From Sedimentibacter sp. MB35-C1 (lineage in GTDB: Bacteria > Bacillota > Clostridia > Tissierellales > Sedimentibacteraceae): a DNA stretch of 64,000 nucleotides. The notes under the pieces were generated by a model. That model was not told where the DNA came from. It ran no database searches and saw only the letters and a program-made list of their open reading frames with translations. The stretch lies in assembly GCF_030913635.1 (NCBI RefSeq), contig NZ_CP133188.1, positions 2,418,001 to 2,482,000 on the forward strand. The letters run 5' to 3'. Position numbers and translations under genes: made by a program. Numbering within the stretch: position 1 is the first letter of the stretch; each line of letters begins with the position of its first letter. Positions 1-64,000 of this stretch are shown here, in pieces.

Positions 1-49
1 CAGCAAAGACCATGACTAAAACCATTATATAAGACAGTATTTTTTTCAT
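1..49 (-). CDS. N-terminus of a secreted or membrane protein, cut by window start
   Basis: An ATG at 49 reading leftward opens a frame MKKILSYIMVLVMVFA that runs off the window. Two lysines followed by an unbroken hydrophobic stretch look like a signal peptide or first membrane segment. An AGGAAT ribosome binding site sits just upstream and the ybeY stop lies only 10 bases before, so it probably belongs to the same operon. In Bacillus, ybeY is followed by dgkA, but this start does not resemble dgkA. The function cannot be told from 16 residues. Confidence 0.5.
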   Translation of the reverse strand, partial: MKKILSYIMVLVMVFA

Positions 50-59
50 AAACAATTCC

Positions 60-509
60 TTATTTATATATTTTAAGCCTTTTCATAATATCTTTTTCTT
101 TTGAGCGCATTTCTTCCTTTTCGGATGCATTCATATGGTCATATCCTAACAGATGAAGCATGCTGTGCACTGACAGGTACAGCATTTCTCTTTCCAGACT
201 GTGGCCGAAATCATTGGCTTGTTCAATTATTTTCTGAGTTGAAAGCACAATGTCACCAAGTATAATAACTCCGTTAAATTCGTCATCATCCATTGGAAAT
301 GACAATACATCTGTTTCTGAGTCAACATTCCTGTAATCTCTGTTAAGTTCCTTTATTTCATCGTTGGTAACGAAGGAAACACTCACCTCGTAGTCTCCCT
401 CACACCCTTCTTCTTCAAGCACAGCATCTACAGCCTTTTCAATAGCCTTCATATTTTCGTCTGTAATTTCCATTACATCCTGTCTGTTATCAAATAATAC
501 ATTAATCAT
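60..509 (-). CDS. ybeY: Endoribonuclease YbeY (rRNA maturation factor)
   Basis: This 149-residue protein belongs to the YbeY family of zinc-dependent endoribonucleases that act in 16S rRNA 3'-end processing and ribosome quality control. The C-terminal metal motif is present as SVHSMLHLLGYDH, with the three histidines at residues 115, 119 and 125; the usual HG at the start of the motif is HS here. The length is normal for the family. Its start overlaps the end of phoH by 8 bases, the common translational coupling of this pair in Firmicutes. The yqfF (PgpH) gene that often separates phoH and ybeY is absent. Confidence 0.95.
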   Translation of the reverse strand: MINVLFDNRQDVMEITDENMKAIEKAVDAVLEEEGCEGDYEVSVSFVTNDEIKELNRDYRNVDSETDVLSFPMDDDEFNGVIILGDIVLSTQKIIEQANDFGHSLEREMLYLSVHSMLHLLGYDHMNASEKEEMRSKEKDIMKRLKIYK

Positions 510-1467
510 TTTTTCCCTCGTATCTTTCGTATGCTTTAATTATGTCTTGAACTAGCTTATGTCTTACAACGTCTGTAGTGTTAAAATACATGAATCCTAT
601 ATCTTCAATATCTTTTAAAATCCTTGCAACGGTCTTAAGTCCGGACTTCTTTCCAGCAGGAAGGTCTATCTGGGTAATGTCCCCCGTTATGACTGCTTTC
701 GATCCGTAGCCTATACGCGTCAAAAACATCTTCATCTGCTCATTTGTTGTGTTTTGAGCCTCATCAAGAATGATGAAGGACGAATCTAGAGTACGACCTC
801 TCATATATGCGAGTGGAGCAACTTCAATAAGCTGCTTTTCTACGTTTTTTAGGTAATTTTCAGGTCCCATTATGTCAAACAGAGCGTCATAAAGGGGTCT
901 AAGATATGGATCAACCTTGTCTTGCAGATCACCTGGCAGAAATCCCAGTTTTTCTCCTGCTTCCACCGCAGGCCTTGTGAGAATTATCCTGTCAACTTCT
1001 TTTTTTCTGAAAGAATTTACTGCTGCGGCAACTGCCAGATAAGTTTTTCCTGTACCGGCAGGGCCAATTCCAAATGTTATATCCTTCCTGTTTATAATAT
1101 CCATGTATCTCTTCTGCCCCACTGTTTTAGGTTTAATAATTCTACCCGATGCGGTGGTGACAATTACGTCTTTTAATACTTCACTATAGTCTATACCGGA
1201 ATTTGAATTGTTTGCTTCAATTAAATAAACTACCTTCTGGTCGCTTATCTCTCCTTCCGTGTCAATTACATTAATCATGTCTTTTAATATCTTAACGACT
1301 GCTTCTGTTTTCTTCTTATCTCCTGTAACCTTGATGACACCGCTTCTTATAAGTATATTGACGTCAAAATAGCTTTTTATTATTTTAATATTTTTGTCAT
1401 GAATTCCTAAAAGCTTTATAAGGTTATCTTCATTTGCCATTAAAACATTTTCTTCGTACAGCTCCAT
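502..1467 (-). CDS. phoH: PhoH-like ATPase
   Basis: A 321-residue PhoH-family P-loop ATPase. Walker A is GPAGTGKT at residues 135-142 and Walker B is FIILDEAQN at 231-239. An N-terminal segment of roughly 100 residues, with a KH-like feel (IKVTGDKKKTEAVVKIL), precedes the ATPase domain as in Bacillus PhoH/YqfE. Family members are thought to act in RNA metabolism, often next to ybeY as here, but the precise role is unknown. The start follows a good AGGAGG site. It lies 18 bases downstream of yqfD, so yqfC-yqfD-phoH-ybeY read as one operon. Confidence 0.93.
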   Translation of the reverse strand: MELYEENVLMANEDNLIKLLGIHDKNIKIIKSYFDVNILIRSGVIKVTGDKKKTEAVVKILKDMINVIDTEGEISDQKVVYLIEANNSNSGIDYSEVLKDVIVTTASGRIIKPKTVGQKRYMDIINRKDITFGIGPAGTGKTYLAVAAAVNSFRKKEVDRIILTRPAVEAGEKLGFLPGDLQDKVDPYLRPLYDALFDIMGPENYLKNVEKQLIEVAPLAYMRGRTLDSSFIILDEAQNTTNEQMKMFLTRIGYGSKAVITGDITQIDLPAGKKSGLKTVARILKDIEDIGFMYFNTTDVVRHKLVQDIIKAYERYEGKND

Positions 1468-1485
1468 TAATCCTCCTAGAATAAT

Positions 1486-2694
1486 CTATGTTGTTCCATC
1501 TTCGTTGTCGGCGGGCATCATTGGATACAATCTTACCTTTTCGCCTATGTCTTCGATAATTTCAATTTGCGCCCTGAGATAGTAATATTTTTCATCCTCT
1601 AAAAAATTTATGGATGATTTCAGTATTTTAGCATCAGCGCCGCATTTTTTCAATAGATCATCGTACATATTAACAGTCATAGTGTTTTTTGCTGTAGCTT
1701 CATCTATTTCAAACGGTTTGAGCTCCTGTTCATAGTATGTTCCTTTTACAAGCGCAATATCAGATAAATTTGAAATTATCGGTATGTTAATTATTTTCTC
1801 CCTATAATTATAATTTTCATAGGGATCTTTGTCACCTATTATTTTAATACCATTGCCATTTATTTGCAAGTAATAAACATTTTTACTTTTGTTTGTAGCT
1901 GTTTCAATTTCCCTGAGCTTTTCCTCCTTCATTTCAAAATTGTAATATGTCTTGCCGTAGATAGTTCCTTCAGAAGGGACCATCATAAATTCATCGGAAT
2001 TTTTATTTTTGACCATTCCCATAACCAAAGTCTGCCCTTCATAAACTACGTCCCCTTCCTTGACTACAGGTTGGCCGCTCTTTGCTATCACTTTATTTAT
2101 TATGGCATTTTTAACTGAAATAATGCTTGATGGCTCGTTGGTTTTTATTTCTGCCTTTTCAGGAGTTTTTTCTTTCACAAATATTATTAAATTTGATCCT
2201 TCTATATACACCTCAACAAATTTAAAATTTTCAAACTTGCTGTAAAGAAGAGTCTCTATTTTTTTAGCTTTTATTTCTGTGTGAGCAATAGGAATTTTTA
2301 TGCTGTTTTCGTCCAAAGTCCTCATTATTTCTTTAGCTGTAAGATTTGTTGTACCTACAATCTGCACGCTCCATACCAGAGATGATATTATGTAAAGGCA
2401 TATAAAAAGAATAAAAAGCCCAACAATAAAGCCTTTGCGAACTCTTAATTTTCTGAGTTTTAATGCAAAACCTTTTTTGCTGACTGCCTCTGTCTTTGTT
2501 TCTCGCAATATTTCTTCATACTTTCTGTAATCTTCATATGAAATTTTAAACCTAACGGATTCCTCGTTTTTTTCTACATCCCACATTCGAATGCCTTTTC
2601 TTCGGAGTAAATTTATTATTTTTTCGCAGTTAGATGCCTTAAGCCGCACTACAACATAGCCTCTCAATAAATACATCAACTTAAATATAAGCAT
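1486..2694 (-). CDS. yqfD: Sporulation protein YqfD
   Basis: A 402-residue protein of the YqfD family, made in the mother cell during sporulation in Bacillus. The N-terminal domain (about residues 10-75, LRGYVVVRLKASNCEKIINLL) is followed by one membrane segment at about 89-111 and a long, probably extracytoplasmic domain. The start used here follows an AAGGAG site lying inside the end of yqfC. Coupling to yqfC (2-base gap) is the conserved arrangement. Its biochemical activity is unknown in the family; the identification rests on N-terminal pattern, length and neighbours. Confidence 0.9.
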   Translation of the reverse strand: MLIFKLMYLLRGYVVVRLKASNCEKIINLLRRKGIRMWDVEKNEESVRFKISYEDYRKYEEILRETKTEAVSKKGFALKLRKLRVRKGFIVGLFILFICLYIISSLVWSVQIVGTTNLTAKEIMRTLDENSIKIPIAHTEIKAKKIETLLYSKFENFKFVEVYIEGSNLIIFVKEKTPEKAEIKTNEPSSIISVKNAIINKVIAKSGQPVVKEGDVVYEGQTLVMGMVKNKNSDEFMMVPSEGTIYGKTYYNFEMKEEKLREIETATNKSKNVYYLQINGNGIKIIGDKDPYENYNYREKIINIPIISNLSDIALVKGTYYEQELKPFEIDEATAKNTMTVNMYDDLLKKCGADAKILKSSINFLEDEKYYYLRAQIEIIEDIGEKVRLYPMMPADNEDGTT

Positions 2695-2696
2695 AC

Positions 2697-2978
2697 TTAC
2701 TCCTTCTTGCCAAATATAATTTGATTGATATTTCCTCTTATAATTACATTATAGTTATTTATCTCTTCTATCTTAAATTTCGATCCCTTTATCAAAATGG
2801 TGTTTTCTGCAGTCTTTATCCCAACCTCATCATTTTCGTATACAGTCATACCCAAATGGTTTTCAATTATGACTTTTTTATTTCCATGCATTTTTAAATC
2901 AAAATTGTCCGACAATGCATCATTGGGGATTTCTAAATCATCCGCCAGCTTGCTCCTAAGGTTGTTAAATTTTCCCAT
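2697..2978 (-). CDS. yqfC: Sporulation protein YqfC (YabP/YqfC family)
   Basis: A 93-residue protein matching the small YabP/YqfC family in length and pattern: a short helical start (LRSKLADDLEIPNDAL) and then a beta-rich body with the typical NHLGMTVYENDEVGIKT segment. YqfC is controlled by sigma-E in Bacillus and has no known enzymatic activity. It is the first gene of the yqfC-yqfD-phoH-ybeY group; a good AGGAGG lies just before the ATG and a sigma-E-like promoter candidate lies at 3031-3059. Confidence 0.9.
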   Translation of the reverse strand: MGKFNNLRSKLADDLEIPNDALSDNFDLKMHGNKKVIIENHLGMTVYENDEVGIKTAENTILIKGSKFKIEEINNYNVIIRGNINQIIFGKKE

Positions 2979-3030
2979 ACATACCTCCTTATGGCTTGAT
3001 CATGCTTAAACATGAGAGTTGTCTTATAAT

Positions 3031-3059
3031 AAATTATGCATAGGTAACTTGTACTATGA
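3031..3059 (-). promoter_or_regulatory. Candidate sigma-E promoter of yqfC
   Basis: On the minus strand TCATAGT is followed after 14 bases by CATAATTT, close to the sigma-E pattern KMATATT-N14-CATACAMT. It lies about 53 bases before the yqfC start, and the yqfC/yqfD family is a known sigma-E target. The last bases of both boxes deviate, so this is a candidate only. Confidence 0.45.
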
Positions 3060-3168
3060 TAACACCTGTGGGCATCTTTTTAAATATATAATCAAAGCAG
3101 CAATTGTATAAAATTATTAATTATTTCTGATTTTGGTGATAATTTTATTGGCAGATATTTGTTAAATG

Positions 3169-3197
3169 TTGACACACATTTAATATGATAGTAAAAT
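3169..3197 (+). promoter_or_regulatory. Sigma-A promoter of the thiC riboswitch transcript
   Basis: Consensus TTGACA (3169-3174), a 17-base spacer and TAAAAT (3192-3197). The predicted start near 3204 coincides with the beginning of the riboswitch, which supports the call. Confidence 0.85.
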
Positions 3198-3203
3198 ATA
3201 AAC

Positions 3204-3290
3204 AGCAGGGGAACTGGATTCAGTTGAGAAGGTTAAAACCTAACCCTTTGAACCTGACGGTTAACACCGTGGTAGGGAGCGATATTGCTA
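3204..3290 (+). ncRNA. TPP riboswitch (THI element)
   Basis: The conserved THI-box blocks occur in order: GGGGAAC, then TTGAGA (usual CTGAGA), ACCCTTTGAACCTGA, GTTAACACC and GTGGTAGGGAG. These form the pyrimidine- and pyrophosphate-sensing arms of the thiamine pyrophosphate riboswitch. It starts right at the predicted transcription start and is followed by an intrinsic terminator and then thiC, so it should turn thiC off by premature termination when thiamine pyrophosphate is plentiful. Confidence 0.95.
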
Positions 3291-3299
3291 TTATTTATA

Positions 3300-3327
3300 A
3301 CGCTTGCCTTTCAGGTGGGCGTTTTTT
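3300..3327 (+). terminator. Riboswitch expression-platform terminator
   Basis: ACGCTTGCCT (3300-3309) pairs over a TTC loop with AGGTGGGCGT (3313-3322), using three G-U pairs, and is followed by a run of six T. It lies between the TPP aptamer and thiC. Confidence 0.9.
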
Positions 3328-3398
3328 ATTTGCCCCCAATATTCCCAGGCTCTGCCAGCCTAAAAATATAGGCTGAAACCAAAATAACGGAGGTATTC

Positions 3399-4703
3399 AT
3401 GAAGTACAAAACACAGATGGAAGCAGCAAAAAAAGGATTTATTACTAAGGAAATGAAAGTCGTTGCAGAGAAAGAAGGCATGCAGGCTGATAAGCTTTGT
3501 CAGTTGGTAGCGTGCGGCCAGGTAGCAATTCCGGCAAATATTTATCACACTTCTCTGTCACCTGAGGGAATAGGGACCGGACTTAAAACCAAAATTAATG
3601 TAAATTTGGGTATTTCAGGAGATTGCAAGGATTACAGCCTAGAAATTGAAAAAGCCAAATTATCGCTGAAATTCGGATGCGAATCAATAATGGATTTGAG
3701 TAACTACGGAAAAACAAATTCCTTTCGCAAAGAGTTAATTGCAATGTCCGGTGCTATGATAGGAACAGTACCTATGTATGATGCGGTGGGCTATCTTGAA
3801 AAAGAGTTGTCTGAAATATCCGCTCAGGACTTTTTTAGTGTCGTTGAAGCTCATGCAAAGGAAGGCGTTGATTTTATGACGATACATGCCGGCATAAACC
3901 GACGTGCCATAGAATCCCTAAAGCGAGAAAAACGTCTTACAAATATAGTGTCAAGAGGCGGCTCTCTATTGTTTGCTTGGATGGAAATGACAGGAAACGA
4001 AAATCCGTTTTTTGAATATTATGATGATTTGCTAGGTATACTCAGAGAATATGATGTTACCATAAGCCTTGGTGATGCCCTGAGACCAGGATCTATTGCA
4101 GATAGTACCGATGCTGCTCAAATCAGTGAGCTGATTGAAATAGGCAATTTAACAAAACGTGCGTGGGAACAAGATGTTCAGGTGATGGTTGAAGGTCCGG
4201 GACATATGGCCATGAATGAAATTGCCGCCAATATGACTCTTCAAAAGCGTATTTGCCACAATGCTCCGTTTTATGTGCTTGGACCTATTGTAACAGACAT
4301 TGCTCCAGGATATGATCATATAACTTCAGCCATTGGCGGTGCAATTGCTGCGGCAAACGGAGCTGATTTTCTTTGCTACGTTACTCCGGCTGAACACCTG
4401 CGTCTGCCGGATCTTGACGATGTTAGAGAAGGAATAGCTGCCAGCAAAATTGCTGCTCATGCTGCTGACATCGCAAAGGGAATCCCAGGGTCAAGAGATA
4501 TGGACAATCGAATGAGTGATGCACGCAGAAGGATAGATTGGGAAGAAATGTTTTCGCTTGCCTTAGACGGAGAAAAAGCGAGAAAATATTTTGAAAGCAC
4601 ACCTCCTTCGGACAAGAACAGCTGCTCAATGTGCGGAAAAATGTGTGCAATGCGTACAACAAACCACATATTAGAGGGAAAAAAGGTAGAACTCTGTAAA
4701 TAA
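3399..4703 (+). CDS. thiC: Phosphomethylpyrimidine synthase ThiC
   Basis: ThiC is the radical-SAM enzyme that rearranges aminoimidazole ribotide to hydroxymethylpyrimidine phosphate for thiamine synthesis. This 434-residue form lacks the N-terminal domain of proteobacterial ThiC, as is usual in Clostridia. Recognisable blocks are [16 protein letters not shown] (about 56-71), MDLSNYG, EGPGHM (265-270) and the C-terminal iron-sulfur cysteines at 409, 412 and 416. That spacing is CX2CX3C, one residue shorter than the often-quoted CX2CX4C. ThiC paralogues that make hydroxybenzimidazole (BzaA/B/F) have a similar size, but the TPP riboswitch upstream favours ThiC. GGAGGT precedes the start. It is a single-gene transcript; no other thi genes are in the window. 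Confidence 0.93.
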
Positions 4704-4713
4704 TTTGAAAATA

Positions 4714-4755
4714 ACAGGAGGTTTTTTAGAAAGAAATTTCTAAAAAACCTCCTGT
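4714..4755. terminator. Perfect 19-bp inverted repeat between convergent genes
   Basis: The arm ACAGGAGGTTTTTTAGAAA (4714-4732) and its exact reverse complement (4737-4755) are separated by GAAA. It lies 11 bases after the thiC stop and before the convergent gene ending at 4796, and probably terminates both transcripts. It is unusual in carrying its T-run inside the stem rather than after it. Confidence 0.7.
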
Positions 4756-4795
4756 AGCTTACACGCTTTTTTTAACTCCGATTTGCCCTCTGTTT

Positions 4796-5167
4796 TCAAT
4801 TATATAGTCTCCGGCTTTGTATATTCACTGGCTTTATTTCATCATGGTTATAAGTGATATATACATATGTACTATTGGCATCATTTATGTTTTCCGGTGT
4901 AATTTTAGTATTCAACAACTTACTCAGCAAAGCAGAACTTGTTTCCGACCTTATTACCTCTAGGTTGCTTAAAGCAATATCAATATTTTTTAATTTATCC
5001 GGTGATATTGAGCTCGCCCCTAAATAATCTGTTGAAGCAGATGAAAGATTATCTATTAAGACTTTGTATGCTGAGTTTACAGTAAATGTAAAAATATTGA
5101 CAGATAAAATAAAAATGATTATTGAACATATTAAAATTACAAAGCTTTTTTTATTTTCTTTGCTCAT
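4796..5167 (-). CDS. Small membrane-anchored protein of unknown function
   Basis: I chose the ATG at 5167 (123 residues) because AGGGGG lies seven bases upstream; a longer frame from 5212 has no ribosome binding site. After MSKENKKS comes one hydrophobic segment (about residues 9-31, FVILICSIIIFILSVNIFTF) and then a polar domain of about 90 residues with no cysteines, predicted outside the membrane. I do not recognise a family. It stands alone between thiC and the spoVF pair. A weak promoter candidate (TTGTTA-N17-GATAAT) lies upstream. Confidence 0.65.
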   Translation of the reverse strand: MSKENKKSFVILICSIIIFILSVNIFTFTVNSAYKVLIDNLSSASTDYLGASSISPDKLKNIDIALSNLEVIRSETSSALLSKLLNTKITPENINDANSTYVYITYNHDEIKPVNIQSRRLYN

Positions 5168-5479
5168 CCTCTGTCCCCCTTGTTTTTCAATTACATTTAA
5201 ATGTATCTTCATAGAATGTAGCTGACTGTTAATAATGTAAGTCCCAGGACAGACATGAAAATTTTTCTTCGCTGCCTCCCCTGTAGATTATCGTAAGAAT
5301 ATTAAATTTTAACAAATAATTCCCCTCATATAATATATGACGAAAGGCAGTAAAAAAAGTTTCAAATTTTTTCATATTTTTTTATAAATGTTATTTATTT
5401 ACTTTTATTTTAAAAAACTTTATTAATGCAAAATAAGGTAATTCCCTAAAAAAATTCAGGGAAAAATATCCCTGAATTT
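5168..5479. other. 312-base gap between the small membrane protein and spoVFB
   Basis: It contains the likely promoter of the gene starting at 5167 and, at 5447-5480, the terminator of the spoVF operon. The AT-rich middle (about 5330-5440) shows nothing else I can support. Confidence 0.5.
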
Positions 5480-5480
5480 T
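5447..5480 (-). terminator. Terminator of the spoVFA-spoVFB operon
   Basis: AAAATTCAGGGA (5451-5462) and its reverse complement TCCCTGAATTTT (5469-5480) enclose a six-base loop. Read on the minus strand, the stem begins at the spoVFB stop codon and ends in a T-run. Confidence 0.85.
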
Positions 5481-6076
5481 TATTTAGGTCCGCAAATTAC
5501 TGGCTGAAGCTGCTTTCCTTCCAAAGCCATTTCAATTGCCGGAATTATATTGTCAATGTGTGCAGTCATGGAATTCGGTTTACCATTATAGTTATCCTGT
5601 CCAAAAGGTACGAAGTAAATATTTTTTGTATTATACAGCCTTGCTATGTTTTCAAAATTCATTCCAAGTGCGTCATTTGTTGAAATAGAAATAACTACAG
5701 GTTTATTTCCTCTGAGGTGCGCTTTTGCCGCCATCAGGACGGGTGTGTCTGTAATTGCGTTGGCAAGCTTTGCTGCCGTATTGCCTGTGCAGGGGGCAAT
5801 TAAAAATACATCGAACATGTTTTTAGGCCCCACAGGCTCAGCTCCTTCAATTGTTGTAATCGGCGGTTTCCCTGTTATTTCAGATAAAATTTGAATGTAG
5901 TCCTCTGCATTCCCGAAGCGGCTGTCTATAGATTGCGCGTTAAATGAAAAAACAGAATATAAATTATCACACTGCTCGGCTATTTTTACTATTTGAGGTA
6001 CTATTTTTTCAAAAGTACAAAAGGAACCGGTTATGCCAATTCCCACTTTCTTTCCTGATAAGGTCAAATTAATCAC
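5480..6076 (-). CDS. spoVFB: Dipicolinate synthase subunit B
   Basis: This 198-residue flavoprotein-like subunit opens with LSGKKVGIGITGSFCTFEK, the typical phosphate-binding start of SpoVFB, and contains the APCTGNTAAKLANAITDTPV segment of the family. Together with subunit A it makes dipicolinic acid from dihydrodipicolinate in the mother cell during late sporulation; dipicolinate is then loaded into the spore core. Its start overlaps the spoVFA end by 8 bases. Many Clostridia lack SpoVF and use an EtfA route, so its presence is informative about lineage. Confidence 0.93.
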   Translation of the reverse strand: MINLTLSGKKVGIGITGSFCTFEKIVPQIVKIAEQCDNLYSVFSFNAQSIDSRFGNAEDYIQILSEITGKPPITTIEGAEPVGPKNMFDVFLIAPCTGNTAAKLANAITDTPVLMAAKAHLRGNKPVVISISTNDALGMNFENIARLYNTKNIYFVPFGQDNYNGKPNSMTAHIDNIIPAIEMALEGKQLQPVICGPK

Positions 6077-6947
6077 TTCTTTCTTTCAAAATTGGAATAA
6101 TTGCTTTGGCAAGAAATTCTGCCGAGGATTTAGGAGCTGTCCTTCCAGGAATGCCAAGACATAGATGTGCGTTTAGATTAAGTCTCTCGGCACATTCATA
6201 GTCAACTCCCCCAGGGGATGATGCAATGTCTATAATAGTAGTATCCGAAGAAACTGACGACAATATTTTTTCATTGAGTACAGGTGAAGGAATTGTATTA
6301 AATATGAAATTAAAATCACGTACATCTAGGTTATTTTCATTAATCTGAATATAAGATAGACTATTGATATAGGCTTCCGTCAGAGCACTTTCTTTTCTTG
6401 CTGCAACTGTAACATTAGCACCAAGCGCATTTAATTTTGATGCTAATACCCTGCCGCATTTTCCGTAACCTAATACCAGTACATTGTTTCTGTGCAGGTT
6501 AATATTACTCTTTAGTATCGCTTCCGCTATTGCACCTTCAGCGGTAGAAATGGCATTAAAGAGTACAAGGCTTTCATTTTTCATCAGATCATAATATGAA
6601 ATATTCTTTGCTTTACAGTCCTCCGTAACTTTTTCCGGAAGATTTCCTCCTATTAAATAATGCTGTTGATTTAGACAAGCTGTAAATTCTTCGATTGAAA
6701 GGCTTCCTGAATCTCTGTATGTGCTGTTTATATTTACCTTATCTCTTGAAAATGGTATCGGCGTAATCAAGGTATTGCTCAATTCCATAGCATGGTGCAG
6801 AGAATCAGCTTTGTCTGCTGTTTTTGCCGATATGTTTCCGGATAATCCGAAGGTAATTATTTTAAAGCCTGATTTGTTCAGAAATGAAGCGAGATAAGTC
6901 TGGCGTGAATCGCCGCCGATTATAGAAGCATCATATTTATAAATCAT
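6069..6947 (-). CDS. spoVFA: Dipicolinate synthase subunit A
   Basis: This 292-residue protein has the SpoVFA layout: an N-terminal domain (IIGGDSRQTYLASFL at about 9-23) and a C-terminal NAD(P)-binding Rossmann domain with VLGYGKCG at about 158-165. It is the dehydrogenase-like subunit of dipicolinate synthase. GGGGAGA lies ahead of the ATG. It is the first gene of a two-gene operon with a sigma-K-like promoter at 6978-7005 and a terminator after spoVFB, so the module is self-contained. Confidence 0.93.
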   Translation of the reverse strand: MIYKYDASIIGGDSRQTYLASFLNKSGFKIITFGLSGNISAKTADKADSLHHAMELSNTLITPIPFSRDKVNINSTYRDSGSLSIEEFTACLNQQHYLIGGNLPEKVTEDCKAKNISYYDLMKNESLVLFNAISTAEGAIAEAILKSNINLHRNNVLVLGYGKCGRVLASKLNALGANVTVAARKESALTEAYINSLSYIQINENNLDVRDFNFIFNTIPSPVLNEKILSSVSSDTTIIDIASSPGGVDYECAERLNLNAHLCLGIPGRTAPKSSAEFLAKAIIPILKERSD

Positions 6948-6977
6948 TAATTCTCCCCGAATTTTACAAGATGCTTA

Positions 6978-7005
6978 TATTTTATGCAAAGATGAATCAA
7001 AGGTT
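6978..7005 (-). promoter_or_regulatory. Candidate sigma-K promoter of spoVFA
   Basis: On the minus strand AACC (7002-7005) is followed after 15 bases by CATAAAATA (6978-6986), a full match to the sigma-K -10 pattern CATAnnnTA. It lies 31 bases before the spoVFA start. The spoVF operon is a known sigma-K target in Bacillus. Confidence 0.65.
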
Positions 7006-7120
7006 ACTTCATAAAAAGCAACCTGATAATTATTATATTAAATTCACCTTATATTTCTCTACTTTCTATATTATTTATACTTAGGTAATAGTAATTTTAT
7101 ATAATTATTGAGTTCAATGT

Positions 7121-7786
7121 TTATTGCCATCCGTCTTTATATTTTTTCATCTCTCTTTTAAAATTTCTTCTTGTTGCACCGTATTTTCTCTGATATTTTA
7201 TATAATCAATAAAATCTCCTCCAAAGAAGATAAAGAAATTAATCAACGATGCAATAACAGCAACTTTGGTACTTATAGTTCCAAAAATCAAGCTGATGAT
7301 GAAGAATGCCCAGTCCAGATATGCAATCCACTTAACTTTAACTGGAATAACAAAAAACAGCAATATTTCTAAATTAGGGAACAGGTATGCAAATGCAAGA
7401 AACAACGATAAGTTCAAGTAGGCACTGGTTCCTGCCCCTGTTAAAAATGCAGCAATAATTGTACCTGCCATACCAAAGAGATAGTACATGTTAAATTTAA
7501 ATGATCCCCATTCATTTTCAAGAGTTGTTCCCATCATGTAATAAAAATACATAACAAATACAATGAAAATAATTGATGTAGCCGGCGGTATGAAAATAAA
7601 GGTTATTATTCTCCAAATCTGCCCTTTAATAATTAAGTCCGGAATAAAAACTAAATAGTTGTAAAGTGATATGTTTAGAATATATTGTGCAATATATACT
7701 GCCATAGTTATTCCAATTATGTAATGCATTAAATTCGGTATAGCATAACGACCAAATTTTCTTTCAAGTTTATTTAACCATTTCAT
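7121..7786 (-). CDS. Rhomboid-like membrane protein lacking catalytic residues
   Basis: A 221-residue protein with about six hydrophobic segments between 20 and 195 and a basic tail. The early GQIWRIITFIFIP (about 54-66) and the GTTLENEWGSFKFNMYYLFG stretch (about 86-105) are typical of the rhomboid fold: a loop with W-R, then E-x-W-G before helix 2. The active-site GxSG is not present (TGAGTSAYLN occupies that zone) and I see no histidine in the last helices, so it is probably an inactive, iRhom- or derlin-like member. It is weakly spaced from its neighbours and seems to be a single gene. Its role is unknown. Confidence 0.75.
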   Translation of the reverse strand: MKWLNKLERKFGRYAIPNLMHYIIGITMAVYIAQYILNISLYNYLVFIPDLIIKGQIWRIITFIFIPPATSIIFIVFVMYFYYMMGTTLENEWGSFKFNMYYLFGMAGTIIAAFLTGAGTSAYLNLSLFLAFAYLFPNLEILLFFVIPVKVKWIAYLDWAFFIISLIFGTISTKVAVIASLINFFIFFGGDFIDYIKYQRKYGATRRNFKREMKKYKDGWQ

Positions 7787-7875
7787 ATTATTTCCCTTTC
7801 GTATTTAAATTCATCCGCTCTTCAAAAGCTAAAGGTATTGTATTTCTACGGATATTATTCAATAAATATATCCGA

Positions 7876-7910
7876 CGACTAATAAATATTATACTATACT
7901 TTATTAGTCG
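7876..7910. repeat. 11-bp inverted repeat between the regulator and rhomboid-like genes
   Basis: CGACTAATAAA (7876-7886) and TTTATTAGTCG (7900-7910) flank a 13-base loop. A T-run follows only on the plus strand, where no gene ends, so it may be a processing hairpin or operator rather than a terminator. Confidence 0.45.
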
Positions 7911-8013
7911 CCTTTTTATGAGCATAATATATTTAACCTCAAAAATCAAGATAATATATTGTTATTCCTTACCTTTGTTTTATATTAAGCTACCTCTCTC
8001 CCTCGAGAGATAT

Positions 8014-9003
8014 CTACAAATCTAATGCCTTTACCTCCGAAGCTTTTAATAAGTTCTGTTTCGTGTCATTATCGATAAAACTATATTGTTTTTTTATTTT
8101 ATTAATTAGTTCTTCGCTTATATAATCTCTGCTGAATAATTCATAGAAAGGTCCGTACGTTGATATATAGTATGCAGGTACAGGACTGTACTGTATGAGC
8201 AATTCATAAAGACATTTTTCAAACCATTCAACAGCTTCTGTCTTCATTTCCTTTTTATAATAAGCATAAGCAAGATAGTAGTATGTGAAATTAGCCCGCT
8301 CATATGTATTTGTTTCCAGTTGGTAGTGGTTTATCCATAGTCCATGCTCTATGGCTAAATCATTCTCCCCGCTGATATGAGCAAGTGTCATTATGTTCAA
8401 CTTGACGGATATTATAATATGTGAGTATCTCAGAAGCATAGTTTTATTGTTCAGTATTTCATTTGCCTTCAATATTGCTTCTTTTGACTTTTCGATGTTG
8501 TGGTAAAATTGATAACACGTAGACAGCATAATATACAAATTTGCCGTAAACCCTTCTTCCCTATACCTGGGTTCTATTTTATCAATAAGTTTATTGATTT
8601 TTTCTATTGCAACCTCGTATTTATGATCTACAAATACAGAATGAGCTATGTTATTAACCTTTATCTCATACTTCCACGGAGCTTTTTTAAAGTCCGGCAA
8701 CTTGGCAGCTCTGTCGTTAGCTTCCTCTAATTTATTAAAATCAGCAATTGCTCTGTACATAGTAAATTTATTAACCAATTTCTTAACCTGAATCGGTTCA
8801 TCACAGTCAAGAAATTCATAATATTCAAACAAGTTATCCCCAAGTCTGATGCTGAGCAGCCTGACTATCTCCGTTGAAGGGCTGCGCAACCCTTTTTCAA
8901 CCATGTAGAGATATTTGTCAGAACAAATATTTTCGCACAATTTTTTTCGACTCATTCCCTGATTTAATCTTAATTTATGTATTATATTTCCTATATGGTT
9001 CAT
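8014..9003 (-). CDS. XRE-family regulator with TPR-type sensor domain
   Basis: A 329-residue protein with an N-terminal helix-turn-helix (about residues 5-60: IIHKLRLNQGMSRKKLCENICSDKYLYMVEKG) and about 250 residues of helical repeats rich in Y, L and A pairs, such as YLAYAYYKKEMKTEAVEWFEKCL. This is the Rgg/PlcR/ComR-like arrangement in which the repeat domain often binds a short peptide. No peptide gene is obvious beside it, though the gap upstream holds a short protein-like frame and inverted repeats. AAGGAG precedes the ATG. The target genes are unknown; the rhomboid-like gene downstream is a candidate. Confidence 0.85.
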   Translation of the reverse strand: MNHIGNIIHKLRLNQGMSRKKLCENICSDKYLYMVEKGLRSPSTEIVRLLSIRLGDNLFEYYEFLDCDEPIQVKKLVNKFTMYRAIADFNKLEEANDRAAKLPDFKKAPWKYEIKVNNIAHSVFVDHKYEVAIEKINKLIDKIEPRYREEGFTANLYIMLSTCYQFYHNIEKSKEAILKANEILNNKTMLLRYSHIIISVKLNIMTLAHISGENDLAIEHGLWINHYQLETNTYERANFTYYYLAYAYYKKEMKTEAVEWFEKCLYELLIQYSPVPAYYISTYGPFYELFSRDYISEELINKIKKQYSFIDNDTKQNLLKASEVKALDL

Positions 9004-9099
9004 TTGTGTCTCCTTACTATAGAGTTTAATAGTTTATATACCATAATGTAATATACCACCAATTATAACATGCAAATCATGGAAATGATTTTTATTTAG

Positions 9100-9240
9100 T
9101 TAATATACTGCCGGATCAGGATACATCTGAGTATTGAGCTTTACGTCAATCAGGGCATAATTGCTGCAGATGCCCGTTTGCAGCTCTTTTATAATCCATA
9201 CAATATGGTATTTATAAATATTGTATGAGTAAAAATATAC
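9100..9240 (-). pseudogene. Possible relic: C-terminal end of an unidentified protein
   Basis: Reading leftward from about 9240 to the TAA at 9100-9102 there is an open frame with no start codon in a good context. Its last 30 or so residues (IVWIIKELQTGICSNYALI followed by DVKLNTQMYPDPAVY) have balanced, protein-like composition, unlike the AT-driven translations of nearby spacer DNA. It follows directly after the mod terminator and is not preceded by a ribosome binding site. It could be the remaining tail of a deleted gene, or chance. I do not recognise the family. Confidence 0.3.
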
Positions 9241-9283
9241 AAAAAAATTCCCGAATCGCAATATGCATACTTGGGAATTTTTT
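9241..9283 (-). terminator. Terminator of the mod-DUF364 operon
   Basis: AAAAAATTCCC (9242-9252) and GGGAATTTTTT (9273-9283) form an 11-bp stem with T-runs on both strands. It lies 73 bases past the DUF364 stop. Confidence 0.8.
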
Positions 9284-9355
9284 AAAGATTTTTAGCTAAG
9301 TAAAAAAATGTCTAATGCTTCTCTAAAGAAGAAAACACTAAATATACCCGGCTTT

Positions 9356-10084
9356 TTATGCAGAATAGAAGCACAGCCTTTCAAGATCTTTTAAATATGC
9401 CGCACCTGCTATAGTTGTACCGAAAAAAAACACAGGCTTATCCAAAGATAGAAACTGTGTAATAGTGCCGTTAGTTACAGTGCTGCCGGTAACCAGAAGT
9501 AAATCTGCCCAATTCATAACATCATGGGCTTTTTCTCTGCTGTCTTCCACCATAGTATCATACTTTATTTTGCCGATATTATTGTCATCAAGGTCTAAAA
9601 CCCTTACAGAAAAATGCTTCCTGATATTATCTAAAATTGCTGGCTGAAAACCTACTAATCCTATATTGACATTTCCGAATTTTTCCTTCAAGTTCTTGAC
9701 AAATTCACTTCCACAGAGTTCTGGTTCCTGATTCTTACAATGAACAGTATTGCTTATTAGACCAAGGTATTTTAGAACAGCATTTAATGAGGCAATGAAA
9801 AGTGCCTTGTTCCTGTTATCCGATAAATCCATATTTATAATGTCTTGTATATTTCCTCTGAATACAGTTGGAGCATCAGTAAATGCCTGGCCGATAGCTC
9901 CCTTAAATTCAGCATTTATTAAAACCTCTTTGCCGTTTAACAGCGGATAATCTTTTCTAGAGGTAATTCCAATTGCTTCCTCCGGTGTCAACGCAGAAGT
10001 GGTAACAAAAATACCTTCTTTATCTAAATTACTGTCTGAAACTATTTTTTTAAATCTATTTTGTAAATCCGTATATAAGTCCAT
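9356..10084 (-). CDS. DUF364 family protein (putative heavy-metal chelation domain)
   Basis: A 242-residue two-domain protein. The N-terminal part (about 1-90, with GIFVTTSALTPEEAIGITS) resembles the DUF4213 enolase-like domain, and the C-terminal part (about 120-240) is a Rossmann-like DUF364 domain with IGLVGFQPAILDNI and LLVTGSTVTNGTITQFL. Family members are annotated as putative heavy-metal binding proteins and often sit beside metal or siderophore transporters. Here the gene overlaps modC by 29 bases and is the last gene of the molybdate operon, so a role in handling molybdate or tungstate is inferred. AAGGCGGAAGG precedes the ATG. Confidence 0.82.
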   Translation of the reverse strand: MDLYTDLQNRFKKIVSDSNLDKEGIFVTTSALTPEEAIGITSRKDYPLLNGKEVLINAEFKGAIGQAFTDAPTVFRGNIQDIINMDLSDNRNKALFIASLNAVLKYLGLISNTVHCKNQEPELCGSEFVKNLKEKFGNVNIGLVGFQPAILDNIRKHFSVRVLDLDDNNIGKIKYDTMVEDSREKAHDVMNWADLLLVTGSTVTNGTITQFLSLDKPVFFFGTTIAGAAYLKDLERLCFYSA

Positions 10085-10805
10085 TTTCCTTCCGCCTTTC
10101 TTCTTGAATTTCTATAGTTTCTTTTAAAAATAACGCATCCCCTTCATTGTATATATCTCTGCTGTCACATGTTGATAATAATCTTCCTTCATTCATTACG
10201 CCTATTCTGTCTGATAAGTAAACAGCCTCGTCCACATCATGGGTAACATGAATAACGGTAGTTTTGAGCCTTTTATGTATATTTTTCATTTCCTGTTGAA
10301 GCTTCAGCTTTATGTTCATATCAAGAGCACTCATTGGTTCATCCAAAAGTAATATTTCTGGAGATATGATAAGTGCTCTAGCTAAAGCAACCCTCTGTTT
10401 TTCTCCCCCGCTAAGCCTTGCAGGATATCTGTCCAATAAATGGTCTATTTTGAGCATTGAAACTAGTATGCATAATTTCTCCTCGATAACACTTTTGCTT
10501 ACCTTCCTTATTTTAGGTCCAAATGTAATGTTATCTTTTACTGTCATGTGAGGAAAAAGTTCATAGTTTTGATACACAAACCCCACATTCCTTTTTTCGG
10601 GAGAAAGCTTGAGAAGATTTCTTTTATTATAATATATACTTCCTTTATCAGGTAGGTAAAGCCCTGCTATTGTTTCAAGAAGGACAGTTTTTCCAGCACC
10701 GCTGGGCCCAAGTATGACAAAATATTCTCCTGCCTTTATATTAATATTAACATTTCTTAAGCAAAACTTGCCAAGTTTTAATTTTATATTTTTAATTTCC
10801 AGCAT
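10056..10805 (-). CDS. modC: Molybdate/tungstate ABC transporter ATP-binding protein
   Basis: A 249-residue ABC ATPase with Walker A GPSGAGKT (about 34-41), Q-loop VYQNYELFPHMTV (about 77-89), signature LSGGEKQRVALARAL (about 129-143) and Walker B LLLDEPMSALD (about 150-160). It powers uptake through the ModB-type permease encoded just upstream. It lacks the long C-terminal TOBE/molybdate-binding extension of E. coli ModC, ending soon after the D-loop region. Its 3' end overlaps the DUF364 gene. Substrate (molybdate versus tungstate) is inferred from the operon. Confidence 0.88.
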   Translation of the reverse strand: MLEIKNIKLKLGKFCLRNVNINIKAGEYFVILGPSGAGKTVLLETIAGLYLPDKGSIYYNKRNLLKLSPEKRNVGFVYQNYELFPHMTVKDNITFGPKIRKVSKSVIEEKLCILVSMLKIDHLLDRYPARLSGGEKQRVALARALIISPEILLLDEPMSALDMNIKLKLQQEMKNIHKRLKTTVIHVTHDVDEAVYLSDRIGVMNEGRLLSTCDSRDIYNEGDALFLKETIEIQEERRKENGLIYGFTK

Positions 10806-10817
10806 ACGATATCCTTT

Positions 10818-11603
10818 TTAATAATTAGAGTGTTTTCTCTCTATAATTTCAAATAAGAGCATAGATAATAAGGAAATACTTATTAAAATTGTTGCAGTTC
10901 CTATAGCTATATCCAAATCTCCTGTAGACATATTTAAAAATATTGCCGTGGGAAGCACTTCTGTTTTCATTCTTGTTGTTCCCGCCAGCATGATTACTGC
11001 TCCAAATTCACCCAGAGCCCTGGACCATACAATTACTGCCGAAGATAGAATACTGCTTTTTATCTGTGGAATTACAACATATATGAATGACTGAAATCTG
11101 CTGCATCCCAATGTTCGTGAAATAAATTCCATTTTACTTCCTGAATCTTCAACAGCTGTTTTCAGTATTTTAATCATAAATGGCATATTTACAAAAACCT
11201 GAGCCGCAACAATACCTTTTTTTGTGAAAACAAAATCTATTCCAAGCTTTGATAATATTCTGCCTGCTCCCGAATTTCCTAAAAAAAGAAGCAGTGCTAT
11301 ACCGGATACTAAATGAGGTAAAGACATGGGCAGAAAAATCAATACTGAAGCTATTTTCTCATAGCCTTTATTCAGCCTTGCCAGACAATATGCAGAAGGC
11401 AATGAAATGATCAGACACAATAATGTTGAAATACTTGATGTTATAAGACTTAATCTGATTGAAAATATTATCTCTTCCGACTTAATACATGTCATGACGC
11501 TGTTGATACCTCTGGACACTAATAAAACAAGTGGTATCAACAAAAAAAGCAATGCTGCTGCTAAAAAACAATATGTAATAACTGTAAAAAGCTTGTCTTT
11601 CAT
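10818..11603 (-). CDS. modB: Molybdate/tungstate ABC transporter permease
   Basis: A 261-residue integral membrane protein with about six hydrophobic segments. It carries the binding-protein-dependent transport signature (EAA-loop zone FISRTLGCSRFQSFIYVVIPQIKSS, about 160-184) and the ALGEFGAVIMLAG motif (about 196-208) that is typical of ModB and related sulfate/molybdate permeases. It sits between modA and modC with gaps of about a dozen bases on each side, as in a standard modABC operon. Confidence 0.9.
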   Translation of the reverse strand: MKDKLFTVITYCFLAAALLFLLIPLVLLVSRGINSVMTCIKSEEIIFSIRLSLITSSISTLLCLIISLPSAYCLARLNKGYEKIASVLIFLPMSLPHLVSGIALLLFLGNSGAGRILSKLGIDFVFTKKGIVAAQVFVNMPFMIKILKTAVEDSGSKMEFISRTLGCSRFQSFIYVVIPQIKSSILSSAVIVWSRALGEFGAVIMLAGTTRMKTEVLPTAIFLNMSTGDLDIAIGTATILISISLLSMLLFEIIERKHSNY

Positions 11604-11616
11604 AATAATTTTCTGT

Positions 11617-12432
11617 CTATTTTACAGGAGGGAATCCATATTTTTCAAATATTTCTTTTCCCTTGTTTGAACATACAAAGTCAACAAATCGTTTGGCTTC
11701 GTCTTCCTGCTGTGTAGATTTTAAAGTCCCCACAGGAATAATCTGCGCTATATTTATATCTTCAGGAATTTTAATAAGTTCAATTCCTTCATTTTGAAAA
11801 GCTGAATCTTCCGTAATTATTGCTGCATCAGCGTCTTTTGATGTTAAATGCACTATAAGCTCATTAACCGTTGAAGTTTTTGAAACAACATTGTCATTTA
11901 TCCCATCCAGTCCTGTTTTTTCTATTATTCTTTGACTTGTTTCACCTATTGCATTTGCTTCTTCATCTCCAAGAACTACCTTTACTCCCGGTTTAGCAAG
12001 ATCCTCCAATGACTTTATATTCAGCGGATTTCCTTTTTGAACTCCTATAGCGGGATTATGGTATGCCACCTCCATGCATTCTTCAGCCAAACCCTTTTCT
12101 ACCGCAGAGGCATACGCCTTCTTTGATCCTACTATAAACACATCACCTTTGCCTGAAAGTTCAACCTGACCCAGCAGCTGTGTTGAACCTGCAAATACAT
12201 ATTCAATTTTTAGGTTATTTTCCTGCTGGTATATTTGTGATATTTCTGTCATAGGCTTTTTCAATCCTGCACCACAATAAACAAGAAGAGAAGCACTTTC
12301 GTTGTCAACTGTCTCTTGTTCATCCTTTGCGCCGCCGTCCTTAATTGTGTCATTTTCATTGCTGCACGCGGTAACAGTAGCAATAAGCATCAATAATGCA
12401 AGAATAAATACACCTGTTTTAAATGTTTTCAT
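11617..12432 (-). CDS. modA: Molybdate/tungstate-binding lipoprotein ModA
   Basis: A 271-residue extracellular solute-binding protein. The signal peptide ends in a lipobox around ATVTAC (cysteine at about 23), followed by an acidic linker (NENDTIKDGGAKDEQETVD). The mature domain begins LLVYCGAGLKKPMTEISQIY, the ModA/WtpA opening with a serine/alanine-rich oxyanion pocket, and includes FAGSTQLLGQVELSGKGDVFI. GGAGG precedes the ATG. It is the first gene of modA-modB-modC-DUF364, with a consensus promoter and a ModE-like palindrome directly upstream. Confidence 0.9.
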   Translation of the reverse strand: MKTFKTGVFILALLMLIATVTACSNENDTIKDGGAKDEQETVDNESASLLVYCGAGLKKPMTEISQIYQQENNLKIEYVFAGSTQLLGQVELSGKGDVFIVGSKKAYASAVEKGLAEECMEVAYHNPAIGVQKGNPLNIKSLEDLAKPGVKVVLGDEEANAIGETSQRIIEKTGLDGINDNVVSKTSTVNELIVHLTSKDADAAIITEDSAFQNEGIELIKIPEDINIAQIIPVGTLKSTQQEDEAKRFVDFVCSNKGKEIFEKYGFPPVK

Positions 12433-12454
12433 TTTGTTCCTCCAACAATATTGT

Positions 12455-12478
12455 CGTTATATTTTTTAAAATATAACG
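12455..12478 (-). promoter_or_regulatory. ModE-box-like operator in front of modA
   Basis: A perfect 24-bp palindrome: CGTTATATTTT, two T, then the exact reverse complement of the first arm. The outer CGTTAT...ATAACG and 24-bp span match, from memory, the E. coli ModE operator of modA. It starts seven bases after the -10 box, so a bound repressor would cover the transcription start. No modE gene is in the window. Confidence 0.75.
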
Positions 12479-12485
12479 TAAATAC

Positions 12486-12514
12486 AGTATACATATATCG
12501 CTAGCTATTGTCAA
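12486..12514 (-). promoter_or_regulatory. Sigma-A promoter of the mod operon
   Basis: TTGACA (12509-12514), a 17-base spacer and TATACT (12486-12491) on the minus strand, with transcription expected to start near 12479, at the edge of the palindrome. Confidence 0.85.
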
Positions 12515-12553
12515 GATATTAACGCAATCAAATAATGTTTTAAAAATTTACAT

Positions 12554-12582
12554 ACAAAAAAAACCCTGATATCAGGGTTTTT
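12554..12582 (-). terminator. Terminator after yqeY
   Basis: AAAAACCCTGAT and ATCAGGGTTTTT form a perfect palindrome at 12559-12582, with a T-run on the minus strand, directly after the yqeY stop. Confidence 0.85.
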
Positions 12583-12585
12583 AAA

Positions 12586-13029
12586 CTATTTAATATATTT
12601 CGCCACAATTTGATTTACATGCTTGCCATCTGCTTTGCCCTTGACCTGAGGCATTATGAGAGCCATAAGCTTTCCCATGTCCTTCTTGGTCTGAGCGCCT
12701 GTTTGCTCTACTGCTTTTTGAACAATAGAATCAAGTTCTTCATCTGACAGTTGAGGCGGTAAATATTCTAATAGTATTTTGATTTCTTCATTGGTAAGAT
12801 CTATAAGATCCTGTCGATTGCCTTTTTCAAAGTCGGAAATTGAGTCTTTTTTCTGTTTTATTTGCTTAGATACTATATCTATTACATCAGCATCGCAAAG
12901 TTCAACTCTTTCATCAACTTCTTTTTGTTTAATAGCTGCTCTTACCATTGTAACAACATCTTTTTTGACTTTGTTTTTAGATTTCATGGCCTCTTTAAGG
13001 TCTCCCATGAGTTTCTCTTTTAAAGGCAT
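12586..13029 (-). CDS. yqeY: YqeY-like protein (GatB/YqeY domain)
   Basis: This 147-residue protein consists entirely of the GatB/YqeY domain: MPLKEKLMGDLKEAMKSKNKVKKDVVTMVRAAIKQKEVDE and later LPPQLSDEELDSIV and MGKLMALIMPQVKGKADGKHVNQIVAKYI. The domain resembles the tRNA-binding tail of amidotransferase subunit B, but the free protein has no settled function. It follows rpsU closely, which is the conserved Firmicute order rpsU-yqeY. Confidence 0.93.
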   Translation of the reverse strand: MPLKEKLMGDLKEAMKSKNKVKKDVVTMVRAAIKQKEVDERVELCDADVIDIVSKQIKQKKDSISDFEKGNRQDLIDLTNEEIKILLEYLPPQLSDEELDSIVQKAVEQTGAQTKKDMGKLMALIMPQVKGKADGKHVNQIVAKYIK

Positions 13030-13040
13030 ACTTTCACCTC

Positions 13041-13226
13041 TTATCTTGCTTTTTTGTTTTTCTTTCTGCGAGCCGCTTCAGCTTTCTTTTTACGCTTTAC
13101 GCTAGGTTTTTCGTAATGCTCTCTTTTTCTTACTTCAGACATAACTCCTGTAAGCGCACATTGTCTTTTAAATCTTCTTAGAGCGTTATCGATTGACTCG
13201 TTTTCTCTAACCTTTACCTCTGTCAT
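13041..13226 (-). CDS. rpsU: 30S ribosomal protein S21
   Basis: Starting at the ATG at 13226, the product is 61 residues and matches S21 throughout: [20 protein letters not shown], the [19 protein letters not shown] block and a lysine/arginine tail. A longer reading from 13271 would add residues unlike S21 and lacks a good site, whereas GGGAGGG lies before 13226. S21 sits on the 30S platform near the anti-Shine-Dalgarno region. It is the promoter-proximal gene of rpsU-yqeY, with a consensus promoter at 13298-13326. Confidence 0.95.
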
Positions 13227-13297
13227 TTTGCTACCCTCCCCTCGTCTTCTACTACTGTATGTCCCAGACACCAGCGAGTTTGAAATAGCACTTAGTT

Positions 13298-13326
13298 ATT
13301 ATATACTATAAAATAAGTAAATGCAA
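13298..13326 (-). promoter_or_regulatory. Sigma-A promoter of rpsU-yqeY
   Basis: TTGCAT (13321-13326), a 17-base spacer and TATAAT (13298-13303). A leader of about 65 bases follows before the S21 start. Confidence 0.85.
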
Positions 13327-13331
13327 GGTTT

Positions 13332-13673
13332 TTATGATAAAGTTTCTGACAATTTTTTTCCACCAATTAAGTGAAAATGCAGATGTTGTACGGATTGGCA
13401 CCCGTCTTCTCCGCAATTGCTGATAACTCTATACCCGGATTCATTTATATTTTCCTGTTTTGCGATTTTATTCACAGCTTCGAATATTTCTGCGATAATA
13501 TTTGAATTTTTCGAATTTATGTCATTCATTGACGTAATATGCATTTTAGGAACAATCAAAATATGTACAGGCGCCTGAGGGTTTAAATCTCTAAAGGCAA
13601 CCAAACTTTCTGTTTCATACACGTAATTAGTCGGAATTGTTTTATTTGCAATTTCACAAAAAATACAGCTCAT
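13332..13673 (-). CDS. HIT family nucleotide-binding protein (HinT-like)
   Basis: A 113-residue histidine-triad protein. It opens with CIFCEIANKTIPTNYVYE, the HinT start, and carries the triad HLHFH at 97-101 near the C-terminus. HinT enzymes hydrolyse purine nucleoside phosphoramidates and aminoacyl-adenylates. AGAGGTG precedes the ATG. It lies between mtaB and rpsU on the same strand, in a position where Firmicutes often have it. Confidence 0.93.
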   Translation of the reverse strand: MSCIFCEIANKTIPTNYVYETESLVAFRDLNPQAPVHILIVPKMHITSMNDINSKNSNIIAEIFEAVNKIAKQENINESGYRVISNCGEDGCQSVQHLHFHLIGGKKLSETLS

Positions 13674-13711
13674 TTATTTCACCTCTCCCCTATAAATTTA
13701 ACTATAGTATA

Positions 13712-15034
13712 TTATTCGCTCCATAAATAATCGTTCTTAACGCATTTAATATGGGCGTTTACTATCTTGTTTTTAATATTAATATCACTTTTCAGCAAAA
13801 CTTTCAAGTAGTTTGTTGTGTAACCTTCAAATATATTTTCTTTTTTTTCTGTTTCGACCAGCACAGGAATGGTCTTTCCTTCAAATTTTTTCATGAAATC
13901 CCTTGAAAAAGAATCGGCTAAATCTATTAATGTTCTGCTTCTCTGTGATTTTAGTGCCTCATTCACCTGGCTTTTCATTTCTGCCGCCTTTGTTCCTTCT
14001 CTCACAGAATACTTAAAAACATGAATTCTGGAAAACTTTATTGCCTTTACAAATTCAACCGTTTCATTAAACTCCTCATCAGTTTCTCCCGGAAATCCCA
14101 CAATTATGTCTGTAGTTATTCCGGCTTCAGGCATATACTTTCTTATGAGCTCGACATTATTTTGGTATTCGCCTGCAGTATACTTCCTGTTCATTCGCTT
14201 AAGAACGTAGTCGCTTCCGCTTTGCAGCGAAAGGTGAAAATGGTCACAAGTTTTATCCAGTGTCGAGTATCTCTTTACAAAGTCCTCAGTAATTAATTTC
14301 GGCTCCAAAGACCCGAGGCGTATTCTTTCGATTCCTTTGATCTCATTAATGTCTTCAATCAATTTAATGAGCGCATCCTGCTCGTGAAAATCTTTACCAT
14401 AGGAAGAAATGTGTATGCCGTTTAAGACAATTTCCTTGTATCCGTTAGATGCTACTTTACTTACTTCCTCCACTATATAATCATGGCTTCTGCTTCGTAT
14501 AGGCCCTCGCACATAGGGTATTATACAGTACGAACAAAACTGACTGCACCCATCTTGAATTTTTATGTTAGCACGGGTTTTATCATGGACAGTGCTTATT
14601 TTTAGCTCCTCATAATCTTCTCTTCCGTAAAATTCTTCCACTTGAGATTCATACTTAATGTCCTTGAGCCTTTCTTTTATAAGTTTCCCTATATTACTTT
14701 TATGTTTTGTCCCAATAATTATGTCAACATCTGTTTCTCTGCTCAACTTTTCTCCGTTAAGCTGTACGCTGCAGCCTACTGCAACAACAACGGCTTCAGG
14801 ATTCATACGCTTGGCCTTATTAATAAACTGCCTGGATTTTCTTTCGCTTTCTTTTGTTACGGCGCACGTATTTATTATATAAATATCACTTAGCTCTCCC
14901 TGAGGAACAACAACAAAACCTTCCTGTTCCAAAAGCTCAGTCATTGCTTCAGTTTCAAATTGATTTACTTTGCATCCGAGAGTGGTAAATGACACAGTGT
15001 ATTTTTCTTTTATATTTGATGCCTGTTTGTTCAT
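13712..15034 (-). CDS. mtaB: tRNA t6A37 methylthiotransferase MtaB
   Basis: A 440-residue radical-SAM methylthiotransferase. The N-terminal UPF0004 domain has cluster cysteines at 21, 57 and 88, beginning with TTLGCKVNQFETEAM, wording characteristic of MtaB rather than MiaB. The radical-SAM cysteines are C163, C167 and C170 (GCSQFCSYC), and a TRAM-like domain ends the protein. It converts t6A37 to ms2t6A37 in tRNAs reading ANN codons. CTAGGAGA precedes the start. Gene order mtaB-HIT-rpsU-yqeY follows the Bacillus yqeV-rpsU-yqeY region. Confidence 0.93.
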   Translation of the reverse strand: MNKQASNIKEKYTVSFTTLGCKVNQFETEAMTELLEQEGFVVVPQGELSDIYIINTCAVTKESERKSRQFINKAKRMNPEAVVVAVGCSVQLNGEKLSRETDVDIIIGTKHKSNIGKLIKERLKDIKYESQVEEFYGREDYEELKISTVHDKTRANIKIQDGCSQFCSYCIIPYVRGPIRSRSHDYIVEEVSKVASNGYKEIVLNGIHISSYGKDFHEQDALIKLIEDINEIKGIERIRLGSLEPKLITEDFVKRYSTLDKTCDHFHLSLQSGSDYVLKRMNRKYTAGEYQNNVELIRKYMPEAGITTDIIVGFPGETDEEFNETVEFVKAIKFSRIHVFKYSVREGTKAAEMKSQVNEALKSQRSRTLIDLADSFSRDFMKKFEGKTIPVLVETEKKENIFEGYTTNYLKVLLKSDINIKNKIVNAHIKCVKNDYLWSE

Positions 15035-15101
15035 TAATTCTCCTAGTTTTTACTTGATTGTTAATGAAATAATATCACATAAACTTATATTTTTCAAGCA
15101 T

Positions 15102-15452
15102 CTAAGTTTGAAATGCATTTTCTATATAATTAATTTCTCGTCTGTCAGCTATTATTTCAATAACATCAAATTGACATGGAAGATCTTCTCTGCCTGAAAG
15201 CATAAAATAATATTTTGCGGCACCGATAATTTTTTTTTGTTTGGATAGGGTTACAGCTTCCCTGGGGTATCCGTATTTTGTATTAATACGACCCTTCACC
15301 TCTATGAAATGTAATCTTCCGTTTTTTGATGCAATAATATCTATTTCACCTAATCGGCAGACAAAATTTTCTTTAATTATTTTATAGCCATTGCTGGATA
15401 AATAATTTTCTGCTACTTTTTCGTACACATACCCTTTATTTTTTTTATACAT
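15102..15452 (-). CDS. YraN family nuclease-like protein (UPF0102)
   Basis: A 116-residue protein with the YraN/UPF0102 pattern: GYVYEKVAENYLSSNGYKIIKENF, then the restriction-endonuclease-like core GEIDIIASKNGRLHFIEVKGR with D and ExK metal-site residues at about 36-55. Family members resemble Holliday-junction resolvase folds, but no activity is established for this one. It is often beside rnhB; here the nucleoside-uptake operon lies between the two. AGAGGC precedes the ATG. Confidence 0.88.
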   Translation of the reverse strand: MYKKNKGYVYEKVAENYLSSNGYKIIKENFVCRLGEIDIIASKNGRLHFIEVKGRINTKYGYPREAVTLSKQKKIIGAAKYYFMLSGREDLPCQFDVIEIIADRREINYIENAFQT

Positions 15453-15544
15453 TGGCAGCCTCTCATTAGATATAAGACTTAAGTATTATTTTACACAAAA
15501 TGACTTATGATTAATAACTAGATGCTTATATGATTTTCAGCAAT

Positions 15545-15574
15545 CGGATTGATGATAAAAATATCATCAATCCG
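15545..15574 (-). terminator. Hairpin after nupQ
   Basis: CGGATTGATGAT (15545-15556) and ATCATCAATCCG (15563-15574) make a perfect 12-bp stem with a six-base loop, about 20 bases past the nupQ stop. There is little T-run, so it may be a stabilising or weak terminator hairpin. Confidence 0.65.
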
Positions 15575-15594
15575 CATGGTTTAAGAAGTAAAAT

Positions 15595-16548
15595 TTATCT
15601 GCTTCCTTTATCGTATGGTATTCCTTCTGCCTTGGGTGCCTGAGAGTTTTTCGATGAAAATGTCAGCACTACAAGAGTTGCAATATAAGGAATCATTTTG
15701 TAGATTTCATTTGATATAGGCAGCGCTTTAAGCATTGGTATGCCTGAATATGCAGATGCAAATGTCTTCATAATTCCAAAGAAAAAAGCTGCGAAAAAAA
15801 TCTTTTTTGTCCTCCATTGACCGAAAATAAGAACGGCCAAAGCCAAGAATCCATAGCCTGCAACTGTTGCATTAAAATTTGTGCTTGTAGGTACTACAAA
15901 TGTAAGTCCTCCTATTCCTGCAAGCACACCTGATATTAATACTCCGGCGTACCGTATGCGATACACGTTTATACCTACCGAATCTGCAGCCTGAGGATGC
16001 TCTCCGCACGCTCTCAGCCTCAGTCCAAAACGCGTATGATTTATTACCGCCCATGACAGCAAAGCGATACCCAGGCAAATATACGTTGTAATATAGCTAT
16101 TCTGAAAAAGTATGGGCCCGATAACCGGTATGTTTCCAAGTACCGGGACACTTCTTATGTAAAATGTATCCTTAAACTGAACCTGCTGAACTCCCTGAAC
16201 CATTCTTGCAACAAATATTGCAAAAGCCGGTGCAAACATATTTAGTGCCGTACCGCTTATTGTCTGGTCTGCTTTAAGTTTTATAGACGCAAAGGCATGG
16301 AACAGAGAAAATATTCCCCCTGATACTCCGGCCGTCAGTATTGCCAGTATAAGAAGCCCCTGACCACTCATAGATGACTGAAAGAAATTTATAAATGATA
16401 TGCCTGCAAATGCTCCTACCACCATAATTCCTTCCAACGCAATATTTATTGTACCGCTTCGCTCAGAGAACATTCCTCCAAGAGCAACAATAAGCAGAGG
16501 AATCGCAAAATACATGGTTTGCTGTGCTACAAAATAAACTGTATCCAT
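15595..16548 (-). CDS. nupQ: Nucleoside ABC transporter permease NupQ
   Basis: A 317-residue permease of the BMP-associated branched-chain-type family (YufQ/NupQ, relative of RbsC). The GGMFSERSGTINIALEGIMVVGAF segment (about 24-47) is the family hallmark; about eight to ten hydrophobic segments follow. With NupP it forms the membrane channel for nucleoside import. It overlaps nupP by one base (TAATG) and ends the operon. Confidence 0.9.
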   Translation of the reverse strand: MDTVYFVAQQTMYFAIPLLIVALGGMFSERSGTINIALEGIMVVGAFAGISFINFFQSSMSGQGLLILAILTAGVSGGIFSLFHAFASIKLKADQTISGTALNMFAPAFAIFVARMVQGVQQVQFKDTFYIRSVPVLGNIPVIGPILFQNSYITTYICLGIALLSWAVINHTRFGLRLRACGEHPQAADSVGINVYRIRYAGVLISGVLAGIGGLTFVVPTSTNFNATVAGYGFLALAVLIFGQWRTKKIFFAAFFFGIMKTFASAYSGIPMLKALPISNEIYKMIPYIATLVVLTFSSKNSQAPKAEGIPYDKGSR

Positions 16549-17741
16549 TATAATGCCTCCTCATTATCAGTTTTCTCGATTAATTCGCCATCGTTATTTT
16601 GGCCTTCTAAGTCATCAGTTTCAGGTTGGGTGATCACAGAATCTACTTCTGATTCTCTTTCATCAGCTGTTCTTGTGAAAGCTTTATTTATAATCTGTTT
16701 AAACAATAAAGCAAATGCACCGCAGTAAATAATAACGGATATAATCATATCAATTACTTCAGGAACAAAGTTGTACAGCTGAATATTGAATCCTCCAACT
16801 GTCAAATGTGCTATAAATAGTCCTGCAAAGAGTATACCTATGGGGTGAGACATACCGAGAAGGGCCACAGATATGCCGCTGAATCCTTCCGGTGCTAAAA
16901 CGTCAAGAACCTGCAAGTATTTTCCGGAGCCTGAAAGATAAAGAAGTCCCCCTCCCAGTCCTGCCAATGCACCTGCAATAACCATTGAAAGAATTATGCT
17001 TTTCTTTTCGTTTATGCCTGCATATCTGCTTGCGCTTTTATTGATTCCACAGGCCTTAAGTTCGTAACCGAACGTAGTTTTCTGTAAAATAATATATATG
17101 ATTATAACAGCCAGCACGGCTATTATTATACCTATATTAAGGTTGTTAGTATTAAAAATTTTATCAAGTCCCGCTTTAGGAAGCACTGCGCTTTTTGCTA
17201 CCATCTTAGTCTGATTCTTAAGAGAATCGTACACTGTTTTTACTATGGTCATGTTAACAAGGTACATGCCTATGTAATTCATCATTATTGAAGTTATAAC
17301 TTCATTAACATTGAAGAATGCTTTTAATAATCCCGGGCCAGCGCCCCATACTGCTCCTGCCACCAAAGCACCAAGCAGTGCAACAATCCAGTGTAGTTCC
17401 GGCGGTATAAACGTCCATTTAATTCCTATATAAATAGCAGCAAACGCCCCACAGGTAAACTGGCCTGATGCACCTATGTTAAAAAGCCCTGTTTTAAATG
17501 CAAACCCAACTGACAATCCAGTCATTATAATAGGAGTGGCGTAATAAATAACCTGTCCTATGCCTCTTGCTCCTTCTGAAAGCCCCCCTGTTAAAATAGT
17601 TAAAAAAGCTGGAATAGCATCCTGTGCGTTGCTTAAAAGAAGTATTATAAGTCCGAAAATAAGACCGGCAGCTATAGCCATCAACGATGCGGCAAAGCTG
17701 GTCAGGCTGTTCAATTTAAGCATATTATGACCTTTTTTCAT
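16548..17741 (-). CDS. nupP: Nucleoside ABC transporter permease NupP
   Basis: Permease of the same family as NupQ, 397 residues from the ATG at 17741. I prefer that start to the in-frame GTG at 17750, because the AGAGAGG site overlaps the GTG. Typical segments are GLSVGFAFKTGLFNIGASGQFTCGA (near 75-100) and about nine hydrophobic stretches. The C-terminal 40 or so residues are acidic and hydrophilic (DERESEVDSVITQPETDDLE), a cytoplasmic tail not essential to the fold. Its start lies inside the 3' end of nupO. Confidence 0.88.
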   Translation of the reverse strand: MKKGHNMLKLNSLTSFAASLMAIAAGLIFGLIILLLSNAQDAIPAFLTILTGGLSEGARGIGQVIYYATPIIMTGLSVGFAFKTGLFNIGASGQFTCGAFAAIYIGIKWTFIPPELHWIVALLGALVAGAVWGAGPGLLKAFFNVNEVITSIMMNYIGMYLVNMTIVKTVYDSLKNQTKMVAKSAVLPKAGLDKIFNTNNLNIGIIIAVLAVIIIYIILQKTTFGYELKACGINKSASRYAGINEKKSIILSMVIAGALAGLGGGLLYLSGSGKYLQVLDVLAPEGFSGISVALLGMSHPIGILFAGLFIAHLTVGGFNIQLYNFVPEVIDMIISVIIYCGAFALLFKQIINKAFTRTADERESEVDSVITQPETDDLEGQNNDGELIEKTDNEEAL

Positions 17742-19263
17742 ACTTTTCACCTCTCTTTGAGCCGGCCATGTAGAGGCCTAAATCATTTACTGTAATTTTT
17801 TTAGGATTCAAATCCCCTACAATTTCGCCTTCGTACATAACCAGTATTCTGTCGCTTACATTCATTACCTCGTCCAACTCCAGTGAAATTAAAAGCACAG
17901 CTTTGCCCTCATCTCTTTGCGCCACCAGCTGTTTATGAATATATTCCGTAGCTCCAACATCCAAACCTCTTGTGGGCTGAACAGCAAGAACAATTTCAGG
18001 ATCCCTGTCAAGCTCCCGTGCAATTATAAGCTTTTGCTGGTTCCCGCCAGACATATTTCTTACAACAGAATCCTCATCTTTTGGGCTCCTGATGTCATAT
18101 TGTTTTATAAGGCGTCCGGCATATTTTCTTACTGCATTGAATTTTATCATTCCATATTTCTGGAACCTTTCTTCGTAATATGTTTGCAGCACTGCATTCT
18201 GCTGAAGATCGAAATCAAGAATAAGACCGTGTTTATGACGATCTTCAGGTATATGTGCCATTCCGTCTATGCATTTTTTCCTTATGGATTTTCTTGTTAT
18301 ATCTTCGCTGTTTAATATAATTTTTCCCTCATTAATAGGTATAAGTCCTGTTATTCCATACACCAGCTCCGATTGCCCGTTGCCGTCAATCCCTGCAATA
18401 CAAACTATTTCGCCTTTTTTCACATCAAAGGAAACATTATTTACTACATTTTTTTTAGAATTTTTTGATTTTATAGTAAGATTCTCTACTTCAAGCACAG
18501 AATCTCCGGTTTCTTTATCTTTTTTTTCTATGCTAAAGTTAATTTTTCGCCCAACCATCATTTCTGACATCTGCTCTTTTGTTGTGGTGCTCACATCAAC
18601 GGTTCCTATACATTTACCTTTTCTTAAAATTGTACAGCTATCAGCTACAGCTTTTATCTCATTTAATTTATGTGAAATAAATACGATGGATTTTCCTTCA
18701 CTAATAAGCTCCTTCATAATTTTCATTAATTCTTCGATTTCCTGGGGCGTCAGCACCGCCGTAGGCTCATCAAATATGAGTATATCGCTGTCTAGATACA
18801 ACATCTTTAGTATTTCTACCCTTTGCTGCATACCCACCGTAATATCGGAAATATACGCATCTGGATCTATTCTTAATTTGTAGCGTTCGCTGAGCTCAAC
18901 TACTTTTTTTCTTGCATCATGTTTTTTTAAAACACCCATTTTTACAGTTTCTCTTCCCAAAATGATGCTTTCAAGCACAGTGAAATTATGAACTAATTTG
19001 AAATGCTGATGAACCATACCTATATTCAGATTGTTCGCATCATTTGGATTGTTTATTTGAACGGAATTCCCATTTATAAAAAGTTCACCTTTTTCAGCCT
19101 GGTACAATCCGAACAAAACACTCATCAGTGTAGACTTGCCAGCTCCGTTTTCTCCGAGAAGAGCATGAACCTCGCCTTTCTTGACCTTGAAAGTAACATC
19201 ATCCAGCGCTTTAAAACTACCAAATTGTTTGGTAATATGGTTCATTTCTATTACGTATTCCAT
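17725..19263 (-). CDS. nupO: Nucleoside ABC transporter ATP-binding protein NupO
   Basis: A 512-residue double ABC ATPase of the sugar/nucleoside type. The first domain has Walker A GENGAGKST (about 37-45) and Walker B ILIFDEPTAVLTP (about 160-172). The second has a degenerate P-loop GIDGNGQSEL (about 293-302) and the signature MSGGNQQKLIIAREL (about 405-419), with VQPTRGLDVGA. Such asymmetric pairs are normal for this family. It energises uptake through NupP/NupQ. The gap upstream of its start holds two mutually exclusive hairpins that could set its expression below that of the binding protein. Confidence 0.92.
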   Translation of the reverse strand: MEYVIEMNHITKQFGSFKALDDVTFKVKKGEVHALLGENGAGKSTLMSVLFGLYQAEKGELFINGNSVQINNPNDANNLNIGMVHQHFKLVHNFTVLESIILGRETVKMGVLKKHDARKKVVELSERYKLRIDPDAYISDITVGMQQRVEILKMLYLDSDILIFDEPTAVLTPQEIEELMKIMKELISEGKSIVFISHKLNEIKAVADSCTILRKGKCIGTVDVSTTTKEQMSEMMVGRKINFSIEKKDKETGDSVLEVENLTIKSKNSKKNVVNNVSFDVKKGEIVCIAGIDGNGQSELVYGITGLIPINEGKIILNSEDITRKSIRKKCIDGMAHIPEDRHKHGLILDFDLQQNAVLQTYYEERFQKYGMIKFNAVRKYAGRLIKQYDIRSPKDEDSVVRNMSGGNQQKLIIARELDRDPEIVLAVQPTRGLDVGATEYIHKQLVAQRDEGKAVLLISLELDEVMNVSDRILVMYEGEIVGDLNPKKITVNDLGLYMAGSKRGEKYEKRS

Positions 19264-19276
19264 AAAGGCACCACCT

Positions 19277-19330
19277 AACCTTATTTTTAAAAATAAGGTT
19301 GCTTAAAGGCTAAAGCCTAACAAGCAACCT
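19277..19330 (-). promoter_or_regulatory. Overlapping terminator and antiterminator-like hairpins between the BMP gene and nupO
   Basis: On the minus strand, hairpin 1 pairs AGGTTGCTT with AAGCAACCT around an inner AGGC/GCCT stem and is followed by TTATTTTT, a good intrinsic terminator. Hairpin 2 is the perfect 24-base palindrome of AACCTTATTTTT and its reverse complement. The AACCT is shared, so only one can form at a time. Confidence 0.7.
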
Positions 19331-19353
19331 CATATCTCTGATTATCTAATATT

Positions 19354-20544
19354 TTATTTAATTACTTCAACTGCAACCTTTTCTACAGGTATGTCTGCTG
19401 CCGTAACTTCCTCGGCAGGTTTTTCTGAATCTTCAAATGCTTTTTCCGCAACTGCAGTATCATTAAGTATTTCTGTTTCTCCTGCTACAATTTTTGCATA
19501 AACAGCATCATAGTCATCCTGAGTAAATTTTTCAAATCTTGAGTTATCCATCGGCAATTGAACGCCTTCAACAGTGGCATCCAATGTTACAGTAGTTCCT
19601 CCAGGGAAGTTTCCGGCATAATAGCTTGCCAGTGCATCATATACAGATTTTGTAAGGTTCTTCATAGAAGAAGTAATTACTGTATCGGATTCTGCATACT
19701 GATCAACGTCAACGCCTATAACTTTTGTTCCGGCTGCTTCTGCCGCCTTCATAACTGAGTTACCTACAGCGCCTCCGCAAGCAAATATAACTTCTGTTCC
19801 TTCATTGTACCATGAAGAAGCTTTTGCCTGATTCTCCGGAGAAGCATCAAAGTTTCCAACATATGTATATTTAAGTTGAATGTCATCTGATAATCCCAGC
19901 TCATTAGCTGCATAATCAGCACCTTGTACAAATCCGTAGCCGAAACGCACAACAGCAGGAACTGCCATACCGCCCATAAATCCCAATTTTGTGTATCCTT
20001 CTTTTACTATGCTGTAGCCCGCTAAAAAGCCTGCTTCTTCTTCAGCATAGAATATAGAGTATGTGTTAGGTGCTATTTCAATATTATAGTCTCCTGCGTG
20101 AGGTGCGCCGTCAAGAATTACGAAGTTAACCTCTGGATAGGTGGTTTGTACTGTATGCACAGGAACTTCAAATAAAAATCCCGGACACACTATAACTTTT
20201 GCACCTGCTTTAACTGCAAGATCAATGGAATTAATATAAGCTGCATCTGATTTTTCGGTTGGTTTATAGTACTTATATGAAATTCCGTTTTCCTCTGCAT
20301 AGGCTTCAACGCCTTCCCATGCACCCTGATTAAAAGATTTGTCATCAATTGTTCCTACATCTGTGATAAGCGCAAGCTCAAAGGTATTACTTTCACTTGG
20401 CTTTTCTGCCGGCTCTTCAGCAGGAGTTTCCTCCGGAGTTTCGGCAGGAGCTTCCGCAGGTGTTTCCTGGCTTGCACATGCTGAAAATGCAAATACCATA
20501 GCAAGCACAAGTACCGCAATCGCTAATTTTCTCCATAATTTCAT
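19354..20544 (-). CDS. BMP-family nucleoside-binding lipoprotein
   Basis: A 396-residue basic-membrane-protein-family substrate-binding lipoprotein. I start it at the ATG at 20544, which follows GGAGGAAG; an upstream in-frame ATG lacks a site. The signal peptide (KLWRKLAIAVLVLAMVFAF) ends at lipobox FSAC, and a PAE/PEE-repeat linker of about 30 residues leads to the mature domain with LALITDVGTIDDKSFNQGAW, typical of PnrA/TmpC/BmpA purine-nucleoside receptors. It delivers nucleosides to NupOPQ. Located between deoC and nupO. Confidence 0.92.
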   Translation of the reverse strand: MKLWRKLAIAVLVLAMVFAFSACASQETPAEAPAETPEETPAEEPAEKPSESNTFELALITDVGTIDDKSFNQGAWEGVEAYAEENGISYKYYKPTEKSDAAYINSIDLAVKAGAKVIVCPGFLFEVPVHTVQTTYPEVNFVILDGAPHAGDYNIEIAPNTYSIFYAEEEAGFLAGYSIVKEGYTKLGFMGGMAVPAVVRFGYGFVQGADYAANELGLSDDIQLKYTYVGNFDASPENQAKASSWYNEGTEVIFACGGAVGNSVMKAAEAAGTKVIGVDVDQYAESDTVITSSMKNLTKSVYDALASYYAGNFPGGTTVTLDATVEGVQLPMDNSRFEKFTQDDYDAVYAKIVAGETEILNDTAVAEKAFEDSEKPAEEVTAADIPVEKVAVEVIK

Positions 20545-20583
20545 AATGCTTTCTTCCTCCAAATTTTTTAATAAAAAATCAAT

Positions 20584-21249
20584 TTATAAATTACGCCGTT
20601 CAGCGTCCTTTATCAATTTTACAGCAGAGCTGGTTCCCAATCTGGAGCACCCTTCTTTTATGAAGGCTTCCATATCTTCAACCGACCTTATTCCGCCCGA
20701 AGCCTTAATTTTAACACCAGGTCCTATATGTTTTTTGAACAGCCTTATATCCTCCATGGTAGCACCACCGGTTCCGAATCCTGTGGAAGTTTTTATGTAA
20801 TCTGCACCGGCATTAGTTACAGCGCGGCACATTTCTATTTTTTCATCATCAGTGAGATAGCACGTTTCTATTATGACCTTCAGTATTCTGCTTCCTACTG
20901 TCTTTTTTAGCACAGCTATTTCCTCTTGAACTTTTTTATACTTCTTATTTTTAACATCGGATATGTTTATAACCATGTCAATTTCATTTGCACCGTCTTT
21001 AATCGCTTGCTGACATTCGGCTATTTTCGCTTCGGTTACAGAGTATCCCAGCGGAAATCCCACAACCGTGCAAATGTTAATTTTATCTCCATATGTATCG
21101 TGAATTCTTTTTATATAACACGGTGGCACGCATACTGACGCCGTTCTGTATTCTATTGCCTCATCACAAAGGGACTGTATGTCCTTCCATTCAGCAAGCG
21201 CTTTCAGTTGCGTGTGATCAACAAACTTTAAAAGCTCAGACATATTCAT
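20584..21249 (-). CDS. deoC: Deoxyribose-phosphate aldolase
   Basis: A 221-residue DeoC. It cleaves 2-deoxyribose-5-phosphate, from deoxynucleoside breakdown, into glyceraldehyde-3-phosphate and acetaldehyde. The Schiff-base lysine region is VIIETCYLTDDEKIEMC then ADYIKTSTGFGTGGAT (lysine at about 152), with the second lysine in KIKASGGIRS (about 180-186). It is the first gene of the operon ahead of the nucleoside transporter, which ties uptake to catabolism. AAGGAG precedes the ATG and a promoter lies at 21284-21312. Confidence 0.95.
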   Translation of the reverse strand: MNMSELLKFVDHTQLKALAEWKDIQSLCDEAIEYRTASVCVPPCYIKRIHDTYGDKINICTVVGFPLGYSVTEAKIAECQQAIKDGANEIDMVINISDVKNKKYKKVQEEIAVLKKTVGSRILKVIIETCYLTDDEKIEMCRAVTNAGADYIKTSTGFGTGGATMEDIRLFKKHIGPGVKIKASGGIRSVEDMEAFIKEGCSRLGTSSAVKLIKDAERRNL

Positions 21250-21283
21250 ATTTAACTCCTTTTACTAATCATTAATATTATTA

Positions 21284-21312
21284 ATTTTATCATAAAATGG
21301 CACAATAGTCAA
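21284..21312 (-). promoter_or_regulatory. Sigma-A promoter of the deoC-nup operon
   Basis: TTGACT (21307-21312), a 17-base spacer and TAAAAT (21284-21289), about 35 bases ahead of the deoC start. I see no clear operator beside it. Confidence 0.8.
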
Positions 21313-21466
21313 TTATAACTATCTGACACAACTGATGAAAAAACATTATTAATCCAACATGCCTACTTATTTTCAAACAATTGTGTATAGTTATTTTTTG
21401 TAAAATCTACTCATTATTTTTTCCATAATATAGCTGAATAATCTCTAAATAAAAAAAGAACAAATG

Positions 21467-22123
21467 CTATATAAAGCTGATTTGTTCCTGAGTATTCATT
21501 ATTTTTTTCAAAAATGTCTGTCTGTGTATATCAACAGGCCCGTACTCAAGGAGCGCCTTAACGTGCTCTTTCGTTCCGTAGCCTTTATTTTTTGCAAATT
21601 TATAATTTGGATATATTTTATCCAGCTCTTCCATCTGTCTGTCTCTTGTGACCTTAGCTATTATTGACGCAGCAGCAATCCCTTGGCATGTGGCATCTCC
21701 CTTTATAATATTCATCTGAGGTATGTCCACATCTAGCTTCTCAGCATCTATTAAAAGATAATCCGGCACAATATGATTTCCGTCTTTGTCTCTTAAATTT
21801 GCAATGCCCTGAAGCATAGCCATCTTAGTGGCATTTTTTATGTTTACTTTATCCACTATACTGCTGTCCATTTCACCTATGCCTATGGCAATTGCCTTCT
21901 CTTTTATAATATCAAACATTTTATCTCTTTTTTTTGGCGTAAGCTTCTTCGAGTCATTGACTCCCTCTATAAAGACATCTTTGGGCATGACTATGGCACA
22001 AGTGACAACACTTCCGGCAAGACATCCTCTTCCCACTTCGTCAATGCAAGCGATATATTCATAACCCTTGTCCCAAAGTTCGTGTTCAATTTTAAGCATG
22101 TCGTCTTTCTCTGTTTTTTTCAT
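21467..22123 (-). CDS. rnhB: Ribonuclease HII
   Basis: A 218-residue RNase HII that nicks RNA-DNA hybrids and removes misincorporated ribonucleotides. The catalytic opening IACIDEVGRGCLAGSVV (D28, E29) and the YLLIDAEKLD aspartate region are clear, along with AASIIAKVTRDRQM. It follows rbgA by 22 bases, the conserved rplS-rbgA-rnhB order. The C-terminus is of ordinary length. No strong terminator follows. Confidence 0.95.
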   Translation of the reverse strand: MKKTEKDDMLKIEHELWDKGYEYIACIDEVGRGCLAGSVVTCAIVMPKDVFIEGVNDSKKLTPKKRDKMFDIIKEKAIAIGIGEMDSSIVDKVNIKNATKMAMLQGIANLRDKDGNHIVPDYLLIDAEKLDVDIPQMNIIKGDATCQGIAAASIIAKVTRDRQMEELDKIYPNYKFAKNKGYGTKEHVKALLEYGPVDIHRQTFLKKIMNTQEQISFI

Positions 22124-22145
22124 ATTACTGCCTCGCAGATATAAT

Positions 22146-22997
22146 TTATCTCTCTCCCGGCTTTTCCAAAGTTATTTTCCCTAATTTTCCGCTTCTGAAA
22201 TCATTCAGCAATAAGTTTGCAACTCTTAAATAGTCTATTTCTGTTTTATTTATAAGGAACCCCTTCTTAAATGCAATGTTGTCTAAAATATCGAGAGCCT
22301 TTTCTCCCTGCTCTATATTGTACTTTTCAAGTATTGCGTCAACCCTGTTTAAATCTATCATCTTTTCTGCCAAATTTAATGCTATTTCTTCCAGAACAAG
22401 CACTTCATCCTTTATTGCTCCTGTGAGAGCAAGGTTAAGAGCACTTCTTTCATCTTCGAATTTAGGCCACAAAATACCTGGTGTATCCAAAAGATCAATG
22501 TTGCCTGCAAGATGAATCCATTGCTTTCCTTTGGTAACGCCGGGCATATTGCCGGTCTTTGCGCTTTTCTTTTTTGCCAGTGAGTTAATGAGTGTGGATT
22601 TACCTACATTTGGTATGCCCACTATCATTGCCTTTATAGTTTTGTTGACGAGCCCTCTTCTTTTATATCTTTCAACTATTTCTTTAGATGCCTCGGCTAT
22701 GGCACCGTCAAGCTTTCTCAGTTCCTTGCGGTTTGTAGAATTGTACAGAACACAAGACCATCCCTTGGATTTATAGTATTCTTCCCACGCCTTATTTAGA
22801 TTAGGATCTGCCAAATCATATTTATTAAGAACTATCAGTCTTTTTTTGTCTCTGAACAGTTTATCAAAATCTGGATTTTTACTAGCTATGGGAATTCGTG
22901 CGTCAATTACTTCTATAACAATATTGACCAGCTTTAAATTTTCCTGAAGCAGGTCTTTCGTTTTTTTCATATGTCCCGGATACCAATTTATATTCAT
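22146..22997 (-). CDS. rbgA: Ribosome biogenesis GTPase RbgA (YlqF)
   Basis: A 283-residue circularly permuted GTPase required for late 50S assembly. The order of motifs shows the permutation: G4 NKYD at 58-61 comes before G1 GIPNVGKS at 127-134 and G3 DTPG at 171-174. It begins MNINWYPGHMKKTKD, the YlqF signature. The C-terminal helical domain contacts 23S rRNA. AGAGGTG precedes the start. It lies behind rplS, with a terminator-like hairpin in between. Confidence 0.95.
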   Translation of the reverse strand: MNINWYPGHMKKTKDLLQENLKLVNIVIEVIDARIPIASKNPDFDKLFRDKKRLIVLNKYDLADPNLNKAWEEYYKSKGWSCVLYNSTNRKELRKLDGAIAEASKEIVERYKRRGLVNKTIKAMIVGIPNVGKSTLINSLAKKKSAKTGNMPGVTKGKQWIHLAGNIDLLDTPGILWPKFEDERSALNLALTGAIKDEVLVLEEIALNLAEKMIDLNRVDAILEKYNIEQGEKALDILDNIAFKKGFLINKTEIDYLRVANLLLNDFRSGKLGKITLEKPGER

Positions 22998-23012
22998 GAT
23001 GCACCTCTTATA

Positions 23013-23044
23013 TTAAATAAAATTGAGGACGCACGCCCTCAATT
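23013..23044 (-). terminator. Terminator-like hairpin between rplS and rbgA
   Basis: AATTGAGG (23021-23028) and CCTCAATT (23037-23044) form a stem with a GC-rich loop, followed on the minus strand by TTATTT. No separate promoter for rbgA fits in the 50-base gap, so partial read-through is expected. Confidence 0.75.
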
Positions 23045-23048
23045 AATA

Positions 23049-23396
23049 TTAATAATTCTTTAATTCTTTAACTTTTGTAGCCTTACCTGTTCTTTCTCTC
23101 AAATAGAACAGTCTTGCACGTCTTACTTTTCCTCTTCTTGTTACATCGATTTTTTCAATCTTAGGTGAATGTACTGGGAAAGTTCTTTCAACACCTACTC
23201 CGTAAGAAATTTTTCTTACAGTGAATGTTGCTCTGTTGCTTTCACCTTGTTTTTTCAATACAATACCTTCAAATACCTGAATTCTTTCTCTGTTTCCTTC
23301 TTTTACCCTAACATGTACTTTTACTGTATCTCCAACGTTAAAAGGTGTTAAGTCACTTTTAAGCTGTTCATTTTCAAATGATTTTATTAAATCCAT
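23049..23396 (-). CDS. rplS: 50S ribosomal protein L19
   Basis: A 115-residue L19. It opens [44 protein letters not shown] and ends [14 protein letters not shown], matching the family end to end. L19 sits at the 30S-50S interface. GGGAGG precedes the ATG and two small hairpins lie in the leader. It is encoded after trmD, the standard order. Confidence 0.97.
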
Positions 23397-23410
23397 TTCT
23401 ATACCTCCCT

Positions 23411-23443
23411 TCGCCTGAGCGCTGAAGCCATACTTTGTACGGC
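23411..23443 (-). promoter_or_regulatory. Candidate L19 leader element
   Basis: In the 59-base trmD-rplS gap, the minus strand can form GCCGTAC-AAA-GTATGGC (23427-23443, seven pairs) and CGC-TCAG-GCG (23412-23421) just before the GGGAGG site. Firmicutes have an L19 autoregulatory leader here; I judge by position and structure only. Confidence 0.45.
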
Positions 23444-23455
23444 ATATTACAACAT

Positions 23456-24172
23456 TTATTTATAATTTCTTGATAACTTGTTGTATTCTTCAATAATATT
23501 TTTGTCTTTTATCATGTCCGGACGTCTTTCCAATGTAATTTCTATCTGCTTGAACCGGCGCCATTCTTCTATTTTCTTATGATGACCGGACAGCAAAATA
23601 TCCGGAACATCCATTCCCAAATAACTTTCGGGTCTTGTGTATTGAGGGTATTCGAGAAGATTATTGCTGTGGGACTCCTCAACGGATGATTCATCCGATC
23701 CTAAAACCCCAGGAAGAAGTCTTCCAACCGCATCAACAATCATAAGAGCAGGAAGCTCTCCGCTTGTTAATACATAGTCTCCCATAGATATTTCTTCATC
23801 TACGTACTTGTCGATGATTCTTTGATCTATACCTTCATAATGCCCCGCAATAAGCACAATATGCTCTTTCTCAGAAAGCTCTTTGGCTTTTTTCTGACTA
23901 AACAAATTTCCCTTTGGTGATAAATAAATAATATATGAATTGTGTTTTTTTATAGAATCTAAAGCTTTGAACATGGGTTCAGGCTTTAAAAGCATTCCCG
24001 GACCGCCGCCATACGGATAATCATCAACTTTTTTATGCTTATCCTCAGAATAATCTCTAAGATAGTTTATTCCAATTTCAAACATGCCGTTTTCAACAGC
24101 TCTTCCGATTATGCCGCTTCTGGTATAAATATCGATAAGTTCCGGAAATAATGTTACAATATCAAACCTCAT
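23456..24172 (-). CDS. trmD: tRNA (guanine37-N1)-methyltransferase
   Basis: A 238-residue TrmD, the SPOUT methyltransferase that makes m1G37. It begins [25 protein letters not shown] and carries the knot region around [36 protein letters not shown], with the catalytic aspartate zone in [12 protein letters not shown] near the C-terminus. Its start overlaps the rimM stop by four bases, indicating translational coupling. Confidence 0.97.
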
Positions 24173-24669
24173 TCCAGCAGACCCTCAATTACATTTATAA
24201 CCATTCTTTTTGATTTTATATCAACTTCCTTGACAACTTCTTTAACAGCAGGTATTAAAAAAGATTTATCATTGTTGGTTATTTCATATACATCATTTGC
24301 ACCTGTCTGGTGGACAGTATCTATTTTTCCCAAATATTCTCCTTCAGCTGAATAAACTTCCATTCCTTCTAAATCAAATATATAGTATGAATCCTCAGGA
24401 AGCTCTCTGAGCTGATCTTCAAATATTGAAATGAAAGTGTCCCTGAATGTTTCCGCAGTGTCCATATCATTAATATTTTCAAGTATAATGTACGACATTC
24501 CTTTTCTGTACCACACATCCTTGATTTTTCGCTTAACATTATCCTTTTCAGTAAAGACATATTCAAGCTCATCAAATCTTTCCGCATAATCAGTAAGCGG
24601 TACGCATTTCAGACAACCTTTCACGCCATGAGTATTTACTATTTTTCCAACCTTAATATATTCTTTCAT
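24169..24669 (-). CDS. rimM: 16S rRNA processing protein RimM
   Basis: A 166-residue RimM. The N-terminal RimM domain begins YIKVGKIVNTHGVKGCLKCVPLTD and the C-terminal PRC-barrel region contains YYIFDLEGMEVYS and LIPAVKEVVKEVDIKSKRM. It helps mature the 30S head and binds S19. In Bacillus ylqD lies between khpA and rimM; here rimM follows khpA directly. Confidence 0.95.
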   Translation of the reverse strand: MKEYIKVGKIVNTHGVKGCLKCVPLTDYAERFDELEYVFTEKDNVKRKIKDVWYRKGMSYIILENINDMDTAETFRDTFISIFEDQLRELPEDSYYIFDLEGMEVYSAEGEYLGKIDTVHQTGANDVYEITNNDKSFLIPAVKEVVKEVDIKSKRMVINVIEGLLE

Positions 24670-24693
24670 GTTTACCTCTGTACAGCTGTTCGG

Positions 24694-24924
24694 CTATTGA
24701 AGAATTTCAACTATGACTCTTTTGTTTTCTTTCGTAGCAGCAGCTTTAACTACAGTTCTTATAGCTTTTGCAATTCTGCCCTGCTTGCCGATAACCTTAC
24801 CCATATCATCAGGAGCAACTCTTAACTCTATTATCAGTGATTGACTTCCTTCAATTTCATTGACTTCAACCAAATCAGGATTATCTACCAGTGATTTTGC
24901 TATATATTCTACTAATTCACCCAT
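24694..24924 (-). CDS. khpA: KH-domain RNA-binding protein KhpA
   Basis: A 76-residue single KH domain of the YlqC/KhpA family: LRVAPDDMGKVIGKQGRIAKAIRTVV contains the GxxG loop (GKQG) at about 43-46. KhpA works with KhpB/EloR as a global RNA-binding pair in Firmicutes. AGAGGTG precedes the ATG. It sits between rpsP and rimM. Confidence 0.95.
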   Translation of the reverse strand: MGELVEYIAKSLVDNPDLVEVNEIEGSQSLIIELRVAPDDMGKVIGKQGRIAKAIRTVVKAAATKENKRVIVEILQ

Positions 24925-24935
24925 GATATCACCTC

Positions 24936-25199
24936 TTATTTATTTTCATCTCTTTTTTCGTAAATACCGTTAGCTTTAAACAGTGCGCTAACTGTATCAG
25001 TGGGTTTTGCTCCGTTGTTAAGCCACTTTACAGCACTTTCATCATTGATTTTTATTTCTTTCGGTTCAACTACCGGGTTGTAGTATCCGATTTCTTCGAT
25101 AAAACGTCCATCTCTAGGTGAACGAGAATCTGCTACAACTATTCTGTAGAAAGGTTTCTTTTTTGATCCCATTCTTTTTAATCTGATTTTAACTGACAT
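24936..25199 (-). CDS. rpsP: 30S ribosomal protein S16
   Basis: An 87-residue S16 beginning [42 protein letters not shown], which is the unmistakable family pattern. S16 supports 30S assembly. AAGGAGGTGAC precedes the start. It follows ffh by 55 bases. Confidence 0.97.
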
Positions 25200-25254
25200 A
25201 TTGTCACCTCCTTAAAAACTTTTATATATGAAAAAGGAAAATCCTTATTTCTGA

Positions 25255-26610
25255 CTAAAATGGCATTTTGAATCCGCCCATTCCCGGGAATCCGCCTTTT
25301 TTCTTGCCCGTTCCCATTGACTGGAATTTTTTCATCATTTTTTTCATTTCATCATACTGCTTCAAAAGCTGGTTAACTTTCTGTACTGATGTTCCGCTTC
25401 CCACAGCTATTCTTTTTCTTCTGCTTCCGTTTATTATGGAAGGATTCAATCTTTCTTTTTTAGTCATTGATTGAATTATTGCTTCCGTATAAACCAGCTC
25501 TTTTTCGTCAACTTTGAGCCCTTTAAGTTTTTTGTTTCCTGCAATTCCCGGTATCATTCCTATGAGGTCTTCCAACGGGCCCATGTTTTTCATTTGCTGA
25601 AGCTGGGAAAGAAAATCTTCAAGGTTGAAATCCTGTGTTTTTAATTTTTTTTGGAGCTCCAGTGCTTGTTTTTCATCAAATGCACTCTGAGCCTTTTCAA
25701 TAATGGAAAGAACATCTCCCATTCCAAGGATTCTCGACGCCATCCTGTCCGGATAGAATACCTCCAACTGATCCATTTTTTCGCCTACAGATAATAATTT
25801 AATAGGCTTATTAACAACATTTCTTATGGAAAGTGCGGCACCGCCTCTGGCGTCTCCATCCACTTTCGTCAAAATTACTCCGGTTATGTCCAAGTACTGA
25901 TTGAATGTTTCAGCAACTTTTACCGCGTCCTGTCCGGTCATGGCATCCAAAACAAGAAGTATTTCATCAGGATTTACGGTATCCTTTATTTTAACCAGTT
26001 CTTCCATGAGGTCTTCATCAATGTGAAGACGACCTGCTGTATCTATTATCACATAATCATGCCCGTACTTCATAGCATGTTTAATGGCTTCTTTGACGAT
26101 TGTAACGGGATTAGTTTTGTCTCCCATTTCAAATACAGGAACGCCTACGCTTTCGCCTACAACCTGTAACTGCTTGATTGCGGCAGGTCTGTATATATCA
26201 CATGCCACAAGAAGAGGTCGCTTGCCATCCTTCTTGAGTTTGTTGGCCAGCTTTCCTGTTGCTGTTGTTTTACCGGCGCCCTGGAGCCCGCTCATCATGT
26301 AGTAAGTTATATCGTTAGAGTTTATTTTAAGTCTGCTTTCGCTTCCCTGCCCCATAATTTTAACAAGTTCTTCGTGAACTACTTTAACAACTTGTTGTCC
26401 TGGTGTCAGGCTTTCCATTACTTCTGCCCCGAGAGCTCTATCCTTGACATTGTTTATGAATGCTTTTACAACCTTGTAATTAACATCTGCCTCCAGAAGT
26501 GACAGCTTAACCTCTCTCATGGCTGTATCAATGTCTTTTTCCGTAAGCTTTCCCTTGCCCTTCAGCTTTTGTAATGCATTTTGAAGTTTATCAGATAAAT
26601 TTTCAAACAT
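25255..26610 (-). CDS. ffh: Signal recognition particle protein Ffh
   Basis: A 451-residue SRP54 homologue. The N domain (1-90) precedes the G domain, with Walker A GLQGAGKTT at 108-116 and DTAGR and TKVDGDARGG motifs. The methionine-rich M domain ends with KKMMKKFQSMGTGKKKGGFPGMGG. It binds 4.5S RNA and nascent signal sequences and docks on FtsY. It directly follows its partner regulator-like gene ylxM (five bases). No SRP RNA gene is in the window. Confidence 0.97.
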   Translation of the reverse strand: MFENLSDKLQNALQKLKGKGKLTEKDIDTAMREVKLSLLEADVNYKVVKAFINNVKDRALGAEVMESLTPGQQVVKVVHEELVKIMGQGSESRLKINSNDITYYMMSGLQGAGKTTATGKLANKLKKDGKRPLLVACDIYRPAAIKQLQVVGESVGVPVFEMGDKTNPVTIVKEAIKHAMKYGHDYVIIDTAGRLHIDEDLMEELVKIKDTVNPDEILLVLDAMTGQDAVKVAETFNQYLDITGVILTKVDGDARGGAALSIRNVVNKPIKLLSVGEKMDQLEVFYPDRMASRILGMGDVLSIIEKAQSAFDEKQALELQKKLKTQDFNLEDFLSQLQQMKNMGPLEDLIGMIPGIAGNKKLKGLKVDEKELVYTEAIIQSMTKKERLNPSIINGSRRKRIAVGSGTSVQKVNQLLKQYDEMKKMMKKFQSMGTGKKKGGFPGMGGFKMPF

Positions 26611-26615
26611 TTTAG

Positions 26616-26963
26616 CTACCCTTCATTAATTATTTTTCCGGCTTCGATTTTAATTTGCTTAACTGCATCCGTATATTTTTGATCATCTATGCCTGAGACA
26701 AGTCTTACTATGTTTTCTGCTGCCTTCAGATATTTTTGGTATTTTTCGTGAAGTTTAATTTTTTTCTCGTAATCCGTCAAGCTTTTCTCCGCCCTTTTTA
26801 AGGCGTCATAGACTCCCTGCCTGCTTATATTCATGTCTTCTGCGATTTCAGACAGGCTGAAATCTTGATTGTAATACAGGTCAATTATATTTGCCTGATT
26901 ATTGCTGAGCAAATCTCCGTAATAATCATATAAAATACTAAAGATAAAATTCTTTTCCGACAT
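26616..26963 (-). CDS. ylxM: YlxM, SRP-associated helix-turn-helix protein
   Basis: A 115-residue sigma-70-region-4-like helix-turn-helix protein: NIIDLYYNQDFSLSEIAEDMNISRQGVYDALKRAEKSL at about 25-62. In streptococci YlxM binds SRP components and 4.5S RNA. The close coupling to ffh is the family norm. AGTAGGTG precedes the start. It is the first gene of the ffh-rpsP-khpA-rimM-trmD-rplS transcript, with a consensus promoter at 27001-27029. Confidence 0.92.
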   Translation of the reverse strand: MSEKNFIFSILYDYYGDLLSNNQANIIDLYYNQDFSLSEIAEDMNISRQGVYDALKRAEKSLTDYEKKIKLHEKYQKYLKAAENIVRLVSGIDDQKYTDAVKQIKIEAGKIINEG

Positions 26964-27000
26964 ATAATCACCTACTGTAAAGTATTTAACTTGACAGTGA

Positions 27001-27029
27001 ATTTTACCTTATTTTTTTTGTTTTGTCAA
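27001..27029 (-). promoter_or_regulatory. Sigma-A promoter of the ylxM-ffh-rpsP operon
   Basis: TTGACA (27024-27029), a 17-base A-rich spacer and TAAAAT (27001-27006) on the minus strand, about 40 bases from the ylxM start. Confidence 0.85.
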
Positions 27030-27280
27030 TATATTTTTTGTGTCATTTTTTAATTATATGCATATACTACATATAGCATATAGGTTTGTCTAAAAATAAA
27101 GCATATTTATTCATCGCGTCAAAAGATTCAACGTTCAAAAACTATTACTTAACATACACTTCAAACAAAATTAAAAGACTTACAAAAATTCAAATACATG
27201 TTTTTGTTGAAATTAAGGCATTTGTATTTTTAGATTACTGGATAAATCTATATGCACTAAATTGTATATAAATAAACACA

Positions 27281-27310
27281 AAAATAAATGAGGAGCATAG
27301 CCCCTCATTT
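27281..27310 (-). terminator. Terminator after ftsY
   Basis: AAATGAGG (27286-27293) pairs with CCTCATTT (27303-27310), extended inward by GC pairs; on the minus strand it is followed by ATTTTTG. It ends just past the ftsY stop. Confidence 0.85.
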
Positions 27311-27311
27311 T

Positions 27312-28469
27312 CTATTCAAATATTGCATTTACAAAATCTGTTGCGTTAAAATCTTGTAAATCATCTATTTTCTCTCCGACTCCTATATATTTTATTGGAA
27401 TCTTTAATTCATTAACAATGGGGAACGCAATTCCGCCCTTTGCTGTACCATCAAGCTTCGTAAGTATCAGGCCGCTGATATTTGCTGTTTCTGAAAACAG
27501 CTTAGCTTGTATGATTCCATTCTGACCCGTTGTAGCGTCAATTACAAGATACACATCTATTTTAGCTCCTGAATATTCCCTGTCTACTATTTTAAAAATT
27601 TTGCTTAATTCGTTCATTAGATTTTTCTTGTTGTGCAGTCTTCCAGCTGTGTCGCATATGAGTATGTCTGTCTTTCTGGCTTTTGCCGCCTGTATTGCAT
27701 CGAATACCACAGCTCCCGGATCTGAGCCATGCTCAGATGCAATTATATCTACTCCAGCTCTTGTGCACCATTCCTTGAGCTGTTCAACTGCTGCAGCCCT
27801 GAATGTATCAGCTGCGGCCACTATTACACTGTTTCCCTGCTCTTTCAGTCTGTAGGAAATTTTACCTATGGATGTTGTTTTTCCAACGCCGTTTACGCCG
27901 ACTATAAGTATTACTCTCTGCCTGTCCTTCAGTTCTTCCTTTTCCTCATGCTCTTCAAGCATATTTACAAGGTATTCTTTAATTACATCTTTTATTTTCG
28001 AAGTGTCTTCCAGCTTTCTCTTTCTTGTTTCTGCCTTGATGTAGTCAATTATGTCCATGGTGGTTTCCATGCCCATGTCGGAAGTAATTAATATTTCCTC
28101 CAGTTCTTCAAGAAATTCATCGTCTATTTTTTTGTGCCTGAACACTATTCCTTCAATCTGACCTGTAAGATTTTTCTTTGTTTTCGACAGTCCGGCCTTT
28201 AATTTATCAAAAAAACTTAAGCTCTTTTTCTCATCATTTTCCTGTAATTCAACCGTCTCATCTGATACATCGGACTCTAAATCGGCGGGTGTGTCATCGC
28301 ACGCTTCTTCATCCATCAGTTTTTCTTCGTTGCTGATAGCAGCTTCATTTACAACTTCTTCATTATCTTCTGCTTGGTCAGAAGCATTATCTTCATCCTC
28401 AGTTTTGTTAGTTTCATCAAGATATTCTATATCTTTCTTGTTTTTCTTCTTTTTAAAAAAATCAAACAT
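27312..28469 (-). CDS. ftsY: SRP receptor FtsY
   Basis: A 385-residue FtsY from the ATG at 28469, which follows GGAGG; an in-frame upstream start would overlap the smc end without a site. It begins MFDFFKKKK, a membrane-affine start, followed by about 70 acidic residues, then the NG domain with GVNGVGKT (about 191-198), DTAGR and TKLDGTAKGG. It receives SRP-ribosome complexes at the membrane. It is the last gene of the rnc-elp3-smc-ftsY run. Confidence 0.95.
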   Translation of the reverse strand: MFDFFKKKKNKKDIEYLDETNKTEDEDNASDQAEDNEEVVNEAAISNEEKLMDEEACDDTPADLESDVSDETVELQENDEKKSLSFFDKLKAGLSKTKKNLTGQIEGIVFRHKKIDDEFLEELEEILITSDMGMETTMDIIDYIKAETRKRKLEDTSKIKDVIKEYLVNMLEEHEEKEELKDRQRVILIVGVNGVGKTTSIGKISYRLKEQGNSVIVAAADTFRAAAVEQLKEWCTRAGVDIIASEHGSDPGAVVFDAIQAAKARKTDILICDTAGRLHNKKNLMNELSKIFKIVDREYSGAKIDVYLVIDATTGQNGIIQAKLFSETANISGLILTKLDGTAKGGIAFPIVNELKIPIKYIGVGEKIDDLQDFNATDFVNAIFE

Positions 28470-28522
28470 AAATCCTCCAATTGTTTTATTAATCACATGA
28501 AACGTTTGAGACATTAAGCAGT

Positions 28523-31500
28523 TTACTCATAAACCGCGTCCGACAGTTTCATGGATACAAGCTTTGTAACTCCCTTTTCTTCCATTGTGGCACCGTAAAG
28601 TGTATCTGCACACTCCATAGTTCCTTTTCTGTGAGTTATTACTATAAACTGTGTTCCTTCCGAAAACTCCTTGAGATACTGTGCAAATCTGTTTATATTA
28701 GCATCGTCCAAAGCCGCTTCTATTTCGTCAAGAACACAGAACGGCGTCGGCTTCGTCTTTAAAATGGCAAACAAAAGTGCTATGGCTGTCAGGGACTTTT
28801 CTCCTCCGGAAAGAAGTGAAATTTTGCTCAATTTTTTGCCCGGAGGCTGCACTGCTATTTCAATGTTGCTGTTCAGAGCATCTGCTTCATCCTCCAGATA
28901 CACGTCTCCATTTCCACCGTTAAAGAGTTTTTTGAACACATCATTAAACTTAATTCTTATATTTGCAAATTCTTCTGCAAATCTATCTCTCATCTGATTT
29001 TCCAGCTCTTTTATAACCTGGTTAAGCTGCTCTTTTGCATCTGACAAATCTTTTTGCTGGCTTTTCAGAAAATCGTATCTTTCCTTGACTTCCTCATATT
29101 CTTCTATAGAATCAAGGTTCACATTTCCAAGATTCTTGATTGACCTTTTCAAAGAATTTACCTCGCTGTAAATCTTGGTTTGACTTATGCTGTCATCCTT
29201 GTATTTCAACGCCATTGCATAGTTCAGCTCATAGTCTTCCCATAGTTTTGCAGTAATTTCCTCGGTCTTTGATGTCTCTCTTTCTATTCTGACATTCATT
29301 TTATTCTCATCATCAAGTATATCAGTGATCGCCTTGTTTGCATCATTTATTTTATTCTGGTACTCATAAATTTCGTTCTGCAGTCTTTCCAAGCTTTCTT
29401 TTTTCTTTGTGAAGTTTTCTGATAATACACTTATTTCTTTTGACAGCCCATCAGCTTTTTGGCTATATTCTTGCACGGCTGATTCCGCTGAATTTATCTC
29501 ATTTAAAATATTTTTCAGGTTTTCCTCTTTTGTAAATCTTGATTCCTTGTTTCTTATAATTTCTGCTTCAATATTATTGATTTTTTCTTCTTTAAGCTTG
29601 ATTTCCTGAGTTATTCCGGTCACGGAATCTCTCTGCTTAAGTATAATATCGTTGTATTCCTCATACTTGGTTTTATTTGCATCATTTAATGTTACAGTCT
29701 GTTCAATGCTGCTTTCCTTTTCCTTTACAAGAACCTTCAAGCTCTCTGTCTGCCGGGTTATATCTCGCAGGTCATTCTCATATTTTTCTTTTTCTTCTTC
29801 TATATACTTCATTTCTTCTGAATATCTCTTTATTGCTGCAGTTGTCTTCCCTGCCTGCTCTCTTAGCATTTCAATTTTTGAAATATTCATTCTCAAACTG
29901 TTGTTTTTGTCGCTTATATCGCCTTTAATTTCAGAAATCGATACATTTAACCTCTTTATATCTGCCAGCAGTCTGTCGTGCTCACTGATATTTTCCTTTA
30001 ACAGTGAGGATTCTTTTACAATCATCTGTCTGCATTCTTCTATCTCTCTTTTTCTTCCAAGGAAGTTTTGATTATTGCTTATGTGCCCTCCGGTAACAGA
30101 TCCTCCTGCATTTATAACATCACCCTGAAGTGTAACTATTTTTATGGAGTTTCCCATGCGTTTAGAAATCTTAAATCCGTTATTTAAGTTATCGACTATC
30201 AGAATTCTTCCAAGGAGATGTTTGATTACCGGCTGGAATTTAGCTTCTGTTTTTACAAGCATGTCGCCGGTGTTAATAACATGATCGTCCTCTAAAATTT
30301 CCCTTTCTGATTTATTCAGACTTCTTTGCTGGAGGTTGTTTATAGGCAGGAATGTCACTCTTCCTATTTTGTTCTTTTTTAGGTATTCAATTATATCTTC
30401 AGCTTCTTTACCTGTGTTTACAATTATATTCTGAATGGATGAGCCCAATGCCACTTCAACCGCAGTTTCAAACCGCTTTTCAGTCTTAATTATGTCTGCC
30501 ACCGTTCCAAGCACAGAGCTTAGCACGGGTACTTTCTTCTTATTGTTCATAACGGTCTTAATGCTCTTATAATATCCGTCATAGTAGGATTCCATATTTG
30601 ACAGAACGTTCATCTTGGACTTGTAGCTGCTTATATTTTCATTTATTTTACTTATATCCGACGCAAGCTTTTCTTTATCAGTTTCAGATTCGCCAAGATT
30701 TTTTTCAGCATTTTCAAGCATTAGCTTTTTTTCTGATATTTCTTCAGAAATTTTCGACTGTTCAGATTCAGTTAACCTGATTGTTTCAAGCATGCCTTGT
30801 TTTTCATCTTCTTCTGATGATATTTCTGAAAGGAAATTTTCTATTCGTTCATTGTCATTTAAAATGAAGGACTCTATTGTGCTTCTGCGGCTGTTTAAGC
30901 CGTTAATTTCCTTATGCAGCTCAAACAGCTCTGTTTTCTGCTTTTCTATGCTTTGAATTATTTTATCTATCTCATTTTTGTATGACTGTATTTCTTCATT
31001 CATGGAATTAAATTTTTCCATGTCGTTATGCAAACTATCTTCAAGAAGTTTTTTCTCTTCTGCCAGCTTGGCAGAATTTTCTGAAAGTTCTGAACTTCTT
31101 TTTTCTATCTCAGATATTTCTGTCTTTACATTGTCAATGTTGCTTTCATATAAGAGCTTTTTCTCCTTATGAACACGGCAAAGGCTCTGGCAGTCATCAT
31201 ACTCCTTACTTTTTGAATCTTTGCTCGATTCTAAAGCCTTTATTTCACTCTGCATTTCCGTAATTAATTCTTTTTGTTTAGCGATTTGCTCCTGAAGAGC
31301 ATCCCGCTTTTTCTGCATATTTATTTTCTGCTCAATAGCAATGCTTCTCTGGTTTTGCAATCCTTTAAGCTGTTCGCTGTGCTTTTCAAATTCATGCGCA
31401 AGATAATTCAGCTCAAATTGCTTTAAGCTTTCTTTCAGCTCTATGTATTTCCTTGCCTTAATGCTTTGCTCCGAAAGCGGAAGAATGCGTTCCTCCAGCT

Positions 31501-32089
31501 CATGGACTATGTCCTCGACCCTATCAAGGTTGTCCGAAGTTTTTGCAAGCTTTCTTTCTGATTCTTCTTTTCTGGTCTTGTACTTAACTATTCCCGAAGC
31601 TTCCTCAAATACCTTTCTCCTTGTGTCCGAGTTAGGGCTCAGTATATCTTCCACGCGGCCCTGCCCTATGAATGAATATCCTTCGCTTCCTATTCCCGTA
31701 TCCATGAACAGTTCTTTCACGTCTTTTAGCCTGCACTGCTGTTTATTTATGTAGTATTCGCTCTCACCAGTTTTGTAAAGCTTCCTTTTTATGCTTACTT
31801 CCTTGTATTCAAGGGGAATGTCACCTGATTCGTTGTCAAAAATAAGGTTAACCTCAGCGTATCCTAAGGGCAGCCTTTTTTCGGTTCCGGCAAAAATTAT
31901 ATCGTCCATTTTGCCGCCTCGCAGCGATTTTGCGCTTTGTTCTCCCAAAACCCATTTAACAGCATCCGATATATTGCTTTTTCCGCTTCCATTTGGGCCT
32001 ACCACAGCTGTAATACCTTTTTCAACAATTATTTCAGTTTTTTCTGCAAAGGATTTAAACCCGTTTATATAAACCTTTTTTAAATACAT
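28523..32089 (-). CDS. smc: Chromosome segregation ATPase SMC
   Basis: A full-length 1188-residue SMC. The N-terminal head has Walker A GPNGSGKS at 31-38 and the FIGQGRVEDILSP segment; two coiled-coil arms enclose a hinge around 500-680 (VLGTVADII through GGSVTGG). The C-terminal head has the signature LLSGGEKSLTAIALLFAIL and Walker B PFCVLDEIEAALDDANI. With ScpA/ScpB it compacts and segregates the chromosome. It is preceded by a radical-SAM gene and rnc, the usual Firmicute order. Several long antisense frames lie opposite its coiled coil; they are composition artefacts. Confidence 0.97.
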   Translation of the reverse strand: MYLKKVYINGFKSFAEKTEIIVEKGITAVVGPNGSGKSNISDAVKWVLGEQSAKSLRGGKMDDIIFAGTEKRLPLGYAEVNLIFDNESGDIPLEYKEVSIKRKLYKTGESEYYINKQQCRLKDVKELFMDTGIGSEGYSFIGQGRVEDILSPNSDTRRKVFEEASGIVKYKTRKEESERKLAKTSDNLDRVEDIVHELEERILPLSEQSIKARKYIELKESLKQFELNYLAHEFEKHSEQLKGLQNQRSIAIEQKINMQKKRDALQEQIAKQKELITEMQSEIKALESSKDSKSKEYDDCQSLCRVHKEKKLLYESNIDNVKTEISEIEKRSSELSENSAKLAEEKKLLEDSLHNDMEKFNSMNEEIQSYKNEIDKIIQSIEKQKTELFELHKEINGLNSRRSTIESFILNDNERIENFLSEISSEEDEKQGMLETIRLTESEQSKISEEISEKKLMLENAEKNLGESETDKEKLASDISKINENISSYKSKMNVLSNMESYYDGYYKSIKTVMNNKKKVPVLSSVLGTVADIIKTEKRFETAVEVALGSSIQNIIVNTGKEAEDIIEYLKKNKIGRVTFLPINNLQQRSLNKSEREILEDDHVINTGDMLVKTEAKFQPVIKHLLGRILIVDNLNNGFKISKRMGNSIKIVTLQGDVINAGGSVTGGHISNNQNFLGRKREIEECRQMIVKESSLLKENISEHDRLLADIKRLNVSISEIKGDISDKNNSLRMNISKIEMLREQAGKTTAAIKRYSEEMKYIEEEKEKYENDLRDITRQTESLKVLVKEKESSIEQTVTLNDANKTKYEEYNDIILKQRDSVTGITQEIKLKEEKINNIEAEIIRNKESRFTKEENLKNILNEINSAESAVQEYSQKADGLSKEISVLSENFTKKKESLERLQNEIYEYQNKINDANKAITDILDDENKMNVRIERETSKTEEITAKLWEDYELNYAMALKYKDDSISQTKIYSEVNSLKRSIKNLGNVNLDSIEEYEEVKERYDFLKSQQKDLSDAKEQLNQVIKELENQMRDRFAEEFANIRIKFNDVFKKLFNGGNGDVYLEDEADALNSNIEIAVQPPGKKLSKISLLSGGEKSLTAIALLFAILKTKPTPFCVLDEIEAALDDANINRFAQYLKEFSEGTQFIVITHRKGTMECADTLYGATMEEKGVTKLVSMKLSDAVYE

Positions 32090-32091
32090 TT

Positions 32092-33171
32092 TTACCCCCG
32101 GTGCGCAAGATAGTTTTTAAATATGTCTTTTTTCTCAAAGCTTCCCAGCTTACGTTTATCTGCATATATTTCTATCAAATTGTCATCCTCTGAATTTTTA
32201 AACCTTACTGAGCTTATTCCGTATCTTTCTTTCAAAATTCTTATGTTTGCTTTTTTCTGTCCTGCAATGCTGCTTACCAGCTTTTTGTTCGCTGCAACGG
32301 TAATATCTTTACCATTAAGATTGCATCCTTCTAAAATTGGAATTATAGAAGACAGGTACAGCTGTTCCTCTACCAGCTGCCTGAAGGCAGGATGAAACGG
32401 ACCTGCCACAACATCTTCACCCTCATTTATGGAATCCGTATTCTGCAGACCTATACGTATAACATCTATATTATTTACTGAATAATTGCTGTACAAATAT
32501 GCTGAGATTTCTACAGCTTCTTTAACAGTGAGCGGCTTGTAGATTCCTTCCCTGTACATATCCAGAAGTGCAGTATCTTTTATTGTCAGTGTGGGGTAAA
32601 TTCTCACCATATCAGGTTTCATCGCTATTGAATCAACGCCTGTCCTTTTATCCTTATCACTGCTGCTTCCCGGAAGTCCAGGCATAATCTGATGCCCCAG
32701 AACAAATCCGTATTCTTTTATCAGAGCACTGGCCTTAACCGAATCTTCAGACGTATGCCCTCTGTTTGATAATTTGAGCACTTCATCATCTAGGCTTTGT
32801 ATTCCAAGCTCTATTATATCCATGCCGTATTTTTTTTGAAGTTCTAATATGTCAGGAGTAATTGCATCCGGCCTTGTGGAGCATCTTATGCTTTTAACAA
32901 CACCTAAGTCCTTGTAATGCTTTCCCACCTTCAACAGTTCCTCCTGCACACGGAGGTCTATTGCCGTAAATGAACCGCCAAAAAAAGCAAGTTCCGTATA
33001 AGTATGTTCATCTATTGTTTTTCTGTACTCTTCTACTATGCTTCTTACATACTCCGCGTTTGCCGAAACAGTTCCCATCCCGGTAATTCTTTTCTGGTTG
33101 CAGAACACACAATCGTTTGGGCAGCCTATGTGAGGAACAAACACAGGTATGATTTTCATCTTATTACTCAT
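32092..33171 (-). CDS. Elp3-like radical SAM protein (no GNAT domain)
   Basis: A 359-residue radical-SAM protein starting KIIPVFVPHIGCPNDCVFCNQKRITG, with the cluster cysteines in CPNDCVFC (about 18-25) and the Elp3-type LAFFGGSFTAID motif. It lacks the acetyltransferase domain of true Elp3. Proteins of this type are regularly encoded between rnc and smc in Clostridia, but their substrate is not established to my knowledge. It overlaps rnc by 8 bases and nearly abuts smc. Confidence 0.88.
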   Translation of the reverse strand: MSNKMKIIPVFVPHIGCPNDCVFCNQKRITGMGTVSANAEYVRSIVEEYRKTIDEHTYTELAFFGGSFTAIDLRVQEELLKVGKHYKDLGVVKSIRCSTRPDAITPDILELQKKYGMDIIELGIQSLDDEVLKLSNRGHTSEDSVKASALIKEYGFVLGHQIMPGLPGSSSDKDKRTGVDSIAMKPDMVRIYPTLTIKDTALLDMYREGIYKPLTVKEAVEISAYLYSNYSVNNIDVIRIGLQNTDSINEGEDVVAGPFHPAFRQLVEEQLYLSSIIPILEGCNLNGKDITVAANKKLVSSIAGQKKANIRILKERYGISSVRFKNSEDDNLIEIYADKRKLGSFEKKDIFKNYLAHRG

Positions 33172-33877
33172 CTAACTGACCATCTGCCTTAAGCGCATTT
33201 TTTGCGGCATCCTGCTCAGCCAGCTTCTTGCTTTTCCCTGCTCCCTTTCCAACAACGGTTTTGTTTACAAGCACGTTTACATGGAACATCTTTTCGTGAT
33301 CCGGGCCTTCTTCCTTAGTTACCACATAGCGTATTTTGCAGCTTTGCGTGTGGCTTTGGTAATACTCTTGAAGGTAAGACTTAAAATCCGTTACAATTTT
33401 TCCCTTAACTGCAAGCTGTATATACTTAGTAAGATTCGCAAGTACAAAGGTTTCTGCTTTTCTGTAGCCTCCATCTATATAGATTGCCGCTATTATTGCT
33501 TCAACTGCATCTGCTAGAATGGACTTTCTCTCTCTTCCTCCCGAAGATTCTTCTCCTCTGCCCAGCAAAAGATACTTGCCCACATTTAATTCGGCTGCAA
33601 CTAAGCTCAGCGTGTCCTCACACACAACCTGAGATCTCAGCTTTGTTAGTTCTCCCTCGGGATAATCCGGAAATTTGTCAAATATGAAGCGACTTACAGT
33701 AATGCTTAAAACAGCATCTCCTAAAAATTCCAGTCTTTCATTATTTACTTTGTTGTAAGATTTATCCTCATTGGAATATGAACTGTGGGTAAGGGATTTT
33801 TCCAAAATATCTATGTTATCAAACTTATAGTTGATTATGTTCTCGAATTCTTTCAATTCTTTAATATCTATTATCAC
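33164..33877 (-). CDS. rnc: Ribonuclease III
   Basis: A 237-residue RNase III. The signature NERLEFLGDAVLSITVSRFIF (about 45-65) and the second catalytic region LADAVEAIIAAIYIDGG (about 119-135) form the nuclease domain; a C-terminal double-stranded-RNA-binding domain (about 160-232) ends with GAGKSKKLAEQDAAKNAL. It processes rRNA precursors and structured mRNAs. AGGAGG precedes the ATG. It follows acpP by about 120 bases. Confidence 0.96.
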   Translation of the reverse strand: MIIDIKELKEFENIINYKFDNIDILEKSLTHSSYSNEDKSYNKVNNERLEFLGDAVLSITVSRFIFDKFPDYPEGELTKLRSQVVCEDTLSLVAAELNVGKYLLLGRGEESSGGRERKSILADAVEAIIAAIYIDGGYRKAETFVLANLTKYIQLAVKGKIVTDFKSYLQEYYQSHTQSCKIRYVVTKEEGPDHEKMFHVNVLVNKTVVGKGAGKSKKLAEQDAAKNALKADGQLDE

Positions 33878-33968
33878 GGTTCCTCCTGCATACTGTAATT
33901 CCTTATTATGCCTATGAACGCTTTCATAAATATAATAAGTAACTATAGTATTGTAATTTTAATATACA

Positions 33969-33986
33969 GGACGCATCTCTGCGTCC
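33969..33986 (-). terminator. Hairpin after acpP
   Basis: GGACGCA-TCTC-TGCGTCC (33969-33986) forms a 7-bp GC-rich stem 13 bases beyond the acpP stop. The following T-run is weak, so read-through into rnc is possible. Confidence 0.6.
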
Positions 33987-33998
33987 CTGGATTATTTA

Positions 33999-34238
33999 TT
34001 AATGCTCTTGCATATCAATGTTTTCTTCTAAGTAATTAACTATATCTCCTACTGTAGTTATTTTTTCTATGCTTTCATCATCAATTTCAATGTCAAATTC
34101 ATCTTCCAATGCCATCACCAGTTCAAACAGTGTTATTGAATCTGCTTCTAAATCGTCGGCAAAAGATGTGTCCATCGCTATTTCTTCCGGATCAACACCT
34201 ACTTTTTCTGCCACAATATTCCTGATTTTTTCAAACAT
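33999..34238 (-). CDS. acpP: Acyl carrier protein
   Basis: A 79-residue ACP beginning [20 protein letters not shown]. The phosphopantetheine serine is S34 in [18 protein letters not shown]; the usual DSL is DSI here. I start at the ATG at 34238 because GAGGAGG lies at the right distance; an in-frame GTG at 34247 falls inside that site. It carries acyl chains in fatty-acid synthesis and follows plsX with a short overlap region; fabD and fabG, often between them, are absent. Confidence 0.95.
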
Positions 34239-34243
34239 GTTAA

Positions 34244-35242
34244 TCACCTCCTCATTATGCTTTCTTCTATTAATTCATTTACATTATTTTCAAAACAAAT
34301 TTTTGCCTGGCGTATGGCATTCTTAAATGCCTTGTCATCTGAGCTGCCATGAGCTTTGACAACTGTTTCCTTCACTCCCAGTATGGGGGCTCCGCCGTGC
34401 TCGGAATAATCCAATTTGCTTTTAAATTTAAGTAATGCTGGCTTAATAAGAGCTGCACCTATTTTAGTTCTTGTCGAGGACATGAGTTCGTTTTTTATAC
34501 CCTTCATAAGCTCCAATACGGTTCCTTCAAGGGTCTTTAAAATCATATTTCCAACAAATCCGTCACAAACTATTATATCCGCTTTTCCGTGAAGTATTTC
34601 TCTAGCCTCTATGTTGCCTGTAAAATTTAACGGCAGTGCTGTATTCTCCAAAAGGCTGTAAGTTTCCAGCGTAAGCTTATCGCCTTTCGTTTTTTCAGTT
34701 CCTATATTGGCAAGAGCTATTCTCGGAGATTTAAGGTCAAATACCTTCTTTAAATATATATCTCCCATAATTGCAAAATCATAAAGAAATTCGGGCTTAG
34801 AATCCACATTGGCCCCCGAGTCTATTAACAGTGCAAATCCACCGTTCATATTGGGAATTAAGGAACCTATTGCAGGTCTTTCAATTCCTTTGATTCTTCC
34901 TGCGATCAATGTTGCTCCGGCTAACAATGCTCCTGTGCTGCCCGCCGATACTATTGCATCTGCTTCTTTGCTCTTGACAGCATTTAAGGCCTTCACAAGT
35001 GAAGAATCTTTTTTGCGTCTCAGGGCCATTACAGGTTTATCATCATTGCTGATTACTTCTTCAGCATTAATTATTTCTATATTATCAAAATCAGAAGTAT
35101 TTTTTTCAAGCTCTCTTTTTATTTCAGTTTCTTTGCCTGAAAAAATAATACTGACATTGTATTCATCTCTGGCATTTACAGCTCCCCTCACTATGGCTTC
35201 AGGAGCATTATCGCCTCCCATTGCATCTACAGCAATCCTCAT
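34244..35242 (-). CDS. plsX: Phosphate acyltransferase PlsX
   Basis: A 332-residue PlsX that converts acyl-ACP to acyl-phosphate for phospholipid synthesis. It begins [22 protein letters not shown] and contains [36 protein letters not shown], both diagnostic. It is coupled to acpP at its 3' end. A consensus promoter lies at 35332-35360 immediately behind the rpmF terminator, so plsX-acpP is its own transcription unit with a leader of about 80 bases. Confidence 0.96.
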
Positions 35243-35331
35243 TACAACACCTCTTTTTCGAATTTGCTCTAAAAAATAACCCGGCGCGGAAATAAATGTA
35301 AAATTCGGCGCTTCTTATTTTTACATAGACT

Positions 35332-35360
35332 AGTATAACTTAGAGCATTGTAATTTGCAA
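35332..35360 (-). promoter_or_regulatory. Sigma-A promoter of plsX-acpP
   Basis: TTGCAA (35355-35360), a 17-base spacer and TATACT (35332-35337). It abuts the rpmF terminator. The leader that follows carries GCGCCG twice; I find no convincing FapR operator. Confidence 0.8.
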
Positions 35361-35361
35361 T

Positions 35362-35384
35362 AAAAAAATAGTGCCTCAGCACTA
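35362..35384 (-). terminator. Terminator after rpmF
   Basis: TAGTGC (35369-35374), a CTCA loop and GCACTA (35379-35384), with seven T following on the minus strand. It separates yceD-rpmF from plsX-acpP. Confidence 0.85.
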
Positions 35385-35431
35385 CTTTTTATCTCTTTTT
35401 CCAATATAAAGCTATATAAGTATCATTTCAA

Positions 35432-35611
35432 TTATTCAACGCTTATAACTTCTTTACCGTCATAATATCCGCAAGCTGCACACACTCTGTGAGGAAGCTT
35501 TGTTTCATGACACTGCGGACACTCAATTAAATTTGGGGCTGTTAATCTTGATTTTGCTGTTCTTCTTCTATCTCTTCTAGCTTTGGAAGTTTTTCTCTTA
35601 GGTACTGCCAT
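35432..35611 (-). CDS. rpmF: 50S ribosomal protein L32
   Basis: A 59-residue L32 that I read directly from the sequence: [20 protein letters not shown] opens it, and two cysteine pairs, CPQC and CAAC (about residues 30-33 and 43-46), form the zinc ribbon, followed by [17 protein letters not shown]-complement site (GGAGG) lies before the ATG at 35611. It follows yceD by 13 bases; the yceD-rpmF pair is conserved across bacteria. Confidence 0.96.
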
Positions 35612-35624
35612 TTATAACACCTCC

Positions 35625-36131
35625 TTAATCCTTTAACAGGTCTTTTAATTTATCAAACCGCGGATCTGTTATGTTGTCTTCACATTTACATTTTTCAATA
35701 TTTAAATTAACTCCGCAATTCGGGCATATGCCTTTGCAATCATTTTTACACAAAGATTTCATAGGCATAGATAAATAAATCATTTGTTTTATGGTTTCTT
35801 CTAGGTCAACACATCCATCAGTTACGTGCAACATAATCTCATCAGATTCGCTATCATCTTCATCAACCTGATTCGTTAATACTGCTTCAAACTTTGTTTC
35901 AACTGTATTGTCAAAAGGAACAAGACATCTTGCGCATTCATCATCAAATGTATACTTTATTGTCCCATTTAAAACGACATTCTCATCAACTTTGAAAATA
36001 TCACCGATGAAGTTTATATCCTTATGAAGATGTGTTTTTGACAAAAAATCTTCGTCATCTATTACAAAGTTTTCATTTACTTTAAATGAAATCTGATTAG
36101 ACGATAAAAACTTATTTATTCGAATTAACAT
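35625..36131 (-). CDS. yceD: YceD/DUF177 family protein (23S rRNA accumulation)
   Basis: A 168-residue DUF177 protein. I start it at the ATG at 36131, preceded by GGGTGGT; a longer frame would run through the promoter at 36160-36188. It contains the conserved CARCLVPFDNTVET (about 80-93) and ends with a CPNCGVNLNIEKCKC knuckle. Family members assist 23S rRNA or 50S maturation and are almost always followed by rpmF, as here. Equivalent to Bacillus ylbN. Confidence 0.93.
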   Translation of the reverse strand: MLIRINKFLSSNQISFKVNENFVIDDEDFLSKTHLHKDINFIGDIFKVDENVVLNGTIKYTFDDECARCLVPFDNTVETKFEAVLTNQVDEDDSESDEIMLHVTDGCVDLEETIKQMIYLSMPMKSLCKNDCKGICPNCGVNLNIEKCKCEDNITDPRFDKLKDLLKD

Positions 36132-36159
36132 AATACCACCCTTTTTATTCGCAGAGTTA

Positions 36160-36188
36160 ATTATATGAGAAAAAAAATATTTTGTCAA
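36160..36188 (-). promoter_or_regulatory. Sigma-A promoter of yceD-rpmF
   Basis: TTGACA (36183-36188), a 17-base spacer and TATAAT (36160-36165): a fully consensus promoter in the ackA-yceD gap. Confidence 0.9.
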
Positions 36189-36205
36189 GCAATTAATTTT
36201 ACAGT

Positions 36206-37402
36206 TTATTTTTCTGCAAGTGCTTTTGTATCTCTTGCTATCATTAACTCTTCATTTGTAGGTATAACAAATACCTTTACTTTTGCTCCGTCTTTTGATA
36301 TTTCAACTTCTTTTCCTCTTATGTTGTTCTTTTCTTCATCAATTTCAATTCCGAGGAATTCAAGACCTTTACAAATTTCTTGTCTGTTAGAAGCTGAATT
36401 TTCACCTAATCCTGCTGTGAAAACTAACACATCTACTCCACCCATAGCAGCAGCATATGAGCCTATATACTTTCTAACAGTGTAATCGAATTTTTCTAAT
36501 GCAAGCTGTGCTCTTTTATTTCCTTCTGATGCAGCTGATTCTATATCTCGGAAATCACTGCTTACTCCAGAAATTCCAAGAACTCCTGATTTTTTATTCA
36601 TTAAATTATCAACCTGCTCTGCAGTCATGTTCTTGTTGTTCATTAAGAATGTAACTATAGCAGGGTCTATATCTCCGCATCTTGTTCCCATTACCAAGCC
36701 TTCAAGAGGAGTCATTCCCATGCTTGTGTCAACTGATTTACCGTCTTTAACAGCAGTTAAACTTGCTCCGTTTCCTAAGTGGCATGTAATTACTTTAGTG
36801 CCTTCCAAGCTTTTTCCAGTCAATGCAGCAACTCTTTCTGTTACATATTTGTGTGAAGTTCCGTGGAATCCATATCTTCTTATAGCAAGATCTTCATAAA
36901 GCTCGTATGGAAGTGGATATATATATGCTTCAGCCGGCATTGTCTGATGGAAAGCAGTATCGAATACTCCTACCATAGGTACTGTCGGCAGTAATTCCTT
37001 GCATGCTTCTATACCGATTATGTTTGGCGGATTATGTAAAGGCGCGAGAGGAATGCATTCCTTCATAGCTTTAATAACTTCGTCATTAATTAATACTGAG
37101 TCGGCAAACTTTTCTCCGCCGTGAACAACTCTGTGTCCTACAGCATCTACCTCATCCAATGATTTAACTGCGCCATGCTCAGGATCTACAAGAGCTTTCA
37201 GCACAAGGTTGATAGCATCTTTATGGTTTTTTAATACTTCCTTGATAACAACCTTGTCCAGACCTGTTTTTTCATGTTTTAAAACACTACCTTCAATTCC
37301 TATTCTTTCAACCAGGCCTTTAGCTAATACACTTTCATCATTCATGTTTATCAACTGATATTTTAATGATGAGCTGCCACAGTTAATTACTAATACATTC
37401 AT
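36206..37402 (-). CDS. ackA: Acetate kinase
   Basis: A 398-residue acetate kinase. It begins [18 protein letters not shown] and has [21 protein letters not shown] and [12 protein letters not shown], all signatures of the family. It interconverts acetyl phosphate and acetate with ATP formation, the main substrate-level phosphorylation step of acetogenic fermenters. No pta gene is adjacent. GGAGGACAAAC precedes the ATG. The ackA-yceD-rpmF order is common in Clostridia. Confidence 0.97.
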
Positions 37403-37465
37403 GTTTGTCCTCCATAGTTAATTATATTGTTATATAAAATCTCTTAGATTTTAAAACTCTGTTGC

Positions 37466-37485
37466 GGTCAGCGCGCACGCTGTCC
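37466..37485. repeat. GC-rich hairpin between cobC and ackA
   Basis: CAGCG-CGCA-CGCTG with outer GG/CC pairs across one T-T mismatch (37466-37485). It stands out in an AT-rich spacer and lies just after the cobC stop, but has no T-run on the minus strand. Confidence 0.5.
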
Positions 37486-37492
37486 ATTAATT

Positions 37493-38065
37493 TTAACTGC
37501 ACTTTACTATTCTTACAAATTTTCTGTTGTTTAATACCAAAATGTCACAGTTCGATATTATAAAGTCCCACAAATTTGTATCATCTGCGATTCCAAGGTA
37601 TAAAAGCACAGCTTGTATCACTCCGAAATGCGTTACTATAAGTGAATTATCAGGAACATTATCAATAAATTCCGAAATTCTTGCAATAATATCTGTGTAA
37701 CTTTCACCTTGAGGAAATTTAAATTTATGCTGCACTGCCATCCAGTCTTCGGCTTCTTTAACATAGGATGCTGTTATTTCCTCCCATGTCATATTCTCGA
37801 ACAAGCCGAAATTGACCTCTGCAAGGCATCTCTCCGTTTTTATTTTACTTTCCTCAAAACCAATTTCACTGCCGATAATTTTTGCGGTAATACTAGCCCT
37901 TATTAGCGGACTTGCATAAATATTTGATATATTTTCATGTTTTAATCTTCTGCCTGCAAGAGCAGCTTGTTCTTTTCCGCGTAAGGACAGCTTAACATCC
38001 GTAATTCCGCAGAATTTTTTATTTATATTTGCCTCTGATTCTCCGTGGCGCACTAAGTATATCAT
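37493..38065 (-). CDS. cobC: Histidine phosphatase, probable alpha-ribazole phosphatase
   Basis: A 190-residue phosphoglycerate-mutase-type phosphatase with the catalytic VRHGESEANI at about 5-14 and IVTHFGVIQAVLLYL at about 142-156. Because it follows cobS by three bases and cobU before it, it most likely removes the phosphate of alpha-ribazole or adenosylcobalamin phosphate in cobalamin assembly. The general family has many substrates, so the name rests on context. Confidence 0.85.
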   Translation of the reverse strand: MIYLVRHGESEANINKKFCGITDVKLSLRGKEQAALAGRRLKHENISNIYASPLIRASITAKIIGSEIGFEESKIKTERCLAEVNFGLFENMTWEEITASYVKEAEDWMAVQHKFKFPQGESYTDIIARISEFIDNVPDNSLIVTHFGVIQAVLLYLGIADDTNLWDFIISNCDILVLNNRKFVRIVKCS

Positions 38066-38067
38066 AA

Positions 38068-38802
38068 TTATCCCTGTAAAAAAAGTACCAATATCATAAA
38101 TATTACTTGACTAACCTCTGCTATAAAGCCGCATGTATCTCCGGTCATGCCTCCTATTTTGTCCTCAATTCGGCATGATATAAAATAGGATGCCACGATA
38201 GAAGCAAAACAAGCTGTAAGAATAATCATCCTGCCCGGCAAAAGAATGCCCAGAAATATCAATATCGTTAGATTTATAACAAGAACTTTCGTGCTTATAG
38301 ACTCTATGAACAAAGTACCCATTCCCTTTGTTTTTTTTGCGTATTTTTTATTCCATGATGCTGTTATTACTGAAGCTCTTCCAACCACAGGCATCATAAA
38401 ACATGTATAGATATCCGTATAGGAGAATAATAAAATCTGGGAAAAAATAATTATTATAAGACTTATGACACCAAAGGCACCTATATGTGAATCACTCATT
38501 ATTTCAAAGATTTTTCCGCCTGTTCTACCGGAAAATATTCCATCGGATGTATCTGCAGCTCCATCCAAATGTATGCCTCCTGTCACTGTTATATACGCAA
38601 CGGTAAGCACCAGACCTTTAAGCAATAAAATATATGTATAGCCTAAAATCACATGTATCATTCCTAAGAACAGCCCTATAACTGCCCCAATCAAAGTATA
38701 AAGGCTCAGCGCCTTTTTAAAATTTTCCTCTTTATATTCAATTCTCTTTCCTACTGGTATCCTTGTAAAAAAAGATATTAAAGTTAAAAATCCGGTTCCC
38801 AT
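38068..38802 (-). CDS. cobS: Adenosylcobinamide-GDP ribazoletransferase
   Basis: A 244-residue membrane enzyme with about six hydrophobic segments. It joins adenosylcobinamide-GDP to alpha-ribazole. The family motif GGIHLDGAADTSDGIFSGR (about 77-95) carries the acidic cluster, and EDKIGGMTGDTCGF near the C-terminus is likewise typical. It overlaps the 3' end of cobU by 19 bases. Confidence 0.94.
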   Translation of the reverse strand: MGTGFLTLISFFTRIPVGKRIEYKEENFKKALSLYTLIGAVIGLFLGMIHVILGYTYILLLKGLVLTVAYITVTGGIHLDGAADTSDGIFSGRTGGKIFEIMSDSHIGAFGVISLIIIIFSQILLFSYTDIYTCFMMPVVGRASVITASWNKKYAKKTKGMGTLFIESISTKVLVINLTILIFLGILLPGRMIILTACFASIVASYFISCRIEDKIGGMTGDTCGFIAEVSQVIFMILVLFLQG

Positions 38803-39377
38803 TTTACAGCTTCACCCCTTGATTTAAGTTTAATAGGTATGCCTGAAAAAATAAAATACATGAAATCGGATTTTTCTGCAATTTCTCTATTGATTCTGCC
38901 GCTCATATCTCTGAAATAATTACCCATATAGTAGGAAGGCACTACTCCCATTCCTGTTTCATTGGACACTATTATCAGTTTTTTGTTATGATCATTGCAC
39001 ACCTTTATTAAATTCAAGACCTCCAGTGTTATTCTTTTTTCAAGATCATTTACCTGGGATGCCTTGCAGCTGTCAAAATCAATTTTACTGTCAAACATAA
39101 AATTACCGATCAAAGTAGTAATGCAGTCAATTAAAATCACTTCACACTCTTCAAATTTCTTGAATTTTATAAGTTCGCCGAAGTTTGAATACATTTCGAT
39201 AGTGCTCCATGACTTCGGCCTCTGCTCCCTATGCTTTCTCACTCTGTCTTCCATAGCCTGATCCGTTATAACCGACGTAGCCAGATAAACAACCTTATCG
39301 CTGTATTCTTTTGCCTTTTGTTCTGCAAATGTGCTTTTTCCGCTTCTGGCACCGCCTATTACAAAAGTTACGCTCAT
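38784..39377 (-). CDS. cobU: Adenosylcobinamide kinase/guanylyltransferase
   Basis: A 197-residue bifunctional CobU. P-loop GGARSGKS at 8-15, then YLATSVITDQAMEDRVRKHREQRPKSWSTIE, and VIVSNETGMGVVPSYYMGNYFRDMSGRINRE, all as in CobU. It activates the propionate side chain of adenosylcobinamide with GTP. It is first of cobU-cobS-cobC; cobT and corrin-ring genes are not here, so the set may serve salvage or be completed elsewhere. There is no B12 riboswitch upstream, but a different folded element lies at 39465-39541. Confidence 0.94.
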   Translation of the reverse strand: MSVTFVIGGARSGKSTFAEQKAKEYSDKVVYLATSVITDQAMEDRVRKHREQRPKSWSTIEMYSNFGELIKFKKFEECEVILIDCITTLIGNFMFDSKIDFDSCKASQVNDLEKRITLEVLNLIKVCNDHNKKLIIVSNETGMGVVPSYYMGNYFRDMSGRINREIAEKSDFMYFIFSGIPIKLKSRGEAVKWEPDF

Positions 39378-39464
39378 TTTATCACCAATTCCTACTATTT
39401 TTGAATAAGCCTTAAATATTATATCACCTATTGATAAAAAATCAAAGAAAAATCTTCATATATC

Positions 39465-39541
39465 AAATACAGCTTACGGTTAATCCGTATAAGGATGATA
39501 GCACTATTTTGGTAATTTTAATAAGCTCAGATGCTGTATTT
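39465..39541 (-). promoter_or_regulatory. Unidentified folded element upstream of cobU
   Basis: AAATACAGC (39465-39473) and GCTGTATTT (39533-39541) form a perfect 9-bp closing stem. Inside, TACGG-TTAAT-CCGTA (39475-39489) makes a hairpin. AGCTTA (39471-39476) can instead pair with TAAGCT (39522-39527), which competes with the outer stem. It lies 88 bases before cobU and after the methyltransferase stop. It may be a terminator or a regulatory leader. Confidence 0.4.
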
Positions 39542-39581
39542 AAAATCACTTAGTTCATTAAGACAACACAATATACATATA

Positions 39582-40376
39582 CTACTTCTTAACTTCTAAC
39601 AACCAAGTTATTCCAACAATGCTATTCTCCAGATCGTCACATTCATTTATTTGACTTTGCACATAACTATCAAACAGCTTTCTTTTTTCAGGATATTCAA
39701 CGCTCAATTCATCAGCTCGAATAGAAATAAGCCTGGTATTTTCATCATTTACATTCTCTTCATCCAAGCCGGAGACAATTCTATCGACAAGCTTTACACC
39801 GGTTTTATCGAAAACTGACATCCATTGCTGATAAGTTAAGTAATCATGTTCAAATTTTATATTTTTAGTTTCTGCATCTTTTAAATAAGCATCATCATAT
39901 ATTATAAAACCATTGGTTTTAAGCGTATCCTTTAATTTTAAAATTACATCTTCAGGTGTGCCGAGTACATCACCGACTGCCCCATAAATAACACAATCAT
40001 TATCTCTTTCCCCTGTAATAGCCTGATATATGTTTCCGATCGAAAATTGACATAAAGAAGCAACTCCCATATCCGTGGCTTTTTTATGAGCATAATTAAT
40101 AAATTCAGGAACAATGTCAATACCCTTTATTTTTACATTAAATTCTTTTGCAATTTTAATACTAACAGCACCTTTACCGCATGCCAAATCCAAAAATTTT
40201 GTATTTTCATTTAAAATCATATGTTTTTTGATAAGATAAATCATATCGTCCGGACTGCTTCCCAACTCCCATATGTCCTGTAAAAGATATGGCAAAAATG
40301 GTAATAATTCAATACTTTCTGCAGTTAAAGATTTTGCTAATTTTTCTTGTGTCATCTTGTTCGTTTCATTAGACAT
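39582..40376 (-). CDS. SAM-dependent methyltransferase of unknown substrate
   Basis: A class I methyltransferase of 264 residues from the ATG at 40376, which follows GGAGG; a longer frame from 40451 has no site. The SAM-binding motif is FLDLACGKGAVSIKIAKEFNVKIKGID (about 64-90). The rest of the fold is present, including YDDAYLKD. Nothing in the sequence fixes the substrate. It stands upstream of cobU but is separated by 204 bases, so a link to cobalamin is only suggestive. Confidence 0.82.
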   Translation of the reverse strand: MSNETNKMTQEKLAKSLTAESIELLPFLPYLLQDIWELGSSPDDMIYLIKKHMILNENTKFLDLACGKGAVSIKIAKEFNVKIKGIDIVPEFINYAHKKATDMGVASLCQFSIGNIYQAITGERDNDCVIYGAVGDVLGTPEDVILKLKDTLKTNGFIIYDDAYLKDAETKNIKFEHDYLTYQQWMSVFDKTGVKLVDRIVSGLDEENVNDENTRLISIRADELSVEYPEKRKLFDSYVQSQINECDDLENSIVGITWLLEVKK

Positions 40377-40753
40377 AATAACCTCCATATTATAAAAAAT
40401 TTGCTCCTTTACCGGAACTTTACCTAATATATTGATTTTTAGGTGTTTCATATATAAATAAAATACCTTTTTATTAATTACCCTTCAATACGCATTTTTG
40501 CTTTTCTAGCATTGGCTCAAATATAAGATAAAGTTCTTCCGAATCTTGCTGTTTTACATAAAGGATAAACACAAGACTGTAACGCTATTTAATACAACTA
40601 ATAAAATTTCAATTCCCTATCATACCTTTTTCTTTATAAGTTAATTAACTTTTATTAAATTATAAACTAACAATCCAATAATATCAATAATATTTGACAA
40701 TATACGGAAGTATAGTTATTATTATATAAAATATAAAAATATGTGGTGAAGTT
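40377..40753. other. 377-base divergent gap between the methyltransferase and tmcAL
   Basis: It contains the tmcAL promoter (40694-40722) and a 14-base palindrome AAGTTAATTAACTT near 40637. The stretch just upstream of the methyltransferase (40377-40451) encodes an in-frame extension I do not accept as coding. Otherwise AT-rich and featureless. Confidence 0.5.
40694..40722 (+). promoter_or_regulatory. Sigma-A promoter of tmcAL
   Basis: TTGACA (40694-40699), a 17-base spacer and TATTAT (40717-40722), about 30 bases before the ATG. Confidence 0.85.
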
Positions 40754-41962
40754 ATGAAAATTACAGGTATTGTTGCAGAATATAATCCATTTCACACAGG
40801 TCACGAATATCAGTTAAAAAAAGCCAGGGAATTATCATCCTGTGACGGGACTGCTGTTGTTATGAGCGGAAACTACGTCCAGCGCGGTGAGCCTGCCATT
40901 ATAGATAAATTCAAGCGAGCCGAGGCAGCAGTACATGGAGGAGCTGATTTGGTTATAGAACTCCCCATGCCTTTTTCCTTTCAAAATGCAGAAATGTTTG
41001 CCATGGCTGCAGTCAGAGAATTGAAAAAGTTACCTGTCAGCAACCTTAGCTTCGGCTGTGAATGCACGGATATTAAATTGTTAGAAAAAACAGCTTCAGT
41101 TCAACTGGATGCTGAGTTTAACAATGAGCTTAAGTGCGAAATAAAAAAAGGGATGTCCTATCCAAAGGCACTGTCAAATACAATATGCTCATTTTTGGGA
41201 GAGCAGGCTTCTATTCATGCATCCAGTCCAAATAATGTTCTAGGCATAGAATACATTAAAAGTTCAATTAAACAGAATACAGGCTGGAAATACATTCCCA
41301 TAGAACGCATTGGTAAGGGTCATAATGATTTTAGATCAACAGGCAGCTACGACAGTGCCACCGCCATAAGAAAAGCAATTTTAAAATCACAGGGTGCTAA
41401 TGTATCGGTAACTCCGAAAAGCAGAGAAATGATTGACATGTTTTATAATAATCATGAAAAACTAAACAGTCTCGACAATTATCTGGAGATTCTATATTAC
41501 AGAATTATTCAACTGGGGCCTGAAGGGCTGAATAAAATTTATGAAGTTTCTGAGGGGCTTAACAACAAAATATATTCAAATGTTTTCTTGCATGAAAACA
41601 TAGATGATTTAATCATGTCTCTGAAGTCAAAGAGATACACATATTCCAGATTAAGAAGAATGCTTTTGAATATATTGCTGGGGATTACCTATGTAGACAT
41701 AAAACATTTTATGTATTCAAATACAAACTATATAAAAGTGCTTGCATTTAACGACACCGGTAGAATGATTATCAAAGAAGCAAAAAAAAGCGGAACCATT
41801 ATTATCAACAGGTATTCTGACTATAAAAAACATAATTTATCTGATGACGAAATGCGTCTCTTCCGCCTTACATCAAGAGCAACAGATATTTACAACATTC
41901 CTTTGAAAAACAGAAAAGCCAATTTTGAATATACGAAAAATTCCATATACGTGAAAATATAA
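40754..41962 (+). CDS. tmcAL: tRNA(Met) cytidine acetate ligase TmcAL
   Basis: A 402-residue nucleotidyltransferase-like enzyme. The HIGH-like motif appears as AEYNPFHTGH (about 8-17), followed by VVMSGNYVQRGEPAIIDKFKRA. TmcAL uses acetate and ATP to make N4-acetylcytidine at the wobble base of elongator tRNA-Met. It equals Bacillus YlbM, normally near ylbJ and yceD-rpmF; here those genes lie within a few kilobases on either side. Single-gene unit with its own promoter and terminator. Confidence 0.95.
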   Translation: MKITGIVAEYNPFHTGHEYQLKKARELSSCDGTAVVMSGNYVQRGEPAIIDKFKRAEAAVHGGADLVIELPMPFSFQNAEMFAMAAVRELKKLPVSNLSFGCECTDIKLLEKTASVQLDAEFNNELKCEIKKGMSYPKALSNTICSFLGEQASIHASSPNNVLGIEYIKSSIKQNTGWKYIPIERIGKGHNDFRSTGSYDSATAIRKAILKSQGANVSVTPKSREMIDMFYNNHEKLNSLDNYLEILYYRIIQLGPEGLNKIYEVSEGLNNKIYSNVFLHENIDDLIMSLKSKRYTYSRLRRMLLNILLGITYVDIKHFMYSNTNYIKVLAFNDTGRMIIKEAKKSGTIIINRYSDYKKHNLSDDEMRLFRLTSRATDIYNIPLKNRKANFEYTKNSIYVKI

Positions 41963-41967
41963 AAAAT

Positions 41968-42008
41968 ATGCCTGTACCGCTAAGGCTTCATCTTAGCAGT
42001 GCAGGCAT
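41968..42008. terminator. Bidirectional terminator between tmcAL and iadA
   Basis: A 17-bp stem with one wobble and one mismatch (41968-41984 with 41992-42008), beginning ATGCCTG and ending CAGGCAT, with T-runs on both strands. It serves the convergent tmcAL and iadA genes. Confidence 0.9.
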
Positions 42009-42018
42009 TTTCTACATT

Positions 42019-43161
42019 TTATTCATAGGTTCCTTTAACCATGATTTTTCCATTGTCAAGCATTAATCTTCCTTTTGCTATTACTGATACTATATCCATT
42101 TCTTTATTTACAATCAGCACATCTGCATCTGAGTTTTCACAAACTACCCCTTTTTTAGGATATATTTCTAGCGCCTTAGATACATTTGTGGTAAAGAAAG
42201 GCAATGCGTCTTCAATGCTGAAATTTAAATTACTAACCATATTTTTAAATTCATTGTAAAGACTGCTTACGGACGAAACACCTATTTCTAATATGTTTCC
42301 TGCCGAGTCATAATTTGACCAGCTTCCGTATCCATCAGAACTCACGGTTATATTTTCAAGTGGCACACCCATTTTCTCAGCTTGTATAATTACATTTGAA
42401 GGAGACATTTCATCTGACATTCCGCATGTTAAATCTATTATTCCACCTTTTTTGGCATAATCAAAGGATTCAAGAAGCAGTTCTCTTTTCCTGTTTACAT
42501 GGGTTGGCCTTATTACTTTAACAGGTATTTCAGTTTTTTCAAGCACTTCATTTACTAATCTCAGTCCAGCATCACCATTACCCATATGAGCAGTAACAAT
42601 TCCTGCTTTTCCTGATATCATTCCGGCAACTCTTGCATCTGAAGCCAGCCTTGCCAATTCATCACATGAAATGCTTGGTGAACGGTGATCGGATAAAGCT
42701 ATTTTCACACCTATAATTTCATCAATGAAAGCAATGTCCTTTTTTATTGAACTTGTAATCGTAGTAGAAGGATATCCGTATGAACCTGTTAATGCATAAA
42801 CTGATATTCCCTCTTCCTTTAATGATTTAGCCTTTGCTACTAAATTTTCAACGTTTCGAGTTATAGAATCAGTACCTAGAAGACCTACTACTGTAGTGGT
42901 ACCACATTCTATCAGCTTTGACAATGTGATTTCCGGAACACGTGTTTTAAAACTTCCTTCTCCGCCGCCACCTGTTATATGAACATGGTTATCTACAAAT
43001 CCAGGTATGAGTTTATTCCCTGTACCATCAATTACCTTTAACTTTTCATTAAATTTAGGTATGCTGTCTTCTATCAGTACAATTTTATCATTGATAATTA
43101 AAACGTCTTTTACCCCAATGCTTTTTGGTGTATACATATCAATATTTTTTATTAATATCAT
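42019..43161 (-). CDS. iadA: Isoaspartyl dipeptidase
   Basis: A 380-residue amidohydrolase. The metal ligands are visible: HVH at 59-61, the carboxylated-lysine position K153 in GVKIALSDHRS, H192 in TAHMGNG, H221 in RPTHVNR and D276 in SSDGYGS, the pattern of IadA. It hydrolyses beta-aspartyl dipeptides from damaged proteins. It follows an NhaC-type antiporter by three bases in a sigma-54-controlled operon, so imported or recycled dipeptides or amino acids are likely substrates. Confidence 0.93.
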   Translation of the reverse strand: MILIKNIDMYTPKSIGVKDVLIINDKIVLIEDSIPKFNEKLKVIDGTGNKLIPGFVDNHVHITGGGGEGSFKTRVPEITLSKLIECGTTTVVGLLGTDSITRNVENLVAKAKSLKEEGISVYALTGSYGYPSTTITSSIKKDIAFIDEIIGVKIALSDHRSPSISCDELARLASDARVAGMISGKAGIVTAHMGNGDAGLRLVNEVLEKTEIPVKVIRPTHVNRKRELLLESFDYAKKGGIIDLTCGMSDEMSPSNVIIQAEKMGVPLENITVSSDGYGSWSNYDSAGNILEIGVSSVSSLYNEFKNMVSNLNFSIEDALPFFTTNVSKALEIYPKKGVVCENSDADVLIVNKEMDIVSVIAKGRLMLDNGKIMVKGTYE

Positions 43162-43164
43162 AAT

Positions 43165-44601
43165 TTATTCGTCCTTAGTAATTTTTTTCTTTGATGGGTC
43201 TATATATGCAATACCGATTCCCGTGAATGCCAAAATTATGGCAAATACAATTCCCATATAGCACATTACCGCCCAAGGCAGATATTCAAGAGTGTCAACA
43301 CCCAATGTGGCAGTCATATACGCACCTGCTGCCGACCACGGAACAAGAGGAACCAATACTGTACCTGAATCTTCCAAAGTTCTTGATAAATTCTTTGCCT
43401 GCAGGTTATACTTTTCATACACTGAGCTAAATAACTGCCCCGGAAGCAAAATAGATAAATAGGAATTACCTGTAACAAATGCAACGGTAAAACAAGAAGC
43501 AATTGTTGAAACTATAATTCCAGATGTAGACTTCACCTTTTTTGTGATTGTTTCAAGAACTACATCCAACATACCTGTTACACTCATAATTCCTGCAAAA
43601 CCCATAGCACAAAAAACCAATATTGTGGTTCCTGCCATGGATACTGAACCGCCTCTGTTTATTAATGTTAACACATCCTTTGTTACTTCTCCCTCATATC
43701 CTGTCATTGTAACATTAAACCCGCTAATAAGCGATATAAATCCATTCTTTAAAGTAAAACCCTGCATAATGATACCTATTAGTACTGCAATCAACGCACT
43801 GCACAGCATTGTTGGTATTGTAGGCCATTTAACGAATGAACCCACTAATATCAAAATCACGGGTATCAACAAAATAATATTCCAATTAAACATAGAGCTA
43901 AGAATGTTCTGCAGCGAGCTTACTGCTTCTGCGGTACTACCTGCACCACTTGTACCTAATCCTGCAATAAAATATACTGTTAATGACACTATAGTGGCTG
44001 GAACAGTTGTATAAAGCATATGTTTTATATGATCGTACAATGTTGCTCCTGCTGCAAGAGGAGCTAAATTTGTCGTATCTGATAACGGTGATAATTTATC
44101 ACCAAAATATGATCCGGCTACTACCGCACCTGCAGTTGCTGGAAGAGAAACTCCCAAGCCCCCTGCTATTCCCATAATAGCAACTCCTATAGTCCCTGCC
44201 GAACCCCATGATGTTCCAGTTATAGTAGAAAATACTGCCGTTATTAAAAATGCTGTAACCAGCAAAAACTTAGGATTTATAATTTCTACTCCGTAGTAAA
44301 TAATCATTGGAATAACACCTGAAAACATCCATGAACCAATAAGTGCACCGACACTCCATAAAATTAGAATAGCAGGCATTGCCATTGATATTTTTTCAAT
44401 TATTCCTTTTTGCATTTCATCCCAAGAATATCCCAGACTAATAGCTATTCCGCCTGCTAAAAATGCAATTAAAATTAGTATAGGCTCAGCTTTAAGTTTC
44501 ATATAGCCAACCCCTATAACTAATGTAACCATCATGAAAACTATTGGCATAACTGCTTGAACAAATGTTGGTTTTTTCTTTACCCTCTCTTTTTTATCCA
44601 T
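43165..44601 (-). CDS. NhaC-family Na+/H+ antiporter or amino-acid exchanger
   Basis: A 478-residue membrane protein with about a dozen hydrophobic segments of the NhaC ion-transporter superfamily: TGTSWGSAGTIGVAIMGIAGGLG and GSYFGDKLSPLSDTTNLAPLAAG are the paired signature segments. Some members exchange metabolites (for example malate-lactate) rather than only sodium and protons. Being in one operon with iadA suggests a dipeptide- or aspartate-related solute. GGGAGA precedes the ATG and a sigma-54 promoter lies 40 bases upstream. Confidence 0.88.
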   Translation of the reverse strand: MDKKERVKKKPTFVQAVMPIVFMMVTLVIGVGYMKLKAEPILILIAFLAGGIAISLGYSWDEMQKGIIEKISMAMPAILILWSVGALIGSWMFSGVIPMIIYYGVEIINPKFLLVTAFLITAVFSTITGTSWGSAGTIGVAIMGIAGGLGVSLPATAGAVVAGSYFGDKLSPLSDTTNLAPLAAGATLYDHIKHMLYTTVPATIVSLTVYFIAGLGTSGAGSTAEAVSSLQNILSSMFNWNIILLIPVILILVGSFVKWPTIPTMLCSALIAVLIGIIMQGFTLKNGFISLISGFNVTMTGYEGEVTKDVLTLINRGGSVSMAGTTILVFCAMGFAGIMSVTGMLDVVLETITKKVKSTSGIIVSTIASCFTVAFVTGNSYLSILLPGQLFSSVYEKYNLQAKNLSRTLEDSGTVLVPLVPWSAAGAYMTATLGVDTLEYLPWAVMCYMGIVFAIILAFTGIGIAYIDPSKKKITKDE

Positions 44602-44640
44602 TTATATTCATCTCCCTATATATTTATTTATAAATTATTT

Positions 44641-44656
44641 AGCAATTATTATGCCA
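44641..44656 (-). promoter_or_regulatory. Sigma-54 (-24/-12) promoter of nhaC-iadA
   Basis: On the minus strand TGGCATAATAATTGCT matches TGGCAC-N5-TTGCW with correct GG-to-GC spacing. It lies 40 bases before the antiporter start and next to the gene for a sigma-54 activator. Confidence 0.85.
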
Positions 44657-44680
44657 AAGCAATATATATATATACATATC

Positions 44681-44696
44681 ACTAATTTTCATTAGT
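44681..44696. promoter_or_regulatory. Candidate activator binding site upstream of the sigma-54 promoter
   Basis: ACTAAT (44681-44686) and ATTAGT (44691-44696) form an inverted repeat with four bases between, about 25 bases upstream of the -24 element. It may be the upstream activating sequence of the adjacent regulator. Confidence 0.45.
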
Positions 44697-44760
44697 TTGC
44701 AGATATTTTTTCATTTTAGCCCGACTGTTTTTGTTATCCCAGTATAATTTGATGGCTGAT

Positions 44761-44797
44761 AAAAACCATAGCATGGTTAATTATAACCAACTATGGT
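44761..44797 (-). terminator. Terminator at the end of the sigma-54 activator gene
   Basis: ACCATAG (44765-44771) pairs with CTATGGT (44791-44797) and, inside, TGGTTA with TAACCA. A run of five T follows on the minus strand. The stem overlaps the last codons. Confidence 0.85.
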
Positions 44798-46793
44798 CTG
44801 AATATTTTTCCATTACTCTTTTACCTTTTTCAGTAATTCTTGAACCCTGTTTCTTATATTCAACAATTAGCTGTTTGTCTTTTAATTCTTTCAATATTTT
44901 CCGAATTTTTCCTTCACCTATTTTTTCATCTAGTTCTGATGCCATTTCAGCAATTTTTATTCTTCCTAATGCCATATTTTCATTTTTGGCAAACAAATTA
45001 AGTACCCATATGGAATATGAATCTAAAAACACGTCGTTTGTTTTAAAAGTATTGCGCATATAGCTGTGCAGCAATGACATTCCTGCTTTCTCGCCCTCAT
45101 ATATTAATGCCAGATATTCAATAAGATTTAACATTTCTCTGACATTGCCCGGCCATTGATAATCTAATAAAAACCTTATGGTCTCCTCTTCAAAAAATTC
45201 ATTAAGAGACGTTATTTGTTTATCTGATAATTTAATATTTATAAAATGCTTTAGAAGATGCTGCACGTCATCTCTTCTTCTGCGTAAAGGGATTGTTTCT
45301 AAAGGAAGTATATTTAATCTGTAAAATAAATCCTGTCTAAACTTATTTTCTTTTATCAGTTCAATTATATTTTTATTTGTTGCGGCAATAATTCTCACAT
45401 CTACTGACAATTCATCCGCAGCTCCGATTTTTCGTATGCGTTTTTCCTCCAAAACTCTTAACAGTTTAGTTTGTATATCAATGGGAATATCTCCTATTTC
45501 ATCAATAAATATAGTACCGCCATTTGCTATCTCAAATATTCCCATTCTCCCTCCCTTTATCGCGCCGGTAAATGTACCTTCTTCATATCCAAACAATTCC
45601 GCTTCAACAAGGCTTGATGTCAAAGTTGCAATATTAATAGGAACAAATGCTTTGCTGCTCCTGTATGAATTCATATGTATGGCCTGAGCTAGTATTTCCT
45701 TGCCGGTGCCGTTTTCTCCCGTTATCAGTACGGTCCCGTCACTTCTAGAAAATTTCTGAGCCCTGCTGATCATCTCAATTACATTTGTATTGATTGTAAT
45801 ATAATCATTAAAATTATGGAGATTCCTCTGAACATATGTATTAATTCTTTGATTGTATTTTACATCTGATGCCGATAAATCCTTATTAATCTTAGCTGAA
45901 ACTATATAGCCGTATTTTTTTAAAAAATTAACTTGCCTTATTTCAACTGATACTTCTCTATTTTCTATTCTGCATACGAATTTTCCATAATCATTGATAC
46001 TAAATAAGTCCAAATTTATCATGTCACATATATTTTTTGCAAGCAGATCTTTTGTTTTAAGTCCAAATATATATCCGAATTTGGAATTTGCACTCATTAT
46101 TGTTCCTTCGCTGTTAATGAATGACACTCCATAGTCCAGATTGTTTACAATAAGCTGCAGCTTCTGTTCAGATTCACAATAAGCTTTTCTGCTTTCATCA
46201 ATTTCTTTCGAAATATCAATTATATCTCTTATATAGTCTTTTATTTGGCTATCATTTATTTGTTTTTCAATTTTTAAAACAGATGCTATTTCATGCACCG
46301 ATTGAATATCTAATATTCTTGAACCTATGTCAATCAGTTTTTCTGGTTTATAGGGAACTAATTGACTTTCTCCTGCGACAATCGTTATCTGCAAATCAGG
46401 GCATACGGCACATCCCGGATAATACGGATTATACCTTACATGATCAAGTCCAAGCTCAATAAGCTGTTCGATAGCTTCTTTTGTTGATTCGTAGCTGTCA
46501 TTAACAAACAGTACGTCTTTATTTTCGTCAATGGTTATTATTTCTTTTATGTTCTTATGATTAATAATTCTTCTTGCAATCAGTGAAGGTATATTTGAAT
46601 CTATATATCTTGAAGCCTTATTTTTGAAATGGGCGCTGGTATACAGAACTAAATCAACCTCAGGTCTCTTCGATTTCAATTCTGATACAATTACACTTTC
46701 TATATTTACACGTTTGCCAAATAGGTTTTTCAGCTGATTTGATATTATTGTTCCTGTATTTATGCCTTCGCTAATAATCAGAATTTTCTTCAT
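44781..46793 (-). CDS. Sigma-54 enhancer-binding protein with PAS and C-terminal winged-helix domains
   Basis: Starting at the ATG at 46793 (670 residues; GGCGGT upstream) the domains are: an N-terminal PrpR-like sensor (about 1-150) with a CAVC pair at 128-131, a PAS domain (about 212-300), and the AAA+ domain with Walker A GENGTGKE (359-366), the sigma-54 contact loop GTFTGA (406-411, usual GAFTGA) and Walker B IFIDE (428-432). The C-terminus is not a Fis-type helix-turn-helix but resembles a winged helix (GRIKIAEMASELDEKIGEGKIRKILKELK). It most likely activates nhaC-iadA downstream. Confidence 0.92.
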   Translation of the reverse strand: MKKILIISEGINTGTIISNQLKNLFGKRVNIESVIVSELKSKRPEVDLVLYTSAHFKNKASRYIDSNIPSLIARRIINHKNIKEIITIDENKDVLFVNDSYESTKEAIEQLIELGLDHVRYNPYYPGCAVCPDLQITIVAGESQLVPYKPEKLIDIGSRILDIQSVHEIASVLKIEKQINDSQIKDYIRDIIDISKEIDESRKAYCESEQKLQLIVNNLDYGVSFINSEGTIMSANSKFGYIFGLKTKDLLAKNICDMINLDLFSINDYGKFVCRIENREVSVEIRQVNFLKKYGYIVSAKINKDLSASDVKYNQRINTYVQRNLHNFNDYITINTNVIEMISRAQKFSRSDGTVLITGENGTGKEILAQAIHMNSYRSSKAFVPINIATLTSSLVEAELFGYEEGTFTGAIKGGRMGIFEIANGGTIFIDEIGDIPIDIQTKLLRVLEEKRIRKIGAADELSVDVRIIAATNKNIIELIKENKFRQDLFYRLNILPLETIPLRRRRDDVQHLLKHFINIKLSDKQITSLNEFFEEETIRFLLDYQWPGNVREMLNLIEYLALIYEGEKAGMSLLHSYMRNTFKTNDVFLDSYSIWVLNLFAKNENMALGRIKIAEMASELDEKIGEGKIRKILKELKDKQLIVEYKKQGSRITEKGKRVMEKYSDHSWL

Positions 46794-47123
46794 CTCATTT
46801 ACCGCCTTTATTTCTGTATATGATATAATCAATCTTTTTTTAATATATCCTAATCTTACCTCGTCTTAAGTAAATATTATAACAAATTCTTAATTTATAC
46901 AATATAAAATAAATACACGAGAAATACCACAGGATCTTTTATTCCTTTCCTATCTCCAGTGCTTTTTTACTATATCTTATATACTATTTTTTTGTTCACC
47001 CTTACCCTTAACAAAGAAATAAAAATATAACAAGGCAGATAATATATTATAATTAAATCTTGTCTGAAATATATATCATAATGACCCATACGTGTAAATA
47101 AAATATGTTATGGGGGTTGTATT
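46794..47123. other. 330-base divergent gap between the activator and ylbJ
   Basis: It contains the region before the activator start and a weak sigma-E candidate for ylbJ (47066-47094). I see no RNA element or gene in the AT-rich remainder. Confidence 0.5.
47066..47094 (+). promoter_or_regulatory. Weak sigma-E promoter candidate of ylbJ
   Basis: GAAATAT (47066-47072), 14 bases, CATACGTG (47087-47094), resembling KMATATT-N14-CATACAMT in part. ylbJ is sigma-E controlled in Bacillus, but two positions of the -10 box deviate. Confidence 0.35.
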
Positions 47124-48077
47124 ATGTTTAAGAGAAATTTTATTCCAATACTGGTTCTATTGATGATATGCTTTTTTATAGTTGAACCTGCTACTGTTTC
47201 TGATGGGGTATTTACCGGATTAAAAATTTGGGTTAACAATATTATTCCGTACCTTTTTCCCATGATGGTATTGTCAAACATACTTCTTCAATACAACTTC
47301 CTGTACAGCCTGTTCGGAAAAATGGATTTCATTTCAAATAAGCTGCTGAAAAACAAGTACGCACTTATCCCTTTTTTTATAAGCTTTGTATCAGGATATC
47401 CTTCAGGAGCCATGACAGTTAATTCTATGGCCGGTTTCAAGAGGATAAATGAAAAGCAGGCCAATTACTTGGCTGTATTCACAAATAACTGCAGCTTTCA
47501 GTTTATAGCAGGCGCGGTTTCATTCTCCATGCTTGGACATTTATACTTATATAAATACATAGCTGTTCCCCATATTTTAGGAGCAATAATACTCAGCCTG
47601 CTGATCAAAAATAATCCTTCTTCCGATCACTCCAAAAAAGTTGTAGTATCTACGGTTCCCTTTCATGCTGCATTCAGTTCCGCAATGGTTAAAGCCATAA
47701 CAGGTATACTATCTGTAGGAGGCGTAATAGTTATTTTTTCTGTGCTTTCAAGTTTTTTAAACAAAAACCTTTCTTCAGCAGCTGAAATGATATCGCTCAG
47801 CATCGGTGCAAAGGATATCATACACTCTGTGCTTGTGGGTATATTGGAAGTGACCAATGGATGCAGCATAATAGCTTCGTCCGGCTATGTTCCTTTGGAA
47901 ATTAAACTGCTTATAATCAACTTCCTAATCAGCTTTTCAGGCATGTCAGTGGTTTTTCAAACTGTTGCGGTAACAAATGAATTTAATCTGGAAATTAAAA
48001 ATTACATTTTCTACAGGTTTATTCACGGCCTTATTTCTGCCGTTCTTTCTATCATAATGTATGCTGTCATATATTAA
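47124..48077 (+). CDS. ylbJ: Sporulation integral membrane protein YlbJ
   Basis: A 317-residue polytopic membrane protein with about eight hydrophobic segments of the nucleoside-recognition fold. FISFVSGYPSGAMTVNSMAGF (about 90-110) and the later VLVGILEVTNGCSIIASSGY are typical of YlbJ, needed for heat-resistant spores in Bacillus. The plus-strand gene is followed by rnz, with 55 bases between their coding regions. GGGGGTTG precedes the ATG. Confidence 0.9.
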   Translation: MFKRNFIPILVLLMICFFIVEPATVSDGVFTGLKIWVNNIIPYLFPMMVLSNILLQYNFLYSLFGKMDFISNKLLKNKYALIPFFISFVSGYPSGAMTVNSMAGFKRINEKQANYLAVFTNNCSFQFIAGAVSFSMLGHLYLYKYIAVPHILGAIILSLLIKNNPSSDHSKKVVVSTVPFHAAFSSAMVKAITGILSVGGVIVIFSVLSSFLNKNLSSAAEMISLSIGAKDIIHSVLVGILEVTNGCSIIASSGYVPLEIKLLIINFLISFSGMSVVFQTVAVTNEFNLEIKNYIFYRFIHGLISAVLSIIMYAVIY

Positions 48078-48132
48078 TGTTGATATTGACCGAAATAATA
48101 GGTATAATAATATAAAAAACACAGGTGATGAA

Positions 48133-49041
48133 ATGATAGATATTACTCTAATCGGAACAGGCGGAATGATTCCTCTTCCTGACAGATTTCTGTCCTCTTG
48201 CTTAATAGAATACAACGGTAAATCAATTCTTATAGACTGCGGTGAGGGCACACAAATTTCCCTGCACAAGGGCAGACTGAGTATGAATAAAATTGAAACC
48301 ATACTAATTACACACTGTCACGCTGACCATATTGCAGGTCTTCCTGGACTTTTGCTTACAATCGGAAACCAAGGTAGAACGGAGCCGCTTACAATTATCG
48401 CTCCGAGAGGCAGCGCAAAATTTCTTAATTCTCTTCTTGTGGTCTGCGGATACCTTCCATACGAAATAAGAATAGCCGAACTGCATGACACAAGGCCTCA
48501 AGAATTTGAACAGATAGGCTTTAACATTACTTCTATACCCTTAAAGCACCATATTAATTGTCTGGGGTACAGCCTTGAGCTAAAATTAAAGCCCAGGTTT
48601 CAACCTGAAGCCGCAAAAAAACTCAATATACCGGTTAAATTCTGGAAAATGCTTCATAACGGGAGCAGCGTAAAAATAGATAATGACACCTTTACTCCTG
48701 AAATGGTACTGGGTGAAAAAAGAACTCCATTAAAAATTTCATATGCTACGGACACCAGACCGGTTAAGCATATTGCAGATATTGTAAAAAACTCGGATTT
48801 ATTTATATGTGAAGGAATGTACGGCGATGATGAGCAGTATAAAAATGCAACTGAAAAAATGCATATGTTATTCTCAGAAGCCGCAACCATTGCCAAAAAA
48901 GCAAATGTAAAAGAAATGTGGCTTACACATTTCAGCCCCTCTATGACAAAGCCCAGCGAATACATAAGATATGCATCAAATATATTTCCTAACACGAAAA
49001 TCGGCAAAGATCTTATGACTGTTACACTTAAGCCGGAATGA
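48133..49041 (+). CDS. rnz: Ribonuclease Z
   Basis: A 302-residue RNase Z from the ATG at 48133 (AGGTGATGAA upstream); an upstream in-frame ATG falls inside ylbJ and lacks a site. Metal motif HCHADH (HxHxDH) with LIDCGEGTQISLHKG before it; further ligands in PLKHHINCLGY, YATDTRP and MWLTHFSP. It matures tRNA 3' ends. A bidirectional terminator follows and faces the V-ATPase operon. Confidence 0.95.
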   Translation: MIDITLIGTGGMIPLPDRFLSSCLIEYNGKSILIDCGEGTQISLHKGRLSMNKIETILITHCHADHIAGLPGLLLTIGNQGRTEPLTIIAPRGSAKFLNSLLVVCGYLPYEIRIAELHDTRPQEFEQIGFNITSIPLKHHINCLGYSLELKLKPRFQPEAAKKLNIPVKFWKMLHNGSSVKIDNDTFTPEMVLGEKRTPLKISYATDTRPVKHIADIVKNSDLFICEGMYGDDEQYKNATEKMHMLFSEAATIAKKANVKEMWLTHFSPSMTKPSEYIRYASNIFPNTKIGKDLMTVTLKPE

Positions 49042-49057
49042 AATAATAAAAATATAA

Positions 49058-49087
49058 GGCTGTCACACTAATATTAGTGCGGCAGCC
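49058..49087. terminator. Bidirectional terminator between rnz and the V-ATPase operon
   Basis: GGCTG...CACTAATATTAGTG...GCAGCC (49058-49087) forms a long stem with a small mismatch region; AT-rich flanks give T-runs on both strands. Confidence 0.85.
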
Positions 49088-49094
49088 ATTATAT

Positions 49095-49709
49095 TTATAT
49101 TTTGCCTTTCAATCTTTTCAATCTGAAAAAATCTTCTCTTTCTTTTTCTTCAAGAACCTCGGTAATATATTTTACCTGTTCCTTGTATTTTGGTATCTGC
49201 ACATATCTTAATGCATTTGTTCTTTTCTTAGTTTTTTCTATTTCCTTGGCAAGCTTAAAAATTGAATTTTCAATTTCCGCAACTTCGTATATTTTTTCCT
49301 TAACAATTTGAAATTTATGTCTTGCCTCGTCAAGAGATTCATTTGAACTATAAAAACCATATGCAGGACCGGAATATTCATTTTGATTACGCTTAATTGT
49401 AGGGATATCAATACCCATAACACTTCTAAGCAATATGTCAAAAGATGCCTCGTCAGGAATGCTGTATGACATATCTTCAACATTTTTAACGCCCAAAGTT
49501 ACATTAGCCTTTTGCAAGAATTCATATGCTTCCTTAAGAACAACATAAATTTCATTGTGCATGGTTCTTGCTTTATTTACAAAAACCATCATTTCCTTAA
49601 TGAGAACATTTCTTTTTTTATCTAAAAGCTCATATCCTTTTATGGAGAGAGCCAAAGATGACTTTGCTTTAATCAGGTTCGATTTAGTTGGTGCAACCAA
49701 TACTGCCAT
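49095..49709 (-). CDS. atpD: V-type ATPase subunit D
   Basis: A 204-residue, all-helical D subunit, the central rotor shaft. It begins MAVLVAPTKSNLIKAKSSLALSIKGYELLDKKRNVLI, the family start, and ends with the heptad-rich TEVLEEKEREDFFRLKRLKG. It is the last gene of the operon, two bases after subunit B. Confidence 0.95.
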   Translation of the reverse strand: MAVLVAPTKSNLIKAKSSLALSIKGYELLDKKRNVLIKEMMVFVNKARTMHNEIYVVLKEAYEFLQKANVTLGVKNVEDMSYSIPDEASFDILLRSVMGIDIPTIKRNQNEYSGPAYGFYSSNESLDEARHKFQIVKEKIYEVAEIENSIFKLAKEIEKTKKRTNALRYVQIPKYKEQVKYITEVLEEKEREDFFRLKRLKGKI

Positions 49710-49711
49710 AA

Positions 49712-51097
49712 CTATCTCTCCCTGTCGTAATCATAATATTTTTCTATTAATTCTGTCTTAACACGATCAAGCTCTTCAACAGGAAGAATAGATAAAATAT
49801 GCCATCCTAAATCTAATGTTTCTGTAATGCTTCTGTTCTCATTTTTGCCCTGTGCAATGAATTTTCCTTCAAGCTCACGACCATATTCTAGATATAACTT
49901 ATCAATATCACTTAAATCATCTTCGCCTATAATCTGTGACAAACTTCTTATGTCCTGAACCTTTGAATATGACGCATAAATCTGACTTTGAAGATCAGCG
50001 TGGTCTTCTCTTGTAAATTCTGCACCTATACCATCCTTCATAAGACGTGATAGTGAAGGCAGAATATCAATTGGTGGGTATACGCCTTTTAGGTTAAGCT
50101 CCCTGTTTAAAACTATCTGTCCTTCAGTAATGAAGCCTGTAAGGTCAGGGATAGGATGTGTTATGTCATCATTAGGCATTGACAATATTGGAATAAGAGT
50201 TATAGAACCCTCGCAGCTCTTTAACATACCAGCTCTTTCATATATAGTTGAAAGGTCTGAATACAAGTATCCCGGATATCCTTTACGTGATGGCACTTCT
50301 TCTCTTGCTGAAGATATTTCACGAAGAGCCTCAGCATAACTGGTCATATCTGTCAATACTACAACAACGTGCATGTTATTTTTAAATGCTAAATACTCCG
50401 CAGCTGTCAAAGCACATCTAGGTGCTGATATTCTTTCAATTATCGGGTCGTCTGCTGTGTTAATATACATTGCAACGTGATCCAAAACACCTGCAGCTTC
50501 AAAGCTTTTTCTAAAGAAGTCTGCATCGTCATGTCTTACACCCATAGCTCCGAACACAACAGCAAAGTTATCACTTGTGGCGCCTTTTATCTTTGCCTGC
50601 TTTACTATCTGAGCAGCAAGATCGTTGTGAGCCATACCGTTTCCGGAGAAAATAGGAAGCTTCTGACCTCTTATAAGAGTCATAAGCGCATCTATTGCAG
50701 AAAAACCTGTCTGAATAAAGTTCTTTGGATATCTTCTTGCTACGGGATTGATAGGTCTACCGTTTATATTTTCTTTTTCTGCTGATATAATCTGGTAAGC
50801 ACCATCAATAGGCTCACCTACTCCGTTAAAGGTTCTTCCAAGAATATCCTTTGAAAGTGGTATTGTCAATGGTTCTCCGGTAAATTTAACGGAGGAATTA
50901 ACTGTAGATATGCCTGCAGTTCCTTCAAAAACCTGAGCTATAACTTTATCGCCTTCAATTTTTATTATCTTTCCTGTCCTGGTGTTTTCACTGCCTACTT
51001 TGATGTTTATAACCTCACCATAAGCAGCATCCTCAATACCGGAAAGAACTATCAAAGGTCCTTCAATTTTTTCTAATTTTAAATATTCTTTTTTCAT
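49712..51097 (-). CDS. atpB: V-type ATPase subunit B (non-catalytic)
   Basis: A 461-residue B subunit. [21 protein letters not shown] opens it, [35 protein letters not shown]-type sequence replaces the Walker A loop, and [35 protein letters not shown] is the nucleotide-binding signature. It alternates with A in the stator headpiece. It follows subunit A by about a dozen bases. Confidence 0.96.
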
Positions 51098-51108
51098 CTC
51101 AACACTCC

Positions 51109-52878
51109 CTACTCATACTTTTGTCTCAAGTCAGCAAATGTTTCAACAATTTTATCTTTTAAAACATCCAACAACTCTATTTTATCATTCGGAATGTCAT
51201 ATTTTATCTTCAAAATATCCTGTATAATAGATTCTTTTCTTATTACAGATATAGGAATGCCTATTTTTGTACATTTTAAAGCTTCTTCATAGAATGTATC
51301 TATTGCTTTCAGCATCTTATATTGTTTTTCCAAAGTAACATAAGCATCTTCCGCGTGTAAAGCATTCTGCTGCAGGAATCCTTTCTTTATTATTCTTGCG
51401 GTTTCAAGAATAAGAGCCTGATCATTAGGTAAAACATCCTCTCCAACAAGCTGTACAATCTCATTTAATTTTTCATCTTCCTGTAAAAGAACAATCATTT
51501 TTTTCCTTAAATCAAACATGTCGCCAGCAACATTATCTTCATACCAATCGGAAAGCATTTCAACATATCCGGAATAACTTGTTAAATAGTTAATTGCCGG
51601 ATAATGCCTTGCATAAGCAAGCTTTTTGTCCAGAGCCAAAAATCCTGAAACGAACCTTTTTGTTGTTTCAGTTACTGGCTCAGAGAAATCTCCTCCAGGA
51701 GGTGAAACTGCACCGATTATTGTTATTGACGCTTTCTGTCCGTTCAGAGTATTAACACATCCGGCTCTTTCATAGAATTCAGCCAGTCTCGACGGAAGAT
51801 ATGCAGGATAGCCTTCTTCTGCAGGCATTTCTTCCAAACGTCCTGAAATTTCTCTTAATGCCTCAGCCCATCTGGACGTGGAATCAGCCATTATGGCAAC
51901 ATCATATCCCATATCTCTGTAATACTCAGCCATGGTAATACCTGTGTAAATACTTGCCTCACGTGCAGCAACAGGCATGTTTGAAGTATTTGCAATAAGA
52001 ACGGTTCTTTCCATCAACGGTCTGTTAATTCTTGGGTCAATAAGCTTCGGAAATTCTTCCAAAACATCTGTCATTTCATTTCCACGTTCTCCGCAGCCGA
52101 TGTACACAATAATATCAGCATCACCCCATTTTGCCAGCTGATGCTGTGTAACTGTTTTTCCGGTTCCAAATCCTCCGGGAAGCCCTATAGTACCTCCCTT
52201 AGCTATAGGATAAAATGTATCTATAACCCTTTGTCCTGTAATAAACGGTTTATAAATAGGAATCCTTTCTTTAATAGGTCGAGGATTTCTTACCGGCCAT
52301 TTTGTGCAAAGTGTTAAATTAACAGTTTCTGTGTTATCTTTTTCCAATACCACTATAGTATCATTTAAGGAGTATTTTCCGCTTGGTTTCACTGATTTAA
52401 CAGTACCTTTAACATTGTAAGGAACCATTATTTTATGAAGAATTCTGTATGTTTCCTGAACTGTAGCGTAAACATCGCCTGGTTTTAAGGTATCTCCTGC
52501 TTTAGCTGTTACTGTAACATCCCATTTTTTTTCTGTATCAATCGTCAAAAGACCGATACCTTCAGGTATAAAGTCTTTATTCATATCTTGAATTCTTTCC
52601 AACGGTCTTTGAATACCGTCAAAAATATTTCCTATAATTCCGGGGCCTAAAGTAACAGATAATGGCATTCCTGTTGAATAAATGCTCTCGCCGGCTTTTA
52701 ATCCCTCTGTCTCTTCATAAACCTGTACTGTTGCAACATCACCTTCAATGGATACTACCTCGCCTATAAGCTTCTGCTTTCCTACGGTAACCATTTCGTG
52801 TACCTTAAACGAACCCATATGGAGACCCTTAACAACAGGACCATTTATTGAGCTGACAACACCTTGGATATTAGCCAT
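51109..52878 (-). CDS. atpA: V-type ATPase catalytic subunit A
   Basis: The catalytic subunit, 589 residues from the ATG at 52878; the in-frame GTG at 52887 overlaps the ribosome site and is rejected. Walker A GGFGTGKT is at 235-242; the long non-homologous region (about 110-200) typical of V-type A subunits is present; [23 protein letters not shown] is the family signature. It overlaps subunit E by 8 bases. Confidence 0.97.
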
Positions 52879-53506
52879 TATAATCACCTGCCTCTAAAGT
52901 CTCAAATATTGTCTGCATGATATAGTCTTTGTTTTCGTCAAGAACAGAATCAATTGATAAATCAATTTTCATGCCTCTATCTTCTATTATGCATATAAAT
53001 CCGCCCTTTATATCATGCTCTATGCTAAAGCTTACATTGCAGTCAAGCTTTTTCGTAATTTCATCTTTAATGAAATCACTGTATTTACCTTGGTCATTTT
53101 TTGTTAAATAAATTGTTACATTACATTTTCCGTAATCTTTAATTTCAGCAACCAAATTGGATATTATTTTTGATAAATATAATTTATATTCATCTGATTT
53201 TATAAACTCATCTAATTTTTTATTAAATCTTTTCATAAAAATATAATAATATTTTTCTTTCAATACCATAATATCTTTTTTTATGATTACCTTTGATTTA
53301 CTTACACTTTCAGCACGCTTTGTATCTGCTCTTTTCGCCGCTCTTTCTTCTATCTCCTTCGCTTCCTTGTCTATTTCGTTCTTAGCTCTTTGATTTTTGG
53401 ATTCATATTTTTCCTTTAAATCCTTTAACTCATCGGTAAAGGACTGATCCATAGACTGATTAAGGAGCTTATAAAAAAGTTTGATTTTTTCTTCTATCGT
53501 AACCAT
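52871..53506 (-). CDS. atpE: V-type ATPase subunit E
   Basis: A 211-residue peripheral-stalk subunit. The N-terminal half is a charged coiled coil (KDLKEKYESKNQRAKNEIDKEAKEIEERAAKR), and the C-terminal half is the globular domain ending DYIMQTIFETLEAG. Sequence similarity to E subunits is modest but length, coiled coil and position between F and A support it. Confidence 0.88.
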   Translation of the reverse strand: MVTIEEKIKLFYKLLNQSMDQSFTDELKDLKEKYESKNQRAKNEIDKEAKEIEERAAKRADTKRAESVSKSKVIIKKDIMVLKEKYYYIFMKRFNKKLDEFIKSDEYKLYLSKIISNLVAEIKDYGKCNVTIYLTKNDQGKYSDFIKDEITKKLDCNVSFSIEHDIKGGFICIIEDRGMKIDLSIDSVLDENKDYIMQTIFETLEAGDYNG

Positions 53507-53515
53507 AAATCACCT

Positions 53516-53824
53516 CTATATATGAATGCCGACAGAATCTCTTATATAATTCTTTATGGCATTGTATTCTCTGATAGTACCGTGTCTATCAGGAATTTCA
53601 ATGATTAAAGGAGTCTTGGACTTTATTTTATATTCCATGTATTCATCTCTAACCATATCAACTACTTTTTCAGTAAGAATCAAGATGCCCAGATCTTGAT
53701 TCTTAACAGCTGTTTTTAATTCTTTCAACGCATTTTCTTTTGTATCGACAATGACTCCATCAATACCGACGAGTCTCATGCCTACCCAAGTATCTCTGTT
53801 ATCACTAATTAAAAAAGATTTCAT
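53516..53824 (-). CDS. atpF: V-type ATPase subunit F
   Basis: A 102-residue F subunit with the CheY-like opening FLISDNRDTWVGMRLVGIDGVIVDT and the GILILTEKVVDMVRDEY segment. F binds the D shaft and modulates the rotor. It lies between the proteolipid and E genes. Confidence 0.92.
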   Translation of the reverse strand: MKSFLISDNRDTWVGMRLVGIDGVIVDTKENALKELKTAVKNQDLGILILTEKVVDMVRDEYMEYKIKSKTPLIIEIPDRHGTIREYNAIKNYIRDSVGIHI

Positions 53825-53850
53825 ATTTACTCTCTTTTCATTTTATTCTA

Positions 53851-54288
53851 TTAAACGAACAGAATCAATATAGAAATAATCATACCATAAATAGCAATAC
53901 CTTCAGCCATACCAACGAAAATCAATGTTTTACCAAGAATTGAAGAATCCTCTGAAACGGCACCTACTGCTGATGAACCAACTGATCCAACAGCCACACC
54001 TGTACCTATAGTTGCAAGTCCTGTTGACAATGCTGCAGCTAAATATTTAAATCCTTCACCCATTGATATTCCTGTTGCCTGAGCAACTTCATTTACTGTC
54101 TCCGCAAATACATTTCCGCCTGTTATAGTTGCTATAACAGCACCTATCATTACAAGTGAAAATGCTGAAACTGTTGTTAATATTGCTTTCTTTATATTTC
54201 CTTTTTTACCGCTTTTCATTGTTTTATAGCCATATCCGATTGTTCCAACGGATATAACAGCTGCTAATAAAATAGATATCATTTGCAT
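53851..54288 (-). CDS. atpK: V-type ATPase proteolipid subunit K (c ring)
   Basis: A 145-residue proteolipid with four hydrophobic segments (about 3-21, 35-56, 80-103 and 118-145). Only the last hairpin looks like a c-subunit: ATIGTGVAVGSVGSSAVGAVSED and then GMAEGIAIYG with the ion-binding glutamate at E129. The first hairpin has no buried carboxylate. The LPGTQ-type sodium ligands known from Enterococcus NtpK are not visible, so proton specificity is a guess. AAGGAG precedes the ATG. Confidence 0.9.
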   Translation of the reverse strand: MQMISILLAAVISVGTIGYGYKTMKSGKKGNIKKAILTTVSAFSLVMIGAVIATITGGNVFAETVNEVAQATGISMGEGFKYLAAALSTGLATIGTGVAVGSVGSSAVGAVSEDSSILGKTLIFVGMAEGIAIYGMIISILILFV

Positions 54289-54320
54289 TTTTTTAACTCC
54301 TTATGTTTTATTATTCAATT

Positions 54321-56309
54321 TTAATTATTTAATTTTATAGGCTTAAACTCTATTCCGCCACCTTCAAAATACTTACTGAACATTTCGTAGTATTGTAGAC
54401 GAAGTCCCTGAATAAATACTATCAATCCTTCAAGTGTAAGGATCAATACATTTCCTAAAAACAGGATAAATATTTTTGCTATCGGATTAGTCACTACCTC
54501 TGACATTACCAAAAAGGCCAAGAACAATCCTGCGTGGTTTAAAGCGAATGCTCCAACACGGACAAATGATATTGCATTACTTAATGCATTCAATATTGTT
54601 TCAATGCCTTCAAATATAGCTTCAGTAAAATATGACCCTGCCTCGCCGTGAATTAACGGTGATTTTTTTAACACCAGGTTAGTAATAGGCTCTTTCAATA
54701 TCATTACTACCAAGCTTATCAACAGAACTGCTATACATAAAGCAGTTGAAATATTGATTATTCCTGTTAGTGACACTAAAGTAAATACAAGACTTATAAA
54801 AAACAAATATCCTGCAACGCCATTTTTCCCGAATATTCCTTCTTCTATATCATGTTTCTTCAAAGCATTTATAATTCCTATTACAAATGACACCGTAAGA
54901 ACTATTACACCGAACAAAACTCCTACAGCAAGTATAGACGGAATATTTTTAGGGTCTAACGGCCCTCCTTCAAGCAAACCTGGAAGCCATGGCAGCTCTT
55001 TTTTCTCTAAACCGAAAAAGCTCCCATATACAAATCCAAACACAATAGAAAAACCACCAAGCCTCATTAATATGTGTCCAGGTGCGGGCATTTTTTTCAT
55101 TAAAAACACTCCTGCAAGTAAATACACAAGACCCTGACCTATATCACCGAACATTATACCCCATGCCAGGCAATAAGTTATAGCCAAGAAAGGTGTAGGG
55201 TCAATTTCGTGATAAGCAGGCAGGCCGTACATTTTAACAATCATTTCAAACGGCCACGAGAACCAGTTGTTTTTCAGCTTTGTTGGAGGTACCACCTGAT
55301 TTCCAAAATCCTTAGCTGATTTTTCATCTATTAAATATTTTTCTGATACTGAAGCAATTGCTTTTTCAACCTCTGACTTATCTCTTTCATTTACCCATAT
55401 GTCTAAAACAAAGGAATTATTGCTGAAATCTGCTCTTGCTTCCAGCTCAGCCAGCTTATCCTCTAATTTAAATACATTGTAAATTTTTAAAACCTGGTTT
55501 TTAATGTCATCCCATTCTCGTTCGATAGATGCAGACATATCCTTTATTTCATTTTGCATCTGAACTATTTCGGCATCAATCTGCTTAATCATATCAGCAA
55601 TTGTGCAGCAATATCTTTTAGGAATAACAAGCTTATTCCAATTCAATGATTTAAGAAGATTATAAGTTTCATCCTTAAATTGCTTAGGATAAATTATCAT
55701 ATATAAATCCTCCGCAGAAGATTTAATAACCCCTATTCTTAGAACTATCGCACTTAGATTCTCATAATTTCTTTTTAATCTGGATTTGTTTTCTGCCGAA
55801 AAGGTTCCGATTTCATAATCAAAATAATTTAAATCAGCAACCTCATTAAGCTGAATACTTTTATCCGTAACACTGTCAATTTTTGTTCTTAATTCCGCAA
55901 GCTTTTCGATCTGCTTTTTCTTTTTGTTGATTTCACTTATTTTACTGCCCCATAAAGAATTAATTTTTCCTAAATCCGAACGAGCGTCCTCAAAGCTATA
56001 ATTTTTCTCCAACAGAAATTTTTTATCTATAACCAGTTCAACATCCAGTCCGTGAGCCAAGGTTTCAACAGTACTTAAGCAATCACTGCAGCTGTTATGA
56101 ATGTTCCCAGGATCAACCCCATGGTAAATCGGTTGTCCAAATATCTCAGATTCATATTGATGTATAACTAAATAGTTGTTATATGCGCTACTGTTTTCAA
56201 CATTTAAGTTTAAATGGGCATTTTCGCAAAATACCAGTTCTCTAAGCATGTCATGCATGTTTTCCAAAGAACCGACAATTTTCAAAAGAACCATTTTTTC
56301 TATAGCCAT
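54321..56309 (-). CDS. atpI: V-type ATPase subunit I (full length)
   Basis: A 662-residue a-type stator subunit. The cytoplasmic half (1-350) is helical and coiled-coil rich, opening with VLLKIVGSLENMHDML. The membrane half (about 370-655) holds about seven to eight segments with MFGDIGQGLVYL, GLLEGGPLDP and the arginine region SFVRVGAFALNHAGLFLAF. It forms the ion half-channels beside the c ring. An additional truncated copy lies just upstream. Confidence 0.95.
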   Translation of the reverse strand: MAIEKMVLLKIVGSLENMHDMLRELVFCENAHLNLNVENSSAYNNYLVIHQYESEIFGQPIYHGVDPGNIHNSCSDCLSTVETLAHGLDVELVIDKKFLLEKNYSFEDARSDLGKINSLWGSKISEINKKKKQIEKLAELRTKIDSVTDKSIQLNEVADLNYFDYEIGTFSAENKSRLKRNYENLSAIVLRIGVIKSSAEDLYMIIYPKQFKDETYNLLKSLNWNKLVIPKRYCCTIADMIKQIDAEIVQMQNEIKDMSASIEREWDDIKNQVLKIYNVFKLEDKLAELEARADFSNNSFVLDIWVNERDKSEVEKAIASVSEKYLIDEKSAKDFGNQVVPPTKLKNNWFSWPFEMIVKMYGLPAYHEIDPTPFLAITYCLAWGIMFGDIGQGLVYLLAGVFLMKKMPAPGHILMRLGGFSIVFGFVYGSFFGLEKKELPWLPGLLEGGPLDPKNIPSILAVGVLFGVIVLTVSFVIGIINALKKHDIEEGIFGKNGVAGYLFFISLVFTLVSLTGIINISTALCIAVLLISLVVMILKEPITNLVLKKSPLIHGEAGSYFTEAIFEGIETILNALSNAISFVRVGAFALNHAGLFLAFLVMSEVVTNPIAKIFILFLGNVLILTLEGLIVFIQGLRLQYYEMFSKYFEGGGIEFKPIKLNN

Positions 56310-56389
56310 CTAAAGCCTCCTCCCTTCATTAATCATATATTTTAACTTTTCTTCCACAATCCGTTATAAATCCTAATTACATCGTATAT

Positions 56390-57457
56390 TTAAATTAGTC
56401 CAAGCGGTTTTGAAAACAGATTGTTTTTTAGTAGCTTTACGAAGCGGCTTGAATGAGCATCCGATTCGTCAGCCGATTTTTCATTTATAAGATAATGCTC
56501 CGTTACAGACCTCACTGCTTGTTCAACAGCTTCTTTATATATTTCATTTAACCTGATGCTTAATGCAAATGAATTACTGATAATATCTGCTCTTAAAGCG
56601 GATTCAGTAATTTTATTTTCTAATCTGAATACGTCATAAATTCTCACAATTTGATTTTTTATATCATCTTTTTCCGATTTGAATGACTCAGACAATTCTT
56701 TTACTTTGTTTTGCATATGGATTATTTCAGCATTGATTTGCTTAATCATATCAGCAACTGAACCGCAATATTGATCAGGAATAATCATCTCAGCCCAATT
56801 TAAAGACTTCAACATTCTGTCGGTTTCATCTTTAAACTGCTTAGGATAAATAATCATGTATATTTCTTCCCCAGATGATTTTACGATTCCTATCTTAAGC
56901 ATTATTGCACTTAAGCTTCCATAGCTTCTTTTAGCTTTTAATTTGTTATCATTTGTAAAAGTTCCGATTTCATAGTCAAAATAATTTAGATCTGCTAACT
57001 CACTAAACTTAATGCTTTTATCAGTAATGCTCTCAATTTTAGCGCCTAACTCCGTAATTTTTTCGAGCTGCTTTTTCGTGCTGTCTATTTCACTTATTCT
57101 ACTGCTCAATAATTCCTTTATTTTTTCTAAATCCAAGCAAGCATTTTCGAAATCATAACCATTTTCAAATGTAAATTCCGCATCAGCATTCAAGTTAACA
57201 TTAAGGTCGCGGGACAGCTCTTCAACAATGCTTAAATACTTAACGCATCTGTTATAAATGTTGTCATGGCTCGGAAACTTTGTCTGCATCCCAACTACTT
57301 CAGATTCAAATTTATGAATCATTAAATTACTATAATACATGCTATCTTTTTCAATGTTTATGTTGTCAATTCTACATAATATCAGTTCCCTTATAATATC
57401 ATGCATATTTTCCAAAGATCCGACTATTTTTAAAAGCACTATTTTTTCTTTAGTCAT
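56390..57457 (-). CDS. Second, membrane-less copy of V-ATPase subunit I
   Basis: A 355-residue protein clearly homologous along its whole length to the cytoplasmic half of the next gene's product: both share VLLKIVGSLENMHD, FSELADLNYFDYEIGTF-type and MIIYPKQFKDET segments. It stops at LLKNNLFSKPLGLI, exactly where the full-length copy continues KLKNNWFSWPFEMIVKMYGL into the membrane domain. The frame is intact with its own GGGAGG site. It could be a functional extra stalk protein, or a duplicated gene that lost its 3' half. No annotation of such a subunit is known to me. Confidence 0.85.
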   Translation of the reverse strand: MTKEKIVLLKIVGSLENMHDIIRELILCRIDNINIEKDSMYYSNLMIHKFESEVVGMQTKFPSHDNIYNRCVKYLSIVEELSRDLNVNLNADAEFTFENGYDFENACLDLEKIKELLSSRISEIDSTKKQLEKITELGAKIESITDKSIKFSELADLNYFDYEIGTFTNDNKLKAKRSYGSLSAIMLKIGIVKSSGEEIYMIIYPKQFKDETDRMLKSLNWAEMIIPDQYCGSVADMIKQINAEIIHMQNKVKELSESFKSEKDDIKNQIVRIYDVFRLENKITESALRADIISNSFALSIRLNEIYKEAVEQAVRSVTEHYLINEKSADESDAHSSRFVKLLKNNLFSKPLGLI

Positions 57458-57471
57458 ATAGAGCCTCCCTT

Positions 57472-58500
57472 CTATATCTTCTGTACTAAATACTCTTGTA
57501 TTTTTTCCCTAGGAACCTTATATTCGATTCCTTCTGTTATAGACATTAAATCATCGATAATGATATCTAAAAAATAAATAAATGACACTACGGTTCCAAT
57601 ATTATTGAAAGTATTTTTTTTCATGTAATTTAACATATAGGAATCAATTACGATGTTAATATCTGTATTATTTGCGTCTTTGAAAAAATCATTTTTCAAG
57701 TATTGTTTTGAAAGATTAATAAATTCGTCCATGGTTGCATAGCAAAGCTTTTTAATCCTGTTATATCCCATAGACAAACCTCCTTCAAGGCTATAAATAA
57801 ACATTTCTTCAGGTGATATTTCATAATACTTTTTAGCTCTGTATATCCATTGAATATTTAAAAGGTCAATCCTAAAGCCTACTAATTCTTTAACAGCCTT
57901 TTGATCTTCCTTGCTTAGTTTTTCGGCCTTTTCAAAAATACTCTTATATAATGCCACATACATTTTCATTTCAATATGAAATTCACGCTTCATTGCATCT
58001 TCCTTCGAAAGATTGCTAAGACCGTTATAATAAGGAGTACCCTTTAATTTTTCTATTAACTGTTCCACACTGCCTGCTGACAGCAAGTCGCCATAAGCTA
58101 AATTTGTGTAATTTTTAGAATGAACAAACCTTTCTTCTATTCCATCCAGGCTTTCATTTTTTGTGATTTTTCGCAGTATAAGATTTAAATCTCGAATATC
58201 TGACTCCATCAAGATTGTTTTTATAAATTCCTTATATGGTCCGGAAAGATAATGCAGAAGGTTCTCTATCTGAAGTGTTTTAAATTTTAGCAATGCTGTT
58301 TCTAAATCTTCCCTTTTGAGCTTTTCATAAAGCATTCCGTCAAATGCCTTAGCGAATTCTACATTGTTTTTTAGCAGTTCGGCAAACTGTCCAACATCAG
58401 AACAGTCTAAAAACTTATTCCATTCAGCTTTCTGTAAAATACGCCCTTTTTTTGTTGCAATTTTTGTTTCCAAAGCATAATATGCCATGTTAGGGTTCAT
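57472..58500 (-). CDS. atpC: V-type ATPase subunit C/d
   Basis: A 342-residue C (d) subunit, the funnel that links the rotor shaft to the c ring. I start at the ATG at 58500 because GGAGGGG lies ahead of it; an earlier in-frame ATG includes the site. It begins MNPNMAYYALETKIATKKGR and is helical throughout, with EDAMKREFHIEMKMYVALYKSIF. It lies behind the G/H gene. Confidence 0.9.
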   Translation of the reverse strand: MNPNMAYYALETKIATKKGRILQKAEWNKFLDCSDVGQFAELLKNNVEFAKAFDGMLYEKLKREDLETALLKFKTLQIENLLHYLSGPYKEFIKTILMESDIRDLNLILRKITKNESLDGIEERFVHSKNYTNLAYGDLLSAGSVEQLIEKLKGTPYYNGLSNLSKEDAMKREFHIEMKMYVALYKSIFEKAEKLSKEDQKAVKELVGFRIDLLNIQWIYRAKKYYEISPEEMFIYSLEGGLSMGYNRIKKLCYATMDEFINLSKQYLKNDFFKDANNTDINIVIDSYMLNYMKKNTFNNIGTVVSFIYFLDIIIDDLMSITEGIEYKVPREKIQEYLVQKI

Positions 58501-58501
58501 A

Positions 58502-58819
58502 TTACCCCTCCAGTACAAATAACTTGTTAAATATTTTTTGGGTTAAATTTTTTTCTGCTTTTAAATAAATATCATCAATTTCAGCAGAATTTTTTTTAAT
58601 TTGTTCTTTTTGAGATTTTTCAATCTCCATAATATAAGCATCGGTTTGTTCAGAAATTTCTTTGGCCTTAACTTTTGCGGCAGAGATTTTTTCTTCCCGA
58701 TAAGCTGATATCATGCTCTCATACTCTTGCTTTTTATTAGATAATATCTGCTCATTTTTAGTCTTATTATTATAAGCCAGAGCATCAATTTCTATGATTT
58801 GATCAATTATCTCTTTCAA
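58502..58819 (-). CDS. atpH: V-type ATPase subunit G/H
   Basis: A short coiled-coil peripheral-stalk subunit, about 105 residues if the TTG at 58819 is the start; the GTG at 58831 overlaps the AAAGGAG site. The middle (EQILSNKKQEYESMISAYRE, then KAKEISEQTDAYIMEIEKSQ) is a continuous charged heptad helix. It is the first gene of the operon, with a consensus promoter upstream. Identification rests on position and shape. Confidence 0.82.
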   Translation of the reverse strand: MKEIIDQIIEIDALAYNNKTKNEQILSNKKQEYESMISAYREEKISAAKVKAKEISEQTDAYIMEIEKSQKEQIKKNSAEIDDIYLKAEKNLTQKIFNKLFVLEG

Positions 58820-58861
58820 ATAGCAACTCACTCCTTTGTCTTTTTTTTTACATTACTCCAC

Positions 58862-58890
58862 ATTATAGCATTCTTTATAGAGCAATTCAA
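58862..58890 (-). promoter_or_regulatory. Sigma-A promoter of the V-ATPase operon
   Basis: TTGAAT (58885-58890), a 17-base spacer and TATAAT (58862-58867) on the minus strand, about 43 bases before the first gene. Confidence 0.85.
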
Positions 58891-59040
58891 ATCATTATAT
58901 CTCTTATTTAAATAATATTTTTATGTAAACAAGCAAGATAACGATTTTTATACATAATTACTTTTTTTTACTCTAGTTTTCTCTAGTTTACTTATAAATA
59001 TATATTTAAAAATTATTTTTATAAAAGTTATCTAATGGTA

Positions 59041-59069
59041 TTGATTAGTAAATATTTTTGAGATAAAAT
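59041..59069 (+). promoter_or_regulatory. Sigma-A promoter of yitT-clpB
   Basis: TTGATT (59041-59046), a 17-base spacer and TAAAAT (59064-59069), about 26 bases before the YitT-family start. Confidence 0.75.
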
Positions 59070-59095
59070 TAAATAAACAAAACTAGGAGGCCTAT

Positions 59096-59944
59096 ATGAT
59101 TGATAAAAACTTAGTTAAGCAGGTATTACTTATTGCCGTCGGTTCCTTTATAGTAGCAATGGGTGTATATTACTTTTTGGTTCCTGAAAACCTGGCTACA
59201 GGCGGAATATCGGGGCTCGCAATAGTTTTGAATAATTATTTGCCCATACCCATATCATTAACAAACTTTGTATTGAATATTCTTCTTTTAATTGTAGGCT
59301 TTATCTTTATCGGAAAAGATTTTGGAGGAAGAACTATTCTCTCCGTTGTTTTTCTTTCGTTTTTTATGTCACTAATGGAATTTTTTCATCCTGCTTCAAA
59401 GCCTGTAACTGATGAAGTACTTTTAAATTTAATTTGCGGCATAATTATTTCCGCAATGGGACTGTCGATTGTTTTCAACCAAAACGCATCAACAGGCGGA
59501 ACAGACATATTGGCAAAAGTGTTTAATAAGTATTTTCATTTAGATATGGGTAAAGGATTAATGGCAGCAGACATTGTAGTAGTTATTCTTTCTTTTTTTA
59601 CATACGGCATACAAACCGGAATTGTCGGTGCATTTGGGTGGTTCCTGAACGGAATTATCGTTAACTACTTTATTGATGGATTCACTGTCAAAAACGAGGT
59701 GGTCATAATTACAAAACACACCAAAGTTGTAAAGGACTATATCTTCCAAAAGCTTGACAGAGGTGTGACTGTTTACAAGGCAGAAGGCGGGTATACAAAT
59801 GAAGAAAGGGATATAATAGTTACTATATTGGAAAGGAAAGAATACTTCACACTGAAAAATGAGCTGAAAAAAATTGATCCCGAATCATTTGTAACCGTCA
59901 GAGCCGTTCAGGAGGTATACGGGTTTGGATTTTCTAAATTCTGA
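59096..59944 (+). CDS. YitT family membrane protein (DUF161/DUF2179)
   Basis: A 282-residue protein with about five to six membrane segments (DUF161: [20 protein letters not shown] and [20 protein letters not shown]) and a cytoplasmic DUF2179 domain at the C-terminus ([28 protein letters not shown]). Function is unknown in the family. AGGAGG precedes the ATG. It is 44 bases upstream of clpB and may be co-transcribed with it. Confidence 0.9.
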
Positions 59945-59988
59945 TATCCGCATTTAAATATATTTTACACAACAAAGGAGGTATTTCA

Positions 59989-62589
59989 ATGAATGCACAA
60001 AGATTTACTCAAAAATCACTGGAAGCAATTCAAGTTTCCCAGAATATCGCTATTGAGCACATGAACGTGCAAATTGAACAGGAGCATTTATTGTTTGCTC
60101 TTATTGATCAAGAGGGAGGCTTAATAGTTCAGCTATTGACTAGAATGAATGTTGACCCCGCTTCTATAAAATCAAAAATTAAAACACTGATTGAAAACAT
60201 GCCGGGAGTTTCAGGCCCCGGACGCGAAAGCGATAAAATCTACGTTTCACAGGACGTGGACAGAATACTTGTAGAATCAGAAAAGCAGGCAGAACGTATG
60301 AAAGATGAATATGTTTCTGTTGAGCATATAATGCTTTCACTTCTTAATTTTCCAAAAGCAAGTTTAAAAAGAGTTTACGACGAATTCGGCATAACTGCCG
60401 ATAAGTTTCTTAACGCACTGTCAACAATAAGAGGCAACACTCGAGTTACAAGTGATAGCCCTGAGTCAACCTATGACGTTCTGACTAAGTATGGCTCAGA
60501 CTTGGTTGAACTGGCAAAAAATAATAAACTGGATCCGGTTATAGGAAGAGATTCAGAAATAAGAAATGTTATAAGAATACTTTCCAGAAAAACAAAGAAC
60601 AACCCTGTTCTCATAGGTGAACCTGGCGTCGGAAAGACGGCTATTGCAGAAGGTCTTGCTATACGTATAGTTCGCGGTGATGTACCTAATAATTTAAAAG
60701 AGCGAAAAATATTCTCTCTCGATATGAGTTCTCTTGTTGCAGGTGCTAAATTTAGAGGTGAATTTGAAGAAAGGCTTAAGGCTGTTCTCGAAGAGGTTAA
60801 GAAAAGCGAAGGAAAAATCATACTGTTTATTGATGAGCTTCATACAATTGTAGGAGCCGGAAAGACAGATGGTGCAATGGATGCAGGAAATATGCTAAAA
60901 CCAATGCTTGCCAGAGGGGAACTACACTGCATAGGAGCTACCACATTAAACGAATACCGTCAATATATAGAAAAAGATGCTGCCCTTGAAAGAAGATTCC
61001 AACCAGTTATGGTAGATGAACCTACAGTTGAGGATACCATATCAATTTTAAGAGGTTTAAAAGAGAGATATGAGGTTTTCCACGGTGTTAAAATACAGGA
61101 TCAGGCACTTATAGCGTCTGCTGTTCTTTCCAACCGTTATATATCTGATAGATTCCTCCCCGATAAGGCAATTGATTTAATCGATGAAGCCTGCGCATTA
61201 ATACGTACGGAAATAGATTCTATGCCTACTGAGCTGGATGAAATATCCCGAAAAATAATGCAGCATGAAATTGAAGAAGCTGCTCTTAAAAAGGAAGATG
61301 ATCAGTTATCCTCAGAACATCTTAAAGAAATCCAGAAGGAACTGGCCGACATGAGGTCCGAATTTAAGGAAATGAAAGCCAAATGGGAAAATGAAAAAAG
61401 CTCCATTTCTAAAGTACAATCACTTAGAGAACAGCTGGAAAGCCTTAATGCTGAAATTGAAAGAGCTGAAAGGAACTATGACTTAAATAAAGCAGCAGAA
61501 TTAAAATACGGAAAACTTCCCGAACTTAAAAAAGCCTTGGAAAAAGAAGAGCATATTGCAGAGAAAAGTCAGGGACCTAACACGCTGCTCAGAGTTAAGG
61601 TCACCGAAGAAGAAATAGCAAGAATAGTTGCCAGATGGACAGGTATACCTGTTTCTAAGTTAATGGAAGGTGAAAGAGAAAAGCTTTTGAAGCTTGAGGA
61701 TATACTTCACGAGAGAGTAATCGGTCAAAATGAGGCCGTAGAAAAAGTGTCTGAAGCAATTTTAAGATCCAGAGCCGGAATACAGGACCCTGACAGACCA
61801 ATAGGCTCATTTATGTTCCTTGGACCAACGGGAGTTGGGAAAACTGAACTTGCAAAAGCGCTGGCAGAAGCTTTATTTGATGACGAACACAATATAATCA
61901 GAATTGATATGAGCGAATATATGGAAAAATTCTCAGTATCCAGATTAATAGGAGCTCCTCCAGGATATGTTGGATATGAAGAAGGTGGACAGTTAACAGA
62001 AGCTGTAAGAAGAAAGCCATATTCGGTAATATTGTTTGATGAAGTTGAAAAAGCGCACTCCGATGTATTCAATATTTTACTTCAAGTACTTGACGACGGG
62101 CGCATTACAGATTCACAAGGAAGAACCGTTGACTTTAAAAACACAATCATAATAATGACTTCCAACCTTGGTTCTGAATATATTTTGGACGGATTTACCG
62201 ATGTAGGAGAAATATCTGAAGAGGCAAAGAAAAAAGTACATGATCTCCTTAAACACCACTTTAGGCCAGAATTTTTAAATAGGCTTGATGAAATTGTATT
62301 TTATAAGCCTCTTAAAAAAGATGAGATTTCTTCCATCGTTGATTTGATGATTAAAGATCTTCAAAGCCGATTAAAAGATAAGCACATAACAGTGGTTTTA
62401 ACCGAACAGGCAAAATTAGCAATAGTAGATCAAGGTTATAACCCGATTTACGGAGCTCGTCCATTAAAGCGTTTTATTCAGAAAAATATTGAAACATTAA
62501 TTGCAAGGATGATTATTGCAGGCAAAGCAGAGTATGACAGCACAGTAAAAATTGATTACGACAATACTGGATTTAAAATCGCAAATTAA
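59989..62589 (+). CDS. clpB: ATP-dependent chaperone ClpB
   Basis: An 866-residue ClpB disaggregase. N-domain (1-150), first AAA+ with GEPGVGKT at 210-217, a coiled-coil middle domain (about 400-525, with [16 protein letters not shown]-like heptads), second AAA+ with GPTGVGKT at 612-619, and the C-terminal small domain ending [18 protein letters not shown]. The long middle domain and absence of an IGF-type ClpP loop separate it from ClpA/ClpC. No CIRCE or CtsR operator is seen upstream. Confidence 0.96.
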
Positions 62590-62636
62590 AATGTTAAACA
62601 GCATTCTGCACTTTCAAAACACTGGATGCAAATAAA

Positions 62637-62670
62637 AATGGCGGCTAAGCTTTTAAGCTTAACCGCCATT
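62637..62670. terminator. Bidirectional terminator between clpB and the transporter
   Basis: AATGGCGGCTAAGCTT (62637-62652) and AAGCTTAACCGCCATT (62655-62670) form a 16-position stem with one mismatch. It serves both convergent genes. Confidence 0.85.
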
Positions 62671-62687
62671 GTAGTTTCACATTTTAA

Positions 62688-64000
62688 TTAGAAAATTCCA
62701 ATTCCAAAGAAGTCATCTATTTGTCCTATTAATACGAATGTAATTGCTATAGGAACGATGAACTTAAAGCAAATATCCCAGAATTTATAAGATTTCATAA
62801 GAAGATTAGGAGTTGCTTCAACTTCTTCCTTAATAACATCTGTACCCAGTACCCATCCTATCATTACAGACATCATAATAGCTCCAAGAGGCATGAATAC
62901 GCCTTCTGCAATCATATCATAGAAGTCAAGCCAGCAGTCAAATGCCATTCGAACCTCATCCATACCAAACATAACAGCAGGGATGTCAATCATTGCTCCT
63001 CCTGCTACACCTGCACCAAGACCGTCAAGACATACAGGGATACCAACAACAAATATCATAGCGCCAACTATTACTGTTAATTTTTTACGTCCTGAGCCTT
63101 TTCCCTGAGAAACTTGTTTGTCAACAAAATACGCAGTACAAACTTCCAGAAGTGAAATAGCTGACGTAACAGCTGCAATAAATACAAGGAAATAGAATAC
63201 AAATCCAAACAGATTTCCTATTAATCCTCCCATTCCTACGCTAAATACCTGATGAAGAGTAACGAACAGAAGTCCAGGGCCTGCTCCGAATGAGATACCT
63301 TCAACACCTTGTGACATAAATGCACCAACAGCAGGCATAACCGCAAGACCTGCCATCAAAGCGAAGATTGAATCTGCAACAGGAACGATAATGGCGTTTT
63401 TCTCCAGGTTTTCCTGCTTGCTTAGATAAGATCCGTAAGTAATCATACAACCCATACCAAGCGATAACGAGAAGAACATCTGACCAGCCGCTGTTTTAAG
63501 AACCCTCATGAAACCTATCTCAGAAAAAGCTGACCAGTTCGGTGCGAACATAAATGCAACGCCTGTGGAAGCACCTTCAAGTGTAAGGCTTCTTATTATT
63601 ACTATTACAAGCATAACAAGCAAAGCCGGCATTGCTATCTTAGTAAATTTTTCAATTCCACTTTCAATTCCACCCATAACTATTGATACGGTAATGGCCA
63701 TGAAAATACCGTGGAACAGCATGCTGATCCCACCGCTAGAAGTAAAAGCTCCAAAAAATTCACCGCTTCCCATGCCGCCAAAGCCTGCACCTTCGCTGAA
63801 AATTTCCATAATAAATCCAAATGCGTAACGAAGTGTGTAGCCGCCTAGAACACTGTAAAATGATAAAATTAAAAATCCTGATAAAAATCCAAGCCAACCT
63901 ACCCACGCAAACTTTTTATACAGAGCCTGATATGCTCCGATAACACCTAAGCCAGTTTTTCTACCTAATGCAAGCTCACCAAGCATAATTGCAACACCAG
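62688..64000 (-). CDS. Sodium-dependent transporter (neurotransmitter:sodium symporter family), N-terminus beyond window
   Basis: The 3' part, about 437 codons, of an NSS/SNF-family symporter. The frame continues upstream of the window end: before MLGELALGRKTG the codons read GVAI, which matches the conserved GxP-hydrophobic-ELALG segment of helix 1b, so roughly the first 50-70 residues are missing. Ten or so hydrophobic segments remain, including SFYSVLGGYTLRYAFG and the sodium-site zone MFFSLSLGMGCMITYGSYL. It likely imports an amino acid with sodium. The substrate cannot be told. Confidence 0.92.
   Translation of the reverse strand, partial: GVAIMLGELALGRKTGLGVIGAYQALYKKFAWVGWLGFLSGFLILSFYSVLGGYTLRYAFGFIMEIFSEGAGFGGMGSGEFFGAFTSSGGISMLFHGIFMAITVSIVMGGIESGIEKFTKIAMPALLVMLVIVIIRSLTLEGASTGVAFMFAPNWSAFSEIGFMRVLKTAAGQMFFSLSLGMGCMITYGSYLSKQENLEKNAIIVPVADSIFALMAGLAVMPAVGAFMSQGVEGISFGAGPGLLFVTLHQVFSVGMGGLIGNLFGFVFYFLVFIAAVTSAISLLEVCTAYFVDKQVSQGKGSGRKKLTVIVGAMIFVVGIPVCLDGLGAGVAGGAMIDIPAVMFGMDEVRMAFDCWLDFYDMIAEGVFMPLGAIMMSVMIGWVLGTDVIKEEVEATPNLLMKSYKFWDICFKFIVPIAITFVLIGQIDDFFGIGIF

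Follow-up and report, generated by a model that had tools for sequence, protein, structure and literature searches.

In the genome of Sedimentibacter sp. MB35-C1, the V/A-ATPase operon carries an additional gene directly upstream of the gene for subunit I, and its product corresponds to the cytoplasmic half of that subunit. What would a rotary ATPase do with a second copy of this half, and is the copy maintained at all? Bacterial V/A-ATPases are described as having two EG stalks on one subunit I, and the eukaryotic enzymes as having three stalks together with the collar subunits C and H. The preliminary description of the window (the whole 64,000-nucleotide stretch of DNA that was analyzed) had left two answers side by side, a second stator or regulatory stalk protein and a decaying copy.

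The additional gene, which we call I-short, lies in a closed genome of 3.62 Mb and is read from an ATG start through 355 codons with no internal stop. It is encoded within the V/A-ATPase operon in the order G-C-I-short-I-K-F-E-A-B-D (Table 1), starting 14 bp past gene C with the ribosome site AGGGAGG. The product matches positions 1-351 of the 359-position I N-domain profile and is 54.5% identical to its own full-length I across the whole cytoplasmic domain, while the membrane-domain profile gave no match, indicating that the C-terminal membrane domain with the ion half-channels is absent. Its C-terminal end is located just inside the domain boundary (LLKNNLFSKPLGLI before the stop, compared with KLKNNWFSWPFEMI in the full-length I), and the motifs YFDYEIGTF and MIIYPKQFKDET are both found in it. 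The intact homologue, its motifs and its good ribosome site were therefore present as the preliminary description had reported them. A sequencing frameshift that hides a membrane domain is excluded, because only 80 bp separate the I-short stop from the start of full-length I; moreover, in an independent genome (G015, Sedimentibacter MAG LM3-B4.1) the ORF is identical in extent and ends at the same point. The standard family models fail to call this gene: Pfam V_ATPase_I did not match I-short, and the NCBIfam subunit I equivalogs reached at most 27.8 bits against cut-offs of at least 670. Since the membrane domain is missing, we class I-short as a paralogue of the subunit I N-domain and not as a subunit I proper.

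Among the neighboring genes, the one between full-length I and subunit F is listed as subunit K, which we take it to be from established knowledge of the V/A-ATPase operon. The same genome also contains a second, divergent V/A-ATPase operon (L040:4376-12331; C1:899-907 kb), whose genes run G-I-K-E-C-F-A-B, with one I of the ordinary kind.

Table 1 Features of the I-short operon in the window, and loci of relatives with a duplicated C-half of the subunit I cytoplasmic domain.
Feature	Position	Strand	Basis
Subunit D, last gene of the operon	49095..49709	-	match to f5 subunit D, 206 bits
Subunit B	49712..51097	-	conserved ORF
Subunit A (catalytic)	51109..52887	-	conserved ORF
Subunit E (partner of G in the peripheral stalk)	52871..53506	-	operon position, conserved in relatives
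Subunit F	53516..53824	-	operon position, conserved in relatives
Subunit K (rotor ring proteolipid)	53851..54288	-	operon position, conserved in relatives
Full-length subunit I (662 aa), parent copy	54321..56309	-	N-domain and membrane-domain profiles match; Pfam V_ATPase_I 110 bits
I-short, stand-alone cytoplasmic (N) domain of V/A-ATPase subunit I	56390..57457	-	ORF; profile; AF2 model; dN/dS
Subunit C (central-stalk type, AhaC-like), directly upstream of I-short	57472..58500	-	NCBIfam AhaC 91 bits, under the curated cut-off
Peripheral-stalk subunit G/H, first gene of the operon	58502..58831	-	position; alignment with 32 other G/H proteins
Duplicated C-half loci in relatives	L045:3292-5115; L046:3132-5195; L052:3752-5632; L051:3530-5287		

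I-short arose by duplication of the adjoining full-length I gene, and everything beyond the cytoplasmic domain was lost. In the tree, the short genes of MB35-C1 and G015 group with the full-length I of the same two genomes, inside Sedimentibacter and with support of 99/98, and in 12 other Sedimentibacter operons C is followed directly by full-length I. The duplication was therefore a local event in one Sedimentibacter branch, and the tandem duplication with truncation that had been proposed for this locus is borne out. The faint similarity to the full-length gene that had been seen in the DNA past the I-short stop did not stand: its best local match was 10 of 11 bases, and 57% of the shuffles scored as well or better, so no significant trace of the lost membrane part was found there.

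I-short is under purifying selection and is not a pseudogene. G015 has the same C-I-short-I arrangement, and its I-short is intact, with an undisrupted frame, and 89% identical. Between these two species, the dN/dS of I-short is 0.234 (bootstrap range 0.15-0.40), well below 1, and neutrality is rejected with p = 9e-10. For the same species pair, the same domain of full-length I gave 0.039 and subunit E gave 0.172; I-short has thus evolved ~5 times faster than the corresponding domain of its parent (p = 1.6e-6), and this faster divergence could reflect a weak function. The gene was found in 2 of the 17 Sedimentibacter genomes in which subunit I of this operon was detected, indicating that it is dispensable on the scale of the genus. 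The fast evolution and the confinement to two species are what one would expect if the duplicate were decaying and had stayed intact in two close species by chance, but we give this almost no credence. In simulations of neutral drift, the ORF acquired ~12 stop codons on average at a dS of 0.225 and 21 when drift was run to the estimated age of the duplication, compared with none observed, and frameshifts are absent as well. The short and full copies differ at an estimated dS of 1.3-1.7, and the duplication is therefore old relative to the species pair. In addition, a short I has been retained separately in another genus, g7, with a dN/dS of 0.142. The earlier notion of a decaying copy is abandoned on these grounds.

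This second genus is part of a wider pattern. An exhaustive profile search for short I in 249 genomes of the bacterial order revealed that membrane-less I genes arose at least three times: in Sedimentibacter (two species), in g7 (three of three species) and in g83 (one species). The g7 species (family f5; G030, G060 and G237) have a 344-aa short I between C and I that ends in STKLKNSLLLRVLA and groups with its own full-length I (100/97), and a single clade of the g7 and Sedimentibacter short genes is rejected (AU p = 2e-38). Of the four g83 species, only G225 has a short I, which is 468 aa long and located before C; a common origin with the g7 gene is also rejected (AU p = 0.0018), although the tree gives little support for where exactly it belongs within g83. 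These two tests reject descent of the short genes of all lineages from a single ancient short I. Gene conversion between the short and full-length genes could make the origins look recent, but it would have had to act separately in each lineage. The ends of the short copies are within a few residues of the same domain boundary. Outside the order, no short I was found among the 95 matching of 243 class genomes and the 68 matching of 299 phylum genomes, with a profile that loses its first 100 positions in distant genomes and may miss diverged cases there.

Several other candidates for a short I were set aside. The second I in Sedimentibacter G022, present as two fragments on two contigs, is explained by a contig break within one full-length gene, and the short frames in G214, G248 and G410 are subunit I genes that reach a contig end. 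Separately, subunit C of G248 is read as two neighboring ORFs (163 and 178 aa; L050:3077-4146), probably as a result of a frameshift or an assembly error.

The short gene of g83 links the I N-domain to the peripheral stalk. In G225 (L047:4278-5684), the extra I N-domain in front of C continues through a flexible stretch into a complete G/H subunit. The tail, residues 370-466, matched the G/H profile with 45.7 bits (best of 500 shuffles, 5.6), and the AF2 model of the fusion predicts a well-folded I domain, a low-confidence linker at residues 329-362 and then helices. A free G is present in this genome as well. The Sedimentibacter copy has no G tail, as the best score of the G/H model on I-short was -2.7 bits.

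A second type of fusion was found in g28 and g47 (family f4), where subunit I itself is split in the distal lobe and its N-half is fused to G (L043:3554-5806, L041-L046, L051, L052). This arrangement is present in 33 genomes, comprising all 31 of g28 and both of g47. The fusion protein has 290-295 aa, of which N-domain positions 1 to ~190 come first and G follows (G/H profile on the g28 fusions up to 54 bits; best shuffle, 7.3), and the membrane protein starts at N-domain position ~193. The split site corresponds to the turn between two distal-lobe strands, 185-192 and 197-205 in the P0001 model. No separate G upstream of C was found in the seven g28 loci that we read. Furthermore, the membrane subunit of some g28 members carries two tandem copies of the C-half of the I cytoplasmic domain, a doubling that occurred independently in g47; the other g28 members have one copy. 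If two G-bearing stalks are the normal number in these enzymes, the doubled C-half would bring each enzyme to two complete I domains. A reported 757-codon frame had suggested that the two g28 genes are joined by programmed readthrough, but this was rejected, since the junction consists of ordinary stops (TAA, TAG and TGA) and then a start. The g28 loci also encode a short subunit F of 78-79 aa (L041:6074-6310 and other g28 loci), compared with 101-102 aa in most relatives and 83 aa in f4/g61.

The predicted structure of I-short (AF2, pLDDT 79) retains the I N-domain fold with two lobes and long helices. The best structural matches of the model are N-domains of a/I subunits, the top one having a VIA Z of 17.3 and that of Thermus (6r0z_N) a Z of 16.7. 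Eukaryotic subunit C also matched, below the a/I subunits (1u7l, VIA Z 10.2, rmsd 9.5 over 243 residues; 7u8o_G, Foldseek E 3e-8), while a profile search of the PDB sequences with I-short at E 0.01 returned only a/I subunits. I-short keeps the residues that are invariant in the full-length I of Sedimentibacter unevenly, at 16 of 19 positions of the distal lobe but at 4 of 10 positions of the membrane-adjacent tail (p = 0.03). The g7 short copies show the same tendency (15 of 20 and 4 of 10).

From these observations, we consider that I-short probably serves as a functional extra stator subunit in the collar of this V/A-ATPase, a role assigned by analogy. Of the functions put forward in the preliminary description, that of a second stator or stalk protein gained support only indirectly, through the purifying selection, the convergent origins and the fusions of the I N-domain to G in other genera; the analogy is required because in Sedimentibacter and g7 the short gene has no G fusion of its own. 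In a/I, it is the cytoplasmic region that holds the EG stalks, both of them in the known bacterial enzymes (PMC10382590, PMC6131620), where their asymmetric arrangement is thought to distort one rotary state (PMC5758568). I-short would be located in the collar between V1 and the membrane, where it would hold the foot of an EG stalk, either the second or a third one. Because it has no membrane anchor of its own, it would be supported by the other stalk or by the N-domain of full-length I. In this position, it would double the EG-holding surface and might stiffen or balance a bacterial stator that has two stalks, as subunit C, which also lacks a membrane part, does in eukaryotes. With a second I domain present, the load could be shared or a third stalk held. 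The gene content does not by itself call for three stalks, as the operon has one E and one G gene.

A sub-case of this extra stator subunit, differing in the number of stalks, is that full-length I holds one EG stalk and I-short the other, with a shared collar and no third stalk. We regard this as conceivable but would not count on it. The g28 and g47 enzymes point in this direction, in that they carry G only as the fusion to the I N-half, and the complementary C-half, doubled in some members and independently in the two genera, would fit two I domains with two stalks; however, the single C-half in the other g28 members speaks against it. A rather unlikely reading is that I-short acts off the membrane, as a free regulator or assembly factor that binds EG or V1 and competes with full-length I. 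V1 would then be kept off the membrane or assembly would be paced, and the level of I-short would set the number of coupled pumps. An EG-binding fold with no membrane anchor, encoded in the same operon with its own ribosome site and having lost 6 of the 10 tail residues that are invariant in full-length I, would suit such a protein. However, the G fusions in g83 and in g28/g47 tie this domain to a structural part of the stalk, and a competitor would be expected to have its own promoter, whereas on the coding strand from C to full-length I no terminator-like site was seen and promoter-like sites were no commoner than in shuffles.

The second V/A-ATPase operon of this genome also suggests a different employer for I-short, which might serve that enzyme or a scaffold that is not an ATPase at all. 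We find this very improbable, since the I-short gene is part of the first operon and closely paralogous to the I gene there. A complete I of 657 aa is encoded in the second operon itself, and it resembles the full-length I of the window far less than I-short does; other Sedimentibacter genomes have a second V/A-ATPase operon without a short I.

With I-short as a probable extra stator subunit, the recurrence of such genes acquires a broader meaning. It may be, and we put this forward only tentatively, that the V-ATPases of this order have repeatedly evolved a membrane-less second collar subunit from I, giving enzymes that contain the I cytoplasmic domain twice and may have a third peripheral stalk, as a bacterial rerun of the step that gave rise to eukaryotic subunit C. 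We found no description of a duplicated bacterial subunit I in the literature, within a scope that left out most subscription papers. Subunit C has the aN fold without sequence similarity, and its origin is therefore not readable from sequence. The present cases are recent and dated, and in them, on at least three occasions, the I N-domain was set free as a soluble protein of its own, in some cases with G fused to it. If I-short is part of the enzyme, it would provide a testable model of a rotary motor gaining a stator part.

Among the known systems, I-short is closest to the N-domain of subunit I (a, NtpI), as in Meiothermus ruber (3RRK), Thermus (6R0Z, chain N) and E. hirae (8WCI). It is homologous to these domains over its full length and has in common with them the fold of two lobes joined by long helices. 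In the known I proteins, however, the N-domain is covalently attached to the ion-conducting membrane domain, whereas I-short is a separate gene beside an intact full-length I. The peripheral-stalk subunit G/H forms fusions with the I N-domain in g83 and g28/g47, while the Sedimentibacter I-short stands without it. The closest parallel to a free-standing domain of this kind is eukaryotic subunit C (Vma5), a soluble collar protein with an aN-like fold and, like I-short, without a membrane part. Subunit C belongs to the collar that anchors three EG stalks (PMC6131620), and its fold and that of aN are remarkably similar despite having no sequence similarity (PMC3899036). Vma5 occurs outside bacteria and has no detectable sequence similarity to I-short; because the two share no sequence signal of common ancestry, we do not class I-short as a subunit C, although it may function like Vma5. 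Each bacterial short copy was duplicated recently and separately from the local I gene, and a likeness in role to Vma5 would be convergent.
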